Part shown: one piece after another, positions 1 through 46,779 of the stretch | Layout of the letters: every line of letters starts with the position of its first letter | Position numbering within the stretch: the first letter of the stretch is position 1 | DNA from: Herpetosiphonaceae bacterium | GTDB taxonomy: Bacteria; Chloroflexota; Chloroflexia; Chloroflexales; Herpetosiphonaceae | Assembly (NCBI GenBank): GCA_013538855.1 | Contig: JABXJS010000214.1 | Coordinates: forward strand, 1-46,779 | Reading direction: 5' to 3' | Length of the DNA: 46,779 nucleotides | Translations under genes and position numbers: made by a program | Notes under the pieces: model-generated | What the model was told of the DNA's origin: nothing | Databases searched by the model: none | What the model saw: only the letters and a program-made list of their open reading frames with translations

Positions 1-190
1 GGGTTCTGAATCCATGGATATCCTCACTTCTCAGGGCCAATCAGGTGTCCGCGCCTTGCTCGACAGGCCAGCATAGACACACGCGGCGGAATGGCGATCA
101 TCTAATGGTAGAGCGTCGAGCGTGCGGCACGTGGGCAGCAGTGCAGCGCCATTGTCCGCTTAAGATGCATTCGGCGGACAGATTATGCAT

Positions 191-530
191 ATGAATTCGT
201 GATCAGTTGATCCAGTGTGCGCACGCTGATCGGCTGTCCTGCGGCGGTAACCGCAGCGCAGGGTCGAGAAGCCGACGGTATGGCAGCAAAGGGTCGGCGC
301 ATATGCCGGTGCCCAGTGGCACTGCCTGTATTCGATGCAATCGGCGGAAACATCGTGCACATGAATTCGTGATCAGGTGATCCGGTGTCCGCACGCTGAT
401 CGGCTGTCCTGCGGCGGTAACCGCAGCGCAGGGTCGAGAAGCCGACGGTATGGCAGCAAAGGGTCGGCACGCATCCAGGTGGACAGTGCCACTGTCGGCA
501 TTAGATGCAATCGGCGGGGAAATCGTGCAC
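191..530. repeat. Two tandem 170-bp repeats with nested hairpins
   Basis: Unit 1 spans 191-360 and unit 2 spans 361-530. Both open with atgaattcgtgatcag and share a nearly identical core of about 80 bases. Both end in a similar segment around gatgcaatcggcgg followed by a gtgcac box. Each unit carries a nested inverted repeat (231-274 and 401-444): an outer cggct/agccg stem, a cctgcg/cgcagg stem and an inner gcgg-taa-ccgc hairpin. The segment at about 120-190 resembles the tail of the unit, so a third, decayed copy probably precedes them. The two spacer halves have diverged far more than the hairpin cores, which suggests the structured part is under constraint or was homogenised. Function unknown. 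Confidence 0.85.
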
Positions 531-822
531 AGACAATGAGAGCTTGGAGGGCATGGGCAACGCCAGGCGGCGGGGCTTTGCGCTGGCGATCATGGTGGCG
601 CTGGAGTGGCACAAGCGGGGGCTGCGGGCGCTGTGTCCCCAAGCTGCGGCTGGAGCTACGTCGGCTAAGCGCGTCTAGCTGCCAGCTAGCGACGGCCAGA
701 GCTGGTCCGACCGCGCTTCAAGGAGCCACATCATTGAACGTGGGGGATAGCACCAGCGCCGACTCTGCTACAGCACGGCGGGCGCATAACCACGGCGCTG
801 CTTTTTCAACATTCGCACCCAC

Positions 823-859
823 GCCCAGCGCCACCCCAACGTTTAGGGCGGCGCTGGGC
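823..859 (-). terminator. Hairpin downstream of the His-rich exported protein gene
   Basis: GCCCAGCGCC (823-832) pairs perfectly with GGCGCTGGGC (850-859), and CCCC/GGG pairs inside the loop can extend it. It lies 16 bases beyond the stop codon of the minus-strand gene at 875-1651, where a terminator is expected. There is no good T-run on the exit side, so it may be a weak or factor-assisted terminator. Confidence 0.4.
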
Positions 860-874
860 AGACTGTCCTACCGC

Positions 875-1651
875 TCACTCGGCGCTGACGCTGACCGCGT
901 CGGTGAGGGCGCGCAGGATGGCTTTGGCCTGGGCGTCGGCGTCGGCCTGGAAATCGACGCCGTCGAAGAGGCTGCCGAGGTCGCGCTGAATGTGGATGTG
1001 CAGCTGCTGGCCGTGCATCGGGATGCCGTCGGCGCTGGCCAGGGCGGCGTTGCGGCCCCAGGTCAGGTCGCTGGTGATGCTGAACGGCACGGCGACCATG
1101 GTGTTGGGCGCGATGTAGGTGCCGGTGATCGCCACGGTAGTCGTCGGCTGCGCCGCCGCAGGATCGGCGGCGACGAGATAGTGCAGCTGGCAGTAGGACG
1201 GCTCATCGACGGTGAGCACGGCCGATGTCTGGCTGATCGGCGCGGTCAGCGGCTCGACCCATGCCTGCGTCAGCCGCGAGGTGTCGTGGTGCAGCGACGA
1301 GTGGCCGGCGGCGGCGGATGGCGCGTCGAGCAGATCGAGCAGCTGGCTGGACAGGCTGCTGGTGCTGGCCGGGTGCTCGTGCGGGCAGGCCACCAGCTCC
1401 AGCGCGTGGGTGGTGATGTAGCCGTCGCTGACGCTGACCGTGTAGCCACGGTCGCTGGTCGTCCACCAGCCGTCGGCGTTGGGCTGCGCGCGGCCCCAGC
1501 TCCAGTCCAGCACATAGGTGACGGAGCCGCTGGGGGTATGCACGGCGGCGCTGGTGGAGGCCGTCGTGGTGTCGGAGCGCAGCCAGCTGATGCCAATCGG
1601 CAGCACGAGCAGCGCCGCCAGCGTCAAGAGTGCCCAGTGAATCTTTTGCAT
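875..1651 (-). CDS. Exported His-rich protein of unknown function
   Basis: A 258-residue protein with one N-terminal hydrophobic segment (about residues 5-25), so it is probably exported or anchored by an uncleaved signal. The start is supported by AAGGAG eight bases upstream. I do not recognise the family with confidence. The mature part looks all-beta and is rich in histidines: CPHEH near residue 90, HSSLHHD near 120 and MHGQQLHIHI near 220, plus two cysteines. Such clusters suggest metal binding. It follows the YHYH protein gene on the same strand after 145 bases. YHYH proteins are often found beside copper-related exported proteins such as MbnP, and the alternation of beta segments is loosely MbnP-like, but I could not establish homology. 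Function by association only. Confidence 0.75.
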   Translation of the reverse strand: MQKIHWALLTLAALLVLPIGISWLRSDTTTASTSAAVHTPSGSVTYVLDWSWGRAQPNADGWWTTSDRGYTVSVSDGYITTHALELVACPHEHPASTSSLSSQLLDLLDAPSAAAGHSSLHHDTSRLTQAWVEPLTAPISQTSAVLTVDEPSYCQLHYLVAADPAAAQPTTTVAITGTYIAPNTMVAVPFSITSDLTWGRNAALASADGIPMHGQQLHIHIQRDLGSLFDGVDFQADADAQAKAILRALTDAVSVSAE

Positions 1652-1796
1652 ACTCGTGCTCCTTTTTTATGATGCGCAGCCGGTGAATGCTACCAGCGCA
1701 GCGTGCAAGCGTCAGGATCATCTGCAAGCGGTCGGCGGGGCGGCGATCCACGCCCGCAGCAGGTGAGCGCTGCGGGCGTGGGCGATCAGGCGCACG

Positions 1797-2816
1797 CTAC
1801 GGGCGCGGGCCACGGCCAGGGCCACGTCCGCCAGGGCCGGGCTGACCGTTGTTGGGCGGCGTGCCGTTGCTCGGTGGCGTGCCGTTGCCGGGGCCAGTCG
1901 GCGCACCGCCGTTGCTGGGCTGACCGCTCGAGCCATCGGCGGGCTGACCGGGGCCAGGGCCGCCGCCGCCGGGGCCGTTGCTGATCGCGGTGCCACGGTA
2001 GCAGCCGAGGATGTAGGGGAACGTGTCGGTGGCGTAGTAGCGATACTGGCCGTCGGCACCAACCATGCCGTTGCACTCATCGAGATCGCCGGAGCCAGCG
2101 ACGTAGGCGTGCGAGTCCCAGGCGGCCGCCGAGTCGTTGATCTTCTGCCAGCTGCTGCTCACCTTACGCGTGGAGGTGCAGCCAGCATCGACGCAGACGT
2201 AGGGCGTGACAATCGGGAAGCCGTCGAACGAGTAGCCCACAACTTGATTGACCAGGCTGGCCTGATTATCGACCAGACAGTCGGGCCGGGCGTGGAAGTG
2301 GTAGTCGCCGCGCTGGGCCGTGTGGCCGTTACAGAAGTCGAGCAGATTATTCACCAGCGGATCGCCGTAGGTCGGCTGGGCCTCGTTGGGGCCGTAGAAG
2401 GGCAGGCCGTTGATGGCGATGGCCACCGGGCCAAGCAGCGGGATGGACGACGTGCTGGCGGCCTGCTGTGGATTGAGCGGAATCTGCCAGGCATACGACT
2501 GCGCCTGGAGGTCCGAGGGCGTGATCTGCACAAACTCGAAGTTGGGGATGCCGTTGGAGTTGACGGTCATCACTGTGTCCGAGCACGCCACGCTCAGCGT
2601 CGGCGCTGGGTAGTTCTGGGTCTGCTGGTAGGTTGAGACATCCATGAACGCGGCGGATGGGCAGTCGCTGCCGCTGGACGGCGCGGCGGGGTTGCTCATG
2701 GCGGGCAGGTAGACCGTGCCGGAGGCGCTGGTCTGGCTGATGGAGCTAGCGGCGGCCCAGCCGGCGGCCAGGGCGATGAGCAACACCACGCTGAGGGCAA
2801 TACCGATGCGTTTCAT
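1797..2816 (-). CDS. YHYH-domain exported protein
   Basis: A 339-residue exported protein. Residues 1-23 form a signal peptide (MKRIGIAL core, AAS cleavage region). The central domain (about 50-275) has the YHYH family signature: INGLPFYGP, then a Cys-containing stretch and GDYHFHARPDCL, where the second Tyr of the name motif is Phe, then YSFDGFPIV. Late in the domain, DLDECNGMVG and YRYYATDTFPYILGCYRG are typical of the family. The last 60 residues are a low-complexity Gly/Pro/Asn tail ending GRGPGRGPRP. The biochemical role of YHYH proteins is not established; the His residues suggest metal binding in the envelope. The start has a textbook AAGGAGG. The promoter region carries a response-regulator-type direct repeat, and the adjacent two-component operon is the likely regulator. 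Confidence 0.85.
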   Translation of the reverse strand: MKRIGIALSVVLLIALAAGWAAASSISQTSASGTVYLPAMSNPAAPSSGSDCPSAAFMDVSTYQQTQNYPAPTLSVACSDTVMTVNSNGIPNFEFVQITPSDLQAQSYAWQIPLNPQQAASTSSIPLLGPVAIAINGLPFYGPNEAQPTYGDPLVNNLLDFCNGHTAQRGDYHFHARPDCLVDNQASLVNQVVGYSFDGFPIVTPYVCVDAGCTSTRKVSSSWQKINDSAAAWDSHAYVAGSGDLDECNGMVGADGQYRYYATDTFPYILGCYRGTAISNGPGGGGPGPGQPADGSSGQPSNGGAPTGPGNGTPPSNGTPPNNGQPGPGGRGPGRGPRP

Positions 2817-2866
2817 GCGGAACCTCCTTGAGAAGTGAGCGAATAGAACAAGTTCGATCTGCTCTT

Positions 2867-2900
2867 AGCATAAAAAACGCATGTTCAGAAGTTGTTCAGA
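2867..2900 (-). promoter_or_regulatory. Promoter with 11-bp direct repeat upstream of the YHYH gene
   Basis: On the minus strand, TCTGAACA occurs twice at an exact 11-base period (plus-strand tgttcaga at 2882-2889 and 2893-2900). It is followed by a T-rich stretch and a TATGCT -10 element (plus-strand agcata, 2867-2872). The place of the -35 hexamer lies between and under the repeats. OmpR/PhoB-family regulators bind such 11-bp-spaced direct repeats at activated promoters. Translation of the YHYH gene starts about 50 bases downstream. The response regulator at 4534-5238 is the obvious candidate activator; this is inference. Confidence 0.6.
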
Positions 2901-2938
2901 TGGTGTGGATGTTTGAAGTAGTTGGCAGGCCACAGCCG

Positions 2939-3136
2939 CTAGGCTGGATCAGCGGGGTCAGCGCTAGGCTCTGGGGCGGCCAGCGGCGGCAGCGGCGGCC
3001 CCGTCTCCAGGCGTGCGCCGCACCAGGGGCAGAACCAGTGATCGCGCTCGGGGGCGTCGCCGATGCTCCACCAGCGGTCGCAGACCTCGCACTGGAAGTG
3101 CACGAGGCGCTCGACAGAAAAGCGTGCGGCGGGCAT
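2939..3136 (-). CDS. Small zinc-ribbon protein
   Basis: A 65-residue protein with two CxxC knuckles, CEVCDRWWSIG and WFCPWCGARL, forming a four-cysteine zinc-ribbon-like fold, then a Pro/Ala/Glu-rich tail. Its ATG follows the TAG stop of the histidine kinase gene with no gap (TAGATG), so it is almost certainly translated by coupling to the kinase. No enzyme motif is present. It could be a small partner or redox/metal-responsive accessory of the two-component system, but nothing in the sequence proves a role. The tight fit and the conserved-looking knuckles make it a real gene rather than chance. Confidence 0.75.
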   Translation of the reverse strand: MPAARFSVERLVHFQCEVCDRWWSIGDAPERDHWFCPWCGARLETGPPLPPLAAPEPSADPADPA

Positions 3137-4534
3137 CTAGACCGCCTTGGGCGGCGCGCTGAGCGGCAGCGTCAGCGCAACGGTGGTGCCGACGCCGACG
3201 GCGCTGTCGATGGCGATGCTGCCGCCGTGGGCCAGCACCAGCGAGCGAGCGATGGCCAGGCCCAGGCCCGAGGTGCCCTGCTCGTGGGCGCGGGCGGCAT
3301 CGGCGCGGTAGAAGCGGTCGAAGACGTGGGCCAGCGCCTCCGGCTCGATGCCTGCGCCAGTGTCGCGCACGCTCAGGTGCAGCGTGGCGGCGTCGGCGGC
3401 GGCCGCCAGCGTGATCGATCCGTGCGGCGGCGTATAGCGCAGCGCATTGCTGATCAGATTGGCGAGCACCTGCACCAGCCGCTCGGGGTCGGCGGACACG
3501 CGGGGCAGGTCGGCGGGCGCGGCAACAGCCAGGCTGATCTGCTGCTGGGCGGCGGGCTGCTGATAGGTGGCGGCGACGCGCTCGAGCAGGGCGCGCGGAT
3601 TGACCAGGCTGCGCTGGAGCGAGAGCTGCCCGGCGTCGGCCAGCGAGAGCAGGCGCAGGTCCTCGACGAGCCGCTGGAGGTGCTGGGCCTCGTCGTAGAG
3701 CATGGCGAAGCGCGCCTGGGTTGGCGGCAGCACGCCATCGCGCAGCGACTCGAGGTAGCCAGCGATGACCGTGAGCGGCGTGCGCAGGTCGTGGGCGATG
3801 TCGGCGGTCATCTGCTGCTGCACCTGCGCGGCGCGGGCCAGATCGGCGCTGAGCTGGTTGAAGGCGACGGTCAGCTCGCCGACCTCGTCCTTGGAGCGCA
3901 CCGGCACCTGCTGGCGCAGCTCGCCGCCGGCCATGGCCTTAATCGCGCCGGTGAGCGCGCGCAGCGGCTGGCTGAGCGTGCGCGCCAATACGAGGCCCAG
4001 CAGAATCGCCACCGCCACCGCGCCAATTGAGCCAAGCAGCAGCGCGCGGTTGGTGCGCTCGATGTACTCGACCTCGCGCTGGCTTAGCGCGGGCAGCGTG
4101 CCGGTTGGCAGGATCGTGGCCACCTGCGCGCCGTCGATCACCAGCGGCGTGCCTGCAGCCAGCTCGGCCGCGCTAAGCTGCTGGCCCGGCGCGTACTCGC
4201 CGGCTGGCAGCACGATAAAGCCATGGGGATCGGCCAGGGCGAACACAAGCAGCGGCTGGCCGTTTTGCAGCGGCGGCAGCTCCGGCGGCGGCTGGCCTGG
4301 CTGTGGCGGCGGCGGGGTCAGCGCGCGCTGGCGCAGAAAGGGGCCGAAGCCCGCCCACGCGCCGTGGAGCTGATAGTAGCTGGTGGCATCGCTGGTGAAG
4401 TTGGTCAGCGCCTGCTGGCGCACAAGGCGCTCGAACTCGGTCACCGTAACCCAGCGCGCGATCAGCGCCGACAGCAGCGCGCCGACGAGGCTGACCAAAA
4501 TAAAGGCCAGCAGCAGCTTGAGCCAGAGGCGCAT
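3137..4534 (-). CDS. Sensor histidine kinase (HAMP, HisKA, HATPase_c)
   Basis: A 465-residue membrane kinase. TM1 is residues 5-27 and TM2 about 165-186, enclosing an extracytoplasmic sensor of about 135 residues with a Pro-rich stretch (73-90). A HAMP linker follows (186-238). The H-box IAHDLRTPLTVIAGYLES carries the phosphorylated His248. The ATPase domain shows the N-box NLISNALRYTPP, the G1 box DTGAGIEPEALAHVFDRFY and the G2 box GTSGLGLAIARSL. The kinase should autophosphorylate and pass phosphate to the response regulator, whose gene overlaps this start by one base (TGATG). The signal is unknown; the YHYH and His-rich exported proteins downstream suggest a metal or envelope cue. Length and domain order are normal for BaeS/ResE-like kinases. 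Confidence 0.95.
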   Translation of the reverse strand: MRLWLKLLLAFILVSLVGALLSALIARWVTVTEFERLVRQQALTNFTSDATSYYQLHGAWAGFGPFLRQRALTPPPPQPGQPPPELPPLQNGQPLLVFALADPHGFIVLPAGEYAPGQQLSAAELAAGTPLVIDGAQVATILPTGTLPALSQREVEYIERTNRALLLGSIGAVAVAILLGLVLARTLSQPLRALTGAIKAMAGGELRQQVPVRSKDEVGELTVAFNQLSADLARAAQVQQQMTADIAHDLRTPLTVIAGYLESLRDGVLPPTQARFAMLYDEAQHLQRLVEDLRLLSLADAGQLSLQRSLVNPRALLERVAATYQQPAAQQQISLAVAAPADLPRVSADPERLVQVLANLISNALRYTPPHGSITLAAAADAATLHLSVRDTGAGIEPEALAHVFDRFYRADAARAHEQGTSGLGLAIARSLVLAHGGSIAIDSAVGVGTTVALTLPLSAPPKAV

Positions 4535-5238
4535 CAGGCTGGCTCCGCAGCAAGCGGCGCGGCCCGAAAGCGGTACCCCACGCCAAAGACCGTCTCGATA
4601 TAGCGCGGCGTGCTTGGCTCTGGCTCGATCTTCGCGCGCAGATTGCGCACGTGCACGTCGATGGTACGCTCGACGCCCTCGAACGCTGAGCCTTGCAGGT
4701 GCTCCAGCAGCTGCGCGCGCGTGAAGACGCGGCCAGGCGCGGCCATGAACACCGCCAGCAGCTCAAACTCCGACGGCGTGAGGTGCACTGGCTGGCCGCG
4801 CACGGCGACGGCGAAGCTGGCGCGGTCGAGGGTGATATCGGCGGCGCGCATAATCTCGGCGGCTGGCGGCGCGGCGCTGCTGCGGCGGAGCACAGCGCGG
4901 ATGCGCGCCAGCAGCTCGCGCATGCCAAAGGGCTTGGTCACATAGTCGTCGGCTCCCAGCTCCAGGCCGAGCACCTTGTCGGTTTCCTCAAGCTTAGCGG
5001 TGAGCACAATGATCGGCGTCTGCGAATCGGCGCGGAAGTGGCGGATGAAGTCGTAGCCGCCTAGCTCGGGCATCATCAGGTCGAGCAGCACCAGGTCCGG
5101 CTGGTGCTGGCGGGCGAGCAGCAGGCCCTGGCGGCCATTTGCCGCCGTCAGCACCGCGAAGCCCTCGGCCGTCAGGTACTCCTGCACGAGCATGCGCAGG
5201 TTGGCCGTATCGTCGATCACCAGAATAGTCTGCGGCAT
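4534..5238 (-). CDS. OmpR-family response regulator
   Basis: A 234-residue regulator with an N-terminal receiver domain (1-120) and a C-terminal winged helix (about 130-228). The receiver shows the acidic pair in ILVIDD, phosphoacceptor Asp53 in LVLLDLMMPE, the conserved Thr in VLTAK and Lys102 in YVTKPFG. The DNA-binding part has LTPSEFELLAVF, RTIDVHVRNLRAKIE and the terminal FGVGYRF strand. I chose the ATG at 5238 because the protein then begins MPQTILVIDD, as the family does; the frame upstream lies inside the preceding gene. It starts 19 bases after the nuclease-like gene and overlaps the kinase by one base. It likely binds the direct repeat upstream of the YHYH gene. Confidence 0.95.
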   Translation of the reverse strand: MPQTILVIDDTANLRMLVQEYLTAEGFAVLTAANGRQGLLLARQHQPDLVLLDLMMPELGGYDFIRHFRADSQTPIIVLTAKLEETDKVLGLELGADDYVTKPFGMRELLARIRAVLRRSSAAPPAAEIMRAADITLDRASFAVAVRGQPVHLTPSEFELLAVFMAAPGRVFTRAQLLEHLQGSAFEGVERTIDVHVRNLRAKIEPEPSTPRYIETVFGVGYRFRAAPLAAEPA

Positions 5239-5257
5239 AGGCGTGGCCCTCGTCGTA

Positions 5258-6490
5258 TCAAACACTCGAACCCAGGCGCGTGCGGAAGTAGTAGTCGAGG
5301 TGTGCATCGGCGGTCTGCAGCGCGTCGAGCAGGTCGTAGTAGCGCAGCGCCTGCCACAGCGGCGGGGCGAAGCGCACGATCTCGGTGTGCTCATCGTACT
5401 CGAGCAGCTGCTGGATACGAAAGCGATCAAGCGGGAAGCGCACGATCAACTGCTTGACGGCATCCAGCGTCGTGCGCTGCGGATCGGCCAGGATGCCGTC
5501 CTGCTCGGGCAGCAGACCACGCTGCTGACGCTGGATGTAGAACTGCCAAAACTCCACGGTGATCGCATCCAGCGCCGCCTCGCCATTGCGATCAACCAGC
5601 TTGATCAGCGCCTTGATCAGCACTGGCTTGTAGGAGCGCGTGAGCTTGCGCTGGCTGAAGTACTCCTGAAAAGCTAGTCGCCAGTCCATGCCCGCGCGGG
5701 GCGCGGTGTCGAGCAGCAGCGTGCGCCGAATCTCGTCGATGCGGCGGCGCTGAAAGAAAAAGCCGGTGCGCTCGTCAGCGTGTGGCTCGCGGTCGGGCGT
5801 GAGACGGCCCTGCTCGATCCAGCGCCGCAGCGTGGTGGTATCGACGCGCAGGGCGTAGCTCAGGGCGCTGAGCGAGATCAGGTCGTCGGCGGGCGCGGGC
5901 GGAGGCAGGGCGTCAGGGGCGTCAGCGTCCACGTGGTAGGGCGCAGGCGACTCCTTGAGCTGCGGTGGTGCAGGCGGCGACTGCGCATCGAAGGCGCTGA
6001 AGTACGCCTCATCGAGGCGCAGCCGATCCTCGCCGCCAGGCATGACGCCGAGGCTGTGGCGCAGCATCAGGGCGCTGAGCTGCGCGCCGTCGATGGTGTC
6101 GATGCGCACATAGCGCGAGGCGCGCGCCTTCTCCTGCGCCTTGGGCGCAAAGGCCGAGGTGGTGATAAAGATGCCGTGGAAAAACTGCTCGCTGAGCGCG
6201 CCGATGAAGCGGTCGATGTCCGGGCGCTGCACATTGTGGCGCAGGCGCTTGACCTGCACGCCGGTGGGCACGCGCACCAGGCCGGACTCAGCCAGCAGAT
6301 CGCCGTGCGCATCGATGCCGCCATCGCTGACATATTGGGTGATCGCCACGTTCTGCAGCCCAATGTACACCAATAGATCGCCGGCAAACAGCTCGAAGCC
6401 GCGCGGCGAAAGCGCCAGCAGGCGCTCCTGTAGGTCGTGGTGGATAGCAGCACCAGGTGGCTGTGACATCGACGGCACCCATTCAAGCAA
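5258..6490 (-). CDS. Mrr-like restriction endonuclease-fold protein with HTH
   Basis: Up to 410 residues. The N-terminal part (about 25-150) fits the Mrr-type PD-(D/E)xK fold: LSPRGFELFAGDLL with a helix Glu33, DGGIDAHGDL with Asp60, and GVQVKRLR with the Q79-x-K81 pair. A Pro/Ala-rich linker (170-203) leads to a MerR/excisionase-like helix-turn-helix (204-259, SALSYALRVDTTTLRRWIEQ). The helical C-terminal region (265-410) is unfamiliar. The catalytic residues look intact, so it may cleave DNA; the HTH might give targeting or autoregulation. The start is uncertain: TTG at 6490 or ATG at 6469, neither with a strong ribosome site. It sits 19 bases upstream of the response regulator in the same orientation, an unusual partner for a two-component pair. 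Confidence 0.8.
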   Translation of the reverse strand: MLEWVPSMSQPPGAAIHHDLQERLLALSPRGFELFAGDLLVYIGLQNVAITQYVSDGGIDAHGDLLAESGLVRVPTGVQVKRLRHNVQRPDIDRFIGALSEQFFHGIFITTSAFAPKAQEKARASRYVRIDTIDGAQLSALMLRHSLGVMPGGEDRLRLDEAYFSAFDAQSPPAPPQLKESPAPYHVDADAPDALPPPAPADDLISLSALSYALRVDTTTLRRWIEQGRLTPDREPHADERTGFFFQRRRIDEIRRTLLLDTAPRAGMDWRLAFQEYFSQRKLTRSYKPVLIKALIKLVDRNGEAALDAITVEFWQFYIQRQQRGLLPEQDGILADPQRTTLDAVKQLIVRFPLDRFRIQQLLEYDEHTEIVRFAPPLWQALRYYDLLDALQTADAHLDYYFRTRLGSSV

Positions 6491-6503
6491 ATGGTGGATT
6501 GCG

Positions 6504-6528
6504 TAGCTCCATCATAGCTCAGGAGCTA
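6504..6528. promoter_or_regulatory. Inverted repeat upstream of the Mrr-like gene
   Basis: TAGCTCC (6504-6510) and GGAGCTA (6522-6528) are perfect inverted arms around an 11-base spacer, 14 bases before the TTG start candidate. It could be an operator, possibly for the HTH in the adjacent protein, or a hairpin in the leader. No clear -10/-35 pair could be assigned. Confidence 0.35.
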
Positions 6529-6540
6529 GCGCCGGGCAAG

Positions 6541-6584
6541 CACCAACGCGGCCCCTGTCGCTGGGACATGGGGCCGCGCTGGTG
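6541..6584. terminator. Long hairpin between divergently used transcription units
   Basis: CACCAACGCGGCCCC (6541-6555) pairs with GGGGCCGCGCTGGTG (6570-6584) over 15 positions with one G-U, around a 14-base loop. It lies just past the stop of the CoA-transferase gene (minus strand) and before the promoter area of the Mrr-like operon, so it probably insulates the two. There is no T-run on the exit side. Confidence 0.55.
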
Positions 6585-6605
6585 TGACGGGTGGATTGCG
6601 ATGAT

Positions 6606-7916
6606 CTAGATGTAGTTCAGCTTGCGCGCCTCGGCCGTCAGCTGGTCGCGGAAGGCGGGGTGGGCGATACTGATCAGCGCCTGCACGCGCTGGCGGATGT
6701 TCTTGCCGTACAGGTCGGCGATGCCGTACTCGGTGACGACATAGTGCACATCGTTGCGCGTGGTCACCACGCCTGCGCCAGGCTTGAGCGTGGGCACGAT
6801 GCGGCTGATCGTGCCGCCGGAGGCGGTGCTAGGCAGCGCGATGATCGGCTTGCCGCCGTTGGAGCGCGCCGCGCCACGAATAAAGTCCACCTGGCCGCCA
6901 GCACCGCTGTAGAAGCGCGTGCCAATTGAGTCGGCGCAGACCTGGCCGGTGATGTCCACCTCCAGCGCCGAGTTGATCGCGATCATGCGATCGTGCTGGC
7001 TGATGATGAACGGATCGTTGACGTAGTCGCTCGGGTGCAGCTCGACCTCGGGGTTATTGTCGATAAAATCGTACAGGCGCTTGGTGCCAAGCAGGAAGCC
7101 CGCCACTAGCTTGCCAGCGTGCAGCGTCTTGCGCTCGTTGGTGATGATGCCGGCCTGCACAAGGTCGATCACGCCGTCGGAGAACAGCTCGGTGTGCACG
7201 CCCAGGTCGCGGAGGCCAGCGTTACGCAGCGCCAGCAGCACGCCGTTGGGGATGCCGCCGATGCCCATCTGCAGCGTCGCGCCATCCTCGATCAGGTTGA
7301 CCACCTGCGCGCCCACCTGAAGCTCGACCGGGTCGGAGCAGGTCATCGGCACTTCGTCGATTGGCTCGTCGACCTCGATGATCGCGGCCAGGCGCGAGAC
7401 GTGGATGAAGCTGTCGCCAAGCGTGCGCGGCATCTGCTTGTTGACCTGGGCGATCACCGTCTGCGCCGCCCAAGCGGCGGGCTTGGACACGCCGACATCG
7501 ACGCCAAACGAGCAGAAGCCGTGCTCATCAGGCGGCGATACTTGAATCAGCGCCACATCTGGTCGCAGCACCGTGCGGTAGAGCCGCGGCACCTCGGACA
7601 AGAACACCGGCGTGAAGTCGGCGAGGCCGTTGTTCACCGCCGCGCGCACGTTGGCCCCGATGAACTGGGTGTTCACGCGCAGGTGGCCGCGCAGCGCCTC
7701 GCTCACATAGTCGCTGGAGCCGACGGTGAAGATGTGCAGCACCTCGACATCCTCTAGGCCGTAGGCGCGCTGCACCAGCGCATCAAGCAAGTATTTCGGC
7801 ACACCAGCGTTGCTCATGGAGTAGACGCGCTGATGTGACTGCACCAGCTCCAGCGCCGCATCGGCGGTCGTGAGACGCTGCTGATAAAGCTGCTCGACGG
7901 ATTCTGTTATGGTCAT
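6606..7916 (-). CDS. Acetyl-CoA hydrolase / 4-hydroxybutyrate CoA-transferase family
   Basis: A 436-residue enzyme of the acetyl-CoA hydrolase/transferase family, which moves CoA between acyl groups or hydrolyses acetyl-CoA through a glutamyl-CoA intermediate. The catalytic Glu243 sits in GVHTELFSDG, and the CoA-binding glycine loop is MGIGGIPNGV (about 217-226). SPPDEHGFCSFG and the C-terminal VVTEYGIADLYGKN are also family hallmarks. The frame extends to a GTG at 7934, but AAGGG lies at the right distance before the ATG at 7916, so I start there. It is monocistronic as far as I can see. The exact substrate (acetate, butyrate, 4-hydroxybutyrate or succinate) cannot be read from the sequence. 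Confidence 0.93.
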   Translation of the reverse strand: MTITESVEQLYQQRLTTADAALELVQSHQRVYSMSNAGVPKYLLDALVQRAYGLEDVEVLHIFTVGSSDYVSEALRGHLRVNTQFIGANVRAAVNNGLADFTPVFLSEVPRLYRTVLRPDVALIQVSPPDEHGFCSFGVDVGVSKPAAWAAQTVIAQVNKQMPRTLGDSFIHVSRLAAIIEVDEPIDEVPMTCSDPVELQVGAQVVNLIEDGATLQMGIGGIPNGVLLALRNAGLRDLGVHTELFSDGVIDLVQAGIITNERKTLHAGKLVAGFLLGTKRLYDFIDNNPEVELHPSDYVNDPFIISQHDRMIAINSALEVDITGQVCADSIGTRFYSGAGGQVDFIRGAARSNGGKPIIALPSTASGGTISRIVPTLKPGAGVVTTRNDVHYVVTEYGIADLYGKNIRQRVQALISIAHPAFRDQLTAEARKLNYI

Positions 7917-8044
7917 GACTGCACCCTTTTTCACACAATTTCACTGGCTTTAGGGTAGCATCGCCAGGCGCACGCTACGGTTGTGGCTTGATACCCTGCG
8001 GTTAGGAAGCGCCAACTTAGCTGCGCTGCTGGCGCGAACAAATG

Positions 8045-8072
8045 TTGCACAATTGCGCTGGTCTGGTATCAT
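8045..8072 (+). promoter_or_regulatory. Predicted sigma-70-type promoter of the aminopropyltransferase operon
   Basis: TTGCAC (8045-8050), a 16-base spacer and TATCAT (8067-8072) lie 78 bases before the ATG at 8150. Both hexamers match consensus well, in a region otherwise without a gene. GAGGAA before the ATG is the ribosome site. It likely drives all five genes up to the terminator at 13227-13266. Confidence 0.55.
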
Positions 8073-8149
8073 GGCGCGCAGCATCTGCAACCAAGCGCGG
8101 TCCTGGCGCGTACCAACCACCAGCCACATAACACACAACGAGGAACCCC

Positions 8150-10618
8150 ATGACGATAGTTCTCGACGAACGAGCCGACTCTTCTATCGCCGTGTACATC
8201 GATGGCGACTTGCAGTTCGATAGCCGCGATGAAGGTCTGTACCACGAGCTGCTGGCGCTGCCGGCGCTAGCGCTGGCGACCGCCCGCCGTAGCGCACGCG
8301 GCAAGCCCAAGCTGCGCGCCCTGATCTGCGGCGGCGGCGACGGCCTGGCCGCCCGCGAGCTGCTCAAATCCGCCGTGATCAGCCACGTCGATCTGGTCGA
8401 CTACGATGCGCAGATCATCGCGCTAGCTCGCGACGACTGGGCCGCGATCAACGGCCACGCGCTCAGCGATGCACGCCTGCACGTGCATGTTGAGGATGCA
8501 TTTCAGTTTGTTGATCGCGCCGCCCGCCTGCACCGCGCCTACGATCTGATCATCTGCGACTTCACCGTGCCCCGCGACAGCGCCGGCGCGCGCCTGCACA
8601 CGATCGAGTGGTACGGGCAGCTGCGCGCCATCCTGGCCGACACCGGCGTGCTGGCCGTCAACGCCGCCTCGCCCTCGCAGACGCCGCTGGCCTACTGGTC
8701 GATCTACAACAGCCTGCGCGCCGCCGAGCTGCACCCGCGCCCCTATCGCTTCGTGCTGCCCTCGTTCACCAACGCGGGCTATGGCGATGACTGGGGCTTC
8801 TTCATCGGCGCGGCCCGCCATCTGCGACCACGCGAGTTCAGCGAGCTGCGCTTTGCCGAGCCGCGGCAGTTTCTGCACTCCGCTGATCAGCTACGCCGCT
8901 GCTTCTGCTTTCCAAGCGCTATCGCCAAGCTGCGCGACAGCGCCCCGCCCACCAGCATGGGCAGCCTGTGGCTGCTGCAGGCGCTGTTCAACCCAACCTG
9001 GGAGGATGCCAGCGCCGTTGATTGGAGCGCGCTCGACTGGAGCCACGATCCCGCCGAGCTGCCCGCCACCGACAGCGCCGCCCCCGTGCTGCCGTATGCC
9101 GTGCGCGCCACCCTGCAGCAGGCCGAGCCAACGGTCTCGGAGACCGAGGTGTTCGAGCAGGTGATCGAGGTGATGCCTGCGCTGCGCGCCGACCAGACGC
9201 GCTCGATGATCCGTGAGTTTATCGACAACCCAGCGCGCTTCTTGAACACGCTTGATCTGCGCGCCATCGTCGATGCGCTGCTGCGGCGCGCCGCCGAGCT
9301 GCCACAGCGCCTGGTCGGCGAGCTGCGCCTGCTGCGCGCCAACCTGCGCCGCACGTGGAGCAACCCACACTCGCTGCTGCAGCGCGGCCTGCGCATCGTG
9401 TCGATTATTGCGATTGTGGTGATCCTCTCCAACATCATCCATCCCGATGCGGCCTACGGCAAGGGCAGCGTCGACGGCGGCACGACCAGCGGTGCCTACC
9501 AGAGCGGCTCGTTCGCACGCACCTCCAGCCCCTACGACGTGGTGGCTCCGCCGCCATCGACCGTCAGCGGGCCAGGCTTCGCGCCCAGCCGCTACGGCCG
9601 CGGCGTGGTCGTCGATGAGGTCGGCTCGTACTATCCAACCAGGCGCTATCGCTACTACCGCTCCTACTACGGCGGCTCAAGCTATCGCTCGTACTCGCGC
9701 CCAGCGCGGCCCGACGATCCCAACGAGGGCGAGGCGCTGTATCGACTGACGCCAGAGACAGACCTGCTGGCCAACGGCGAGATCGTGATCGCGCTCACCG
9801 ACCAGTCCTATCTGCTGCTGGCCGATCAGGTCACCAGCGTGGTCGATATCAACACCGGCCTGCCAATTATCTTCCTCCAGCGCGACCCGGCCCTGATCTG
9901 GCGCACGCACCAGGAGCTGAATCGCCAGCGCACCGGCCTGCGCGACAGCGTCAAGGGCAAGCAGGACTGGATCGACTGGATCAGCTGGATGGGCTTTGCG
10001 CCCTGGCGCGACGACGACGAGCGCGAGCTAGCCAACATGCAGAACACCGTCGATGTGGTCAACAAGGCCATCGCCAGCCTCGGCAGCGTCCCCGCCCAGC
10101 AGCCACCGGTGGCCGAGCCGCCGCTGAGCGGCAGCTACCAGCTCTTTACTGGCGTGTGGGTCACTGGCGATGGCAGCATGGCGATCATCCAGCGCGCCGA
10201 TGCCCAGCCGGCCTACCTTGATCGCAACGGCTGGTGGCTCGACCCTGGCCGCACCGCGCCGATCAGTGATCCCTACCCTGATGACCTGCGCAAGCTGGTG
10301 CTGGTGCCCTTCCTGACCAAGCTCGTCAACGAGTACGACGCGGTCAAAAAGAGCATCGAGTCCGATCTAGCCTCCGCGCGCCAAGACATGACCAGCCTGC
10401 AGAAGGACCTGGCCGAGTACACGCAGATCCAGAAAACCTACGGCCCGAGCGACACTGTTGAGTACGGCTCGTCGGAGATCTCGGTGAGCCAGGCGCTGCA
10501 GCTGACCAACGCCGATATCGGGCGCACCGATCAGTTGATCAGCGTGCTGCAGCAGCGGGTCGATCAGCTGCCCAAGCAGCACGAGGCCGCGCAGAAGCTG
10601 CTGGCCGTGCTGCGCTAG
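8150..10618 (+). CDS. Spermidine-synthase-like domain fused to membrane and coiled-coil region
   Basis: An 822-residue fusion. Residues 1-230 form an aminopropyltransferase (PABS) domain: YHELLALPAL (31-40), the nucleotide loop GGGDG (61-65), VDYD (83-86), EDAFQF with Asp116, and DLIICDFTVPRD with the putative catalytic Asp137. Typical spermidine synthases end near residue 290. Here a helical region (300-405) follows, then one transmembrane helix (about 412-432), a Gly/Ser- and Tyr/Arg-rich stretch (YYPTRRYRYYRSYYGGSSYR, about 494-513), a folded domain of unknown type and a C-terminal coiled coil (about 728-821). The synthase half should be cytoplasmic and the rest exported. The domain probably transfers an aminopropyl group from decarboxylated AdoMet, but the acceptor is unknown. 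It is the first gene of a five-gene operon that includes a DUF350 protein. Confidence 0.9.
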   Translation: MTIVLDERADSSIAVYIDGDLQFDSRDEGLYHELLALPALALATARRSARGKPKLRALICGGGDGLAARELLKSAVISHVDLVDYDAQIIALARDDWAAINGHALSDARLHVHVEDAFQFVDRAARLHRAYDLIICDFTVPRDSAGARLHTIEWYGQLRAILADTGVLAVNAASPSQTPLAYWSIYNSLRAAELHPRPYRFVLPSFTNAGYGDDWGFFIGAARHLRPREFSELRFAEPRQFLHSADQLRRCFCFPSAIAKLRDSAPPTSMGSLWLLQALFNPTWEDASAVDWSALDWSHDPAELPATDSAAPVLPYAVRATLQQAEPTVSETEVFEQVIEVMPALRADQTRSMIREFIDNPARFLNTLDLRAIVDALLRRAAELPQRLVGELRLLRANLRRTWSNPHSLLQRGLRIVSIIAIVVILSNIIHPDAAYGKGSVDGGTTSGAYQSGSFARTSSPYDVVAPPPSTVSGPGFAPSRYGRGVVVDEVGSYYPTRRYRYYRSYYGGSSYRSYSRPARPDDPNEGEALYRLTPETDLLANGEIVIALTDQSYLLLADQVTSVVDINTGLPIIFLQRDPALIWRTHQELNRQRTGLRDSVKGKQDWIDWISWMGFAPWRDDDERELANMQNTVDVVNKAIASLGSVPAQQPPVAEPPLSGSYQLFTGVWVTGDGSMAIIQRADAQPAYLDRNGWWLDPGRTAPISDPYPDDLRKLVLVPFLTKLVNEYDAVKKSIESDLASARQDMTSLQKDLAEYTQIQKTYGPSDTVEYGSSEISVSQALQLTNADIGRTDQLISVLQQRVDQLPKQHEAAQKLLAVLR

Positions 10619-10633
10619 CGCCTGCTGAGATTG

Positions 10634-11668
10634 ATGATGCAGCTCTCTGTTCAACAGCTTGATGATCTGCGTCCTGACGCTGGCCTCGGCTGGCGCTGGG
10701 AGCAGCTGGTGCAGGCGGCACCAGCCAGCGGCCTGATGCAGTCGCTGCACTGGGCCGCCTTCAAGCGCACCCGTGGCCTACGCGTGCTGCACCTCGGCCT
10801 GTTCGCTGCCGACGAGCTGATCGGAGGCGCGCTGCTGTATGCGCCTGCCACAGCTCAGCCTGCCAGCCTGCTGATTGCGCCGGAGGGGCCGGTGCTGCCG
10901 TGGGAGCAGCCGGAGATCGCACGAGCGGGCCTGCGCCTGCTGCGTAGCGCCGCCCTGGAGCGTGCTAGCAAGTACGCCGCCGTCGGCATGCGCATCGAGC
11001 CGCTGCTGCCCACCCCACGGCCGCCGCTGCTGCGCGACTGGGGCCGCGCTCCGGTTGATCTGCTGGCGCGCGAGACGCTGCTGCTTGACCTCACGCAGTC
11101 CGAGGCGGAGCTGCTGGCGGCGATGCGGCCGAAGTGCCGCTACAATATTCGCCTGGCTGAGCGCCACGGCGTTCATGTGCGCAGCTCAACCGCCGAGCAC
11201 GATATTCCACTGTTCTACGCCCTACTCGATGAGGCTGGCGAGCGTGACGATTTTTATGTCGAGCCAATTGACCACTTCAGCGATCTGCTGCGCATGCTCG
11301 CCCCGCACGGGCTGGCGCGGCTGCTGATCGCCGAGTATGCGGGCGCGGCGCTGGGCGCGCTGCTGCTGACCACCTACGGCCAGCGCGCGGTGTACCTGTA
11401 TGGCGGCACCGCCACCAGCGAGCGCAACAAGATGGCCGGCTACGCGCTCCAGTGGGCCGCGATCACCAGCGCCAAGGCGGCAGGCTGCGCCAGCTACGAC
11501 TTCTATGGCTACGATGCCAGCGGCAACCCGCAGCACCAGTACGCCAATTTCTCGCGCTTCAAGCGCGGCTTTGGCGGCACGCCGCGCACATTCATCGGCG
11601 CACACGATTTTTACTGGCCCGACCGGCTCGCCGACGCCGTGGTGCGGGCCGTTCATGCACTACGCTAG
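10634..11668 (+). CDS. FemAB-like aminoacyl/acyl transferase (GNAT fold)
   Basis: About 344 residues with the tandem-GNAT plan of the FemAB/FemX family, which adds amino acids from aminoacyl-tRNA to peptidoglycan precursors or, in relatives, forms other amide bonds. Recognisable parts are SLHWAAFKRTRGLRV near residue 40, MRPKCRYNIRLAERHGV (the family's R-YNIR-A core, near 165), YLYGGTATSERNKMAGYALQ and the terminal YDFYGYDASGNP with FSRFKRGFGG. Three possible starts lie in a row (TTG 10631, ATG 10634, ATG 10637) with only a weak ribosome site, so translation is probably coupled to the preceding gene 15 bases away. In this operon it may act as an amide ligase on a polyamine or on a peptide rather than in wall synthesis. 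Confidence 0.88.
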   Translation: MMQLSVQQLDDLRPDAGLGWRWEQLVQAAPASGLMQSLHWAAFKRTRGLRVLHLGLFAADELIGGALLYAPATAQPASLLIAPEGPVLPWEQPEIARAGLRLLRSAALERASKYAAVGMRIEPLLPTPRPPLLRDWGRAPVDLLARETLLLDLTQSEAELLAAMRPKCRYNIRLAERHGVHVRSSTAEHDIPLFYALLDEAGERDDFYVEPIDHFSDLLRMLAPHGLARLLIAEYAGAALGALLLTTYGQRAVYLYGGTATSERNKMAGYALQWAAITSAKAAGCASYDFYGYDASGNPQHQYANFSRFKRGFGGTPRTFIGAHDFYWPDRLADAVVRAVHALR

Positions 11669-11674
11669 TTCATG

Positions 11675-11695
11675 GCCTGCTGCACGCCAGCAGGC
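11675..11695 (+). other. Small hairpin before the next gene
   Basis: GCCTGCTG (11675-11682) pairs with CAGCAGGC (11688-11695) around a five-base loop, between the FemAB stop and the AAGGAGG of the next gene. With no T-run it is unlikely to terminate; it may be an mRNA processing or stability element. Confidence 0.35.
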
Positions 11696-11715
11696 ACCTG
11701 TGCTAAGGAGGCTTT

Positions 11716-12087
11716 ATGTCACAGCCGCGCTTTGGGCGCATACCCCCCAACACCTCGCAGCTGGTCGCGGGCATTGTTCAGACCATCACCGGGCAGGTTG
11801 TCAGCGCCCTGCCGCCGCACGCCGGCCCCAACACACGCGCCGCCGCGTCCGAGATCATCATCGGCATCGTGCTGCGCGACTGGCGCGAGAACGAGAACAC
11901 CTCGGGACTGCTGCCGGATGATGTCGCCGACCTACGCTCGTTTGTGCAGCTTGCCGCCACCCTGGCCGGCAACGACCTTGAAAACCAAGGTCTGCCGGTG
12001 TTCCGCTCGGTGCTCACCGGGCTGATGGAGGACTGGCTCGAGAACTGGAACGCACCTGGCGATCCTGGCCCGCCTGGACCCTACTAG
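11716..12087 (+). CDS. Small protein made of an uncharacterised domain (soluble copy)
   Basis: A 123-residue soluble protein with a strong AAGGAGG before its ATG. It has no signal peptide or membrane segment. Its whole length matches the C-terminal 120 residues of the membrane protein at 12368-13204. The shared positions are GRIPPxT at the start, I-x-x-DW-x-x-NEN-x-x-GL-x-P-x-D in the middle, DL-x-x-FVQLA, and a final VF-x-x-VL-x-GLM-x-DW-x-x-x-WN. The invariant Asp-Trp and Asn-Glu-Asn patterns suggest a folded, mostly helical domain. It ends in a short Gly/Pro tail. I do not recognise the family. The operon context suggests a partner of the aminopropyltransferase and FemAB-like enzymes. Confidence 0.8.
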   Translation: MSQPRFGRIPPNTSQLVAGIVQTITGQVVSALPPHAGPNTRAAASEIIIGIVLRDWRENENTSGLLPDDVADLRSFVQLAATLAGNDLENQGLPVFRSVLTGLMEDWLENWNAPGDPGPPGPY

Positions 12088-12141
12088 GCGGCGCACCAAC
12101 GCAATCAACGCTCTTCGCTTTGTACTATTTCAGGAGTGTGT

Positions 12142-12366
12142 ATGACCACAGATGAAATTTTGACGATCCTTGGGCGCGTCGCCGCCTCGGTGGGCTGGAC
12201 TGTCGTCAGCGTGCTGATCTTCTACGGCGGCGCGCGCCTGTATGACCTGCTTGACCCGATTGACTACCGCGCCGAGATCGAGCGCGGCAATGTGGCTGCG
12301 GGCATCAAGATGGCGGCGGTAACGCTGGCGCTGGCGGCAATTGTGATTATGGCTGTGGCGACCTAA
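12142..12366 (+). CDS. DUF350 (UPF0719-like) small membrane protein
   Basis: A 74-residue protein with two transmembrane helices (about residues 12-30 and 52-73). Between them is the DUF350 signature: DPIDYRAEIERGNVAAGI, then a small-residue-rich second helix. The frame extends to GTG 12136, but that codon overlaps the AGGAG ribosome site, so the ATG at 12142 is the better start. DUF350 proteins include YjfL, whose gene family occurs with polyamine-synthase-like and ligase genes in other bacteria; their molecular role is not known. This copy is half the length of the usual two-repeat DUF350 proteins. The next gene begins one base after its stop. Confidence 0.85.
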   Translation: MTTDEILTILGRVAASVGWTVVSVLIFYGGARLYDLLDPIDYRAEIERGNVAAGIKMAAVTLALAAIVIMAVAT

Positions 12367-12367
12367 A

Positions 12368-13204
12368 ATGCAAGCTCTATCCAAAACTCAACGGCTGACG
12401 CTCAACACGCTGGTGTTTTGGATTGGCGGCGCAGGCGCGCAGTTTCTCACGCTGTGGGCTTTAAGCCTCTTTTTCAGCAAAGATCGCGTCGCCGATGGCG
12501 GCGTGGCCACCACGGTGCTCATCGCCACCGTCATCGCGGCAACCTTCCTCTGGTACGTGCTCAAGCGCTTTTTCTTGGGCACGACGGCCTGTATGCTGGC
12601 GGTGCTGTGGTGGAGCAGCTGCTTTGTGGTTACGCTGCTGGCTGCGGCCTTCTTCAGTGCCGAGAAGGGCATGCCGCTGGTGGCCTACTTGCTGATCTGG
12701 CTACTTGTCGGGCTGCTCGCCGCTTTTGCTACGCGCACATCGGCGGGCTTCCAGCGCAGAGTCGCCGCCGGGGCTGCCGCCGCCGGAGCCGGGGCCTACG
12801 TGGCCACACGCCAGCAGCAGACGGTCATGAAAAGCTCTGGCTATGGCCGCATCCCACCAGCCACGGTTATCCTGCTCTCGCAGCACGTGCGCACCGCCAA
12901 CAACGCCGCCAACCGCCTGCCGCAGCAAGTCTCGCCGCCCTTCCGCACCGCCGCCATCGGCATTGTGCTCGACTACCTCGTCAAGGACTGGTGGTACAAC
13001 GAGAATCGTGAGGGGCTGACGCCCACCGACGAGGGCGACCTCGGCGCGTTTGTCCAGCTGGCCTGGAGCGTCTGTCGCGTCGGCCCGCAGTCCGCCGAGG
13101 AGGCCGTCGGCGTGTTCAAAGCCGTGCTCAACGGCCTCATGGACGACTGGTTCCAGTCTTGGAACGACGAGGTCGATGGCGCGCCACGCTGGCAGTATTC
13201 CTAA
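12368..13204 (+). CDS. Membrane-anchored copy of the uncharacterised domain
   Basis: A 278-residue protein with four hydrophobic helices in residues 13-130 (the clearest are about 15-35, 45-62, 66-95 and 100-120). An Ala/Gly-rich linker follows, then a C-terminal domain (about 158-273) homologous to the whole of the 11716-12087 protein, with YGRIPP, VKDWWYNENREGL, FVQLA and GLMDDWFQSWN. Its ATG follows the DUF350 stop by one base without a separate ribosome site, so translation is coupled. The domain should lie on one face of the membrane, probably the cytoplasm, near the DUF350 protein. The pairing of soluble and tethered forms suggests homo- or heteromeric assembly. Family unknown. Confidence 0.82.
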   Translation: MQALSKTQRLTLNTLVFWIGGAGAQFLTLWALSLFFSKDRVADGGVATTVLIATVIAATFLWYVLKRFFLGTTACMLAVLWWSSCFVVTLLAAAFFSAEKGMPLVAYLLIWLLVGLLAAFATRTSAGFQRRVAAGAAAAGAGAYVATRQQQTVMKSSGYGRIPPATVILLSQHVRTANNAANRLPQQVSPPFRTAAIGIVLDYLVKDWWYNENREGLTPTDEGDLGAFVQLAWSVCRVGPQSAEEAVGVFKAVLNGLMDDWFQSWNDEVDGAPRWQYS

Positions 13205-13226
13205 AACACCACAATCTCCATCCATC

Positions 13227-13266
13227 AAAAATGCCGCCCTGAAGCTTCCAGGGCGGCATTTTTTTG
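13227..13266 (+). terminator. Strong intrinsic terminator
   Basis: AATGCCGCCCTG pairs with CAGGGCGGCATT, with A-run and T-run flanks extending the stem and seven T bases on the exit side. It begins 22 bases after the last gene of the aminopropyltransferase operon and ends it. Confidence 0.93.
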
Positions 13267-13267
13267 C

Positions 13268-13296
13268 TTAAACGTAGCCTCAATTACTGCTATACT
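13268..13296 (+). promoter_or_regulatory. Possible promoter for the zinc-finger/antiporter pair
   Basis: An AT-rich island follows the terminator. TTAAAC (13268-13273), a 17-base spacer and TATACT (13291-13296) form the best pair. A second TATACT lies at 13316-13321. AAGGAG precedes the ATG at 13353. Confidence 0.35.
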
Positions 13297-13352
13297 TAAG
13301 TAGATGAATTAAGAATATACTGTTTTGGGCACACTCAGGCAAGGAGCACAGC

Positions 13353-13586
13353 ATGAACATACCAGTGGTACCCTGTTCAGCCTGCCATGGCAGCGGCCAG
13401 CAAACCTGTCCCGTCTGTGGCGGCAGCGGACGGCAGCGGGTACGTGGCGTTCCAGCACCGCTTTCCAGCGGGTTCGAGCGCCTTAACCCGGCATGTCCGC
13501 GCTGCACACCAGCCGGGGCGCGCCAAGGCAGCGGCCAAGTGCGCTGCCCAGTCTGTCGTGGCAGAGGCACGCTGGGTAAGCCGTAG
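13353..13586 (+). CDS. Stand-alone DnaJ-type cysteine-rich zinc-finger protein
   Basis: A 77-residue protein with four CxxC motifs in the DnaJ central-domain pattern: [24 protein letters not shown] and CPVCRGRG. These should bind two zinc ions. There is no J domain, no substrate-binding domain and no signal peptide. Free-standing proteins of this kind occur as small chaperone- or redox-like accessories, but no specific role can be assigned. The ribosome site is AAGGAG. The antiporter gene starts 20 bases after its stop, so the two are probably co-transcribed, and a role in antiporter assembly or regulation is conceivable. Confidence 0.82.
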
Positions 13587-13606
13587 CCGAGAGCTTGGGA
13601 GGAGCC

Positions 13607-15610
13607 ATGGGCATTGCTGCGGATATCGCGATCATCGTCGTTGCCGGGCTGATCGGCGGCTTTATCGCCCAGCGGCTGCGCCAGCCACTGCTGCTGGGCT
13701 ACATCATCGCTGGCATCCTCGTCGGCCCCTACACCGGCGGCGTCACCGTCACCGAGATTCACGACATCGAGCTGCTGGCCGAGATCGGCGTGGCGCTGCT
13801 GCTGTTCGCGCTGGGGCTGGAGTTCTCGCTTAGCTCGCTGCGCCATGTGCAGCGGCTGGCGCTGATCGGCACGCCGCTGCAGCTGCTGCTAACCATGGGC
13901 GCGGGCGTGGGGCTAGGCGTGCTCAGTGGCTGGAGCGTGTACCAGTCGTTGTGGTGGGGCGCGCTGATTGCGCTCTCCAGCACGATGGTTATTCTCAAAA
14001 CCTTGATGGCGCAGGGACGGCTCGGCACGCTCAGCGGCCAGATCATGCTGGCGATGCTGATTGTGCAGGACCTGGCGGTCGTGCCGCTGATGATCATCCT
14101 GCCGACGCTGCGCGACCTACAGCAGGGGCTGCCGGCCATCGGGCTGGCGATCATCAAGGCGGCGGTGTTTCTGCTGGTGATGATCTACGCGGGCACGCGG
14201 GTGATGCCGGCGGTGCTGCGGCGCATTGCGGCCTGGCAGTCGCGCGAGCTATTTCTGATCGCGGTGGTCGCGATTGGGCTGGGCATCGGCTACGCGACCT
14301 ACCTGGTCGGCCTCTCGTTCGCCTTTGGCGCGTTTGTGGCCGGGATGGTGCTCAGCGAGTCCGAGTATAGCCATCAGGCGCTCAGCGAGATCGTGCCGCT
14401 GCGCGATGTGTTTGGGCTGCTCTTTTTCGTGTCGGTGGGCATGCTGCTCGATCCGCTGTTCCTGCTCGGCCACCTGCCGCAGATTCTGCTGCTGGTTGGG
14501 GCGGTGGTGCTCATCAAGACACTGATCTTCGGCGCAGTGACGCGCGGCTTCGGCTACGGCGGCGCGATCCCGCTGGAGGTTGGGCTGGGGCTGTTTCAGA
14601 TCGGCGAGTTTGCGTTCGTGCTAGCCCGGGTGGGCCTCGACAGCCAAGCGATCAGCAGCGACATCTACGCGCTGCTGCTGGCCACCGCGCTGCTGACGAT
14701 GGTGCTTACGCCGCTGCTCTCCGGGCTGGCGCAGCCGCTCTACGGCTGGTACCAGCGGCGGCGCGGCAGCAGCATAGCCCCGGCCGCACCGCTGCCGAGC
14801 AGCACGCTGACGGGGCACATCATCATCGCTGGCTATGGGCGGGTGGGGCGCTACACCGCCGACATTCTGCAGCGGCTTCAGCTACCGTTCATCGTCATCG
14901 AGCTAAACCCGCACGTCTACGAGCAGGCGCACGCCGCTGGCGCGCCTGCGCTCTACGGCGATGCCAGTAGCCCAACGCTGCTGGAGGCCGCAGGCGTGCA
15001 CGCGGCGCGGCTGATGCTAGTGACCACGCCCGCCGCGCTGGACACCGAGCTGATCGTCGAGCGCGTGCGTGCGCTCAACCCTGAGCTACACATTGTGGTG
15101 CGCGCCGCCTCGCTGAGCCAGTTCAGCGACCTTCAGGAGCGTGGGGTGTGCGAGGTGATTCAGCCTGAGTTCGAGGGTGGCCTTGAGATTGTGCGCCAGA
15201 CGCTGCTGCACTTCGATATGGCCCCAGGCGATATTCAGCAGCTCACCGACACGATTCGCCACGAGCGCTACCAGCCGTTCTACACGCTGCACACCGATGC
15301 CGCCGTGCTGGGGCGGCTGCGCAGCGCCCAGCAGGCCTTTGAGATCGCCTGGGTCGATCTGCCAGCCCGCTCGCCGCTCAGCGGACAGGCGATCGGCAGC
15401 AGCAATGTGCGCCAGCATACCGGCGCGTCCATCGTGGCCGTGCTGCGCGCTACAGCGCTTATCCCCAACCCTGGCCCAACGGTGCAGCTAGAGCCTGGCG
15501 ACTGCCTAGCTGTGCTTGGCACCAGCGAGCAGCGCCGCCGCTTCCACGAGCGCTATATCGCGGTGGCTACCCAGCCGCACGCTACGCCGCTGGCGGCAAG
15601 CGGCAGCTAG
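13607..15610 (+). CDS. Kef-type monovalent cation:proton antiporter (CPA2) with RCK domains
   Basis: A 667-residue CPA2 transporter. Residues 1-390 form the Na/H-exchanger membrane domain with about twelve helices; [20 protein letters not shown] and [12 protein letters not shown] near the N terminus are typical of KefB/C and YbaL relatives. An RCK-N (TrkA-N) Rossmann domain follows (about 405-525) with [17 protein letters not shown] for nucleotide binding and the Asp/Glu of [12 protein letters not shown] at the end of strand two. An RCK-C (TrkA-C) domain ends the protein (about 565-650). It should exchange K+ or Na+ for protons in the inner membrane under NAD(H) or ligand control. The longer frame starts at a TTG, but GGGAGGAG fits the ATG at 13607. 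Its stop is four bases from that of the convergent TetR gene. Confidence 0.95.
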
Positions 15611-15614
15611 CAGG

Positions 15615-16196
15615 CTACGGCTCCAGCCAGGATAGAAGCGCGGCGGCGGCCTGCTCGGGCCAGTCGGGCACCAGCGTGCCACCGGCGAGATAGTCGGCAT
15701 AGTAGCTGCCGATCAGCATGTTCACAGCGAGGCGCAGGTTTGCGCGCGTGTCGATCTGGCCAGCGGCGCGGGCGCGCTCCAAGATCGTCAGCAGGGCCTG
15801 GCGGCGCGGGGCCACGATGTACTCGCGGAAGCGCTCCAACAGCTCGGGCGTATCGTGCTCCTCGGCCAACACCACGCCGATCATGGCCATGCCGAAGGGG
15901 CGCTCGATGCCGCTGGCGAAGTGGCGCAGCTGGGCCACCAGGTCAGCGCGCAGATCGCCAGTTGGCAGCGGAAAGTGCTGCTGCTGATAGACCGCCAGCG
16001 CGGCTACGGCCAGCTCGGCCTTATTGGCGTAGCGCCGATAGATCGTCGGGCGGGTTACGCCGGCGGCGGTGGCCACCAAATCAAACGACATGCGCGCATA
16101 GCCGTGCAGGCGCATCACATCGAGCGCCGCCGCCAAAATACGGCCGTCGGTCTCGGGGTCGCGCGGGCGTCCAGGCGACCGATTTTGGTCATGCAT
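15615..16196 (-). CDS. TetR/AcrR-family transcriptional repressor
   Basis: A 193-residue regulator. The N-terminal HTH (about 15-62) reads ILAAALDVMRLHGYARMSFD, then VATAAGVTRPTIYRRYANKAE, a textbook TetR recognition region. The C-terminal ligand domain (70-190) is of the TetR_C type with AEEHDTPELLERFREYI and APRRQALLTIL. The frame is open further upstream, but the ATG at 16196 has AAGGAG at the correct distance and gives the usual basic N terminus. It is transcribed away from the operon at 16694-19782. The perfect palindrome covering that operon's promoter is the probable binding site. The ligand is unknown; the redox nature of the target genes suggests a reactive or xenobiotic compound. 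Confidence 0.93.
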   Translation of the reverse strand: MHDQNRSPGRPRDPETDGRILAAALDVMRLHGYARMSFDLVATAAGVTRPTIYRRYANKAELAVAALAVYQQQHFPLPTGDLRADLVAQLRHFASGIERPFGMAMIGVVLAEEHDTPELLERFREYIVAPRRQALLTILERARAAGQIDTRANLRLAVNMLIGSYYADYLAGGTLVPDWPEQAAAALLSWLEP

Positions 16197-16693
16197 CGGG
16201 GTCTCCTTCCACTGCTGATGGCGGCAGCTAGGCGCGGCATACGGTGGATTACGCTCGTCTGTGGCTGGGCCGCCCGGCTCAGCCCGCCAACGCCGATCAG
16301 GGCCAGCCAGTGGCTCGCTCGCGCAGGGCGCTAGGCCTTCGCACAGGCCGGGGCGAGCCAGCAACGCAGCCGACGGCGTGCTGGCCGTGACGCTCGATTA
16401 AACCACAGACGATTCTTTGCCCATCAAGCGCCTGGCCCGGCGGCACCACGCGGCCCCGTCCTGCACCGCTTAGCCCTAGCCACATGGATAGTTGCAATTA
16501 CTATACAATCATGTATAGTATTATACAGCGGGCGCTAGAGAAAAACAACCATGCGGGGACACCGCGCTGGTGCACGGCCGCTCGACCTGGCAATGCGGCG
16601 GGGCCGATGTGCGGGTATGACGCTGATGGGCAGCGTACAATGGATAGACGTTGCGGGGGCTGTTTGGCTCCAGCAGCTAGCAGGAGCAACTGT
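16197..16693. other. Divergent intergenic region without a gene
   Basis: About 500 bases between the TetR start and the next plus-strand gene. I see no protein-like frame. The supported content is the promoter/operator at 16492-16520, the only AT-rich part, and the AGGAG (16682-16686) before the ATG at 16694. The leader between promoter and start is about 165 bases and could hold further control elements, but no specific fold is evident. Confidence 0.6.
16492..16520 (+). promoter_or_regulatory. Promoter overlapped by a perfect TetR-type operator
   Basis: TTGCAA (16492-16497), a 16-base spacer and TATAGT (16514-16519) form a strong sigma-70-like promoter. Within it, TACTATAC (16499-16506) and GTATAGTA (16513-16520) are perfect 8-base inverted arms around a 6-base spacer, covering the spacer and the -10 element. 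A repressor bound there would block RNA polymerase. The adjacent TetR-family gene is the natural candidate. Confidence 0.75.
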
Positions 16694-17359
16694 ATGAAGA
16701 TTGCGATAATTGGCAGTGGACGGGTGGGGGCGGCGCTGGCGGCGGGCTGGGCCAAAGCGGGGCACACGCTGAGCTTTGGGTCGCGTGATCCTGGCGCAGC
16801 CAAGCTCCAGGCGCTGCTGGAAGAGATCGGCGGCGATGTGGTGGCCACGGGCTATGCCGAGGCGGTGGCCGACGCCGACGTGGTGGTGCTGGCGGTGCCG
16901 TGGAGCGCCGCCGAGGCCACCGCGCAGCAGCTTGGCGCGCTGGCAGGTAAAATAGTGATCGACTGCACCAACCCGCTCAAGCCCAACTTCGCTGGCCTGG
17001 AGATTCAACCTGGCTCCGACACCGACCAGCACGGCTCGGCCGCCGAGCAGATCGCCGCCTGGCTGCCAGCGGCCAAGGTTGTGAAAGCCTTCAACACCAC
17101 CGGCAGCGCCAATATGCGCGATCCACACTACCCGAGCGGCCCGATCAGCATGTTTCTCTGTGGCGATGACGCCGACGCCAAGGCCAGCGTGGCCCGGCTG
17201 GCGCGCGACCTGGGCTTCGAGCCAATCGACAGCGGCGAGCTGACCATGGCGCGCTATCTGGAGCCGCTGGCGCTGCTGTGGATCAGCCTGGCATTCAAGC
17301 AGGGGCTAGGTCCGGACTTCGCCATCACGCTCGTGCACCGCAGCGGCGCGGCGAGCTAG
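16694..17359 (+). CDS. NADPH-dependent F420 reductase-like dinucleotide-binding protein
   Basis: A 221-residue single-domain Rossmann protein. The N terminus MKIAIIGSGRVGAALAAGW is a GxGxxG NADP-binding loop, and SFGSRDPG after strand two fits NADP preference. VLAVPWSA, KIVIDCTNPLKPNF and VVKAFNTTGSANM are hallmarks of the F420:NADP oxidoreductase-like (NpdG-like) family. Many members found in bacteria that lack F420 act on other substrates, so the cofactor partner is uncertain. The frame extends upstream to 16484 across the promoter; AGGAG before the ATG at 16694 decides the start. It is the first gene of the operon with ltrA-like and nmrA-like genes, 20 bases before the next. Confidence 0.9.
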   Translation: MKIAIIGSGRVGAALAAGWAKAGHTLSFGSRDPGAAKLQALLEEIGGDVVATGYAEAVADADVVVLAVPWSAAEATAQQLGALAGKIVIDCTNPLKPNFAGLEIQPGSDTDQHGSAAEQIAAWLPAAKVVKAFNTTGSANMRDPHYPSGPISMFLCGDDADAKASVARLARDLGFEPIDSGELTMARYLEPLALLWISLAFKQGLGPDFAITLVHRSGAAS

Positions 17360-17379
17360 CGACAACGAAAGGAGCACGT

Positions 17380-18564
17380 ATGCAGCGCGGTTCCTGGTGG
17401 CAGCCACCACAGCTGATCCTCAGCAATGCCGAGGGCGAGCGGCGCGTGTCGTGGCTGGAGCTATTTTTCGATCTGGTGTTCGTGGTGGTGATCGCACAGC
17501 TGACGCATGAGCTGGTCGAGCACCCGAGCTGGGCTGGCGTTGGTCGCTACATCCTGCTATTTGTGCCGGTATGGTGGGTCTGGATCGGCGGCACCTTCTA
17601 CAACAGCCGCTTTGAGACCCAAGATGTCAGCTATCGGCTGATCACATTTATGCAGATGCTGCCGGTGGTGGGGCTGGCGCTGTTCAGCCACCAGAGCGAG
17701 CACAGCGATCAAGGCTTTGCGCTGAGCTACGCGGCGGCGCGCACGCTGATTATTGTGCAGTGGTTTCGCGGCGGCTGGCACGAGCCGCTGATGCGCCCGA
17801 TCACCAACCGCTACAACATCGGCTTCTGCATCTCGGTGGCGCTGTTTGGGACCTCGGTGTTCGTGCCTGCGCCCTGGCGCTACGCCATGTGGGGGCTGGG
17901 GCTGCTGATCGACCTGACGACCCCGATCACCACGCTGAAGCTTCAGGCGCGCATCGCCCGCCTGAGCAACGAGAAGCTGCCAGAGCGCTTCGGGCTGTTC
18001 GTGATCATCGTGCTGGGCGAGGCGATCGTCGGCGCGATCAACGGCTTCACCAGCACGCCAACGCTGCTCAGCGGCGTGACGGGCACAATGGGCATGGCGC
18101 TAACGTTCGGCATCTGGTGGGTCTACTTCGACTTTATCGCCCGGCGCTTGCCGCGCCCGAACGTGTGGGTGGCCTTCGCCTGGAGCTACCTGCACCTGCC
18201 GCTGGTGATGGGCATCGCCGCCCTGAGCGCCGGCGTGGTCAATCTGATCGAGCACAGCGACGCGCACCTGCCGGTGAATGTGACCTGGCTGGTCTGCGGC
18301 GCGGTGGCCGTGGTTTTGCTGACCATCAGCCTACTAGAGCTGACGCTACGCCGCGAGGCCGACGAGCCGACGCATCCGCGGCTCAGCCCGGCGCTGAAGG
18401 CGCTCAGCGCGCTGCTGGCGCTGCTGGCAGGCGCGCTTGGCCCGCAGCTCGGCGCGCTGGGCCTGCTCGGGATGCTGCTGACCATCTTTGTGCTGAATAT
18501 GGTGTATGGGTCGTATGTCTGGTTTACGCAAGCGCCGACAGCCGTGCCTGAGAAGGCGCTGTGA
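17380..18564 (+). CDS. ltrA: Low-temperature-requirement A (LtrA) family membrane protein
   Basis: A 394-residue polytopic membrane protein of the LtrA family (PF06772). The N-terminal hallmark is VSWLELFFDLVFVVVIAQLT, in which the acidic ELFFDL motif is diagnostic. A second hallmark is RFGLFVIIVLGEAIVGAI in the middle. Some eight to ten hydrophobic helices fill residues 25-385. The family was named from a Listeria cold-growth gene; its biochemical role is unknown. The start is set by AAAGGAG before the ATG at 17380. The C terminus QAPTAVPEKAL and the overlapping TGA/GTG junction are repeated downstream, showing that this gene end was tandemly duplicated together with the start of the next gene. 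Confidence 0.92.
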   Translation: MQRGSWWQPPQLILSNAEGERRVSWLELFFDLVFVVVIAQLTHELVEHPSWAGVGRYILLFVPVWWVWIGGTFYNSRFETQDVSYRLITFMQMLPVVGLALFSHQSEHSDQGFALSYAAARTLIIVQWFRGGWHEPLMRPITNRYNIGFCISVALFGTSVFVPAPWRYAMWGLGLLIDLTTPITTLKLQARIARLSNEKLPERFGLFVIIVLGEAIVGAINGFTSTPTLLSGVTGTMGMALTFGIWWVYFDFIARRLPRPNVWVAFAWSYLHLPLVMGIAALSAGVVNLIEHSDAHLPVNVTWLVCGAVAVVLLTISLLELTLRREADEPTHPRLSPALKALSALLALLAGALGPQLGALGLLGMLLTIFVLNMVYGSYVWFTQAPTAVPEKAL

Positions 18565-18971
18565 GCACGCGGCGCGTGGCTAGAGCAAGCGAACATAGCG
18601 GCTGGCAATTTTGGCACGATGATCGGGCGGCTGCCGCGTGCCCGCAAGCACCACCAGCCGTCCGCGAGGAGGCGCTGTGAGCACGCGGCGCGTGGCTGGA
18701 GCAAGCGGACACAGCGGCGAGCAACTTTTTTTGCAATAACGATGATCGAGCGTCTGCCGAGTGCCCGCAAGCGCCGCCAGCCGTCCGCGAGGAGGCGCTG
18801 TAAGCACGCGGCGCGTGGCTGGAGCAAGCGGACACAGCGGCGAGCAACTTTTTTGCAATAACGATGATCGGACGGCTGTCTGGCCGACGCAAGCGCCGAC
18901 AGCCGTCCGCGAGGAGGTACAGTGAGCACAATTCTTGTGGTTGGAGCGACGGGACACATCGGCGGCGGGCT
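18526..18971 (+). repeat. Tandemly multiplied ltrA-nmrA gene junction
   Basis: The junction of the 3' end of ltrA and the 5' end of the nmrA-like gene is present four times, at spacings of 116, 123 and 122 bases (start-codon positions 18561, 18677, 18800 and 18922). Each copy has an ltrA-like tail coding for QAPxAVxExxx-stop, whose TGA overlaps a GTG (GTA in copy three) that begins MSTxxVxGAxGH, the Rossmann start of the nmrA-like protein. The 20-mer acgcaagcgccgacagccgt is identical at 18526-18545 (true ltrA end) and 18887-18906 (last copy). Only the first tail and the last head belong to full genes; the internal copies are remnants. Confidence 0.88.
18561..18680 (+). pseudogene. Chimeric 39-codon mini-ORF: nmrA head joined to ltrA tail
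   Basis: GTG at 18561 overlaps the ltrA stop. It opens a frame whose beginning, MSTRRVARASEHSG, matches the nmrA-like start MSTILVVGATGHIG and whose end, QAPPAVREEAL, matches the ltrA tail QAPTAVPEKAL. Its TGA overlaps the next GTG at 18677, which opens a similar frame broken after 20 codons by one extra T in a T-run (18677-18739). The third copy (18800-18925) is in frame throughout but has GTA instead of GTG. These are by-products of the junction duplication. Translation is possible, since each has a GAGGAG or GAGAAGG site, and could couple ltrA to nmrA, but no function is implied. Confidence 0.6.
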
Positions 18972-19782
18972 GGTGAAGCTGCTGGCGGCGCAGGGCGCGG
19001 CGGTGCGGGCGGCCACGCGCACGCCGGAGCAGCACGAAGCGCACGGCAGTGTCACGCTGGTCAAGTTTGACATCGCCGACGCCAGCAGCTACGACGCGGC
19101 GCTTGACGGCGTCGAGCGCATGTTTCTGCTGCCGCCGAACAACGATCCGGCGGTGGCCAATCAGATGGTCGCCTTTATCGACGCAGCGCAGGCGGCGGGC
19201 GTGCAGCAGGTGGTGCTCTCAACCGCCATCGGCGTTGACCAGGCCCCGGACGACAGCGACTACCGGCGGGTCGAGCTGCACCTAACGAAGTCGGGGCTGC
19301 GCCACACCATCCTGCGGCCCAACTGGTTCATGCAGAACTTCTCGGACGGCTTTATTCTGCCGATGATCAAGTACCAGCAGGCGATCTACCTGCCGGCGGG
19401 CGACGCGGCGATCAGCTTTGTGGACACCGCCGACATCGCCGCCGTAGCCGCCGCCGCGCTGACAGAGCCGGGCCACGACGGGCGCGAGTACACGCTGACC
19501 GGCCCGCAGGCGCTGACGCACTACGAGGCCGCCGAGGTGCTGAGCGCCGCCGCTGGCCGCCGCATCCAGTACGAGCCGATCGACAGCGAGGCATTCGGCC
19601 AGGCGCTCAAGGCCGAGGGATGGTACGACAGCAGCATCGCCATGATGCAGGGCCTGTTCGAGCAGGTGCGCGCCGGCTATGTCGAGGTCGTCACGCGCAC
19701 GATCAGCGACGTGCTTGGCCGCGAGCCAGCCAGCTTCGCCGAGTTCGCCCAGGCCCACGCCAGCGCCTGGAGCGCCGAGTAG
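18922..19782 (+). CDS. NmrA-like NAD(P)-binding protein (atypical SDR)
   Basis: A 286-residue atypical short-chain dehydrogenase of the NmrA/azoreductase-like group. The N-terminal loop VVGATGHIGGGL is the GxxGxxG dinucleotide site, and RAATRTPEQ follows strand two, suggesting NADP. LLPPNNDPAVANQ, VVLSTAIG and HTILRPNWFMQNF are typical of the family, which includes NAD(P)H:quinone oxidoreductases and redox sensors without catalysis. The start is a GTG with GAGGAGG five bases before it, and overlaps the stop of the last junction remnant. It is the last gene of the TetR-controlled operon. Substrate unknown. Confidence 0.92.
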   Translation: MSTILVVGATGHIGGGLVKLLAAQGAAVRAATRTPEQHEAHGSVTLVKFDIADASSYDAALDGVERMFLLPPNNDPAVANQMVAFIDAAQAAGVQQVVLSTAIGVDQAPDDSDYRRVELHLTKSGLRHTILRPNWFMQNFSDGFILPMIKYQQAIYLPAGDAAISFVDTADIAAVAAAALTEPGHDGREYTLTGPQALTHYEAAEVLSAAAGRRIQYEPIDSEAFGQALKAEGWYDSSIAMMQGLFEQVRAGYVEVVTRTISDVLGREPASFAEFAQAHASAWSAE

Positions 19783-19804
19783 GACCGGGAACACGCACAA
19801 CAAG

Positions 19805-19837
19805 CACAGGCTCCGCAGCTATTTTGCGGAGCCTGTG
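19805..19837. terminator. Bidirectional terminator-like hairpin between convergent genes
   Basis: CACAGGCTCCGCA (19805-19817) and TGCGGAGCCTGTG (19825-19837) form a perfect 13-bp stem with a 7-base loop. It sits between the stops of the nmrA-like gene (plus) and the helicase gene (minus). T-rich exits are poor on both sides. Confidence 0.7.
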
Positions 19838-19855
19838 TTGTACTGTAGATACACC

Positions 19856-22800
19856 TTAGCGCCGCAGCGAGGCCAGCACGGCACGCAAGCGGGCATTAAT
19901 GCGTGATCCACGCCGACTAAACCCCAGCTCTTTGACCATCTCAGCCATGATATCTTCATCGGTGCGCAGCAGACCATCCGACCTAATCCAGCTAATCAAG
20001 TCTACTAACTCGAAATCGGAGTAATTGTCGATGTTGTCGCGCCGTGGAACAGGCGGACGCGGGCGACGGGTTGGAGCAGCCGCTGATTGAGTTTGCGATG
20101 GAGTGGAATCTATGGCGGGCGTAGGCTGTGGCGGGGGACCGGCTGTCACCTGTCTGTATGACTGCACAATCCGTGCGATCTGTTGCTCGCGGTGCATAGC
20201 CCAATCGAGCGACCAGAGCCGCAGCACAGGCCAGCCAAGCTGCGCGAGCAGCTGTGGACGTAAGCGATCCCGATCACGCACTGTGGGCAGCGCGGCGTAG
20301 GTTGAGCCGTCGGTCTCAACAGCGAGCACACGCCATGGCGATTCAGGATGGAAGACAATCAGATCAAGCGGAAACGACGATGCACCCCAGTGCGTGCGTA
20401 CCCGAAGGCCATGAGGTTCGAGCGCCTGGCACACAGACTCAAGCAGCGTCAGATTGGCCGCAGGATCGTGGCGCGTGCGCTGATATGCCGCCGATTGGCC
20501 TTTCTGGGCGGCATACTCCAAGTAGGCGCGGAGCAAGACCACGCCGCGCTTGCTAGAGCGCTCTGGGGGCATATCGTGATGGCTAAATGATGAAATAATA
20601 CTCATCCGCAGGCGGGCACGAGTTACGGCCACATTCAGCCGCCGCTCGCCGCCCTCAAGCAGCAGCGGACCAAAGCGGTAGAGCAGGCGACCATCGGGCT
20701 GTTTGCCATAGCCAACGCTCAGCAGAATCACATCGCGCTCGTCGCCCTGCACACGCTCCAAGTTCTTGATAAAAAAGCGCTCCGGTCGATTTGTATCGAA
20801 AAAAGCATCTAGCTCAGGATAGTTGGGCAGCTCAATCTCTAGAGCTTGCTCTATAGCACGGGCGTGCTTAATGCCCAGCGTAATCACGCCAAGCGTCTGA
20901 TCGGGGTGTTCGCGGGCGTGCTCCAGCACAAGCTGGACAACGTGTTGAACCTCAAGCGATGCGCTCTCAGACTGATCTTCATCTGACGGCTGCTGCGGCA
21001 CCAGAATATGCTCAATCGCCGAGCGGCCCAGCGGGCTAGGAAAGGTGATCAGGCGATCAGCGTAGATATGGCGGTTCGAGAAGGCGATCAGCGCCTCATC
21101 GCGGCTACGGTAGTGCCAGTTGAGCAGCCAAGGCTCGAAGAAACCCGCCAGGAGATCGAGCACGCTCTGAAAGCCTTGGGTTGGCACATCTTCTTCGCTA
21201 CTGGCAGCGCTTTCGTCCTCGCCAGAAGCAAAGAAGGTTGTTGGCGGGAGCTGATGCTGATCGCCAGCAACCACAACCTGCGGCCCACGCAGCAAGGCCG
21301 GAATCGCATCTTGGGGCAGCACCTGGCTCGCCTCATCGAAGATGATCACATCGAAGTACTGGCGGTCAGCAGCAATGAGCTGGCTCACGGCGGTAGGGCT
21401 AGCCATCCAGCAAGGATGCAGGGACAGCAGCACATTGTGGGCCTGTGCCAGCAGCATGCGCAGCGGCAGGTGGCGCGAGCGCTTATTGCCCTCGCGGCGA
21501 ATCAGCGTCGCTTGGTCGGGATAGGCGTTCATAGCATGAACAACGTGCTCGGCGTGTTTGCGCTCAACGCGGGCGGCGTTCAGGGCTAAATGCTCGCGAT
21601 CCAAGCGACAGTAATCATCAATCGACTGCTCGTGAACCGCGCCGGCAAAGGCCATCAGGGCCGGATCGTTGGCGCGGGCCAAATCCAAGCATGAGGCGCG
21701 CCAAGCATAGTCGAAGCACGCGGGCCAGTCGCCAGCGGGGATACTCTGCGCCCGCAGCTCAGCGAGCAGCATATCGATCTCATACTTGGTGAAGACCTGC
21801 CGCAGCTCGTTGAGCCGCACCATCCGGTAAGGCGTGGTCGCATCTGCAGCGAGCTGCTGAAGCAGATCCGTCAGCGCAGACGGCGCAGTTTCCAACAGCT
21901 CAGGGAAGGCAAGCAGCGCAGCGAGCTGCTGGAGATCAGCGTCGAGCTGCTTCAGCTGCTCCTCCAGCACCGCAGCCTCAAGCCCTAGAACGGGCAGCGC
22001 CCAGCCAGACGCACACTCCTGCCATTGGGCAGCAGCCTGGGCGAGCGCCTGTAACTCATGGCGAATCGCGCCTGGCTCGGCTGGCCCAGCGGAGCGCAGC
22101 GACTGGGCATCGGCGAGGGCTTTATGGTAGGCCGAGCCAAGCCAGCGCCCGAGCATGCCGCCAAGCCCGCTCTGATGGGCTGGCGCAAGATCAGCGATCA
22201 ACTGCGCTAGGTTGTGGTTGCTGATCTCTGGTTTGTAGGCGGCTGAGGCTGACTGCACGGCACACCAGTGCTGCACCAGCGCCAGCGCCAGCGCCACGCT
22301 CGACGGCGGCGCGGCAGCGGTGTGCGCACAGATCGCCTGCACCGCCGACCATACCTGCGGCCACTGGCTGCGACTCAGGCTAGCGACAAGATCGATGGCG
22401 GTCAGCGCATCAGCGCCAGCTGCGAATGCTGCCGTGCGCCACGGCGATGGATCACTGCCGACGATGAGGCCGTGCAGCGACTGGGCTTCGCGCAAAGCCC
22501 CCCGCACAGTCTGCACACCAGCCGGATCAAGCCGCAGCAGCGCACTGCCACGCCAGCGTGTCGTCACCTGCACCTGTGGCGCAGCATGGAGCAGCGCACT
22601 TTGGAGTGCGTGAACCGTCTCGCCAGATGGCGGGAACGGCGTGTGAAGGCGCTGGACATGTTCCTTCAGCCGCTGGCGCTGCTCGCTCAGATTGGTATGC
22701 ACAGCACTACTGTGGACGGGCCGTGCGCTCTGCACATGCGCCAGACTTGCAGCCAATTGTTGTGCGACTGTGCGCCGTGAGACCGCTGCATGGTGCAGAT

Positions 22801-23875
22801 CGAGGGCCAGGTGGCCGAGGTTGACACTCTCAAGGCGCTTGCGCACAACATCAATCGCTGCCCGCTTCTCGGCCACAAAGAGCACACGCCGTCCAGCAGC
22901 GACGAGCGACGTGATCAAGTTAACAATGGTCTGGCTTTTGCCTGTGCCCGGCGGCCCCTGGATAACACCGTGCTGGCGCGCCAGCACTGCGTGCACAACG
23001 CGCTGCTGGCTCGAGTCGGCATCGAGCACCAAGAACTCGGTGGCAGGATCAAGCGCATCAAGTTGAGCAGCGCTGACCGTTGGGCGCGGCTGCGCCAGCT
23101 CGGCGCGCGCTGGCTCATAGCCAGCCAGGGCGGCAATGAGCGGATGCTGCGCAAGCTGCGTGCGGTACTCGCGCAGATCGTTGACCATCGCCATCTTCTG
23201 AAACGCGAAGTTGCTCAGCACGATGCGCTGATCGATGGCGAAGTCGGGCACCGTGCGGGTCATCTCAAGGAGGCGGGAGTACACATCGCTGGGATCAAAG
23301 GCGGCGGTCTCATCATCAACATCTGCGAGCAGGTAGCTAGGATCGATGCGACAGTGAAACTCCGCCTCCAGGTGATACAGCAAGATTGGATTGATCTGAA
23401 TATCGCCAATGCGGCGCAGCATAAAGCCGCGCCAATCGTGGCCGCGCAGCTCAATCGCAACAGGTAGAAGCAGCACAGCTGCGGCCGGCGGGCGACCATC
23501 GCTGCTGACAGACCACGTGGCCATGCCCAGCGCCAGAAACAGGGTCTCTAAACCTTTCTCCTCCGCATTGCTAAGCGCCCGGCGGGCGATGGCACGAATG
23601 CGTGCGCCGTTGCGCTCACCCTTTGGATCAGGGAGCAGTGGCTGATCAATAGCATCCAGCTGTGGATCAGGCAGCAGCCGCTTAAACGCGATGCTCTCGC
23701 CCTGCAGCAGCTGTGGCAGTAGTGCCGGTGCGCCAGTGGAAAGATCAAGCGTGCCAGTGGTAAGATCGCGAAAGTACAGCAGATTATTGCGGCGTGAAAC
23801 GTCGATGAGCGAGCCAATCCAGCTCTCACACGCTCGCTCCACAATCGCCTGGCGCTCATCGGCAGCATTCGACAT
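19856..23875 (-). CDS. DUF4011-helicase-nuclease protein (Hhe-like defence candidate)
   Basis: A 1339-residue protein. The N terminus (about 8-200) is a DUF4011 domain with SWIGSLIDVSRRNNLLYFRD. Residues about 300-1110 form an SF1 DNA2/NAM7-type helicase split by a long helical insertion. Motif I is GPPGTGKSQTIVNLI near 305, motif II FDEASQ with GDQHQLPPTTF near 845-880, then YRSRDEALIAFSNRHIY, RVQGDERDVILLSVGYG and NVAVTRARLRM. Residues about 1145-1235 are a Vsr/DUF559-like (MTES_1575-type) PD-(D/E)xK nuclease: FPLDLIV, LAVETDGSTY, then RDRDRLRPQLLAQLGWPVLR. A helical domain ends the protein. DUF4011-helicase-Vsr single proteins have been reported as anti-phage systems (Hhe). GGAG lies before the start. 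All key residues appear intact. Confidence 0.92.
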   Translation of the reverse strand: MSNAADERQAIVERACESWIGSLIDVSRRNNLLYFRDLTTGTLDLSTGAPALLPQLLQGESIAFKRLLPDPQLDAIDQPLLPDPKGERNGARIRAIARRALSNAEEKGLETLFLALGMATWSVSSDGRPPAAAVLLLPVAIELRGHDWRGFMLRRIGDIQINPILLYHLEAEFHCRIDPSYLLADVDDETAAFDPSDVYSRLLEMTRTVPDFAIDQRIVLSNFAFQKMAMVNDLREYRTQLAQHPLIAALAGYEPARAELAQPRPTVSAAQLDALDPATEFLVLDADSSQQRVVHAVLARQHGVIQGPPGTGKSQTIVNLITSLVAAGRRVLFVAEKRAAIDVVRKRLESVNLGHLALDLHHAAVSRRTVAQQLAASLAHVQSARPVHSSAVHTNLSEQRQRLKEHVQRLHTPFPPSGETVHALQSALLHAAPQVQVTTRWRGSALLRLDPAGVQTVRGALREAQSLHGLIVGSDPSPWRTAAFAAGADALTAIDLVASLSRSQWPQVWSAVQAICAHTAAAPPSSVALALALVQHWCAVQSASAAYKPEISNHNLAQLIADLAPAHQSGLGGMLGRWLGSAYHKALADAQSLRSAGPAEPGAIRHELQALAQAAAQWQECASGWALPVLGLEAAVLEEQLKQLDADLQQLAALLAFPELLETAPSALTDLLQQLAADATTPYRMVRLNELRQVFTKYEIDMLLAELRAQSIPAGDWPACFDYAWRASCLDLARANDPALMAFAGAVHEQSIDDYCRLDREHLALNAARVERKHAEHVVHAMNAYPDQATLIRREGNKRSRHLPLRMLLAQAHNVLLSLHPCWMASPTAVSQLIAADRQYFDVIIFDEASQVLPQDAIPALLRGPQVVVAGDQHQLPPTTFFASGEDESAASSEEDVPTQGFQSVLDLLAGFFEPWLLNWHYRSRDEALIAFSNRHIYADRLITFPSPLGRSAIEHILVPQQPSDEDQSESASLEVQHVVQLVLEHAREHPDQTLGVITLGIKHARAIEQALEIELPNYPELDAFFDTNRPERFFIKNLERVQGDERDVILLSVGYGKQPDGRLLYRFGPLLLEGGERRLNVAVTRARLRMSIISSFSHHDMPPERSSKRGVVLLRAYLEYAAQKGQSAAYQRTRHDPAANLTLLESVCQALEPHGLRVRTHWGASSFPLDLIVFHPESPWRVLAVETDGSTYAALPTVRDRDRLRPQLLAQLGWPVLRLWSLDWAMHREQQIARIVQSYRQVTAGPPPQPTPAIDSTPSQTQSAAAPTRRPRPPVPRRDNIDNYSDFELVDLISWIRSDGLLRTDEDIMAEMVKELGFSRRGSRINARLRAVLASLRR

Positions 23876-24307
23876 AGCACAGTCTCCAGTTGGTCACATA
23901 CGCTGAGTGGACGCAACACGCAGGTATGGAGGAGGATCAGAGTAACAGCAATGCAGCATATCTTAATGTTTTCAACAGTCGCCCAGCGCAGGCAATGCCA
24001 GAGTGAAGCACAACCCTTGCAGCAGACGCAGCGCAGGTAGGCAGCGGCGGCGCAGGAGAGGTATACACGGTGTACCGCTGATTGTAGCACAGGCGGAGCG
24101 CTAGGAGCCAGCGCAGCACCTAGTGCTACGGTACAGCAGCGGGCCTAGGACCACAGCGGATCGGCAGCAGCAGCGGGCGGCGCTGGACATCAGCGGGCGG
24201 GGGCCAGCACGGCGCGGCAGTGTGTAGATGGCACACGCCGGAGCACGGACTGGTGCAGCAGGCGCGAGCGGGCAGGCACGGCGCATCTTTTCAACCTAAA
24301 CACCGAC
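23876..24307. other. Intergenic stretch upstream of the helicase gene
   Basis: No convincing gene. The segment 24060-24300 is rich in CAG/CGG-like words (agcagcgggc, gcagcagcagcgggcgg) and looks like degenerate low-complexity DNA. A partial palindrome GGTATACACGGTGTACC lies at about 24060-24076. GGAG about ten bases before the helicase ATG is the ribosome site. I found no strong -10/-35 pair for the helicase; TTGAAA occurs on the minus strand near 23970 without a good partner. Confidence 0.5.
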
Positions 24308-25036
24308 TCACTCGCTGACCAGCAGGGTGGTTTTGATGGCGGCGAGCTGGGTGCCCTGCTCGTCGGCGAGGATGATGCGGATGGACAGCTGGCCGGCACG
24401 GGTGGGCGTGAGCGGGACGCAGACTGGATCGTGGCCGACGAAGCGCTGTGTGACGGTGGCGATGCCCTGGCCGCGCACGGTGAGCTGATAGCGCTGGGCG
24501 GCGGCGTGGCCTTGCACACGAACCTCAACGTCGTCGGTCTCGCCGACATGCCAAGCGTCCGGCGGCGTGCAGGCGAGCTGATAGGCAGATGCGGTTGAAA
24601 AATGCTGGTTGGTGGTGATGGTGCCGCTGTTGTTGCCGACGACAGCGCCGTAGACGATGCCGCCGGAGACCTCGGCGCGGCCAACATTTTTGTCGCCAGC
24701 GACGTGACCGCCGCCGTAGAGGTCGCGGCCGGCGAACGTGGCATTGTCGCCGATGGTTGCGCCCGTCAGGTTGATGCCGCCATGCTGCGGCGCTGGCTGG
24801 GCCTGATCGACAACGCGGCGGGGTGCAGCGTCAGGCGGCGTGGCGAGGGTGGTGCAGCCGAGGCGGACCAGCTCGGCCTTGAGCTGCTCGATCGTCTTGC
24901 GGGTCGCGGCGATCTGATTGAGCACATGGAGCGGCGTGCTCATATCGCCGCCAAACTGCGCGCGCTGCTGCTCCAGCAGGGCCAAGTTATGCTGATAGAT
25001 CGTCAGCTGCTCGTTGAGCGACTCACATGTAGCCAT
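24308..25036 (-). CDS. Coiled-coil adaptor-like protein with beta-repeat centre
   Basis: A 242-residue protein. The first 60 residues are two amphipathic helices with the pattern LNEQLTIYQHNLALLEQQ and VLNQIAATRKTIEQLKAELV. This resembles the N-terminal helical region on many bacterial conflict-system proteins (NACHT/STAND and effector-associated modules). Residues about 85-145 are Gly-rich with GATIGDNATFAGRDL and VAGDKNVG, a short beta-solenoid-like pattern common in the same proteins. Residues 155-242 form an all-beta sandwich with VRVQGHAAAQRYQLTVRG. There is no signal peptide and no enzyme motif. It has its own good promoter and lies upstream of the Hhe-like helicase on the same strand. 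I infer an adaptor or sensor role; homology is by eye only. Confidence 0.7.
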   Translation of the reverse strand: MATCESLNEQLTIYQHNLALLEQQRAQFGGDMSTPLHVLNQIAATRKTIEQLKAELVRLGCTTLATPPDAAPRRVVDQAQPAPQHGGINLTGATIGDNATFAGRDLYGGGHVAGDKNVGRAEVSGGIVYGAVVGNNSGTITTNQHFSTASAYQLACTPPDAWHVGETDDVEVRVQGHAAAQRYQLTVRGQGIATVTQRFVGHDPVCVPLTPTRAGQLSIRIILADEQGTQLAAIKTTLLVSE

Positions 25037-25104
25037 AGCACTGCTCCCAATCTACACCTAATCTAGGGCTAATTCTCTCCAAGCTTATGTCAGGAATAGC
25101 GGTA

Positions 25105-25134
25105 ATTATAGCGAACAGCGTGGAGTGCTGTCGA
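25105..25134 (-). promoter_or_regulatory. Strong promoter of the coiled-coil adaptor-like gene
   Basis: On the minus strand, TCGACA (plus 25129-25134), an 18-base spacer and a perfect TATAAT (plus 25105-25110) lie 69 bases before the ATG at 25036. The hexamers match sigma-70 consensus in 11 of 12 positions. GGGAGC precedes the start codon. Confidence 0.75.
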
Positions 25135-25166
25135 GTCAGGCTGGCGCACATCACTTCAGCAGGCGC

Positions 25167-25784
25167 TCACAGGGCTGGGTCAACACGCCAGCCGCTGGCG
25201 GCGTAGCGCAGGCGGATGGTGGCGATGTTGGGCAGCGGGGCGGCGCGGGCCTGATCGCGCCAGGCGCGCATGCTGGCGGGCGTGGGCGGGCTGGCCGGGT
25301 TTGCGATGCGCCAGAGCAGCATCTGCATGAACTGGCCGTGGGTGAAGACGGCGAGGGTGCCGCTGTGCTGCTGGAGCTGAAGCAGCGTCTGCTCAGCGCG
25401 CTGGGCGAGGCTGGCGAACGACTCAGCGCCTGCGCCATCGATGTAGGCCGGATCGCAGCGCTGCCAGTAGGCGGCGACGAGCGGCTGGCGCTGGGCGGCG
25501 CTGGTGTTGGCGGAGCGCTCGATATCGAGGTAGGTGAACTCGTGAATGGGCCAGATGACGCACGGCACCTGCGGGAAGCGCTCGCAGGTGGGCTGGGCCG
25601 TCTGCTGCGTCCGCAGGTAGGCCGAGGTGATGATCAACGCAGGCGGCGCGCTCCAGCGGGCGGCCACCTGCGCCGCCTGCGCCCAGCCGCGCTCGGTCAG
25701 CGAGATAGTGGCGGGATGGGCCGTGACAAAGCCTGCGTTGGCCTGGCTCTCGCCATGGCGGATGAGCACAACGGTGGTAGACAT
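25167..25784 (-). CDS. Histidine phosphatase family protein
   Basis: A 205-residue enzyme of the phosphoglycerate-mutase-like histidine phosphatase superfamily. The N-terminal VVLIRHGESQAN carries the phosphorylated His10 in the RHGE motif, and LTERGWAQAAQVAARW is the usual next helix. ITSAYLRTQQTAQPTCERF supplies the conserved Arg, and LAVFTHGQFMQMLLWRI gives the second catalytic His near 150. Such enzymes dephosphorylate sugars, small metabolites or proteins; the substrate cannot be read here. It lies on the same strand as the adaptor-like gene but upstream of that gene's own promoter, so it is probably transcribed separately. A GGAGC site precedes the ATG. Confidence 0.93.
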   Translation of the reverse strand: MSTTVVLIRHGESQANAGFVTAHPATISLTERGWAQAAQVAARWSAPPALIITSAYLRTQQTAQPTCERFPQVPCVIWPIHEFTYLDIERSANTSAAQRQPLVAAYWQRCDPAYIDGAGAESFASLAQRAEQTLLQLQQHSGTLAVFTHGQFMQMLLWRIANPASPPTPASMRAWRDQARAAPLPNIATIRLRYAASGWRVDPAL

Positions 25785-26231
25785 ACGGGCGATGCTCCTT
25801 CATCAGCAGCACACTGGCTGCGCACAGGATAAAAACCAGCGCAGGGCCACATCCATTGGCTCCATGTGCTGCGCACCACGATAGCGCAACCAGCGCCGCT
25901 AGCGCAACTGCCAGACACCGCCGTGCGGCGTCGGTCGCTAAAACCTTGGAGGCGAGAACAACCGCCAGTACTAGCCGTGCGCGGATGGGCAGCCAAGAAA
26001 GCCTCCCTGGAGGGCCTAAGCCACATTAGCACCAACGTACCTCAGCCTGAGTTATTAATGTCTCTACAATGAGTTAAGTCGCCATTAATATGGCTCTTCT
26101 ACACTAAAGTTGACCCAATCGGCAGAATGCAATACGTGTTCAATCGGATGTGTGGGCCAGCTTGGCATTTAACTGCACATTTTCAACCCTGATCGGCCAC
26201 CCCTGATCGCCACAGCCAAAGGAGTCGTGCT
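25785..26231. other. Intergenic region upstream of the giant gene
   Basis: This region lies between the divergent starts of the histidine phosphatase and the giant exported protein. There is no protein-like frame. The part from about 26050 to 26150 is unusually AT-rich and probably holds the giant gene's promoter. TTGACC (26110-26115) is a fair -35 but lacks a good -10 at normal spacing, and TACACT near 26099 is a fair -10 without a partner. Small palindromes include CCATTAATATGG (about 26082) and CCTCCCTGGAGG (about 26002). AAAGGAG lies nine bases before the ATG at 26232. Confidence 0.5.
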
Positions 26232-29200
26232 ATGCAGCGTGGAATTACTCTCTTGCAATCACAACGGATTCGGCGGATTTTGAACGTGCTCATGCTGGGG
26301 CTGCTGCTCCTGCAGAGCCTGCCGGTGCTGCCTGTCGCCGCGAGCGAGCAGTCGAAGCAAGGCAGCCCCGATCCAAGCACGCTTGAGCCGACGACAGCCG
26401 AGCAGGCCACGCCTGTGACGAGCACGACCGATCCAGAGATCAAGGCGACGCCAGCGATCACAACAACCGTCACGCCAGCGATCCGGCTGACGCCGACGGC
26501 GGCGACGGTGCCAACGCGCCCGCTCACGCCGACGGTGCCGGAGCTGACGCCGTGCCTAAGCGTGCAGAGCAACGTGTATCTGCCGACCGTGCTGAAGAAC
26601 TTAACCACGAGCATGCGCGCCAACGCGCCGCCAGCCCAGCGCAGCAGCGCCGCGCTGGTGGCCACCTGCTACCTCGATGTGCGCCAGGATACGCCGATCA
26701 GCCTGGCGCTGACCAGCATCGTCAGCAGCAGCGCCGCGCTAAGCCACACGCTGATCACCACGCCCAGCCACGGCAGCGCCAGCCTCAGCGCCACGACGCT
26801 GAGCTACACGCCGACGCAGGGCTTCAGCGGCGGCGACCTGCTGAGCTACACCTTTGAGGACGGCGGGCAGAGCTGGCAGGTCGATGTGCACCTAAATGTC
26901 AGCCCCAGCGCCGTGCCGGTGGTGCCGCTGGCCGAGTGCGTCGCCGACCTTGGCGGCGGCCAGTGGCTGGCCCAGTTTGGCTACTGGAGCTACAGCAGCG
27001 CCGCAGTGGACGTGCCACACGGCAGCAGCAACGGCTTCAGCCCCGCGCCCAGCGAGCGCGGCCAGCCCACCACGTTCAGCCCCGGCATGCACAGCGCTGT
27101 GTTTACGCCGCCGTTTGATGGTGCGCCGCTGACCTGGACGCTGGGCCACTACCGCGCCAGCGCATCCAGCAGCAGCCCGATCTGCGCGGTGACGCCGCCG
27201 ACACCGACCATGACGCCGACCGGCACGCCTGCCACCAGCACGCCGACCGCGACACCTGGCTCCAACCAGCCGCCGCTGGCGGCCAGCGGCACGCTGAGCG
27301 TCACCGAGGACATCGCGGCGAGCCTGGACCTCAGCACGCTGGCGAGCGATCCAGACGGCGACCTGCTGACCTACACCCTGGCGCTGACGCCGACCCACGG
27401 CGCGGCGAGCGTGACCAACAGCATGCTCAGCTATCAGCCAGACGCCAACTACAGCGGCCCCGACAGCCTGCGCTACAGCGTCAGCGATGGGCGCGGCGGC
27501 AGCGCCAGCGGCGATATTGCGATCACCGTCAACGCGGTCAACGACGCACCGATTGTGACACTGCAGGCCGATCCAGTCAGCGGCACGCTGCCGCTCACGG
27601 TGACGTTTACAGCCCAGGCCAGCGATATCGAGGGCGATGCGCTGAGCTACCGCTGGGTGTTTGGCGACGGCACCGAGGCAACCGACGCCGTCAGCACCAC
27701 CCACGTCTACACCGCGACCGGCCTGTACGCGTCCTACGTGGTCGTTAGCGACACCAGCAGCGCCGAGGGCAGCGCGATGGTGCAGATTCGCGCCGGCAAT
27801 GTGGCCAACTATCCGCCGGTGGCCGACGACGAGACACTGTTTTTGCAGGCGATCAGCAGCACCATCGACCTTGATCTGCTGAGCTATGATGTCGATCAAG
27901 ACCCGCTGAGCTGGGCGATCGCCACGCCGCCGGAGCACGGCACCGCCAGCATCATCAGCAGCACGCTAACCTACACGCGCTCGGAGGCGTACACCGGCAC
28001 CGACACGCTGATCTACAGCGTCAGCGACAGCATCAACCAGCCAGTCACCGCCACGCTGACCATCGTTGATCAGCGCGTGGTGCTGGCAATCGAGCCAAAC
28101 AGCGTCATCCTGACCGGCGTGGATGTCACGCACACGCTGCACGTGCGCGGCTACGACCAGCAGGGCAACGTCGTGAGCCTAGAGGGCATGCAGCTGGACT
28201 GGCTGGTGAGCCACAGCAACTGGATCACCGGCACCAGCTCGATCACCTACACCGTGCTGCCGGACGATCCGACGACGATCATCGTGCGCTCGACGGCGGA
28301 CGCGGGCGCGGCGAGCTTCGTAGTGCGCGATCACAGCGACGCCACCATCCGCTCGCAGATCGTCAACGTGCTGGTCGGCCAGCCGCGCGAAAACACCTTC
28401 TTGGTACCAGACGACCAGCTGGTCTTCCCGGCGCAGAACCTCACACCAACGCTGCCGCTGAGCGAGACAACGCCGACCAATCCCGACGGCACGCTGTACC
28501 TGGGCGCATTCACGCAAGACGAGCTGCTGAGCCGCTTCGAGGTGATCTCGACCACACTGGAGAACGGCGACGAGTCGCTGATCCAGGCCAAGTATGCGAT
28601 TGTCACGACGGGGCCAGCGCCAAGCGTGGGCAGTATGCTGCTGACCAACGAGTCGGCGCAGCTGTTTGGGCGCGTGCTGAGCGTGACGCAGCGCAGCGGC
28701 TACAACCTGATCCAGCTAGAGCTGGTTGAGCTGCCCGACGTGTTCAAAACGCTGGACTTCTACATCAACAGCGAGCGCATGATCGACGACGGCGTGTACT
28801 TCACCGACACCATCCCGCTGGTCGCCAGCTTCGACAGCAGCGGCAACGCCTACCTGTATGAGCGCACGCCGGAGAGGTTGGCCGAGCTCGAGGGTCAGGC
28901 CAAAGACGAGGTCGCGCCAGAGGATCAGGCGGCGCTCGACAGCCTGCCACAGCTCCAGAGCACCACACCGACCACGCCAAGCACGCAGCCGTGGTTCCGC
29001 GGCGCGCACTGGGAGAAGGACAAGATCCTTGGGGCGTGTAAGGCCGAGGCCAACGTCAACTGGGGCGGCTTCTCGATCAAGCCCAACTTCGCGCTCAACC
29101 CCAAGATCGAGACCGGGCTGAAGCTGGGCAAGTACGTCGATCAAAACGGCAACGAGACCGAGTACATCGAGATGGCGAAGGCCGCCATCGGCATGAATCC

Positions 29201-32200
29201 GACGGCGGGCTTCGCCGTGGAGCTGAAGTTCCAGGCCAGCGGCGACGTATCGCTGAGCTGCGAGCTATTCAAGAAGGACTTCACCATCCCGCTGGCGGCC
29301 TCGGCTAACCCAATCCTAGGCGCGCTGAACGCCTTCCTACGCCCGACAGTGACGGTCAAGGTTAACTTTGCGATCAAGGCGGCGCTTGAGGGCGGCCCCA
29401 AGCTCGCGCTGAAGTGGTCGATCAGCGGCAGCATCGATATCATGGGTGGGTTCCAGTACGAGAACCAGCAGCTCACGCTGGTGCCGCCGTCGAAGTTTGA
29501 CCCGAAGGTGGACATCACGCAGCCGAGCGCGATCATCAACGGCAACCTGGGCATCGACCGCTGGAAGGTCGAGGCGACGGCAGGCATCTACATCGTCGGC
29601 GAGTTTAAGTTCCGGCTGCTCGGCTCGGTCTTTGACCTGCTCGGTCCGCTGCCAAACCGCTTCCCTGGGGTGTTCAGGGTACTGCGCGCCTTCGAGCACT
29701 TCCTGACTGTCGATGTGCTAGAGGCGCAGCTGGGCTTTGAGGTAAAAACAGCCTGGGCCACGCCGGCCTACGTGCTGTGGGACAACGTCGATGCCAGCGG
29801 CGGCAAGTTCAAGCCCTCGCAGGCGTTCCAGGTGCCCTTCAGCATTGCGCTCAAGGCCTCGAAGATCAAGGATCTGCTGAAAATCTTCGGTCTCGACAAC
29901 TACTTCAGCCTTGACCTCAAGTTGGGGCCAAAAGACCCGATCTACAAAGCCGACTGGTACAAGGCACTCGACCCTGGCGAGAACTACTTCGAGTACAGCA
30001 ACACGCGCACCGACACGATCTGGCCCGGCGACGCGCTCAAGATTGTTTCTAAGCCGGTCGAGGACACACGCTGGCCCTACGACTGGGGGCAGCTCTACTA
30101 CATCAGCGACACCATCGGTATCGTAACCTGGCCGGTGGCGCGGCTGGAGCGCCAGGGTGACCAGCTGGTCGGATTCTGGGAGGTGCCCGAGAGCGTCTGC
30201 GAGGGCAAAAATCCCGGCGATCCAATCGTGTTCCACCTGCTGGGCTACAACCACCTGATGGGTGTGACCACCGCCAGCTACATTGGCAAGATTCAGGTCA
30301 CCTGCGACTCGCTGCGCGTCGATATTATCCTACCGACCGACATAACCAACGCCAGCGAGCGGCGGCCCGACCCCAATCGGCCCAACGATCCTGACCTGAC
30401 CGAGGCCGACTGGCCCTCGACCATCCCGGTGCTGTACGCCTGCAACGATCCCAACGACCAGTACGACCGCCGCGACTGGACGGCGATCTCGCGCGCCACC
30501 GACAACCAGGCCCAGCTCCAGACGCTGGAGTTCGTCTTTGGCGGGCGCATCGTCAAGCAGGGCGGGCCAGGCACCACGCACCTCGATGCGACGCTGACCC
30601 ACGACTTCGGCTCGAACAACCCCGACTACCACCCGGTGTACGCCATCGCCACAGCGCGGCGGCCCAAGCTCGACGCCAACGGCAACCCAACCGGGCAGTA
30701 CGAGACGATCACCAAGGAGGTGCACAAGCCCTTCTTTATGATCTACCGCAACTGCGGCGATCTGCGCGACTTCGACCACCGCACGCTCAACAACCTGTGC
30801 GAGGTGGTCATTCAGGAGCGCGTGCGCATCGGCCACATCGTCAGCCCGCCTGGCGGCGTGCCGATCGTGGTCTTCCCACCGTGGGGCGACCAGCCGTGGT
30901 ACACCATCGGGCGCTATCCCAAGGGCCTGATCTGCTCGTGGATCACCAGATCGGACCCGCACATCGCGACCATGGACGGGCTACGCTTCGACAGCTTCTC
31001 GCTCGGCGAGTTCACGTACCTGAAGCCGCGGCCCGGCTACGAGCAGGGCGGCGTCACACTCCAGGCGCGCCAGCAGCACGTCGAGGACATTGTGAGCGGC
31101 GGCCCGCTAAGCACGATCATCCTCAACCTGGCCGACTGGACCTCGTGGAACACGGCGTTTGCGCTCAAGGCCGACGGCACCATCTTTGAGTTCCGCGCCG
31201 GCGATCTGACCAAGCCCTACATCAACCATCAGCTCCAGCCGCTGGAGCCGGGCATCCATCAGTTCGGCGAGGTCGATCTGGTGATCAACTCGGAGCGCTC
31301 GGCGGAGCTGAAGTACCGCGGCTTCAGCTTCCGCATCAGCCAGAGCTGGGGCACGTGGATCGACGTTGAGTCGACCGTGCCGCAGGACGACAGCCACTAT
31401 GGCATGAGCGGCCGACCGAACGGCAACATCGACGACGACTTCCTGCTGCCCGATGGCCGCCCGGCCCTCGACGCCTACGACTTCGCCAACGGCTGGCGCG
31501 TCACCGAGCTGGACGAGTCGCTGTTCACCTACGACAACCCTGGCGACGGCCCGTGGACCTACAACATGCCGCAGATCAACGAGCCGCCGAGCCGCGAGGA
31601 GCTGGCCCCGTTTATGCAGCAGGCCGAGGACCTGCTGGCCGGCGTCTGCCAGAGCGACTCAATTGACGAGGTTGAGGTGCGCAACGTGGCCTACGAGCTG
31701 TATGCCGGCCGCCCGGCCGCCGAGGTGGCGCAGACGGGCCTGTGCTTCTACGCCTTCCACGGCACGATCACCAACCAGCTGGTGCCGGGCCTGCCGGTGC
31801 CGGGAGCCAAGGTGACGGTGACCGACGGCACGCAGGAGCTGTGCAGCACCTGGACCGACCGCTTCGGCACCTACACGTGTATGGCTCCCGCCAGCGGCGC
31901 GCTGGGCACGCGCACGCTGAGCGTCAGCCAGCGCGGCAGCGCCAGCACCAGCGTGCAGATCGACGCGCTGCCGCCAGCCGGGCGCAGCCTGCCAATCCAG
32001 GCCGACCTCGCGGTCGCGCCGACGACGCTGCGGATGTACGGCACGGTGCAGGATCAGACCAACCAGCCGCTCTACAACGCCGAGGTGCGCACACGCGGCC
32101 CGGTTAGCGCTGGCTTCACCAAGGTCTACACCAGCACCAACGCCACCGGCCAGTACACCAGCTACCTGATGCTCGACGATGGTGTGCTCACCGGCAACCT

Positions 32201-35200
32201 GACCTTCACGCTGTCGTACAACCCCGACTTCAACAGCACCGACCCGAACGCGCAGTCGATTGTGGCCGAGTTTGTGCGCCCGTTCAGCGGGCTGAACGAG
32301 CACGCGCTCAACCAGTTCCCGGCCGACCTGACGCTGACCGGCGTGCTGCTGCGCTTCTCCGGCCGCGTGTCGTATCAGTTCGATGAGGCCATCCCGGTTG
32401 AGGGCGCGCGGGTTCTAATCGAGCCAACGGTGCCGCATCCTGAGTTCGACGCCTGCGACATCACCACGCTGATCTACCGTGATCCGAAGTCGGTCGATAA
32501 AGATCACCCGATCGACCTGCGCAAGGAGACGACCGACCGCGCGCGCGTGGGCACCTACGCGTGCGATGTGCCGCTGGAGGACCTGACGCCATTCCAGGCC
32601 AACGTGCAGGTGCTGAGCCGCAACGGCGGCAGCGTGATCACGTCACAGATCGTCGATGTCGATCCACAGACGCGACCTGCTGGCGAGACGTTCAACGTAA
32701 CCACGCTGCTGCGCGTCGACACGCCGGTGCTGCGGCTGCGCGGCCAGGTCACGTCGCCGCAGGGGCAGCGGCTGGCGGGCGCGGTGATCAACGCCTCCTC
32801 TGATGACGGCATCGCCGACGCACTGGTGCGCACGGATGTGACCGGCGTGTACACCGCCTACCTGCCGCTGAACGAGAACGCCGTCAACGGCAGCGTCAGC
32901 TACAGCGTCGGCTACCTCAACGTTGGCACCAGCGGCAGCGCCGACTTTATCGGCGCACAGACGGGCACGCCGCTCGATGTGAACAAGGACTTTGTGGTGC
33001 GCGGCAGCCTGCTGGAGTTCGCCGGGCGCGTGATCGACACACGCACCAACGCGCCAGTCTACGGCGCAAGCGTGACCATCAGCTCGCCTGACGATCCGCT
33101 GTTCTGCGATATGCAGACCGGGCTACACCCGCTGGTGCCGGACGAGTACCGCCTGCCGCCGACGCTCTTTGACCCGAACCCACGCCGCTGTAAGCTGGTG
33201 GTCGATGGCAACGCGCCGCAGCGCATGCGCCTGGTCTACGATGTGACCACCGCCGATGACCACCGCGTCTACACCGACACGCTGAACCTGCCTGCGGTGG
33301 GCGGCTACAGCTTTGTGAGTCGCGACCTGCTCACGCGCTCGATCACGCCAACGCTGCTGGAGCTGCGCGGCAGCGTCGTGCGGCCAACCGGCGCACCCTT
33401 GGCTGGGGCGAGCGTCAGCATCGACGCTGGCGGAGCCAGCACCAGCGCGCGCACCGATCAGGCCGGAGCCTACACGACGACGCTGCGCCTGCCCAACGGC
33501 GTGCTCAGCGGCACGCTGGACTACAGCGTCAGCTATCGCACGCTGAGCATCACCGACACGCAGCCGTTTACGGCCACGCAGTATGCAACCACCGCGATCA
33601 CGCACGATCTGCTGTACACGCCGCGCACCGTGTTCCTGCGCGGCACGATCACCAACACCTACGGCATCGACCTGCCGCCGACCACGGTGGAGATCTCATC
33701 GACCGACATCACGACCACCGCCGGCTCGCGCTGCTTCACGCAGACCGACACCGCCGGCACCTACGTGTGCGCCGCGCAGACCACCACGCTTGGTCCGATC
33801 ACGCTGATCTACAAGACCACCGGCATGTGGGGCGCGCAGACCTTCACCGAGACCGCCACGATTCCAGCGAACGCCGACGTGGTCGACTACACCAAAGACC
33901 TGAGCGTCAATCTGACGGTGCTGCACGCCGTGGGCCGCATCACCACACCTGCTGGCGAGCCGCTGGAGGGCGTGCAGCTGACCCCAAGCGGCAACGATGT
34001 GTTCCGCGTTGAGACGCACCCGACCGACGCCGACGGCAACTACGACTTCTACATCCTGCTGCGCACGCGCCCGAGCGATGGCTGGAGCGGGCAGGTGCAG
34101 TACTTCGTCGGCTACGGCACCGAGGGCCGCATCTACCGCCTCGACTACAGCGCGGTGAAGAATCAGGCCACGCTGCTGCAGAAGGACTTCACGCTGGATA
34201 TGCGCGTGATCACCTTCAAGGGCGAGCTGCTCAACGCCTACGTGCCCGCCAACCGCAACGACAAGGGCGTCTATGGCACCCGTGTGAGCGTGACCTCGCC
34301 GCAGATCGGGCCGCTGTGCGAGTTCAACTCGCTGGATCGCTACAAGGACTACAAATACACCTGTAGCGCGCGCGTCTTCAGCGACCAGCCCTTCGACATC
34401 ACCTACCTGCTCAGCGGCGACTGGGGCAGCGCCACCTACACGGGCACGCTCAGCAGCGTGCCAGCGCCCGGCGAGCTGCTCAAGATCGAGCGCAACTTCA
34501 GCCTGCGCCCACCGACGCTGCTGCTGACGGGCAAGGCGCTGGATCGCAACAACCGCCCGCTGACTAACATCGCCGTCGAGGCCGACGCGCCGGCCTTCAC
34601 CAGCAAGCTCGTGGGCGAGCAGCTCAAGCGCACCGTCGGCATGAACAGCGACCAGACCGGGCGCTACACCGCCTATGTGGTGCTCGATCAGAGCTTCACC
34701 AACACAACCATCGACTACAAGGCGACCTACCGCTTCGACGGCGAGGAGTACGTGGTCAACGACAGCCGTGATATCGTGGTGGAGGGCAACAGCCTGCAGC
34801 AGGTCAACGTCAACCTCCAGTTCCCGTATCGCAAGGTGACGTTCAAGGGCCGTCTGCGCAACGCCACCGACCCAGGCGTCAAGCTGGACGGCACGCTGCT
34901 GATCGTCTCGCCGTCGCTGGATCGCACGCTGTGCGCGAGCGTCAGCGCCAGCAGCGCCAGCGACTACTCGTGCGAGGCGCTGCTCGACACCGACGACGAG
35001 TACCTGGTCAACTACCGCGTGACCGGCATCTGGGGGGCGACCAACCTGCTCAACCAGCCGATCAGCGGCACGCTGACCACCGTCTCACGCACGCTGGACA
35101 TCAGCCCGCGCGTGCTGCACCTTGGCGGCACAGTCAAAGACCCCAACGGCGTCGCGCTGGCCAACGCCAAGGTGCGCATGAGCAGCTACTCGATTGTCAA

Positions 35201-38200
35201 CGAGCGCTACACCACGCTGGAGGCGACCACCGACGCCAGCGGCGTGTACACGGCCAGCGCCGTGCTCGGCGACGGCGTGGTGCAGGTGGCCGTGCGCTAC
35301 GACGTGAGCGTGAACGGCAACACAACCCGCGTTGACGACACCTTCAGCATCAGCGGCAGCGCGCCAGTCGTAAGCATCAGCAAGGATCTCGTGATCGACT
35401 CGGCGCAGCTGAAGTTCACCGGCACGCTGATCAACGCGCTGATGGGCGCGAGCGGCAGCTGGTCGGGCAACAACCAGCTCGTGGTCAGCTCGCCGCAGCT
35501 CGGCCAGCTGTGCACGACCAGCAACCTGAGCAGCAGCTTCAGCTGCACCGCCAACATCACCACACAGAGTCCCTTCGACGTGAACTACACCATCTTTGCC
35601 GACTGGGGCAGCCGCGTGCTGACCGACCGCGTGACGCTCATCCCGGCCTTTGGCGCGCAGGGCGTCTGGACCAGCACGCTGACCGTGACGCCGACGATGG
35701 TGCACGTCAGCGGCACGGCCATGCTCAGCAACAGCCTGGGCCTCAACCCCATCGCCAACGCCAGCGTGCGCACGGCGCTGCCAGGCCGCGTCAGCTCGCC
35801 GATGATCTCGTCGGTGTGGACCGCCAACCCCAAGACGACGCTCAGCGGCACGTTTGATCTGTACGCCGTGCTGCGCGAGGTCCAGCAGCCGACGACGGCG
35901 ACGCTGAGCCTGGTGTTCGACAGCACCTATATCAACCAGCACATCTTCACGGCGACGGCGGACATCATCAACCAGACCGACGCCGGCACGCTGATCTTCT
36001 ATGACCGCTCAGAGGGCGGCAATCCCAGCACGGCGCGCACGATCCTGCTCAAGGGCCTGTTTGTCAACGCGCTGGCCCCGAACGCGCCGACGGCGCAGCC
36101 CAAAGCCTACTACCGGCTTGAGTCGCCCACGCTGGGCACCATCTGCGCCTACGACAACCCCGACGATCCGCCGGTTGGCTCGTACTACTGCCCAGTGACG
36201 GTCGACAACGACGAGCCGTTCGAGGTCGAGGTCTCGGCGTGGGGGCCGTATGGGGCGCAGCAGCGCACCTACCAGGTCACGAGTATTCCGCCGATTGGCG
36301 GCCAGGCGACGGTGCAGGAGGACGTGCAGTTTACGCCGACCACCATCCACGCGGCGGGCATGGTCTTCGAGCCAGCGGTGGTGCCGGTGCCGCTGGGCAA
36401 CGTCGATGTGCTGCTCAGCCTAGAGCAGCAGGGCCGCAAGCTTGGCTCGACGCGCATGCGCACACAGCCCAACGGCACCTTTGACCTGTACCTCGTGCTG
36501 CCCAACAACGTCACCGGCCTGGTCGATATGATCTACGACCTTGATCTCGACGGCATCACGGCCAAGTACGGGCTGAGCAATCGCCAGCTCCAGGTCGGCC
36601 AGCTCAACGAGTGGAGCTACCTGCTGCCGTTTGAGAAGCGCCGCGTGCGCTTCGCCGGCCGCGTCACCAACGATCTGGTGCCGGGCATGGGCGTGCCAGG
36701 CCAGGTGTTCATCACCGCGCCCGACTTCACCACGCTCTACTGCGACGCCGACATCAACCCGGCGACCGGCTACTACTCGTGCGACGCCCAGCTCCAGTCG
36801 TCGCAGCCAATTACGGTCAACTATCGCATCAACGGACTGTGGGGCAGCTTCGACCGCACCGGCGTCGTCACCGACATCGCCGGCGTGGGCAGCACCACGC
36901 TCGTCGAGCGCGACATGGGCATCACGCCGACCACGCTGCGCATGTACGGCAGCATCACCGACTCGTATGGCGAGCCGCTGGGCAACACGCGCATGCAGGT
37001 CTCCGGCGAGGGGCTAGCCTACGCCGGGGCGCGCGGCGACGACACCGTTGACATTGTGACCAACGCCAGCGGCCAGTACGAAGCCTTTGTGCTGCTGCGG
37101 CCCAACGTCACCCGCGGCGATCTCAACTATGACCTGGCCTACTACAACGTGACCCAGAGCTACACGCGCGCGTTCTTCGGCATGGTCGAAAACCAGCTCA
37201 ACCAGCAGCTGGCGAACTTCGAGCTCGACTTCCGCAACGTCGTGTTCACTGGCCGCGTGCGCAACCAGTTTGTGCCCGCGCAGGGCCTGCTGGGCACGCT
37301 CACGCTGACCTCGACCGTCGAGGGCGAGCTGTGCAGCGCCGAGCTAGACGACGGCCACACCCACCAGCTCAACCCCGATGTCTACATCGGCGAGTACCGC
37401 TGCGTGGCGCGCGGCGTGACCATGGATTCGTTCCCAGCGCAGTACATCGCCAGCGGCGAGTGGGGCAGCGTGATCGTCAGCGACACCGTGCCATTCGGCC
37501 AGGCGGGCAGCGAGATCAGCCTGCTCAAAAACATCGCCGCCACACCAACCACGCTGCGGCTGGTCGGCAGCCTGACCGACGGGCTGAGCAACCCGCTGCC
37601 TGGCAGCAGCATCGAGGTCACCGGCGACGGGCTGTACAACGGCAGCGGCGGCGCGCAGGCCACCGTCGATGCGCAGGGTCTCTACACCACCACGGTGGTG
37701 CTCAAGCAGGGCGTGGTCAGCGGCACGCTCAACTATCGCGTCAGCGTGAACAGCGGCCACGCCAACCTCAGCGTGCCGTACAACGTCGCGCCAACGCAGC
37801 TGACCACGATCACGCAGAGCATCCTGTTTGAGGATCGCCCGGTGAACTTCAGCGGCTTTGTGCGCAACGGGCTGACTGGGCAGCCGCTCAGCGGCATCAG
37901 CATCGCCGTCACCGATCAGGGCGGCTCCAACCTGTGCGCGACCAGCAGCAGCGGCGGATCAGCCAGCTACGCCTGCACCACGCGCCTGCTGGACAACAGC
38001 AGCGTGCCGATGCGCTACCAGCTCAGCGGCGACTGGGGCAGCGCGGTGATCAGCGACACGATCCCGGCGGGAGCCTCGAACGTGACCACCAACGTCTCGC
38101 GCACGCTGACGATCAGCCCGACGATGCTGCGGCTGCGCGGCACGCTGCGCGACGGCCTGGGCGTGCCGATCAGCGGCGCGAGCATCCAGGTCACCGGCGC

Positions 38201-41200
38201 GGCCGTGTCCAGCCTCAGCGGCAGCCCAAGCTTGACCACCGACAGCAACGGGCGCTACGAGGGCCTGCTGCTCATCAAGGCCGACAAGCGCAGCGATGCG
38301 CTGACGCTGCTTGTGACGGTGGGCGGCAGCAGCGGCAGCGTCGCGGTGCCCTTCAGCGCCGCCGCTGGCCAGATCACCACCGTCAACAAAGACATCATCT
38401 TTGAGACGCGCGCAGTGCGCTTCCACGGCAGCGTGATCAACGCGCTGGCCCCAGGCAGCGTGCTGCGCTACACCAGCCTCAGCATCGCCACCGCCAGCGG
38501 ATCGAGCCTGTGCCAGACATCCAGCAACAGCGCCGGAGCCTACGACTGCACCGTGCAAATCGTCGGCAACGAGGGCTTCAACATTGCCTACACGCTCAGC
38601 GGCGACTGGGGCAGCACGACGATCAACGCCAGCGTGCCCGCCGGAGCCTCCGGCTCCACCATCGACATGCTGCGCGACCTCGGCGCTGCGCCGACAACGC
38701 TGGTGCTGCGCGGCATCGTGCGCGATGTGAACAGCACACCGCTGAGCGGCATCAGCATCAACGTGAGCAATCCGAGCCTGTCGAATCTCAACAGCAGCCC
38801 GACGCTGACCACCAACAGCCAGGGCGTCTACAGCACCACGCTGGTGCTCAAGGCGGGCGCGACCGACGGCACACTGACCTACCATCTGACCGGCCTCAGC
38901 GGCGCAGGCGATGTGCTCGTACCGTTCAGCGTGGCCGCCAACAGCGCCGTCGTGGTGACCAAGGACATCGTCTTTACGCCGCGCACCCTCCAGTTCACTG
39001 GCCGCGTCTACAACACGCTCGCACCGAGCATGACGATCCCCGGCATGAGCGTGGTGGTGCGCAACATCGACGGCACGCTCTGCTCGGCCAACGCCAGCAG
39101 CGCCGGAAGCTACAGCTGTAGCCGCCAGGTGGCCGAGGGCAGCAGCTTCCCGGTCGAGTACGCCGTCAGCGGCGTCTGGGGCAGCGCGATCCTCACCGGA
39201 ACGGTGCCCACCGCCGCAGTCAGCAGCACAACCACCGTCGTGACCCGTGACCTGGGGCTGACGATGACCACGCTCAAGCTCCAGGGCCGCGTGATCGACG
39301 CCGATGACTCGGGCATCGCTGGCGTGAGCATCACGATCAACAGCGCCGACGCCATCGGCCCGGCCACGGCCACCAGCGATGCCAGCGGCAACTATGTGGC
39401 CTACCTGGGACTGAAGGTCGGCACCGCCAGCACCAGCCTGAGCTATCAGGCGCAGGCGATGTACAGCACCGACAATCGCACGGTGGCGCTCAACAGCATC
39501 GCCGACCGTGCGCTGACGCCGGTGACGCAAAACTTCTACTTCACCACGCGGCGCATCGTGTTCAACGCCACGCCGGTCAACTACTGGTCCGGCGAGACCA
39601 TGGCCGCCGACAGCGTGGCGGTGAGCACCGCCAACACCGGCGAGATCTGCCGCGACACCAATCCCGGCGCGACCAGCTTCAGCTGCGAGGCGCGCATCGT
39701 CGCCAGCCAGAGCTTCCTGGCGACCTACACCGTCAGCGGCACCTGGGGCGTATCCACGCGCCAGTACTGGATCTACCCTGACGCCACCACCAACGACATC
39801 ATCGACACGCACAACATCGCCGTGCAGCCAACGACGCTCTACGTCTACGGCGCTGTGCGCGACCCGGCGGGCTACGGCCGCAGCGGCGCGGCGATCACCG
39901 TCACCGGCGAGCTGCTGGCCCACGACTACACGACCACCTCGAACTCCTACGGCAACTACGGCATGTACCCGTTCATCACCAGCAGCGCGCTGTCCGGCGT
40001 GATTACGCTGACGGTGACGCTCGACGGCCAGACCGTCACCAGGCCGCTCACGCTGACCAACCTCAGCGCCAACAGCTACAATCAGCGCCAAGAGAACGTC
40101 AGCCTGGGCCTGCTGCCGCCGACGCTGACCACCACGCCGAGCGCGTTCACGGTCACCATGGATGTTGACAGCATCACGACCGCGACGCTGACCATCTCCA
40201 ACACTGGCGAGCGTGATCTGACCTACAATGCCTACAACAACAACAGCAGCGCCAGCCCCTGGCTGGTCTTCAGCTCGCGCTCTGGCACGCTGACGCCGAC
40301 TGCGCTGATCACGCAGCCCTTCCAGCTCAACACGACTGGCCTGATCAGCGGCACCTACAATGCCCAGATTCGCATCAACACCAACGACCCAAGCGGCTCC
40401 TACCGCTACGTTCCGGTGCAGCTGCACGTGATCGGCACGCCCGATCTGGCGCTGTCGGCGCAGCAGCTGGCCTTTGGCGACGTGTTCGTCGGCGGCAGCC
40501 AGACGCGCACGCTGACGCTTACCAACACCGGCACGGTTGACATCGGCCTCAGCGATGTAAGCGTCGATAATCCGGCCTTCGCCACCACCTGGGTCTCTGG
40601 CACGATCACGCCAAGCAGCACCAGCGCTATCCAGGTGCGCCTCGCGCCCACGGCGGTGCAGCCCTACAGCGGCACCATGACCGTCACCACAACCGTCGGC
40701 GTCTACCAGATTCCGCTCAGCGGCGCTGGCGCGCTGCCGCCGGTCTTCAACGTTAGCCCGACAGCGGTTGAGGCCAGCGCCACGGTGGGCACCAGCACCA
40801 CGGTCACGCTGACCATCTCCAACACTGGCTCCGCCGACCTCACGTGGCAGGCGGGAGCCTTCGCCAGCGCGGCCAGCAACGCCGATGCCTTTGGCTACCG
40901 CTGGATCGACAACACCCAGCCTGGCGGCCCCGCCTACACCTGGAACGAGATCGCCAGCACCGGCAGCGCCATCGGCGGCGGCCTTGGCGACGATAACTAT
41001 GCCGGGCCATTCGATATCGGCTTCCCGTTCAGCTTCTACGGCCAGAGCTACACCCAGTTCTACGTCGGCTCGAACGGCTACATCGGCTTTGGCCCGCCCA
41101 GCGGCTACGAGTCGCGCTTCCAAACCAACATACCCAACGCCGGCACGCCCAACACCATCATCGCCTGGAGCTGGACCGACCTGAACCGCTACGGCGACTC

Positions 41201-44150
41201 GCAGGTCTACATGCAGCTCATGCCCGAGGGCCTGGTGATCCAGTTCCAAAACTACGGCGTCTACAATGGCTCGGCGCGCGCCACCGCCCAGATCGTGCTC
41301 TTCCGCGATGGGCGCATCCAGCTGCGCTACAAGCAGGTCGACGGCGGCTGGCGCACCCACACCGTCGGCATCGAGAACAGCGATGGCAGCATCGGCCAGC
41401 AGGTCGCCTACAACACAAACTACATCCAGACTGGCCGGATCGTGGAGCTAGGCGTCAAGCCCAGCTGGCTCGACCTCCAGCCCAACGCTGGCAGCGTCAG
41501 CGCCGGCCAGCAGCAGCAGGTCCAGCTCACGCTCGACGCCACTGGCCTGATCAGCAACACCTACCAGACCAGCATGACGCTGCAGAGCAACGATCCGCTC
41601 ACGCCAACCGTCACGCTGCCGGTCGTCTTCCACGTCAGCGGAGCCGCCGCCCTCAGCGCTGCGCCGCCGCTGCTCGACTTCGGCAGCGTGTTCGTCGGCC
41701 AGAGCGCCACCCGCACGCTGACGATCACCAATGTTGGCTCGGCCAGCACCAGCGTGCAGGCGCTCAGCAGCGCCGAGGGTAGCATCACCAGCGCGCTCTC
41801 GCCCACGCTGCTGGAGCCAGGCCAGGCTTTATCGACGACCGTGCGCTACAGCCCGACCAGCGCCGGCCCGCTCAGCAGCACGCTCGACATCACGGCCAGC
41901 GCAGGCAGCGCCAGCGTTGCGCTCAGCGGCTCGGCCGTGCTGCCGCCGGTGATCGTCGTCGATCCGCCAAGCATCAGCGCCAGCCTCACGGCCGGGGCGC
42001 AGCTCACACGCACGCTGACCATCTCCAACACTGGCTCCGCCGATCTGCTCTGGAACACAACCTTTGCCAGCGGTGGGCCAGGTGGCATCCTCGCAAACCT
42101 CAACGCAGGCTATGCCTCGATCACGGCGCTGATCCCCAATCGCTACGACTTTAGCGAGGGCACCAGCGGCAACGTTATTGGCGACGGTGGCGGCGATATG
42201 TACGACAACGGCAACTACATCAGCACCAACTTGGGCACCGAGCTGCCCTACAGCGACAACAGCGTGGTCGCTAGCCCGGCCTTTGGCCCCGGCGGCAGCT
42301 ACTTCACCCGCAAGTATCCGGGCCTGTTCGTACTTGGAGCCACGCTCGACGGCATCGATCAGTTCTCGGTCACCGGCTACCTTGGCGCAGACGGCGGCGG
42401 CGCAATGGATGCCAGCGTGATCACGACACAGGTTGGCGGCAGCAGCTACCGCGGCTTTGTCAAGCGCGTGTATAACGCTGGCGATCCATCGGTGAACCAC
42501 TTGATCATCGTGGCCGACCGACCAGGCCTCAGCCACAGCTACAGCAGCAACACCGACATCGACGACCACACCGTCAGCGGACTGAGCGGCAGCACGCAGA
42601 TCTTCTACCTGCTCTATGCCAGCGCCAGCGGCGGCTACATCAACGACGCCCAAACTGAGGCGATTATGCGCGAGTTCCTCACGGTCGCCCATCCCAGCCA
42701 GTGGCTGCAGGGCGGCCCCAACAGCGGCACTGTCGCCGCAGGCAGCGCCCAGACCGTTGATGTGGTGCTCAACGCCAGCACGCTGATCAGCGGCACCTAC
42801 ACCGCCGCGCTCACGCTCAACTCCAACGATCCGGCCACCCCCAGCCTGAGCGTGCCGATCACGCTGACGGTCAGCGGCAGCCCGGTGCTCAGCGCCGCGC
42901 CTGATCCGGTCAGCTTCGGCCCGGCCTACGTCGGCGGCAGCGTCACGCGCACGCTGACCATCTCCAACACCGGCACGGCCGATCTCGTGCTCCAGTCGCT
43001 GACCAGCGATCTGGCTGACTTCAGCGCGGGAGCATACGCGCCGACGCTCGCACCTGGCGCAACACAAAGCATCACGCTGACCTTTGCGCCAAGCAGCGCC
43101 GGGCCGCAGACAGCCACGCTCACCATCGTCTCGAACGCTGGCTCCACCACGGTGGCGCTCGACGGCTCCGGCGTGCTGCCGCCGGTGATCGCCGTTGCGC
43201 CCGCCAGCCTCAGCGCCAGCCTGACCACCGGCGCACAGCTCACGCGCACGCTGACCATCTCCAACACCGGCGCGAGCGTGCTCACCTACACGCTGGAGCC
43301 ACGCGCCAGCGCCAGCGCCGTGCTCGATGTGGCGGTGCTCGGGGCCGACTCCGGCACCAACCTCAACGATGTCACGGCCAAGCTCGTCGCCACCGGACAG
43401 TTCAACACGGTGACGGGCATCAATGTTAGCCAGCGCACGCCTGCGCTCGCCGAGCTGCGCGCCTACGCGGCTGTGCTGGTCTACAGCAACAACAACTTTG
43501 CCGATGCCGCCACGCTGGGCAATGTGCTGGCCGACTACATCGACCAGGGCGGCGGCGTGGTTATGATGCAGTTCGCCCACAGCAGCGGCCCGGCCGTCGG
43601 CGGGCGCTTCGCCAGCGGCGGCTATCGGCTCTTCAACACGGGCGGCAGCTACAACAGCGGCAACGTCACGCTCGGCCACGTCTACCAGCCGACGCATCCG
43701 CTGCTGGCGGGCGTCAGCAGCTTCGCCACTGGCAGCTCGGGGGCCTACCGCTCCACCAGCACGCTGGTCGCTGGCACCACGCGCATCGTCGACTACAGCG
43801 ACGGCACGCCGCTGGCCGTGGCCAAGGCGATCAGCACGCCGCTGGGTCTGCGCCCGCGCCTCGACCTCAACTTCTACCCGGCCTCGTCGAGCGTCAACAG
43901 CGGCTACTGGGACGCCAGCACCGACGGCGGGCGGCTCATGGCCAACGCGCTGCTCGTGGTCGCCAGCCCGGCCTACCTGCGGCCCACGCCGCTCACTGGC
44001 ACGGTGGCGCCTGGCGGCGCAGTCAGCGTTGCGGTCGTCTTCGATGCGGCCAACCTGGGCGCAGGCACCTACCAGAGCCAGCTCGATGTTGTCTCCAACG
44101 ACATCGACACGCCCAAGCTCAGCCTCCCGGTCACGCTAACCGTCGAGTAG
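26232..44150 (+). CDS. Giant exported multidomain repeat protein (5972 residues)
   Basis: One uninterrupted frame. Order: signal peptide (1-38); Thr/Pro linker (45-105); cadherin-like module (about 150-225); domain with FGYWSYSSAAVDVPHG (235-315); second Thr/Pro linker; cadherin-like module with SDPDGD (346-438); PKD domain with WVFGDGTEAT (438-522); another cadherin-like module (525-615); Big-like domain (616-723); beta-rich region without known match (about 915-1250); von Willebrand D domain (about 1565-1820) with SDPHIATMDGLRFDSF and GRPNGNIDDDF. Next come fourteen two-part repeats (1842-4627), then a C-terminal array of BACON-like and choice-of-anchor-D sandwiches with three inserted domains (4630-5972). 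There is no LPxTG, membrane anchor or sorting tail. AAAGGAG precedes the ATG. It probably serves as adhesin or extracellular matrix; this is inference from architecture. A strong hairpin follows the stop. Confidence 0.95.
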   Translation: MQRGITLLQSQRIRRILNVLMLGLLLLQSLPVLPVAASEQSKQGSPDPSTLEPTTAEQATPVTSTTDPEIKATPAITTTVTPAIRLTPTAATVPTRPLTPTVPELTPCLSVQSNVYLPTVLKNLTTSMRANAPPAQRSSAALVATCYLDVRQDTPISLALTSIVSSSAALSHTLITTPSHGSASLSATTLSYTPTQGFSGGDLLSYTFEDGGQSWQVDVHLNVSPSAVPVVPLAECVADLGGGQWLAQFGYWSYSSAAVDVPHGSSNGFSPAPSERGQPTTFSPGMHSAVFTPPFDGAPLTWTLGHYRASASSSSPICAVTPPTPTMTPTGTPATSTPTATPGSNQPPLAASGTLSVTEDIAASLDLSTLASDPDGDLLTYTLALTPTHGAASVTNSMLSYQPDANYSGPDSLRYSVSDGRGGSASGDIAITVNAVNDAPIVTLQADPVSGTLPLTVTFTAQASDIEGDALSYRWVFGDGTEATDAVSTTHVYTATGLYASYVVVSDTSSAEGSAMVQIRAGNVANYPPVADDETLFLQAISSTIDLDLLSYDVDQDPLSWAIATPPEHGTASIISSTLTYTRSEAYTGTDTLIYSVSDSINQPVTATLTIVDQRVVLAIEPNSVILTGVDVTHTLHVRGYDQQGNVVSLEGMQLDWLVSHSNWITGTSSITYTVLPDDPTTIIVRSTADAGAASFVVRDHSDATIRSQIVNVLVGQPRENTFLVPDDQLVFPAQNLTPTLPLSETTPTNPDGTLYLGAFTQDELLSRFEVISTTLENGDESLIQAKYAIVTTGPAPSVGSMLLTNESAQLFGRVLSVTQRSGYNLIQLELVELPDVFKTLDFYINSERMIDDGVYFTDTIPLVASFDSSGNAYLYERTPERLAELEGQAKDEVAPEDQAALDSLPQLQSTTPTTPSTQPWFRGAHWEKDKILGACKAEANVNWGGFSIKPNFALNPKIETGLKLGKYVDQNGNETEYIEMAKAAIGMNPTAGFAVELKFQASGDVSLSCELFKKDFTIPLAASANPILGALNAFLRPTVTVKVNFAIKAALEGGPKLALKWSISGSIDIMGGFQYENQQLTLVPPSKFDPKVDITQPSAIINGNLGIDRWKVEATAGIYIVGEFKFRLLGSVFDLLGPLPNRFPGVFRVLRAFEHFLTVDVLEAQLGFEVKTAWATPAYVLWDNVDASGGKFKPSQAFQVPFSIALKASKIKDLLKIFGLDNYFSLDLKLGPKDPIYKADWYKALDPGENYFEYSNTRTDTIWPGDALKIVSKPVEDTRWPYDWGQLYYISDTIGIVTWPVARLERQGDQLVGFWEVPESVCEGKNPGDPIVFHLLGYNHLMGVTTASYIGKIQVTCDSLRVDIILPTDITNASERRPDPNRPNDPDLTEADWPSTIPVLYACNDPNDQYDRRDWTAISRATDNQAQLQTLEFVFGGRIVKQGGPGTTHLDATLTHDFGSNNPDYHPVYAIATARRPKLDANGNPTGQYETITKEVHKPFFMIYRNCGDLRDFDHRTLNNLCEVVIQERVRIGHIVSPPGGVPIVVFPPWGDQPWYTIGRYPKGLICSWITRSDPHIATMDGLRFDSFSLGEFTYLKPRPGYEQGGVTLQARQQHVEDIVSGGPLSTIILNLADWTSWNTAFALKADGTIFEFRAGDLTKPYINHQLQPLEPGIHQFGEVDLVINSERSAELKYRGFSFRISQSWGTWIDVESTVPQDDSHYGMSGRPNGNIDDDFLLPDGRPALDAYDFANGWRVTELDESLFTYDNPGDGPWTYNMPQINEPPSREELAPFMQQAEDLLAGVCQSDSIDEVEVRNVAYELYAGRPAAEVAQTGLCFYAFHGTITNQLVPGLPVPGAKVTVTDGTQELCSTWTDRFGTYTCMAPASGALGTRTLSVSQRGSASTSVQIDALPPAGRSLPIQADLAVAPTTLRMYGTVQDQTNQPLYNAEVRTRGPVSAGFTKVYTSTNATGQYTSYLMLDDGVLTGNLTFTLSYNPDFNSTDPNAQSIVAEFVRPFSGLNEHALNQFPADLTLTGVLLRFSGRVSYQFDEAIPVEGARVLIEPTVPHPEFDACDITTLIYRDPKSVDKDHPIDLRKETTDRARVGTYACDVPLEDLTPFQANVQVLSRNGGSVITSQIVDVDPQTRPAGETFNVTTLLRVDTPVLRLRGQVTSPQGQRLAGAVINASSDDGIADALVRTDVTGVYTAYLPLNENAVNGSVSYSVGYLNVGTSGSADFIGAQTGTPLDVNKDFVVRGSLLEFAGRVIDTRTNAPVYGASVTISSPDDPLFCDMQTGLHPLVPDEYRLPPTLFDPNPRRCKLVVDGNAPQRMRLVYDVTTADDHRVYTDTLNLPAVGGYSFVSRDLLTRSITPTLLELRGSVVRPTGAPLAGASVSIDAGGASTSARTDQAGAYTTTLRLPNGVLSGTLDYSVSYRTLSITDTQPFTATQYATTAITHDLLYTPRTVFLRGTITNTYGIDLPPTTVEISSTDITTTAGSRCFTQTDTAGTYVCAAQTTTLGPITLIYKTTGMWGAQTFTETATIPANADVVDYTKDLSVNLTVLHAVGRITTPAGEPLEGVQLTPSGNDVFRVETHPTDADGNYDFYILLRTRPSDGWSGQVQYFVGYGTEGRIYRLDYSAVKNQATLLQKDFTLDMRVITFKGELLNAYVPANRNDKGVYGTRVSVTSPQIGPLCEFNSLDRYKDYKYTCSARVFSDQPFDITYLLSGDWGSATYTGTLSSVPAPGELLKIERNFSLRPPTLLLTGKALDRNNRPLTNIAVEADAPAFTSKLVGEQLKRTVGMNSDQTGRYTAYVVLDQSFTNTTIDYKATYRFDGEEYVVNDSRDIVVEGNSLQQVNVNLQFPYRKVTFKGRLRNATDPGVKLDGTLLIVSPSLDRTLCASVSASSASDYSCEALLDTDDEYLVNYRVTGIWGATNLLNQPISGTLTTVSRTLDISPRVLHLGGTVKDPNGVALANAKVRMSSYSIVNERYTTLEATTDASGVYTASAVLGDGVVQVAVRYDVSVNGNTTRVDDTFSISGSAPVVSISKDLVIDSAQLKFTGTLINALMGASGSWSGNNQLVVSSPQLGQLCTTSNLSSSFSCTANITTQSPFDVNYTIFADWGSRVLTDRVTLIPAFGAQGVWTSTLTVTPTMVHVSGTAMLSNSLGLNPIANASVRTALPGRVSSPMISSVWTANPKTTLSGTFDLYAVLREVQQPTTATLSLVFDSTYINQHIFTATADIINQTDAGTLIFYDRSEGGNPSTARTILLKGLFVNALAPNAPTAQPKAYYRLESPTLGTICAYDNPDDPPVGSYYCPVTVDNDEPFEVEVSAWGPYGAQQRTYQVTSIPPIGGQATVQEDVQFTPTTIHAAGMVFEPAVVPVPLGNVDVLLSLEQQGRKLGSTRMRTQPNGTFDLYLVLPNNVTGLVDMIYDLDLDGITAKYGLSNRQLQVGQLNEWSYLLPFEKRRVRFAGRVTNDLVPGMGVPGQVFITAPDFTTLYCDADINPATGYYSCDAQLQSSQPITVNYRINGLWGSFDRTGVVTDIAGVGSTTLVERDMGITPTTLRMYGSITDSYGEPLGNTRMQVSGEGLAYAGARGDDTVDIVTNASGQYEAFVLLRPNVTRGDLNYDLAYYNVTQSYTRAFFGMVENQLNQQLANFELDFRNVVFTGRVRNQFVPAQGLLGTLTLTSTVEGELCSAELDDGHTHQLNPDVYIGEYRCVARGVTMDSFPAQYIASGEWGSVIVSDTVPFGQAGSEISLLKNIAATPTTLRLVGSLTDGLSNPLPGSSIEVTGDGLYNGSGGAQATVDAQGLYTTTVVLKQGVVSGTLNYRVSVNSGHANLSVPYNVAPTQLTTITQSILFEDRPVNFSGFVRNGLTGQPLSGISIAVTDQGGSNLCATSSSGGSASYACTTRLLDNSSVPMRYQLSGDWGSAVISDTIPAGASNVTTNVSRTLTISPTMLRLRGTLRDGLGVPISGASIQVTGAAVSSLSGSPSLTTDSNGRYEGLLLIKADKRSDALTLLVTVGGSSGSVAVPFSAAAGQITTVNKDIIFETRAVRFHGSVINALAPGSVLRYTSLSIATASGSSLCQTSSNSAGAYDCTVQIVGNEGFNIAYTLSGDWGSTTINASVPAGASGSTIDMLRDLGAAPTTLVLRGIVRDVNSTPLSGISINVSNPSLSNLNSSPTLTTNSQGVYSTTLVLKAGATDGTLTYHLTGLSGAGDVLVPFSVAANSAVVVTKDIVFTPRTLQFTGRVYNTLAPSMTIPGMSVVVRNIDGTLCSANASSAGSYSCSRQVAEGSSFPVEYAVSGVWGSAILTGTVPTAAVSSTTTVVTRDLGLTMTTLKLQGRVIDADDSGIAGVSITINSADAIGPATATSDASGNYVAYLGLKVGTASTSLSYQAQAMYSTDNRTVALNSIADRALTPVTQNFYFTTRRIVFNATPVNYWSGETMAADSVAVSTANTGEICRDTNPGATSFSCEARIVASQSFLATYTVSGTWGVSTRQYWIYPDATTNDIIDTHNIAVQPTTLYVYGAVRDPAGYGRSGAAITVTGELLAHDYTTTSNSYGNYGMYPFITSSALSGVITLTVTLDGQTVTRPLTLTNLSANSYNQRQENVSLGLLPPTLTTTPSAFTVTMDVDSITTATLTISNTGERDLTYNAYNNNSSASPWLVFSSRSGTLTPTALITQPFQLNTTGLISGTYNAQIRINTNDPSGSYRYVPVQLHVIGTPDLALSAQQLAFGDVFVGGSQTRTLTLTNTGTVDIGLSDVSVDNPAFATTWVSGTITPSSTSAIQVRLAPTAVQPYSGTMTVTTTVGVYQIPLSGAGALPPVFNVSPTAVEASATVGTSTTVTLTISNTGSADLTWQAGAFASAASNADAFGYRWIDNTQPGGPAYTWNEIASTGSAIGGGLGDDNYAGPFDIGFPFSFYGQSYTQFYVGSNGYIGFGPPSGYESRFQTNIPNAGTPNTIIAWSWTDLNRYGDSQVYMQLMPEGLVIQFQNYGVYNGSARATAQIVLFRDGRIQLRYKQVDGGWRTHTVGIENSDGSIGQQVAYNTNYIQTGRIVELGVKPSWLDLQPNAGSVSAGQQQQVQLTLDATGLISNTYQTSMTLQSNDPLTPTVTLPVVFHVSGAAALSAAPPLLDFGSVFVGQSATRTLTITNVGSASTSVQALSSAEGSITSALSPTLLEPGQALSTTVRYSPTSAGPLSSTLDITASAGSASVALSGSAVLPPVIVVDPPSISASLTAGAQLTRTLTISNTGSADLLWNTTFASGGPGGILANLNAGYASITALIPNRYDFSEGTSGNVIGDGGGDMYDNGNYISTNLGTELPYSDNSVVASPAFGPGGSYFTRKYPGLFVLGATLDGIDQFSVTGYLGADGGGAMDASVITTQVGGSSYRGFVKRVYNAGDPSVNHLIIVADRPGLSHSYSSNTDIDDHTVSGLSGSTQIFYLLYASASGGYINDAQTEAIMREFLTVAHPSQWLQGGPNSGTVAAGSAQTVDVVLNASTLISGTYTAALTLNSNDPATPSLSVPITLTVSGSPVLSAAPDPVSFGPAYVGGSVTRTLTISNTGTADLVLQSLTSDLADFSAGAYAPTLAPGATQSITLTFAPSSAGPQTATLTIVSNAGSTTVALDGSGVLPPVIAVAPASLSASLTTGAQLTRTLTISNTGASVLTYTLEPRASASAVLDVAVLGADSGTNLNDVTAKLVATGQFNTVTGINVSQRTPALAELRAYAAVLVYSNNNFADAATLGNVLADYIDQGGGVVMMQFAHSSGPAVGGRFASGGYRLFNTGGSYNSGNVTLGHVYQPTHPLLAGVSSFATGSSGAYRSTSTLVAGTTRIVDYSDGTPLAVAKAISTPLGLRPRLDLNFYPASSSVNSGYWDASTDGGRLMANALLVVASPAYLRPTPLTGTVAPGGAVSVAVVFDAANLGAGTYQSQLDVVSNDIDTPKLSLPVTLTVE
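31755..40110 (+). repeat. Fourteen B-A repeat units inside the giant gene
   Basis: Fourteen units, mostly 570-640 bases (about 200 residues); only the first is longer, about 710. Part B starts with FxGxVxNxL-P, has a cysteine pair LC...YxC, and ends with a WGS box (SGDWGSA, SGVWGSA, NGLWGSF, TGIWGAT). Part A starts at PTTLxLxGxVxD with G-x-P-L-x-G-A, then a TDxxGxYxxxxxL strand and LxYxV. A resembles carboxypeptidase regulatory/CnaB-like sandwiches. The starts of A fall near 32015, 32725, 33340, 33910, 34505, 35105, 35690, 36330, 36925, 37545, 38115, 38690, 39260 and 39825. The 20-mer tcagcggcgactggggcagc is identical at 34411, 38023 and 38596, which implies recent duplication or conversion among distant units. 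Confidence 0.88.
40120..44147 (+). repeat. C-terminal beta-sandwich array with three different inserts
   Basis: The scaffold alternates a BACON-like sandwich (TLTISNTGSADL ... SGTYxAxLxLxSNDP) with a choice-of-anchor-D sandwich (FGxVFVGxSxTRTLTxTNxG). The first BACON-like copy (about 4630-4736) has no insert. The next three each carry a different globular insert between the ISNTG strand and the SGTVAAG segment: a NIDO-like domain with FPFSFYGQSYTQFYVGSNGY (about 4886-5073), an unfamiliar domain of about 210 residues (5280-5490), and a class I glutamine-amidotransferase/ThuA-like fold with VLVYSNNNFAD (5696-5915). The protein ends on the last strand, LPVTLTVE. Confidence 0.8.
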
Positions 44151-44160
44151 GCCCAGCGCC

Positions 44161-44196
44161 GCAGCCCCCAGGTCGTGCACGCGACCTGGGGGCTGC
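44161..44196 (+). terminator. Terminator after the giant gene
   Basis: GCAGCCCCCAGGTCG (44161-44175) pairs perfectly over 15 bp with CGACCTGGGGGCTGC (44182-44196) around a 6-base loop, followed by tcttgtttta. It begins 10 bases after the stop at 44150. Confidence 0.85.
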
Positions 44197-44374
44197 TCTT
44201 GTTTTAGTTCCACGCTATGTCAAGTAAATCACCCGCAGTGACCAGTCGCCACCGCTGAACGCGTGGGACAGCAGCAGCGCAGGCGCTCAGCTGAACCACG
44301 CCGGCCTAACCACAGCGCAGCGTGTTCATCAAACAGCTGGCGACACAGCCAGCCAGGTTTTGTGAACGAATCGT

Positions 44375-44405
44375 CTGTGGTCTGTGCCTACAGCTCAGAC
44401 CACAG
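44375..44405 (-). terminator. Hairpin downstream of the XRE regulator gene
   Basis: CTGTGGTCTG (44375-44384) and CAGACCACAG (44396-44405) form a perfect 10-bp stem with an 11-base loop, 45 bases past the stop of the minus-strand regulator gene. The stretch between it and the giant gene's terminator (44197-44374) shows no gene. Confidence 0.45.
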
Positions 44406-44449
44406 GGTCAGCGCTGGTGGTGCAGCGACCGCTCACTGGTGGCGACTGT

Positions 44450-45376
44450 TCACTGCGGGTGCACGGCCCACAGGCCATGTGGTGGCTCGGTCGGCGCTGT
44501 GGCATTGAGTGCACATGGCATAAACCAGCGGATCGGGCGCGGCGGTGCGGCAGCAAACACGGTCTGACAGCGCCGCAGGTTGTCTGGGCTTGGCTCGGGG
44601 TAGTACGACACGATGAAAAACATATCTTCAAGCTGCGGGATAGGGTGCTCCTCCAGCACAAAGTCCATGGGCACGCCGTCAACAGCGGTGCGGTTGAGCG
44701 TCTTGATGCGGTAGCTGGTAATCGCGCTCGTCTGCACCTCATCCCAGGCGCGACCGAAACAGGCGTAGTCGCTGGGCGTCAGCTTCATGCGCAAACAGTC
44801 GGGGTAGGCTAAGTAAAAGTCTTCGTGCTGGCGAAACAGGTTGCGCGACTTGAAGCGGTAGACCTGATCGCGGTTGGTCTCGTCACGGCTCAGCGCCGCA
44901 TCAGTAAGCGCCAGCCGCGAGTCAAAAATAATCTCCAAGATTGTGCGACGCTGGTCGACGAACGCCTGCATAAGCGCAGTGTCGTCGCCAAGAAAGATGA
45001 GCGAGGCGGTGTTTGCCATCCACACCCGAAACTGAAAATCCATAACATAGACGGGAAAGACTAGCTGCTCTGGTGGGTAGGCAGCGGCGATATCACCTAG
45101 TACGAGGCGGATGTGCTCTAGCGGCGGCAGCACCGTTGGCTGGCGGTAGCCTGCCAGGCCCTGCAGGAAGACGATGTCGGCGTGACGCAGGCCCAGACAT
45201 GCGCCCAGACGCTCTAGCGTCTCTGGGCGCGGCAGGCGCTTGCCCTTCTCGATGGCGATCAGCGGGCTGGTGCCTTGCCAGCCCATGGCCGTCGCAAGAT
45301 CGAATAGGGACTGGCCGTGCTGCTGACGCAAGCGGCGCACCGCCGCCCCCAGCAGCTGCATCTTGTAGGCGTTCAT
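44450..45376 (-). CDS. XRE-family regulator with MmyB-like ligand domain
   Basis: A 308-residue regulator. The N-terminal Cro/C1-type HTH (about 8-65) reads AAVRRLRQQHGQSLFDLATA, then SPLIAIEKGKRLPRPETLERL. The C-terminal part (about 85-270) resembles the PAS-like MmyB ligand domain, with VMDFQFRVWMANTASLIFLG as the typical W-x-N-x-x strand and helix. The longer frame starts at 45433, but AGGAGG precedes the ATG at 45376. It is divergent from the two exported-protein genes at 45547 and 46113, sharing a 170-base upstream region, and may regulate them or itself. The effector is unknown. Confidence 0.87.
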   Translation of the reverse strand: MNAYKMQLLGAAVRRLRQQHGQSLFDLATAMGWQGTSPLIAIEKGKRLPRPETLERLGACLGLRHADIVFLQGLAGYRQPTVLPPLEHIRLVLGDIAAAYPPEQLVFPVYVMDFQFRVWMANTASLIFLGDDTALMQAFVDQRRTILEIIFDSRLALTDAALSRDETNRDQVYRFKSRNLFRQHEDFYLAYPDCLRMKLTPSDYACFGRAWDEVQTSAITSYRIKTLNRTAVDGVPMDFVLEEHPIPQLEDMFFIVSYYPEPSPDNLRRCQTVFAAAPPRPIRWFMPCALNATAPTEPPHGLWAVHPQ

Positions 45377-45546
45377 GCTGGGCCTCCTATGCTTCGATGT
45401 GGATAGATGATGACGTGGCTCAATCAGTGGCACGAGAACAAACGCTCTAACTCGCTAGGTACTTCTCAAGCTGCGGCTGTTGGCTCTATTCTAAACTGTC
45501 AGCGCAACCAGCGCACAGACTTATGTTGTTCAACGGAGGATAGACC

Positions 45547-46098
45547 ATGCCCACATTTCGTCAACGTCTGCTCATGCTCGGCGGAGTCCTCGCCGTGCTG
45601 CTGGTGAGCATCAGCATCAGCGCTCGCCGTGCGGCCTCGGCCGCCATTCAGGACGCAGGCAGCGCCGCGCAGCCCGCCAGCGTGCGCCACAGCGTGCGCG
45701 GCAATGCCACGCCCAACGACCCGCCGCCGCTTGACACCGTAATCAAATATTTCTTCACCGGCGTCACCGACAACGCCAACGCCGTCACAGCCATCCACTG
45801 CACCAACACAAGCGACCAAGGCTTCTATATCTGGATTCAGCTCTACAGCGAAAATTTGGTTGACTACTATGAGCGCGAGCAGATCCTGCTGCCTGGCCGC
45901 ACCTACACCCTGACCAGCTCGGAGCAGCCCTTCTTCTACGAGTGGGCCAACCTGAACACCAGCTATATTCAGCAGGGCGTTGGGCGCATCGCTGTCGATG
46001 ACCGCTTCCCCGATAAGGTTATCTGTACGGCGCAGGTGCTTGAAAAGAACAATCCACCAGCGTTTATCGTCAGCCTTGATATGTTCGCGCCACGCTAG
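45547..46098 (+). CDS. Exported protein, first of a tandem paralogous pair
   Basis: A 183-residue exported protein with a signal peptide (1-33, AASA region). The mature part is a single beta-rich domain. Its marks are YFFTGVTDNANAVTAIHCTN, a central LLPGRTYTLTSS, a FFYEW turn, IQQGVGRIAVDD and KVICTAQV near the end. The two cysteines (in HCTN and VICTA) probably form a disulfide. The next gene encodes a clear paralogue with the same landmarks. I do not recognise the family. The ribosome site is GGAGGA. The cell-surface location, and an upstream XRE regulator transcribed the other way, are all the context offers. Confidence 0.82.
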   Translation: MPTFRQRLLMLGGVLAVLLVSISISARRAASAAIQDAGSAAQPASVRHSVRGNATPNDPPPLDTVIKYFFTGVTDNANAVTAIHCTNTSDQGFYIWIQLYSENLVDYYEREQILLPGRTYTLTSSEQPFFYEWANLNTSYIQQGVGRIAVDDRFPDKVICTAQVLEKNNPPAFIVSLDMFAPR

Positions 46099-46112
46099 CA
46101 GGAGGGTACCCG

Positions 46113-46646
46113 ATGCAGTCCTTCAAACGCTGGCGCAGACTGCTGGCGCTACTGCTGGCCACCAGCCTGCTTGGCCTCGCCCAGAGCCATGCGCAGCGCC
46201 GCCAAAGCGCAGCCGAGGTGCCCGCCGAGGCGGTGCTGATCTATCAACTCGTCGGCGTGGCCGACTATCTCACCCAGGTCGCCAGCGTGGCGCATTGCAC
46301 CAACCTCAGCCAGTACCCAACCCGGCTATGGTTCGAGGTGCGCGACGATGACCCGAGCACCGATCAACTTGTCGACGCTTGGGTGCTGCCGGGGCACAGC
46401 GTCACCTTTGGCACGCAGGAGACAGGCTTCTACTATGTAAGCGCGGCCACCGCTGGCAGCGTGCGCCAAGGCTGGGCTGGTATCTACAGTGAGGACGAGC
46501 GCGCCTGGGTGATCTGCACAGCGCAGCTGATCGACCCGTCGAGTAGCACGCCGAGCTACATCGCACAGCTTCAGCTCTTCAGCCCTGGCGGCCAGCCTGT
46601 AACCACGCTCACCTATCGGGCGCTGCTACCGCTCCTCAAGCGCTAA
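46113..46646 (+). CDS. Exported protein, second of the tandem paralogous pair
   Basis: A 177-residue exported protein: signal peptide (1-28, ending SHAQ) and one domain matching its neighbour 14 bases upstream. Shared landmarks are Y-x-x-x-GV-x-D, VASVAHCTNLS, WVLPGHSVTFG, GFYYVS, VRQGWAGIYSEDE and VICTAQLID, with the same two cysteines. It adds a C-terminal extension ending TYRALLPLLKR. AGGAGGG precedes the ATG. The pair is presumably one transcript. The small hairpin GCCGC-aac-GCGGC at 46650-46662 separates it from the convergent gene at the window edge. Family unknown. Confidence 0.82.
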   Translation: MQSFKRWRRLLALLLATSLLGLAQSHAQRRQSAAEVPAEAVLIYQLVGVADYLTQVASVAHCTNLSQYPTRLWFEVRDDDPSTDQLVDAWVLPGHSVTFGTQETGFYYVSAATAGSVRQGWAGIYSEDERAWVICTAQLIDPSSSTPSYIAQLQLFSPGGQPVTTLTYRALLPLLKR

Positions 46647-46664
46647 TATGCCGCAACGCGGCGG

Positions 46665-46778
46665 CTAGCGCGTCCAGCTCAGCCCGGCGGGGTAGGTTAC
46701 GGCCAGCAGCGTCGGCGCGCTGCCGTCGGCGTTCATCAGGTACAGGGCGTAGTCTGCGTTGCCGTCGCGGTTGGACTT
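46665..46778 (-). CDS. C-terminal end of a TolB/PD40-like beta-propeller protein (partial)
   Basis: The last 37 codons plus stop of a gene entering from the right edge. The peptide contains SNRDGNADYALYLMNADGS followed by TLLAVTYPAG and ends LSWTR. The S-x-RDGN ... Y-x-MNADGS pattern is the signature of PD40/TolB-type propeller blades, so the complete protein is probably an exported or lipoprotein beta-propeller. Its stop is 18 bases beyond that of the convergent exported-protein gene. Confidence 0.7.
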   Translation of the reverse strand, partial: KSNRDGNADYALYLMNADGSAPTLLAVTYPAGLSWTR

Positions 46779-46779
46779 A

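Follow-up and report, generated by a model that had tools for sequence, protein, structure and literature searches.

A conserved bacterial operon joins a membrane-anchored spermidine synthase relative to a FemAB-type enzyme

Results

The five genes form an operon conserved across two phyla

The window, meaning the whole stretch of 46,779 nucleotides from a Herpetosiphonaceae bacterium that was analysed, contains five consecutive genes, g1 to g5 (Table 1). The first-pass annotation had described five genes on one strand, and the plus-strand open reading frames from 8150 to 13204 were recovered with the domains it claimed. Its intergenic gaps of 1-97 bases had to be corrected to 12, 47, 48 and 1 bases, none of which reaches 97. 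It had also proposed one promoter and one strong terminator. The terminator, a 15-bp stem plus a T run, held up well, but the promoter is weak, and the candidate site is not listed by the promoter scan. The unit did not prove to be split by internal promoters; the scan placed a chance-level promoter-like site at 12341-12369, just 5' of g5, and internal promoters may still exist.

Table 1 Features of the five-gene operon in the window
Feature	Position	Strand	Basis	Description
Weak promoter-like site TTGCAC-16-TATCAT	8045-8072	+		Matches 8/12 consensus positions; under the threshold of the promoter scan
g1	8150-10618	+	ORF list	822 aa; PABS aminopropyltransferase, helical region, one TM, Gly/Tyr-rich linker, ectodomain
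g1 transmembrane helix, residues ~411-435	9380-9454	+	Hydropathy	Arg-rich N side; kept across the g1 family
g1 predicted ectodomain	9737-10615	+	AlphaFold2 model	
g2	10631/10634-11668	+	ORF list	FemAB-type (double GNAT) aminoacyltransferase; 344 aa from 10634
g3	11716-12087	+	ORF list	123 aa; soluble copy of the new domain, four-helix bundle
g4	12136/12142-12366	+	ORF list	Half-size DUF350; 74 aa from 12142; 2 TM
g5	12368-13204	+	ORF list	278 aa; N-terminal membrane region, 3-4 TM (hydropathy), and C-terminal new domain
New-domain copy within g5	12827-13198	+	tblastn, g3 query	1.4e-22
Intrinsic terminator	13227-13263	+		-25.7 kcal/mol, z -5.92

Among 400 Chloroflexota genomes, g3 and a profile of the C-terminal half of g1, each used on its own as a query, retrieved an identical set of eight, namely the window genome, six genomes of the Herpetosiphon group (a sister genus in the same family) and G016. 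The last belongs to another family of the same order as the window genome. A scan for the new domain across 84,980 species found it in four Herpetosiphon species, five Cyanobacteriota MAGs and one Chloroflexi MAG. The Cyanobacteriota MAGs are Vampirovibrionia-like, several of the five being labelled Obscuribacterales. The order g1-g2-g3-g4-g5 is found in all six Herpetosiphon-group genomes, in G016 and at the MAG locus L054; by tblastn it was recovered in the window and at L038, L044 and L054, as well as at L053, where g5 is divergent. Two further loci keep the order without DUF350 (L055 and L133), one has g2-g5 only, at a contig edge (L058), and two hold just a g3/g5-like pair (L056 and L057).

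The co-occurrence check suggested by the first-pass annotation thus turned out in its favour: around g3 homologues PABS and FemAB genes recur, with DUF350 in most loci of the five-gene type, and instead of scattered homologues we find the same order in Chloroflexota and in Cyanobacteriota MAGs. It is because order and tight gaps are kept over two phyla, and not because of the promoter, that the unit is taken as real. The five genes are a conserved bacterial operon containing a membrane-anchored spermidine synthase relative and a FemAB enzyme.

g1 carries the motifs of an aminopropyltransferase with a probably changed acceptor

Residues 56-211 of g1 match PF01564 Spermine_synth in Pfam (5e-20; 72 bits against a cut-off of 22.9), and the best NCBIfam match of its SpdSyn part is PRK03612. 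A phmmer search against PDB chains confirmed only the PABS of g1 and the FemX/FemA relationship of g2. The protein carries the motifs GGGDG and IICDFTVP. Across 15 of 15 g1-type PABS sequences, from a family present in both Chloroflexota and Cyanobacteriota, the dcAdoMet donor motif GGGDG, the catalytic base Asp137 (Asp173 in human spermidine synthase, PMC12812037) and the Tyr of the DE..YHE stretch are all kept. In contrast, the second Asp of the D-x-x-D motif is replaced in every one of the 15, by V, C, S, Y, L or W, which gives them the motif D[FL]T[VSWLCY]. Spermidine synthases and the MFS-type relatives do have the second Asp at this place; the latter show DLPDP in 8 of the 8 sequences whose motif was found. 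Judged by this residue in the 15 sequences, g1 is not a spermidine synthase proper and we did not file it as one; ordinary spermidine synthesis by g1 is unlikely because the second acceptor-site Asp is lost. The motif does not look like that of a catalytically dead enzyme, and the pattern favours an enzyme that still transfers aminopropyl groups, but to a different acceptor.

As the first-pass annotation had proposed, the synthase is tethered to the membrane, by the single helix of g1. The AlphaFold2 model of the ectodomain (pLDDT 90, pTM 0.73) shows two beta units and long coiled-coil helices. No PDB fold matched it at E<=0.001; the hits were generic, either helical bundles or coiled coils.

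g1 and FemAB are the invariant core, joined in relatives by an AdoMet decarboxylase

A FemAB gene lies directly 3' of the g1-type PABS in all 23 loci with downstream DNA read, among them the g1-FemAB-speD operons and the clusters of cyanobacteria described below. The g1-FemAB pair is the invariant core, supplemented in a variable way by DUF350, DUF4178 and the new-domain pair. The pair stands alone at L104 and L106, and a smaller g1-FemAB-speD operon occurs at L103 and L111. Since DUF350 and the new domains are missing from several of these loci (L103, L104, L106), and DUF350 is absent genome-wide from G422 and G424, we regard them as accessory. True cyanobacteria carry DUF4178-PABS-FemAB clusters, most of them followed by DUF350 in the order DUF4178-PABS-FemAB-DUF350 (L136 has none at the cluster), and in four (L134, L135, L137 and L138) an AdoMet decarboxylase gene lies beside the DUF4178-PABS-FemAB cluster. 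An MscS-like gene is found near the cluster in two cyanobacteria.

In the Herpetosiphon group and G016, speD directly follows g5 and encodes the sole AdoMet decarboxylase in each of these seven genomes; the AdoMet decarboxylase is part of the operon unit in relatives. The window operon has no speD, and the only copy in that genome lies on contig C266, where the neighbouring PABS gene has retained both Asp residues. The operon SpeDs have a Pro in the HTYPE stretch and keep the processing residues; Ser63, His68 and Cys83 in the enzyme from T. maritima (PMC10407285) all have their counterparts. Because SpeD homologues can also be ornithine or arginine decarboxylases (PMC10407285), AdoMet decarboxylation by the operon SpeDs is a prediction.

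These data bear on a first alternative, in which g1 would be a membrane-tethered synthase of spermidine or another polyamine, the main one in Herpetosiphon, while FemAB and the remaining proteins would act on free polyamines, yielding for example aminoacyl-polyamines for storage, export or stress, with no envelope acceptor. The Herpetosiphon operon does carry the only AdoMet decarboxylase and the best PABS of its genome, and loss of the second Asp would be compatible with another amine acceptor, human spermine synthase also being without it. Yet the residue is lost in all 15 g1-type sequences and kept in 8 of 8 MFS-type relatives, a type that reportedly does not replace SpeE (Li 2019, cited in PMC11237479); the window genome has its separate speD-speE pair; and a soluble product would need neither a membrane anchor nor an ectodomain. 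We therefore consider this alternative unlikely.

A new four-helix domain accompanies a half-size DUF350

The first-pass annotation had noticed two proteins sharing an unrecognised domain. Indeed, g3 and the C-terminus of g5 have a common domain with 39% identity (1e-21, far beyond chance), and neither protein belongs to a family in Pfam or NCBIfam. A RiPP-like NCBIfam match on g3 (E 0.035, under the cut-off) was treated as chance. The model of the domain (pLDDT 86) comprises four helices at residues 11-31, 38-59, 67-84 and 93-111, and its invariant residues are D55-W56, N61, D69, D72, F76, W107, W111 and N112. As with the g1 ectodomain, no PDB fold matched at E<=0.001, the hits again being generic coiled coils and helical bundles. 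The tail of g3 is rich in Pro and Gly and conserved. g4 matches PF03994 DUF350 over residues 14-75 (6e-10), covering the first half of the profile only. It is the sole DUF350 in the window genome, and in each of G000, G007, G016, G420 and G421, five genomes with the five-gene type of locus, the operon copy is the only DUF350.

DUF350 and the new-domain membrane protein could instead form an envelope-stress sensor or ion channel, with the enzymes adding aminopropyl and aminoacyl groups to the g3/g5 domains or to the C-terminal tail GDPGPPGP. The conserved g3 tail and the MscS-like genes fit such a device, as does the link of DUF350 systems to PspA envelope-stress genes (PMC11237479). However, g1-FemAB also occurs without DUF350, g3 and g5, which therefore cannot be the general substrate, and no modification site is evident in these proteins. 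In our judgement this account is improbable.

The operon FemABs form a clade of their own

g2 matches PF02388 FemAB in Pfam (4e-32; 112 bits against a cut-off of 24), and its PDB matches are FemX and FemA. Residues F310-K311 (numbered from 10631) are invariant in 11 of 11 sequences and align with Lys305, the catalytic Lys of FemX (PMC12945691). The operon FemABs cluster together in a single clade (100/100), to the exclusion of the FemABs that G007 (a Herpetosiphon) and G016 encode separately, and the window genome has another FemAB adjoining murE (MurE being named from its sequence). That g2 is the housekeeping peptidoglycan enzyme was rejected on these two grounds. Distances among g1 and FemAB proteins correlate with r = 0.90, which shared species history would also produce and which we do not use as proof.

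FemAB proteins are classically peptidoglycan enzymes, and it could be argued that g2 is such an envelope aminoacyltransferase and the PABS, with its unusual ectodomains and lost acceptor-site residue, a regulator or membrane partner sensing dcAdoMet or polyamines, with no joint product; but the separate FemAB beside murE, the distinct operon clade, the invariant catalytic Asp and donor motif, unlike those of a pure sensor, and the joining of speD to the unit in relatives make this very doubtful.

Discussion

A proposed membrane-bound modification pathway

We propose, at even chances, that a membrane-bound pathway for modification in two steps is encoded here, and that it is a branch of the known 'polyamine-independent' AdoMet decarboxylase/SpdSyn-like/DUF350 systems linked to FemAB. 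Gene content, conserved order, motifs, folds and the AdoMet decarboxylase link are its observed basis, and from them we infer the catalysis, which of the two transfers comes first, the acceptor, a role in transport and an envelope function. AdoMet decarboxylase, encoded within the operon in relatives and at the separate speD-speE locus in the window genome, would supply dcAdoMet. The cytoplasmic PABS of g1, held by its one helix, would then transfer the aminopropyl group from dcAdoMet, at the membrane's inner face, to an acceptor that is not putrescine and that probably belongs to the membrane or the envelope. FemAB-type enzymes normally attach amino acids carried by tRNA. Aminoacyl-tRNA is accordingly the expected donor of g2 by analogy, while FemAB-fold enzymes may use other donors. 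Acting after or before g1, g2 would form an amide from the amino acid, plausibly onto the new primary amine; it is the adjacency of the two genes that suggests that g2 acts on the g1 product. Within the membrane, g4 and g5 may together serve to move, gate or sense the product, with g3 as a soluble partner of g5 and the g1 ectodomain presumably acting outside the membrane.

More tentatively, dcAdoMet chemistry and tRNA-dependent aminoacyl transfer could converge on one membrane-linked acceptor to give, in both Chloroflexota and Cyanobacteriota, a lipid or envelope polymer modified with aminoacyl-aminopropyl groups; the new four-helix domain family would be a structural or regulatory part. The pairing of PABS and FemAB suggests a hitherto undescribed route by which amine-bearing groups could be added to the cell envelope, and it bears on the role of 'polyamine-independent' AdoMet decarboxylases and SpdSyn-like membrane proteins. 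As SpdSyn-like chemistry is tied to a FemAB-type enzyme in every locus read, a product class can be predicted, an aminopropyl group bearing an aminoacyl amide, that is searchable by mass and can be sought in Herpetosiphon, for which complete genomes exist, and in cyanobacteria.

Comparison with known systems

The first-pass annotation had pointed out that DUF350 genes co-occur with SpdSyn-like and amide-forming ligase genes, which is right in substance (PMC11237479, where the ligase is a GspS-type ATP-grasp), and g2 indeed stands where such systems carry their ligase. One set of operons in that work encodes DUF350, DUF4178 and a CesT/Tir-PspA dyad together with a SpdSyn-like domain that has a 7TM region fused to its N-terminal side; another set pairs DUF350 with a GspS-type ATP-grasp and includes AdoMet decarboxylase in some variants. 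FemAB is unmentioned there. Among the papers searched, none joins 'FemAB' and 'spermidine synthase', and FemAB may have been reported together with this PABS before.

With the AdoMet decarboxylase/MFS-SpdSyn-like/DUF350 clusters (Li et al. 2019, Biochem J; second group of PMC11237479) our operon shares a membrane-linked SpdSyn-like domain and DUF350. Relatives of the operon also share the AdoMet decarboxylase, which the window operon does not have, and the g1-FemAB clusters of cyanobacteria share DUF4178. The operon differs in that g1 has no N-terminal 7TM/MFS region, starts at the SpdSyn domain with its anchor C-terminal to the synthase, adds an ectodomain in the five-gene form and has lost the second Asp. 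FemAB is always present, the new four-helix domain occurs in two proteins, DUF350 is half-size, and no PspA, CesT or DUF4178 was found by Pfam among the five genes of the window.

The GspS ATP-grasp/DUF350/DUF1190/DUF2491 operons (yjf family; third group of PMC11237479) likewise combine DUF350 and an amide-forming ligase with polyamine-type genes. Here, however, the ligase is a FemAB of GNAT fold, with no ATP-grasp among the five genes by Pfam, the PABS lies inside the operon, and DUF1190 and DUF2491 are absent. Compared with the FemABX enzymes FemX, FemA, DhpH-C and VlmA (PMC12945691), g2 has the same fold family and the Phe-Lys of FemX Lys305, but it sits in its own clade and is linked to an aminopropyltransferase, not to murein or antibiotic genes. 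The FemAB operon works like the AdoMet decarboxylase/SpdSyn-like/DUF350 systems, yet several of the features that define them are missing from it, and we therefore regard it as a variant of these systems.

Relatives and neighbours of the operon genes

Genes resembling g3 and g5, the soluble and membrane-bound carriers of the new four-helix domain, also occur as isolated pairs at two loci, with no PABS, FemAB or DUF350 gene adjoining. At L056, MBOAT and DltD/GDSL-like genes come after the pair and a cyclase-epimerase gene is divergent from it, neighbours which hint that the pair is used by other envelope systems too.

Two units of FemAB with g1, the aminopropyltransferase-membrane fusion, are found in some Obscuribacterales-type genomes (G421, G422), one with the new-domain module (L054, L055) and one without (L103, L104). 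The first beta/coiled-coil unit of the ectodomain is mostly absent from the L103 g1 homologue. The zinc-ribbon protein downstream of the window operon resembles the DnaJ central domain or anti-TRAP, below the cut-off.

Features outside the window operon
Location	Feature	Setting
Window 13353-13586	CXXCXGXG zinc-ribbon protein, 77 aa	Directly past terminator
L056:9001-10092	g3/g5-like pair	Isolated
L057:9001-10093	g3/g5-like pair	Isolated
L103:8633-10648	g1 homologue, 671 aa	Ectodomain much shorter
L134:5171-6178	MscS-type channel gene (Pfam match)	Upstream of DUF4178-PABS-FemAB-DUF350 cluster
L138:10470-11516	ORF similar to L134 MscS-type gene	Upstream of same cluster type

In L134, L137 and L138, an AdoMet decarboxylase-like gene adjoins the cyanobacterial cluster on the opposite strand; its activity is uncertain, since it is divergent from the Chloroflexota operon type (~37% identity).
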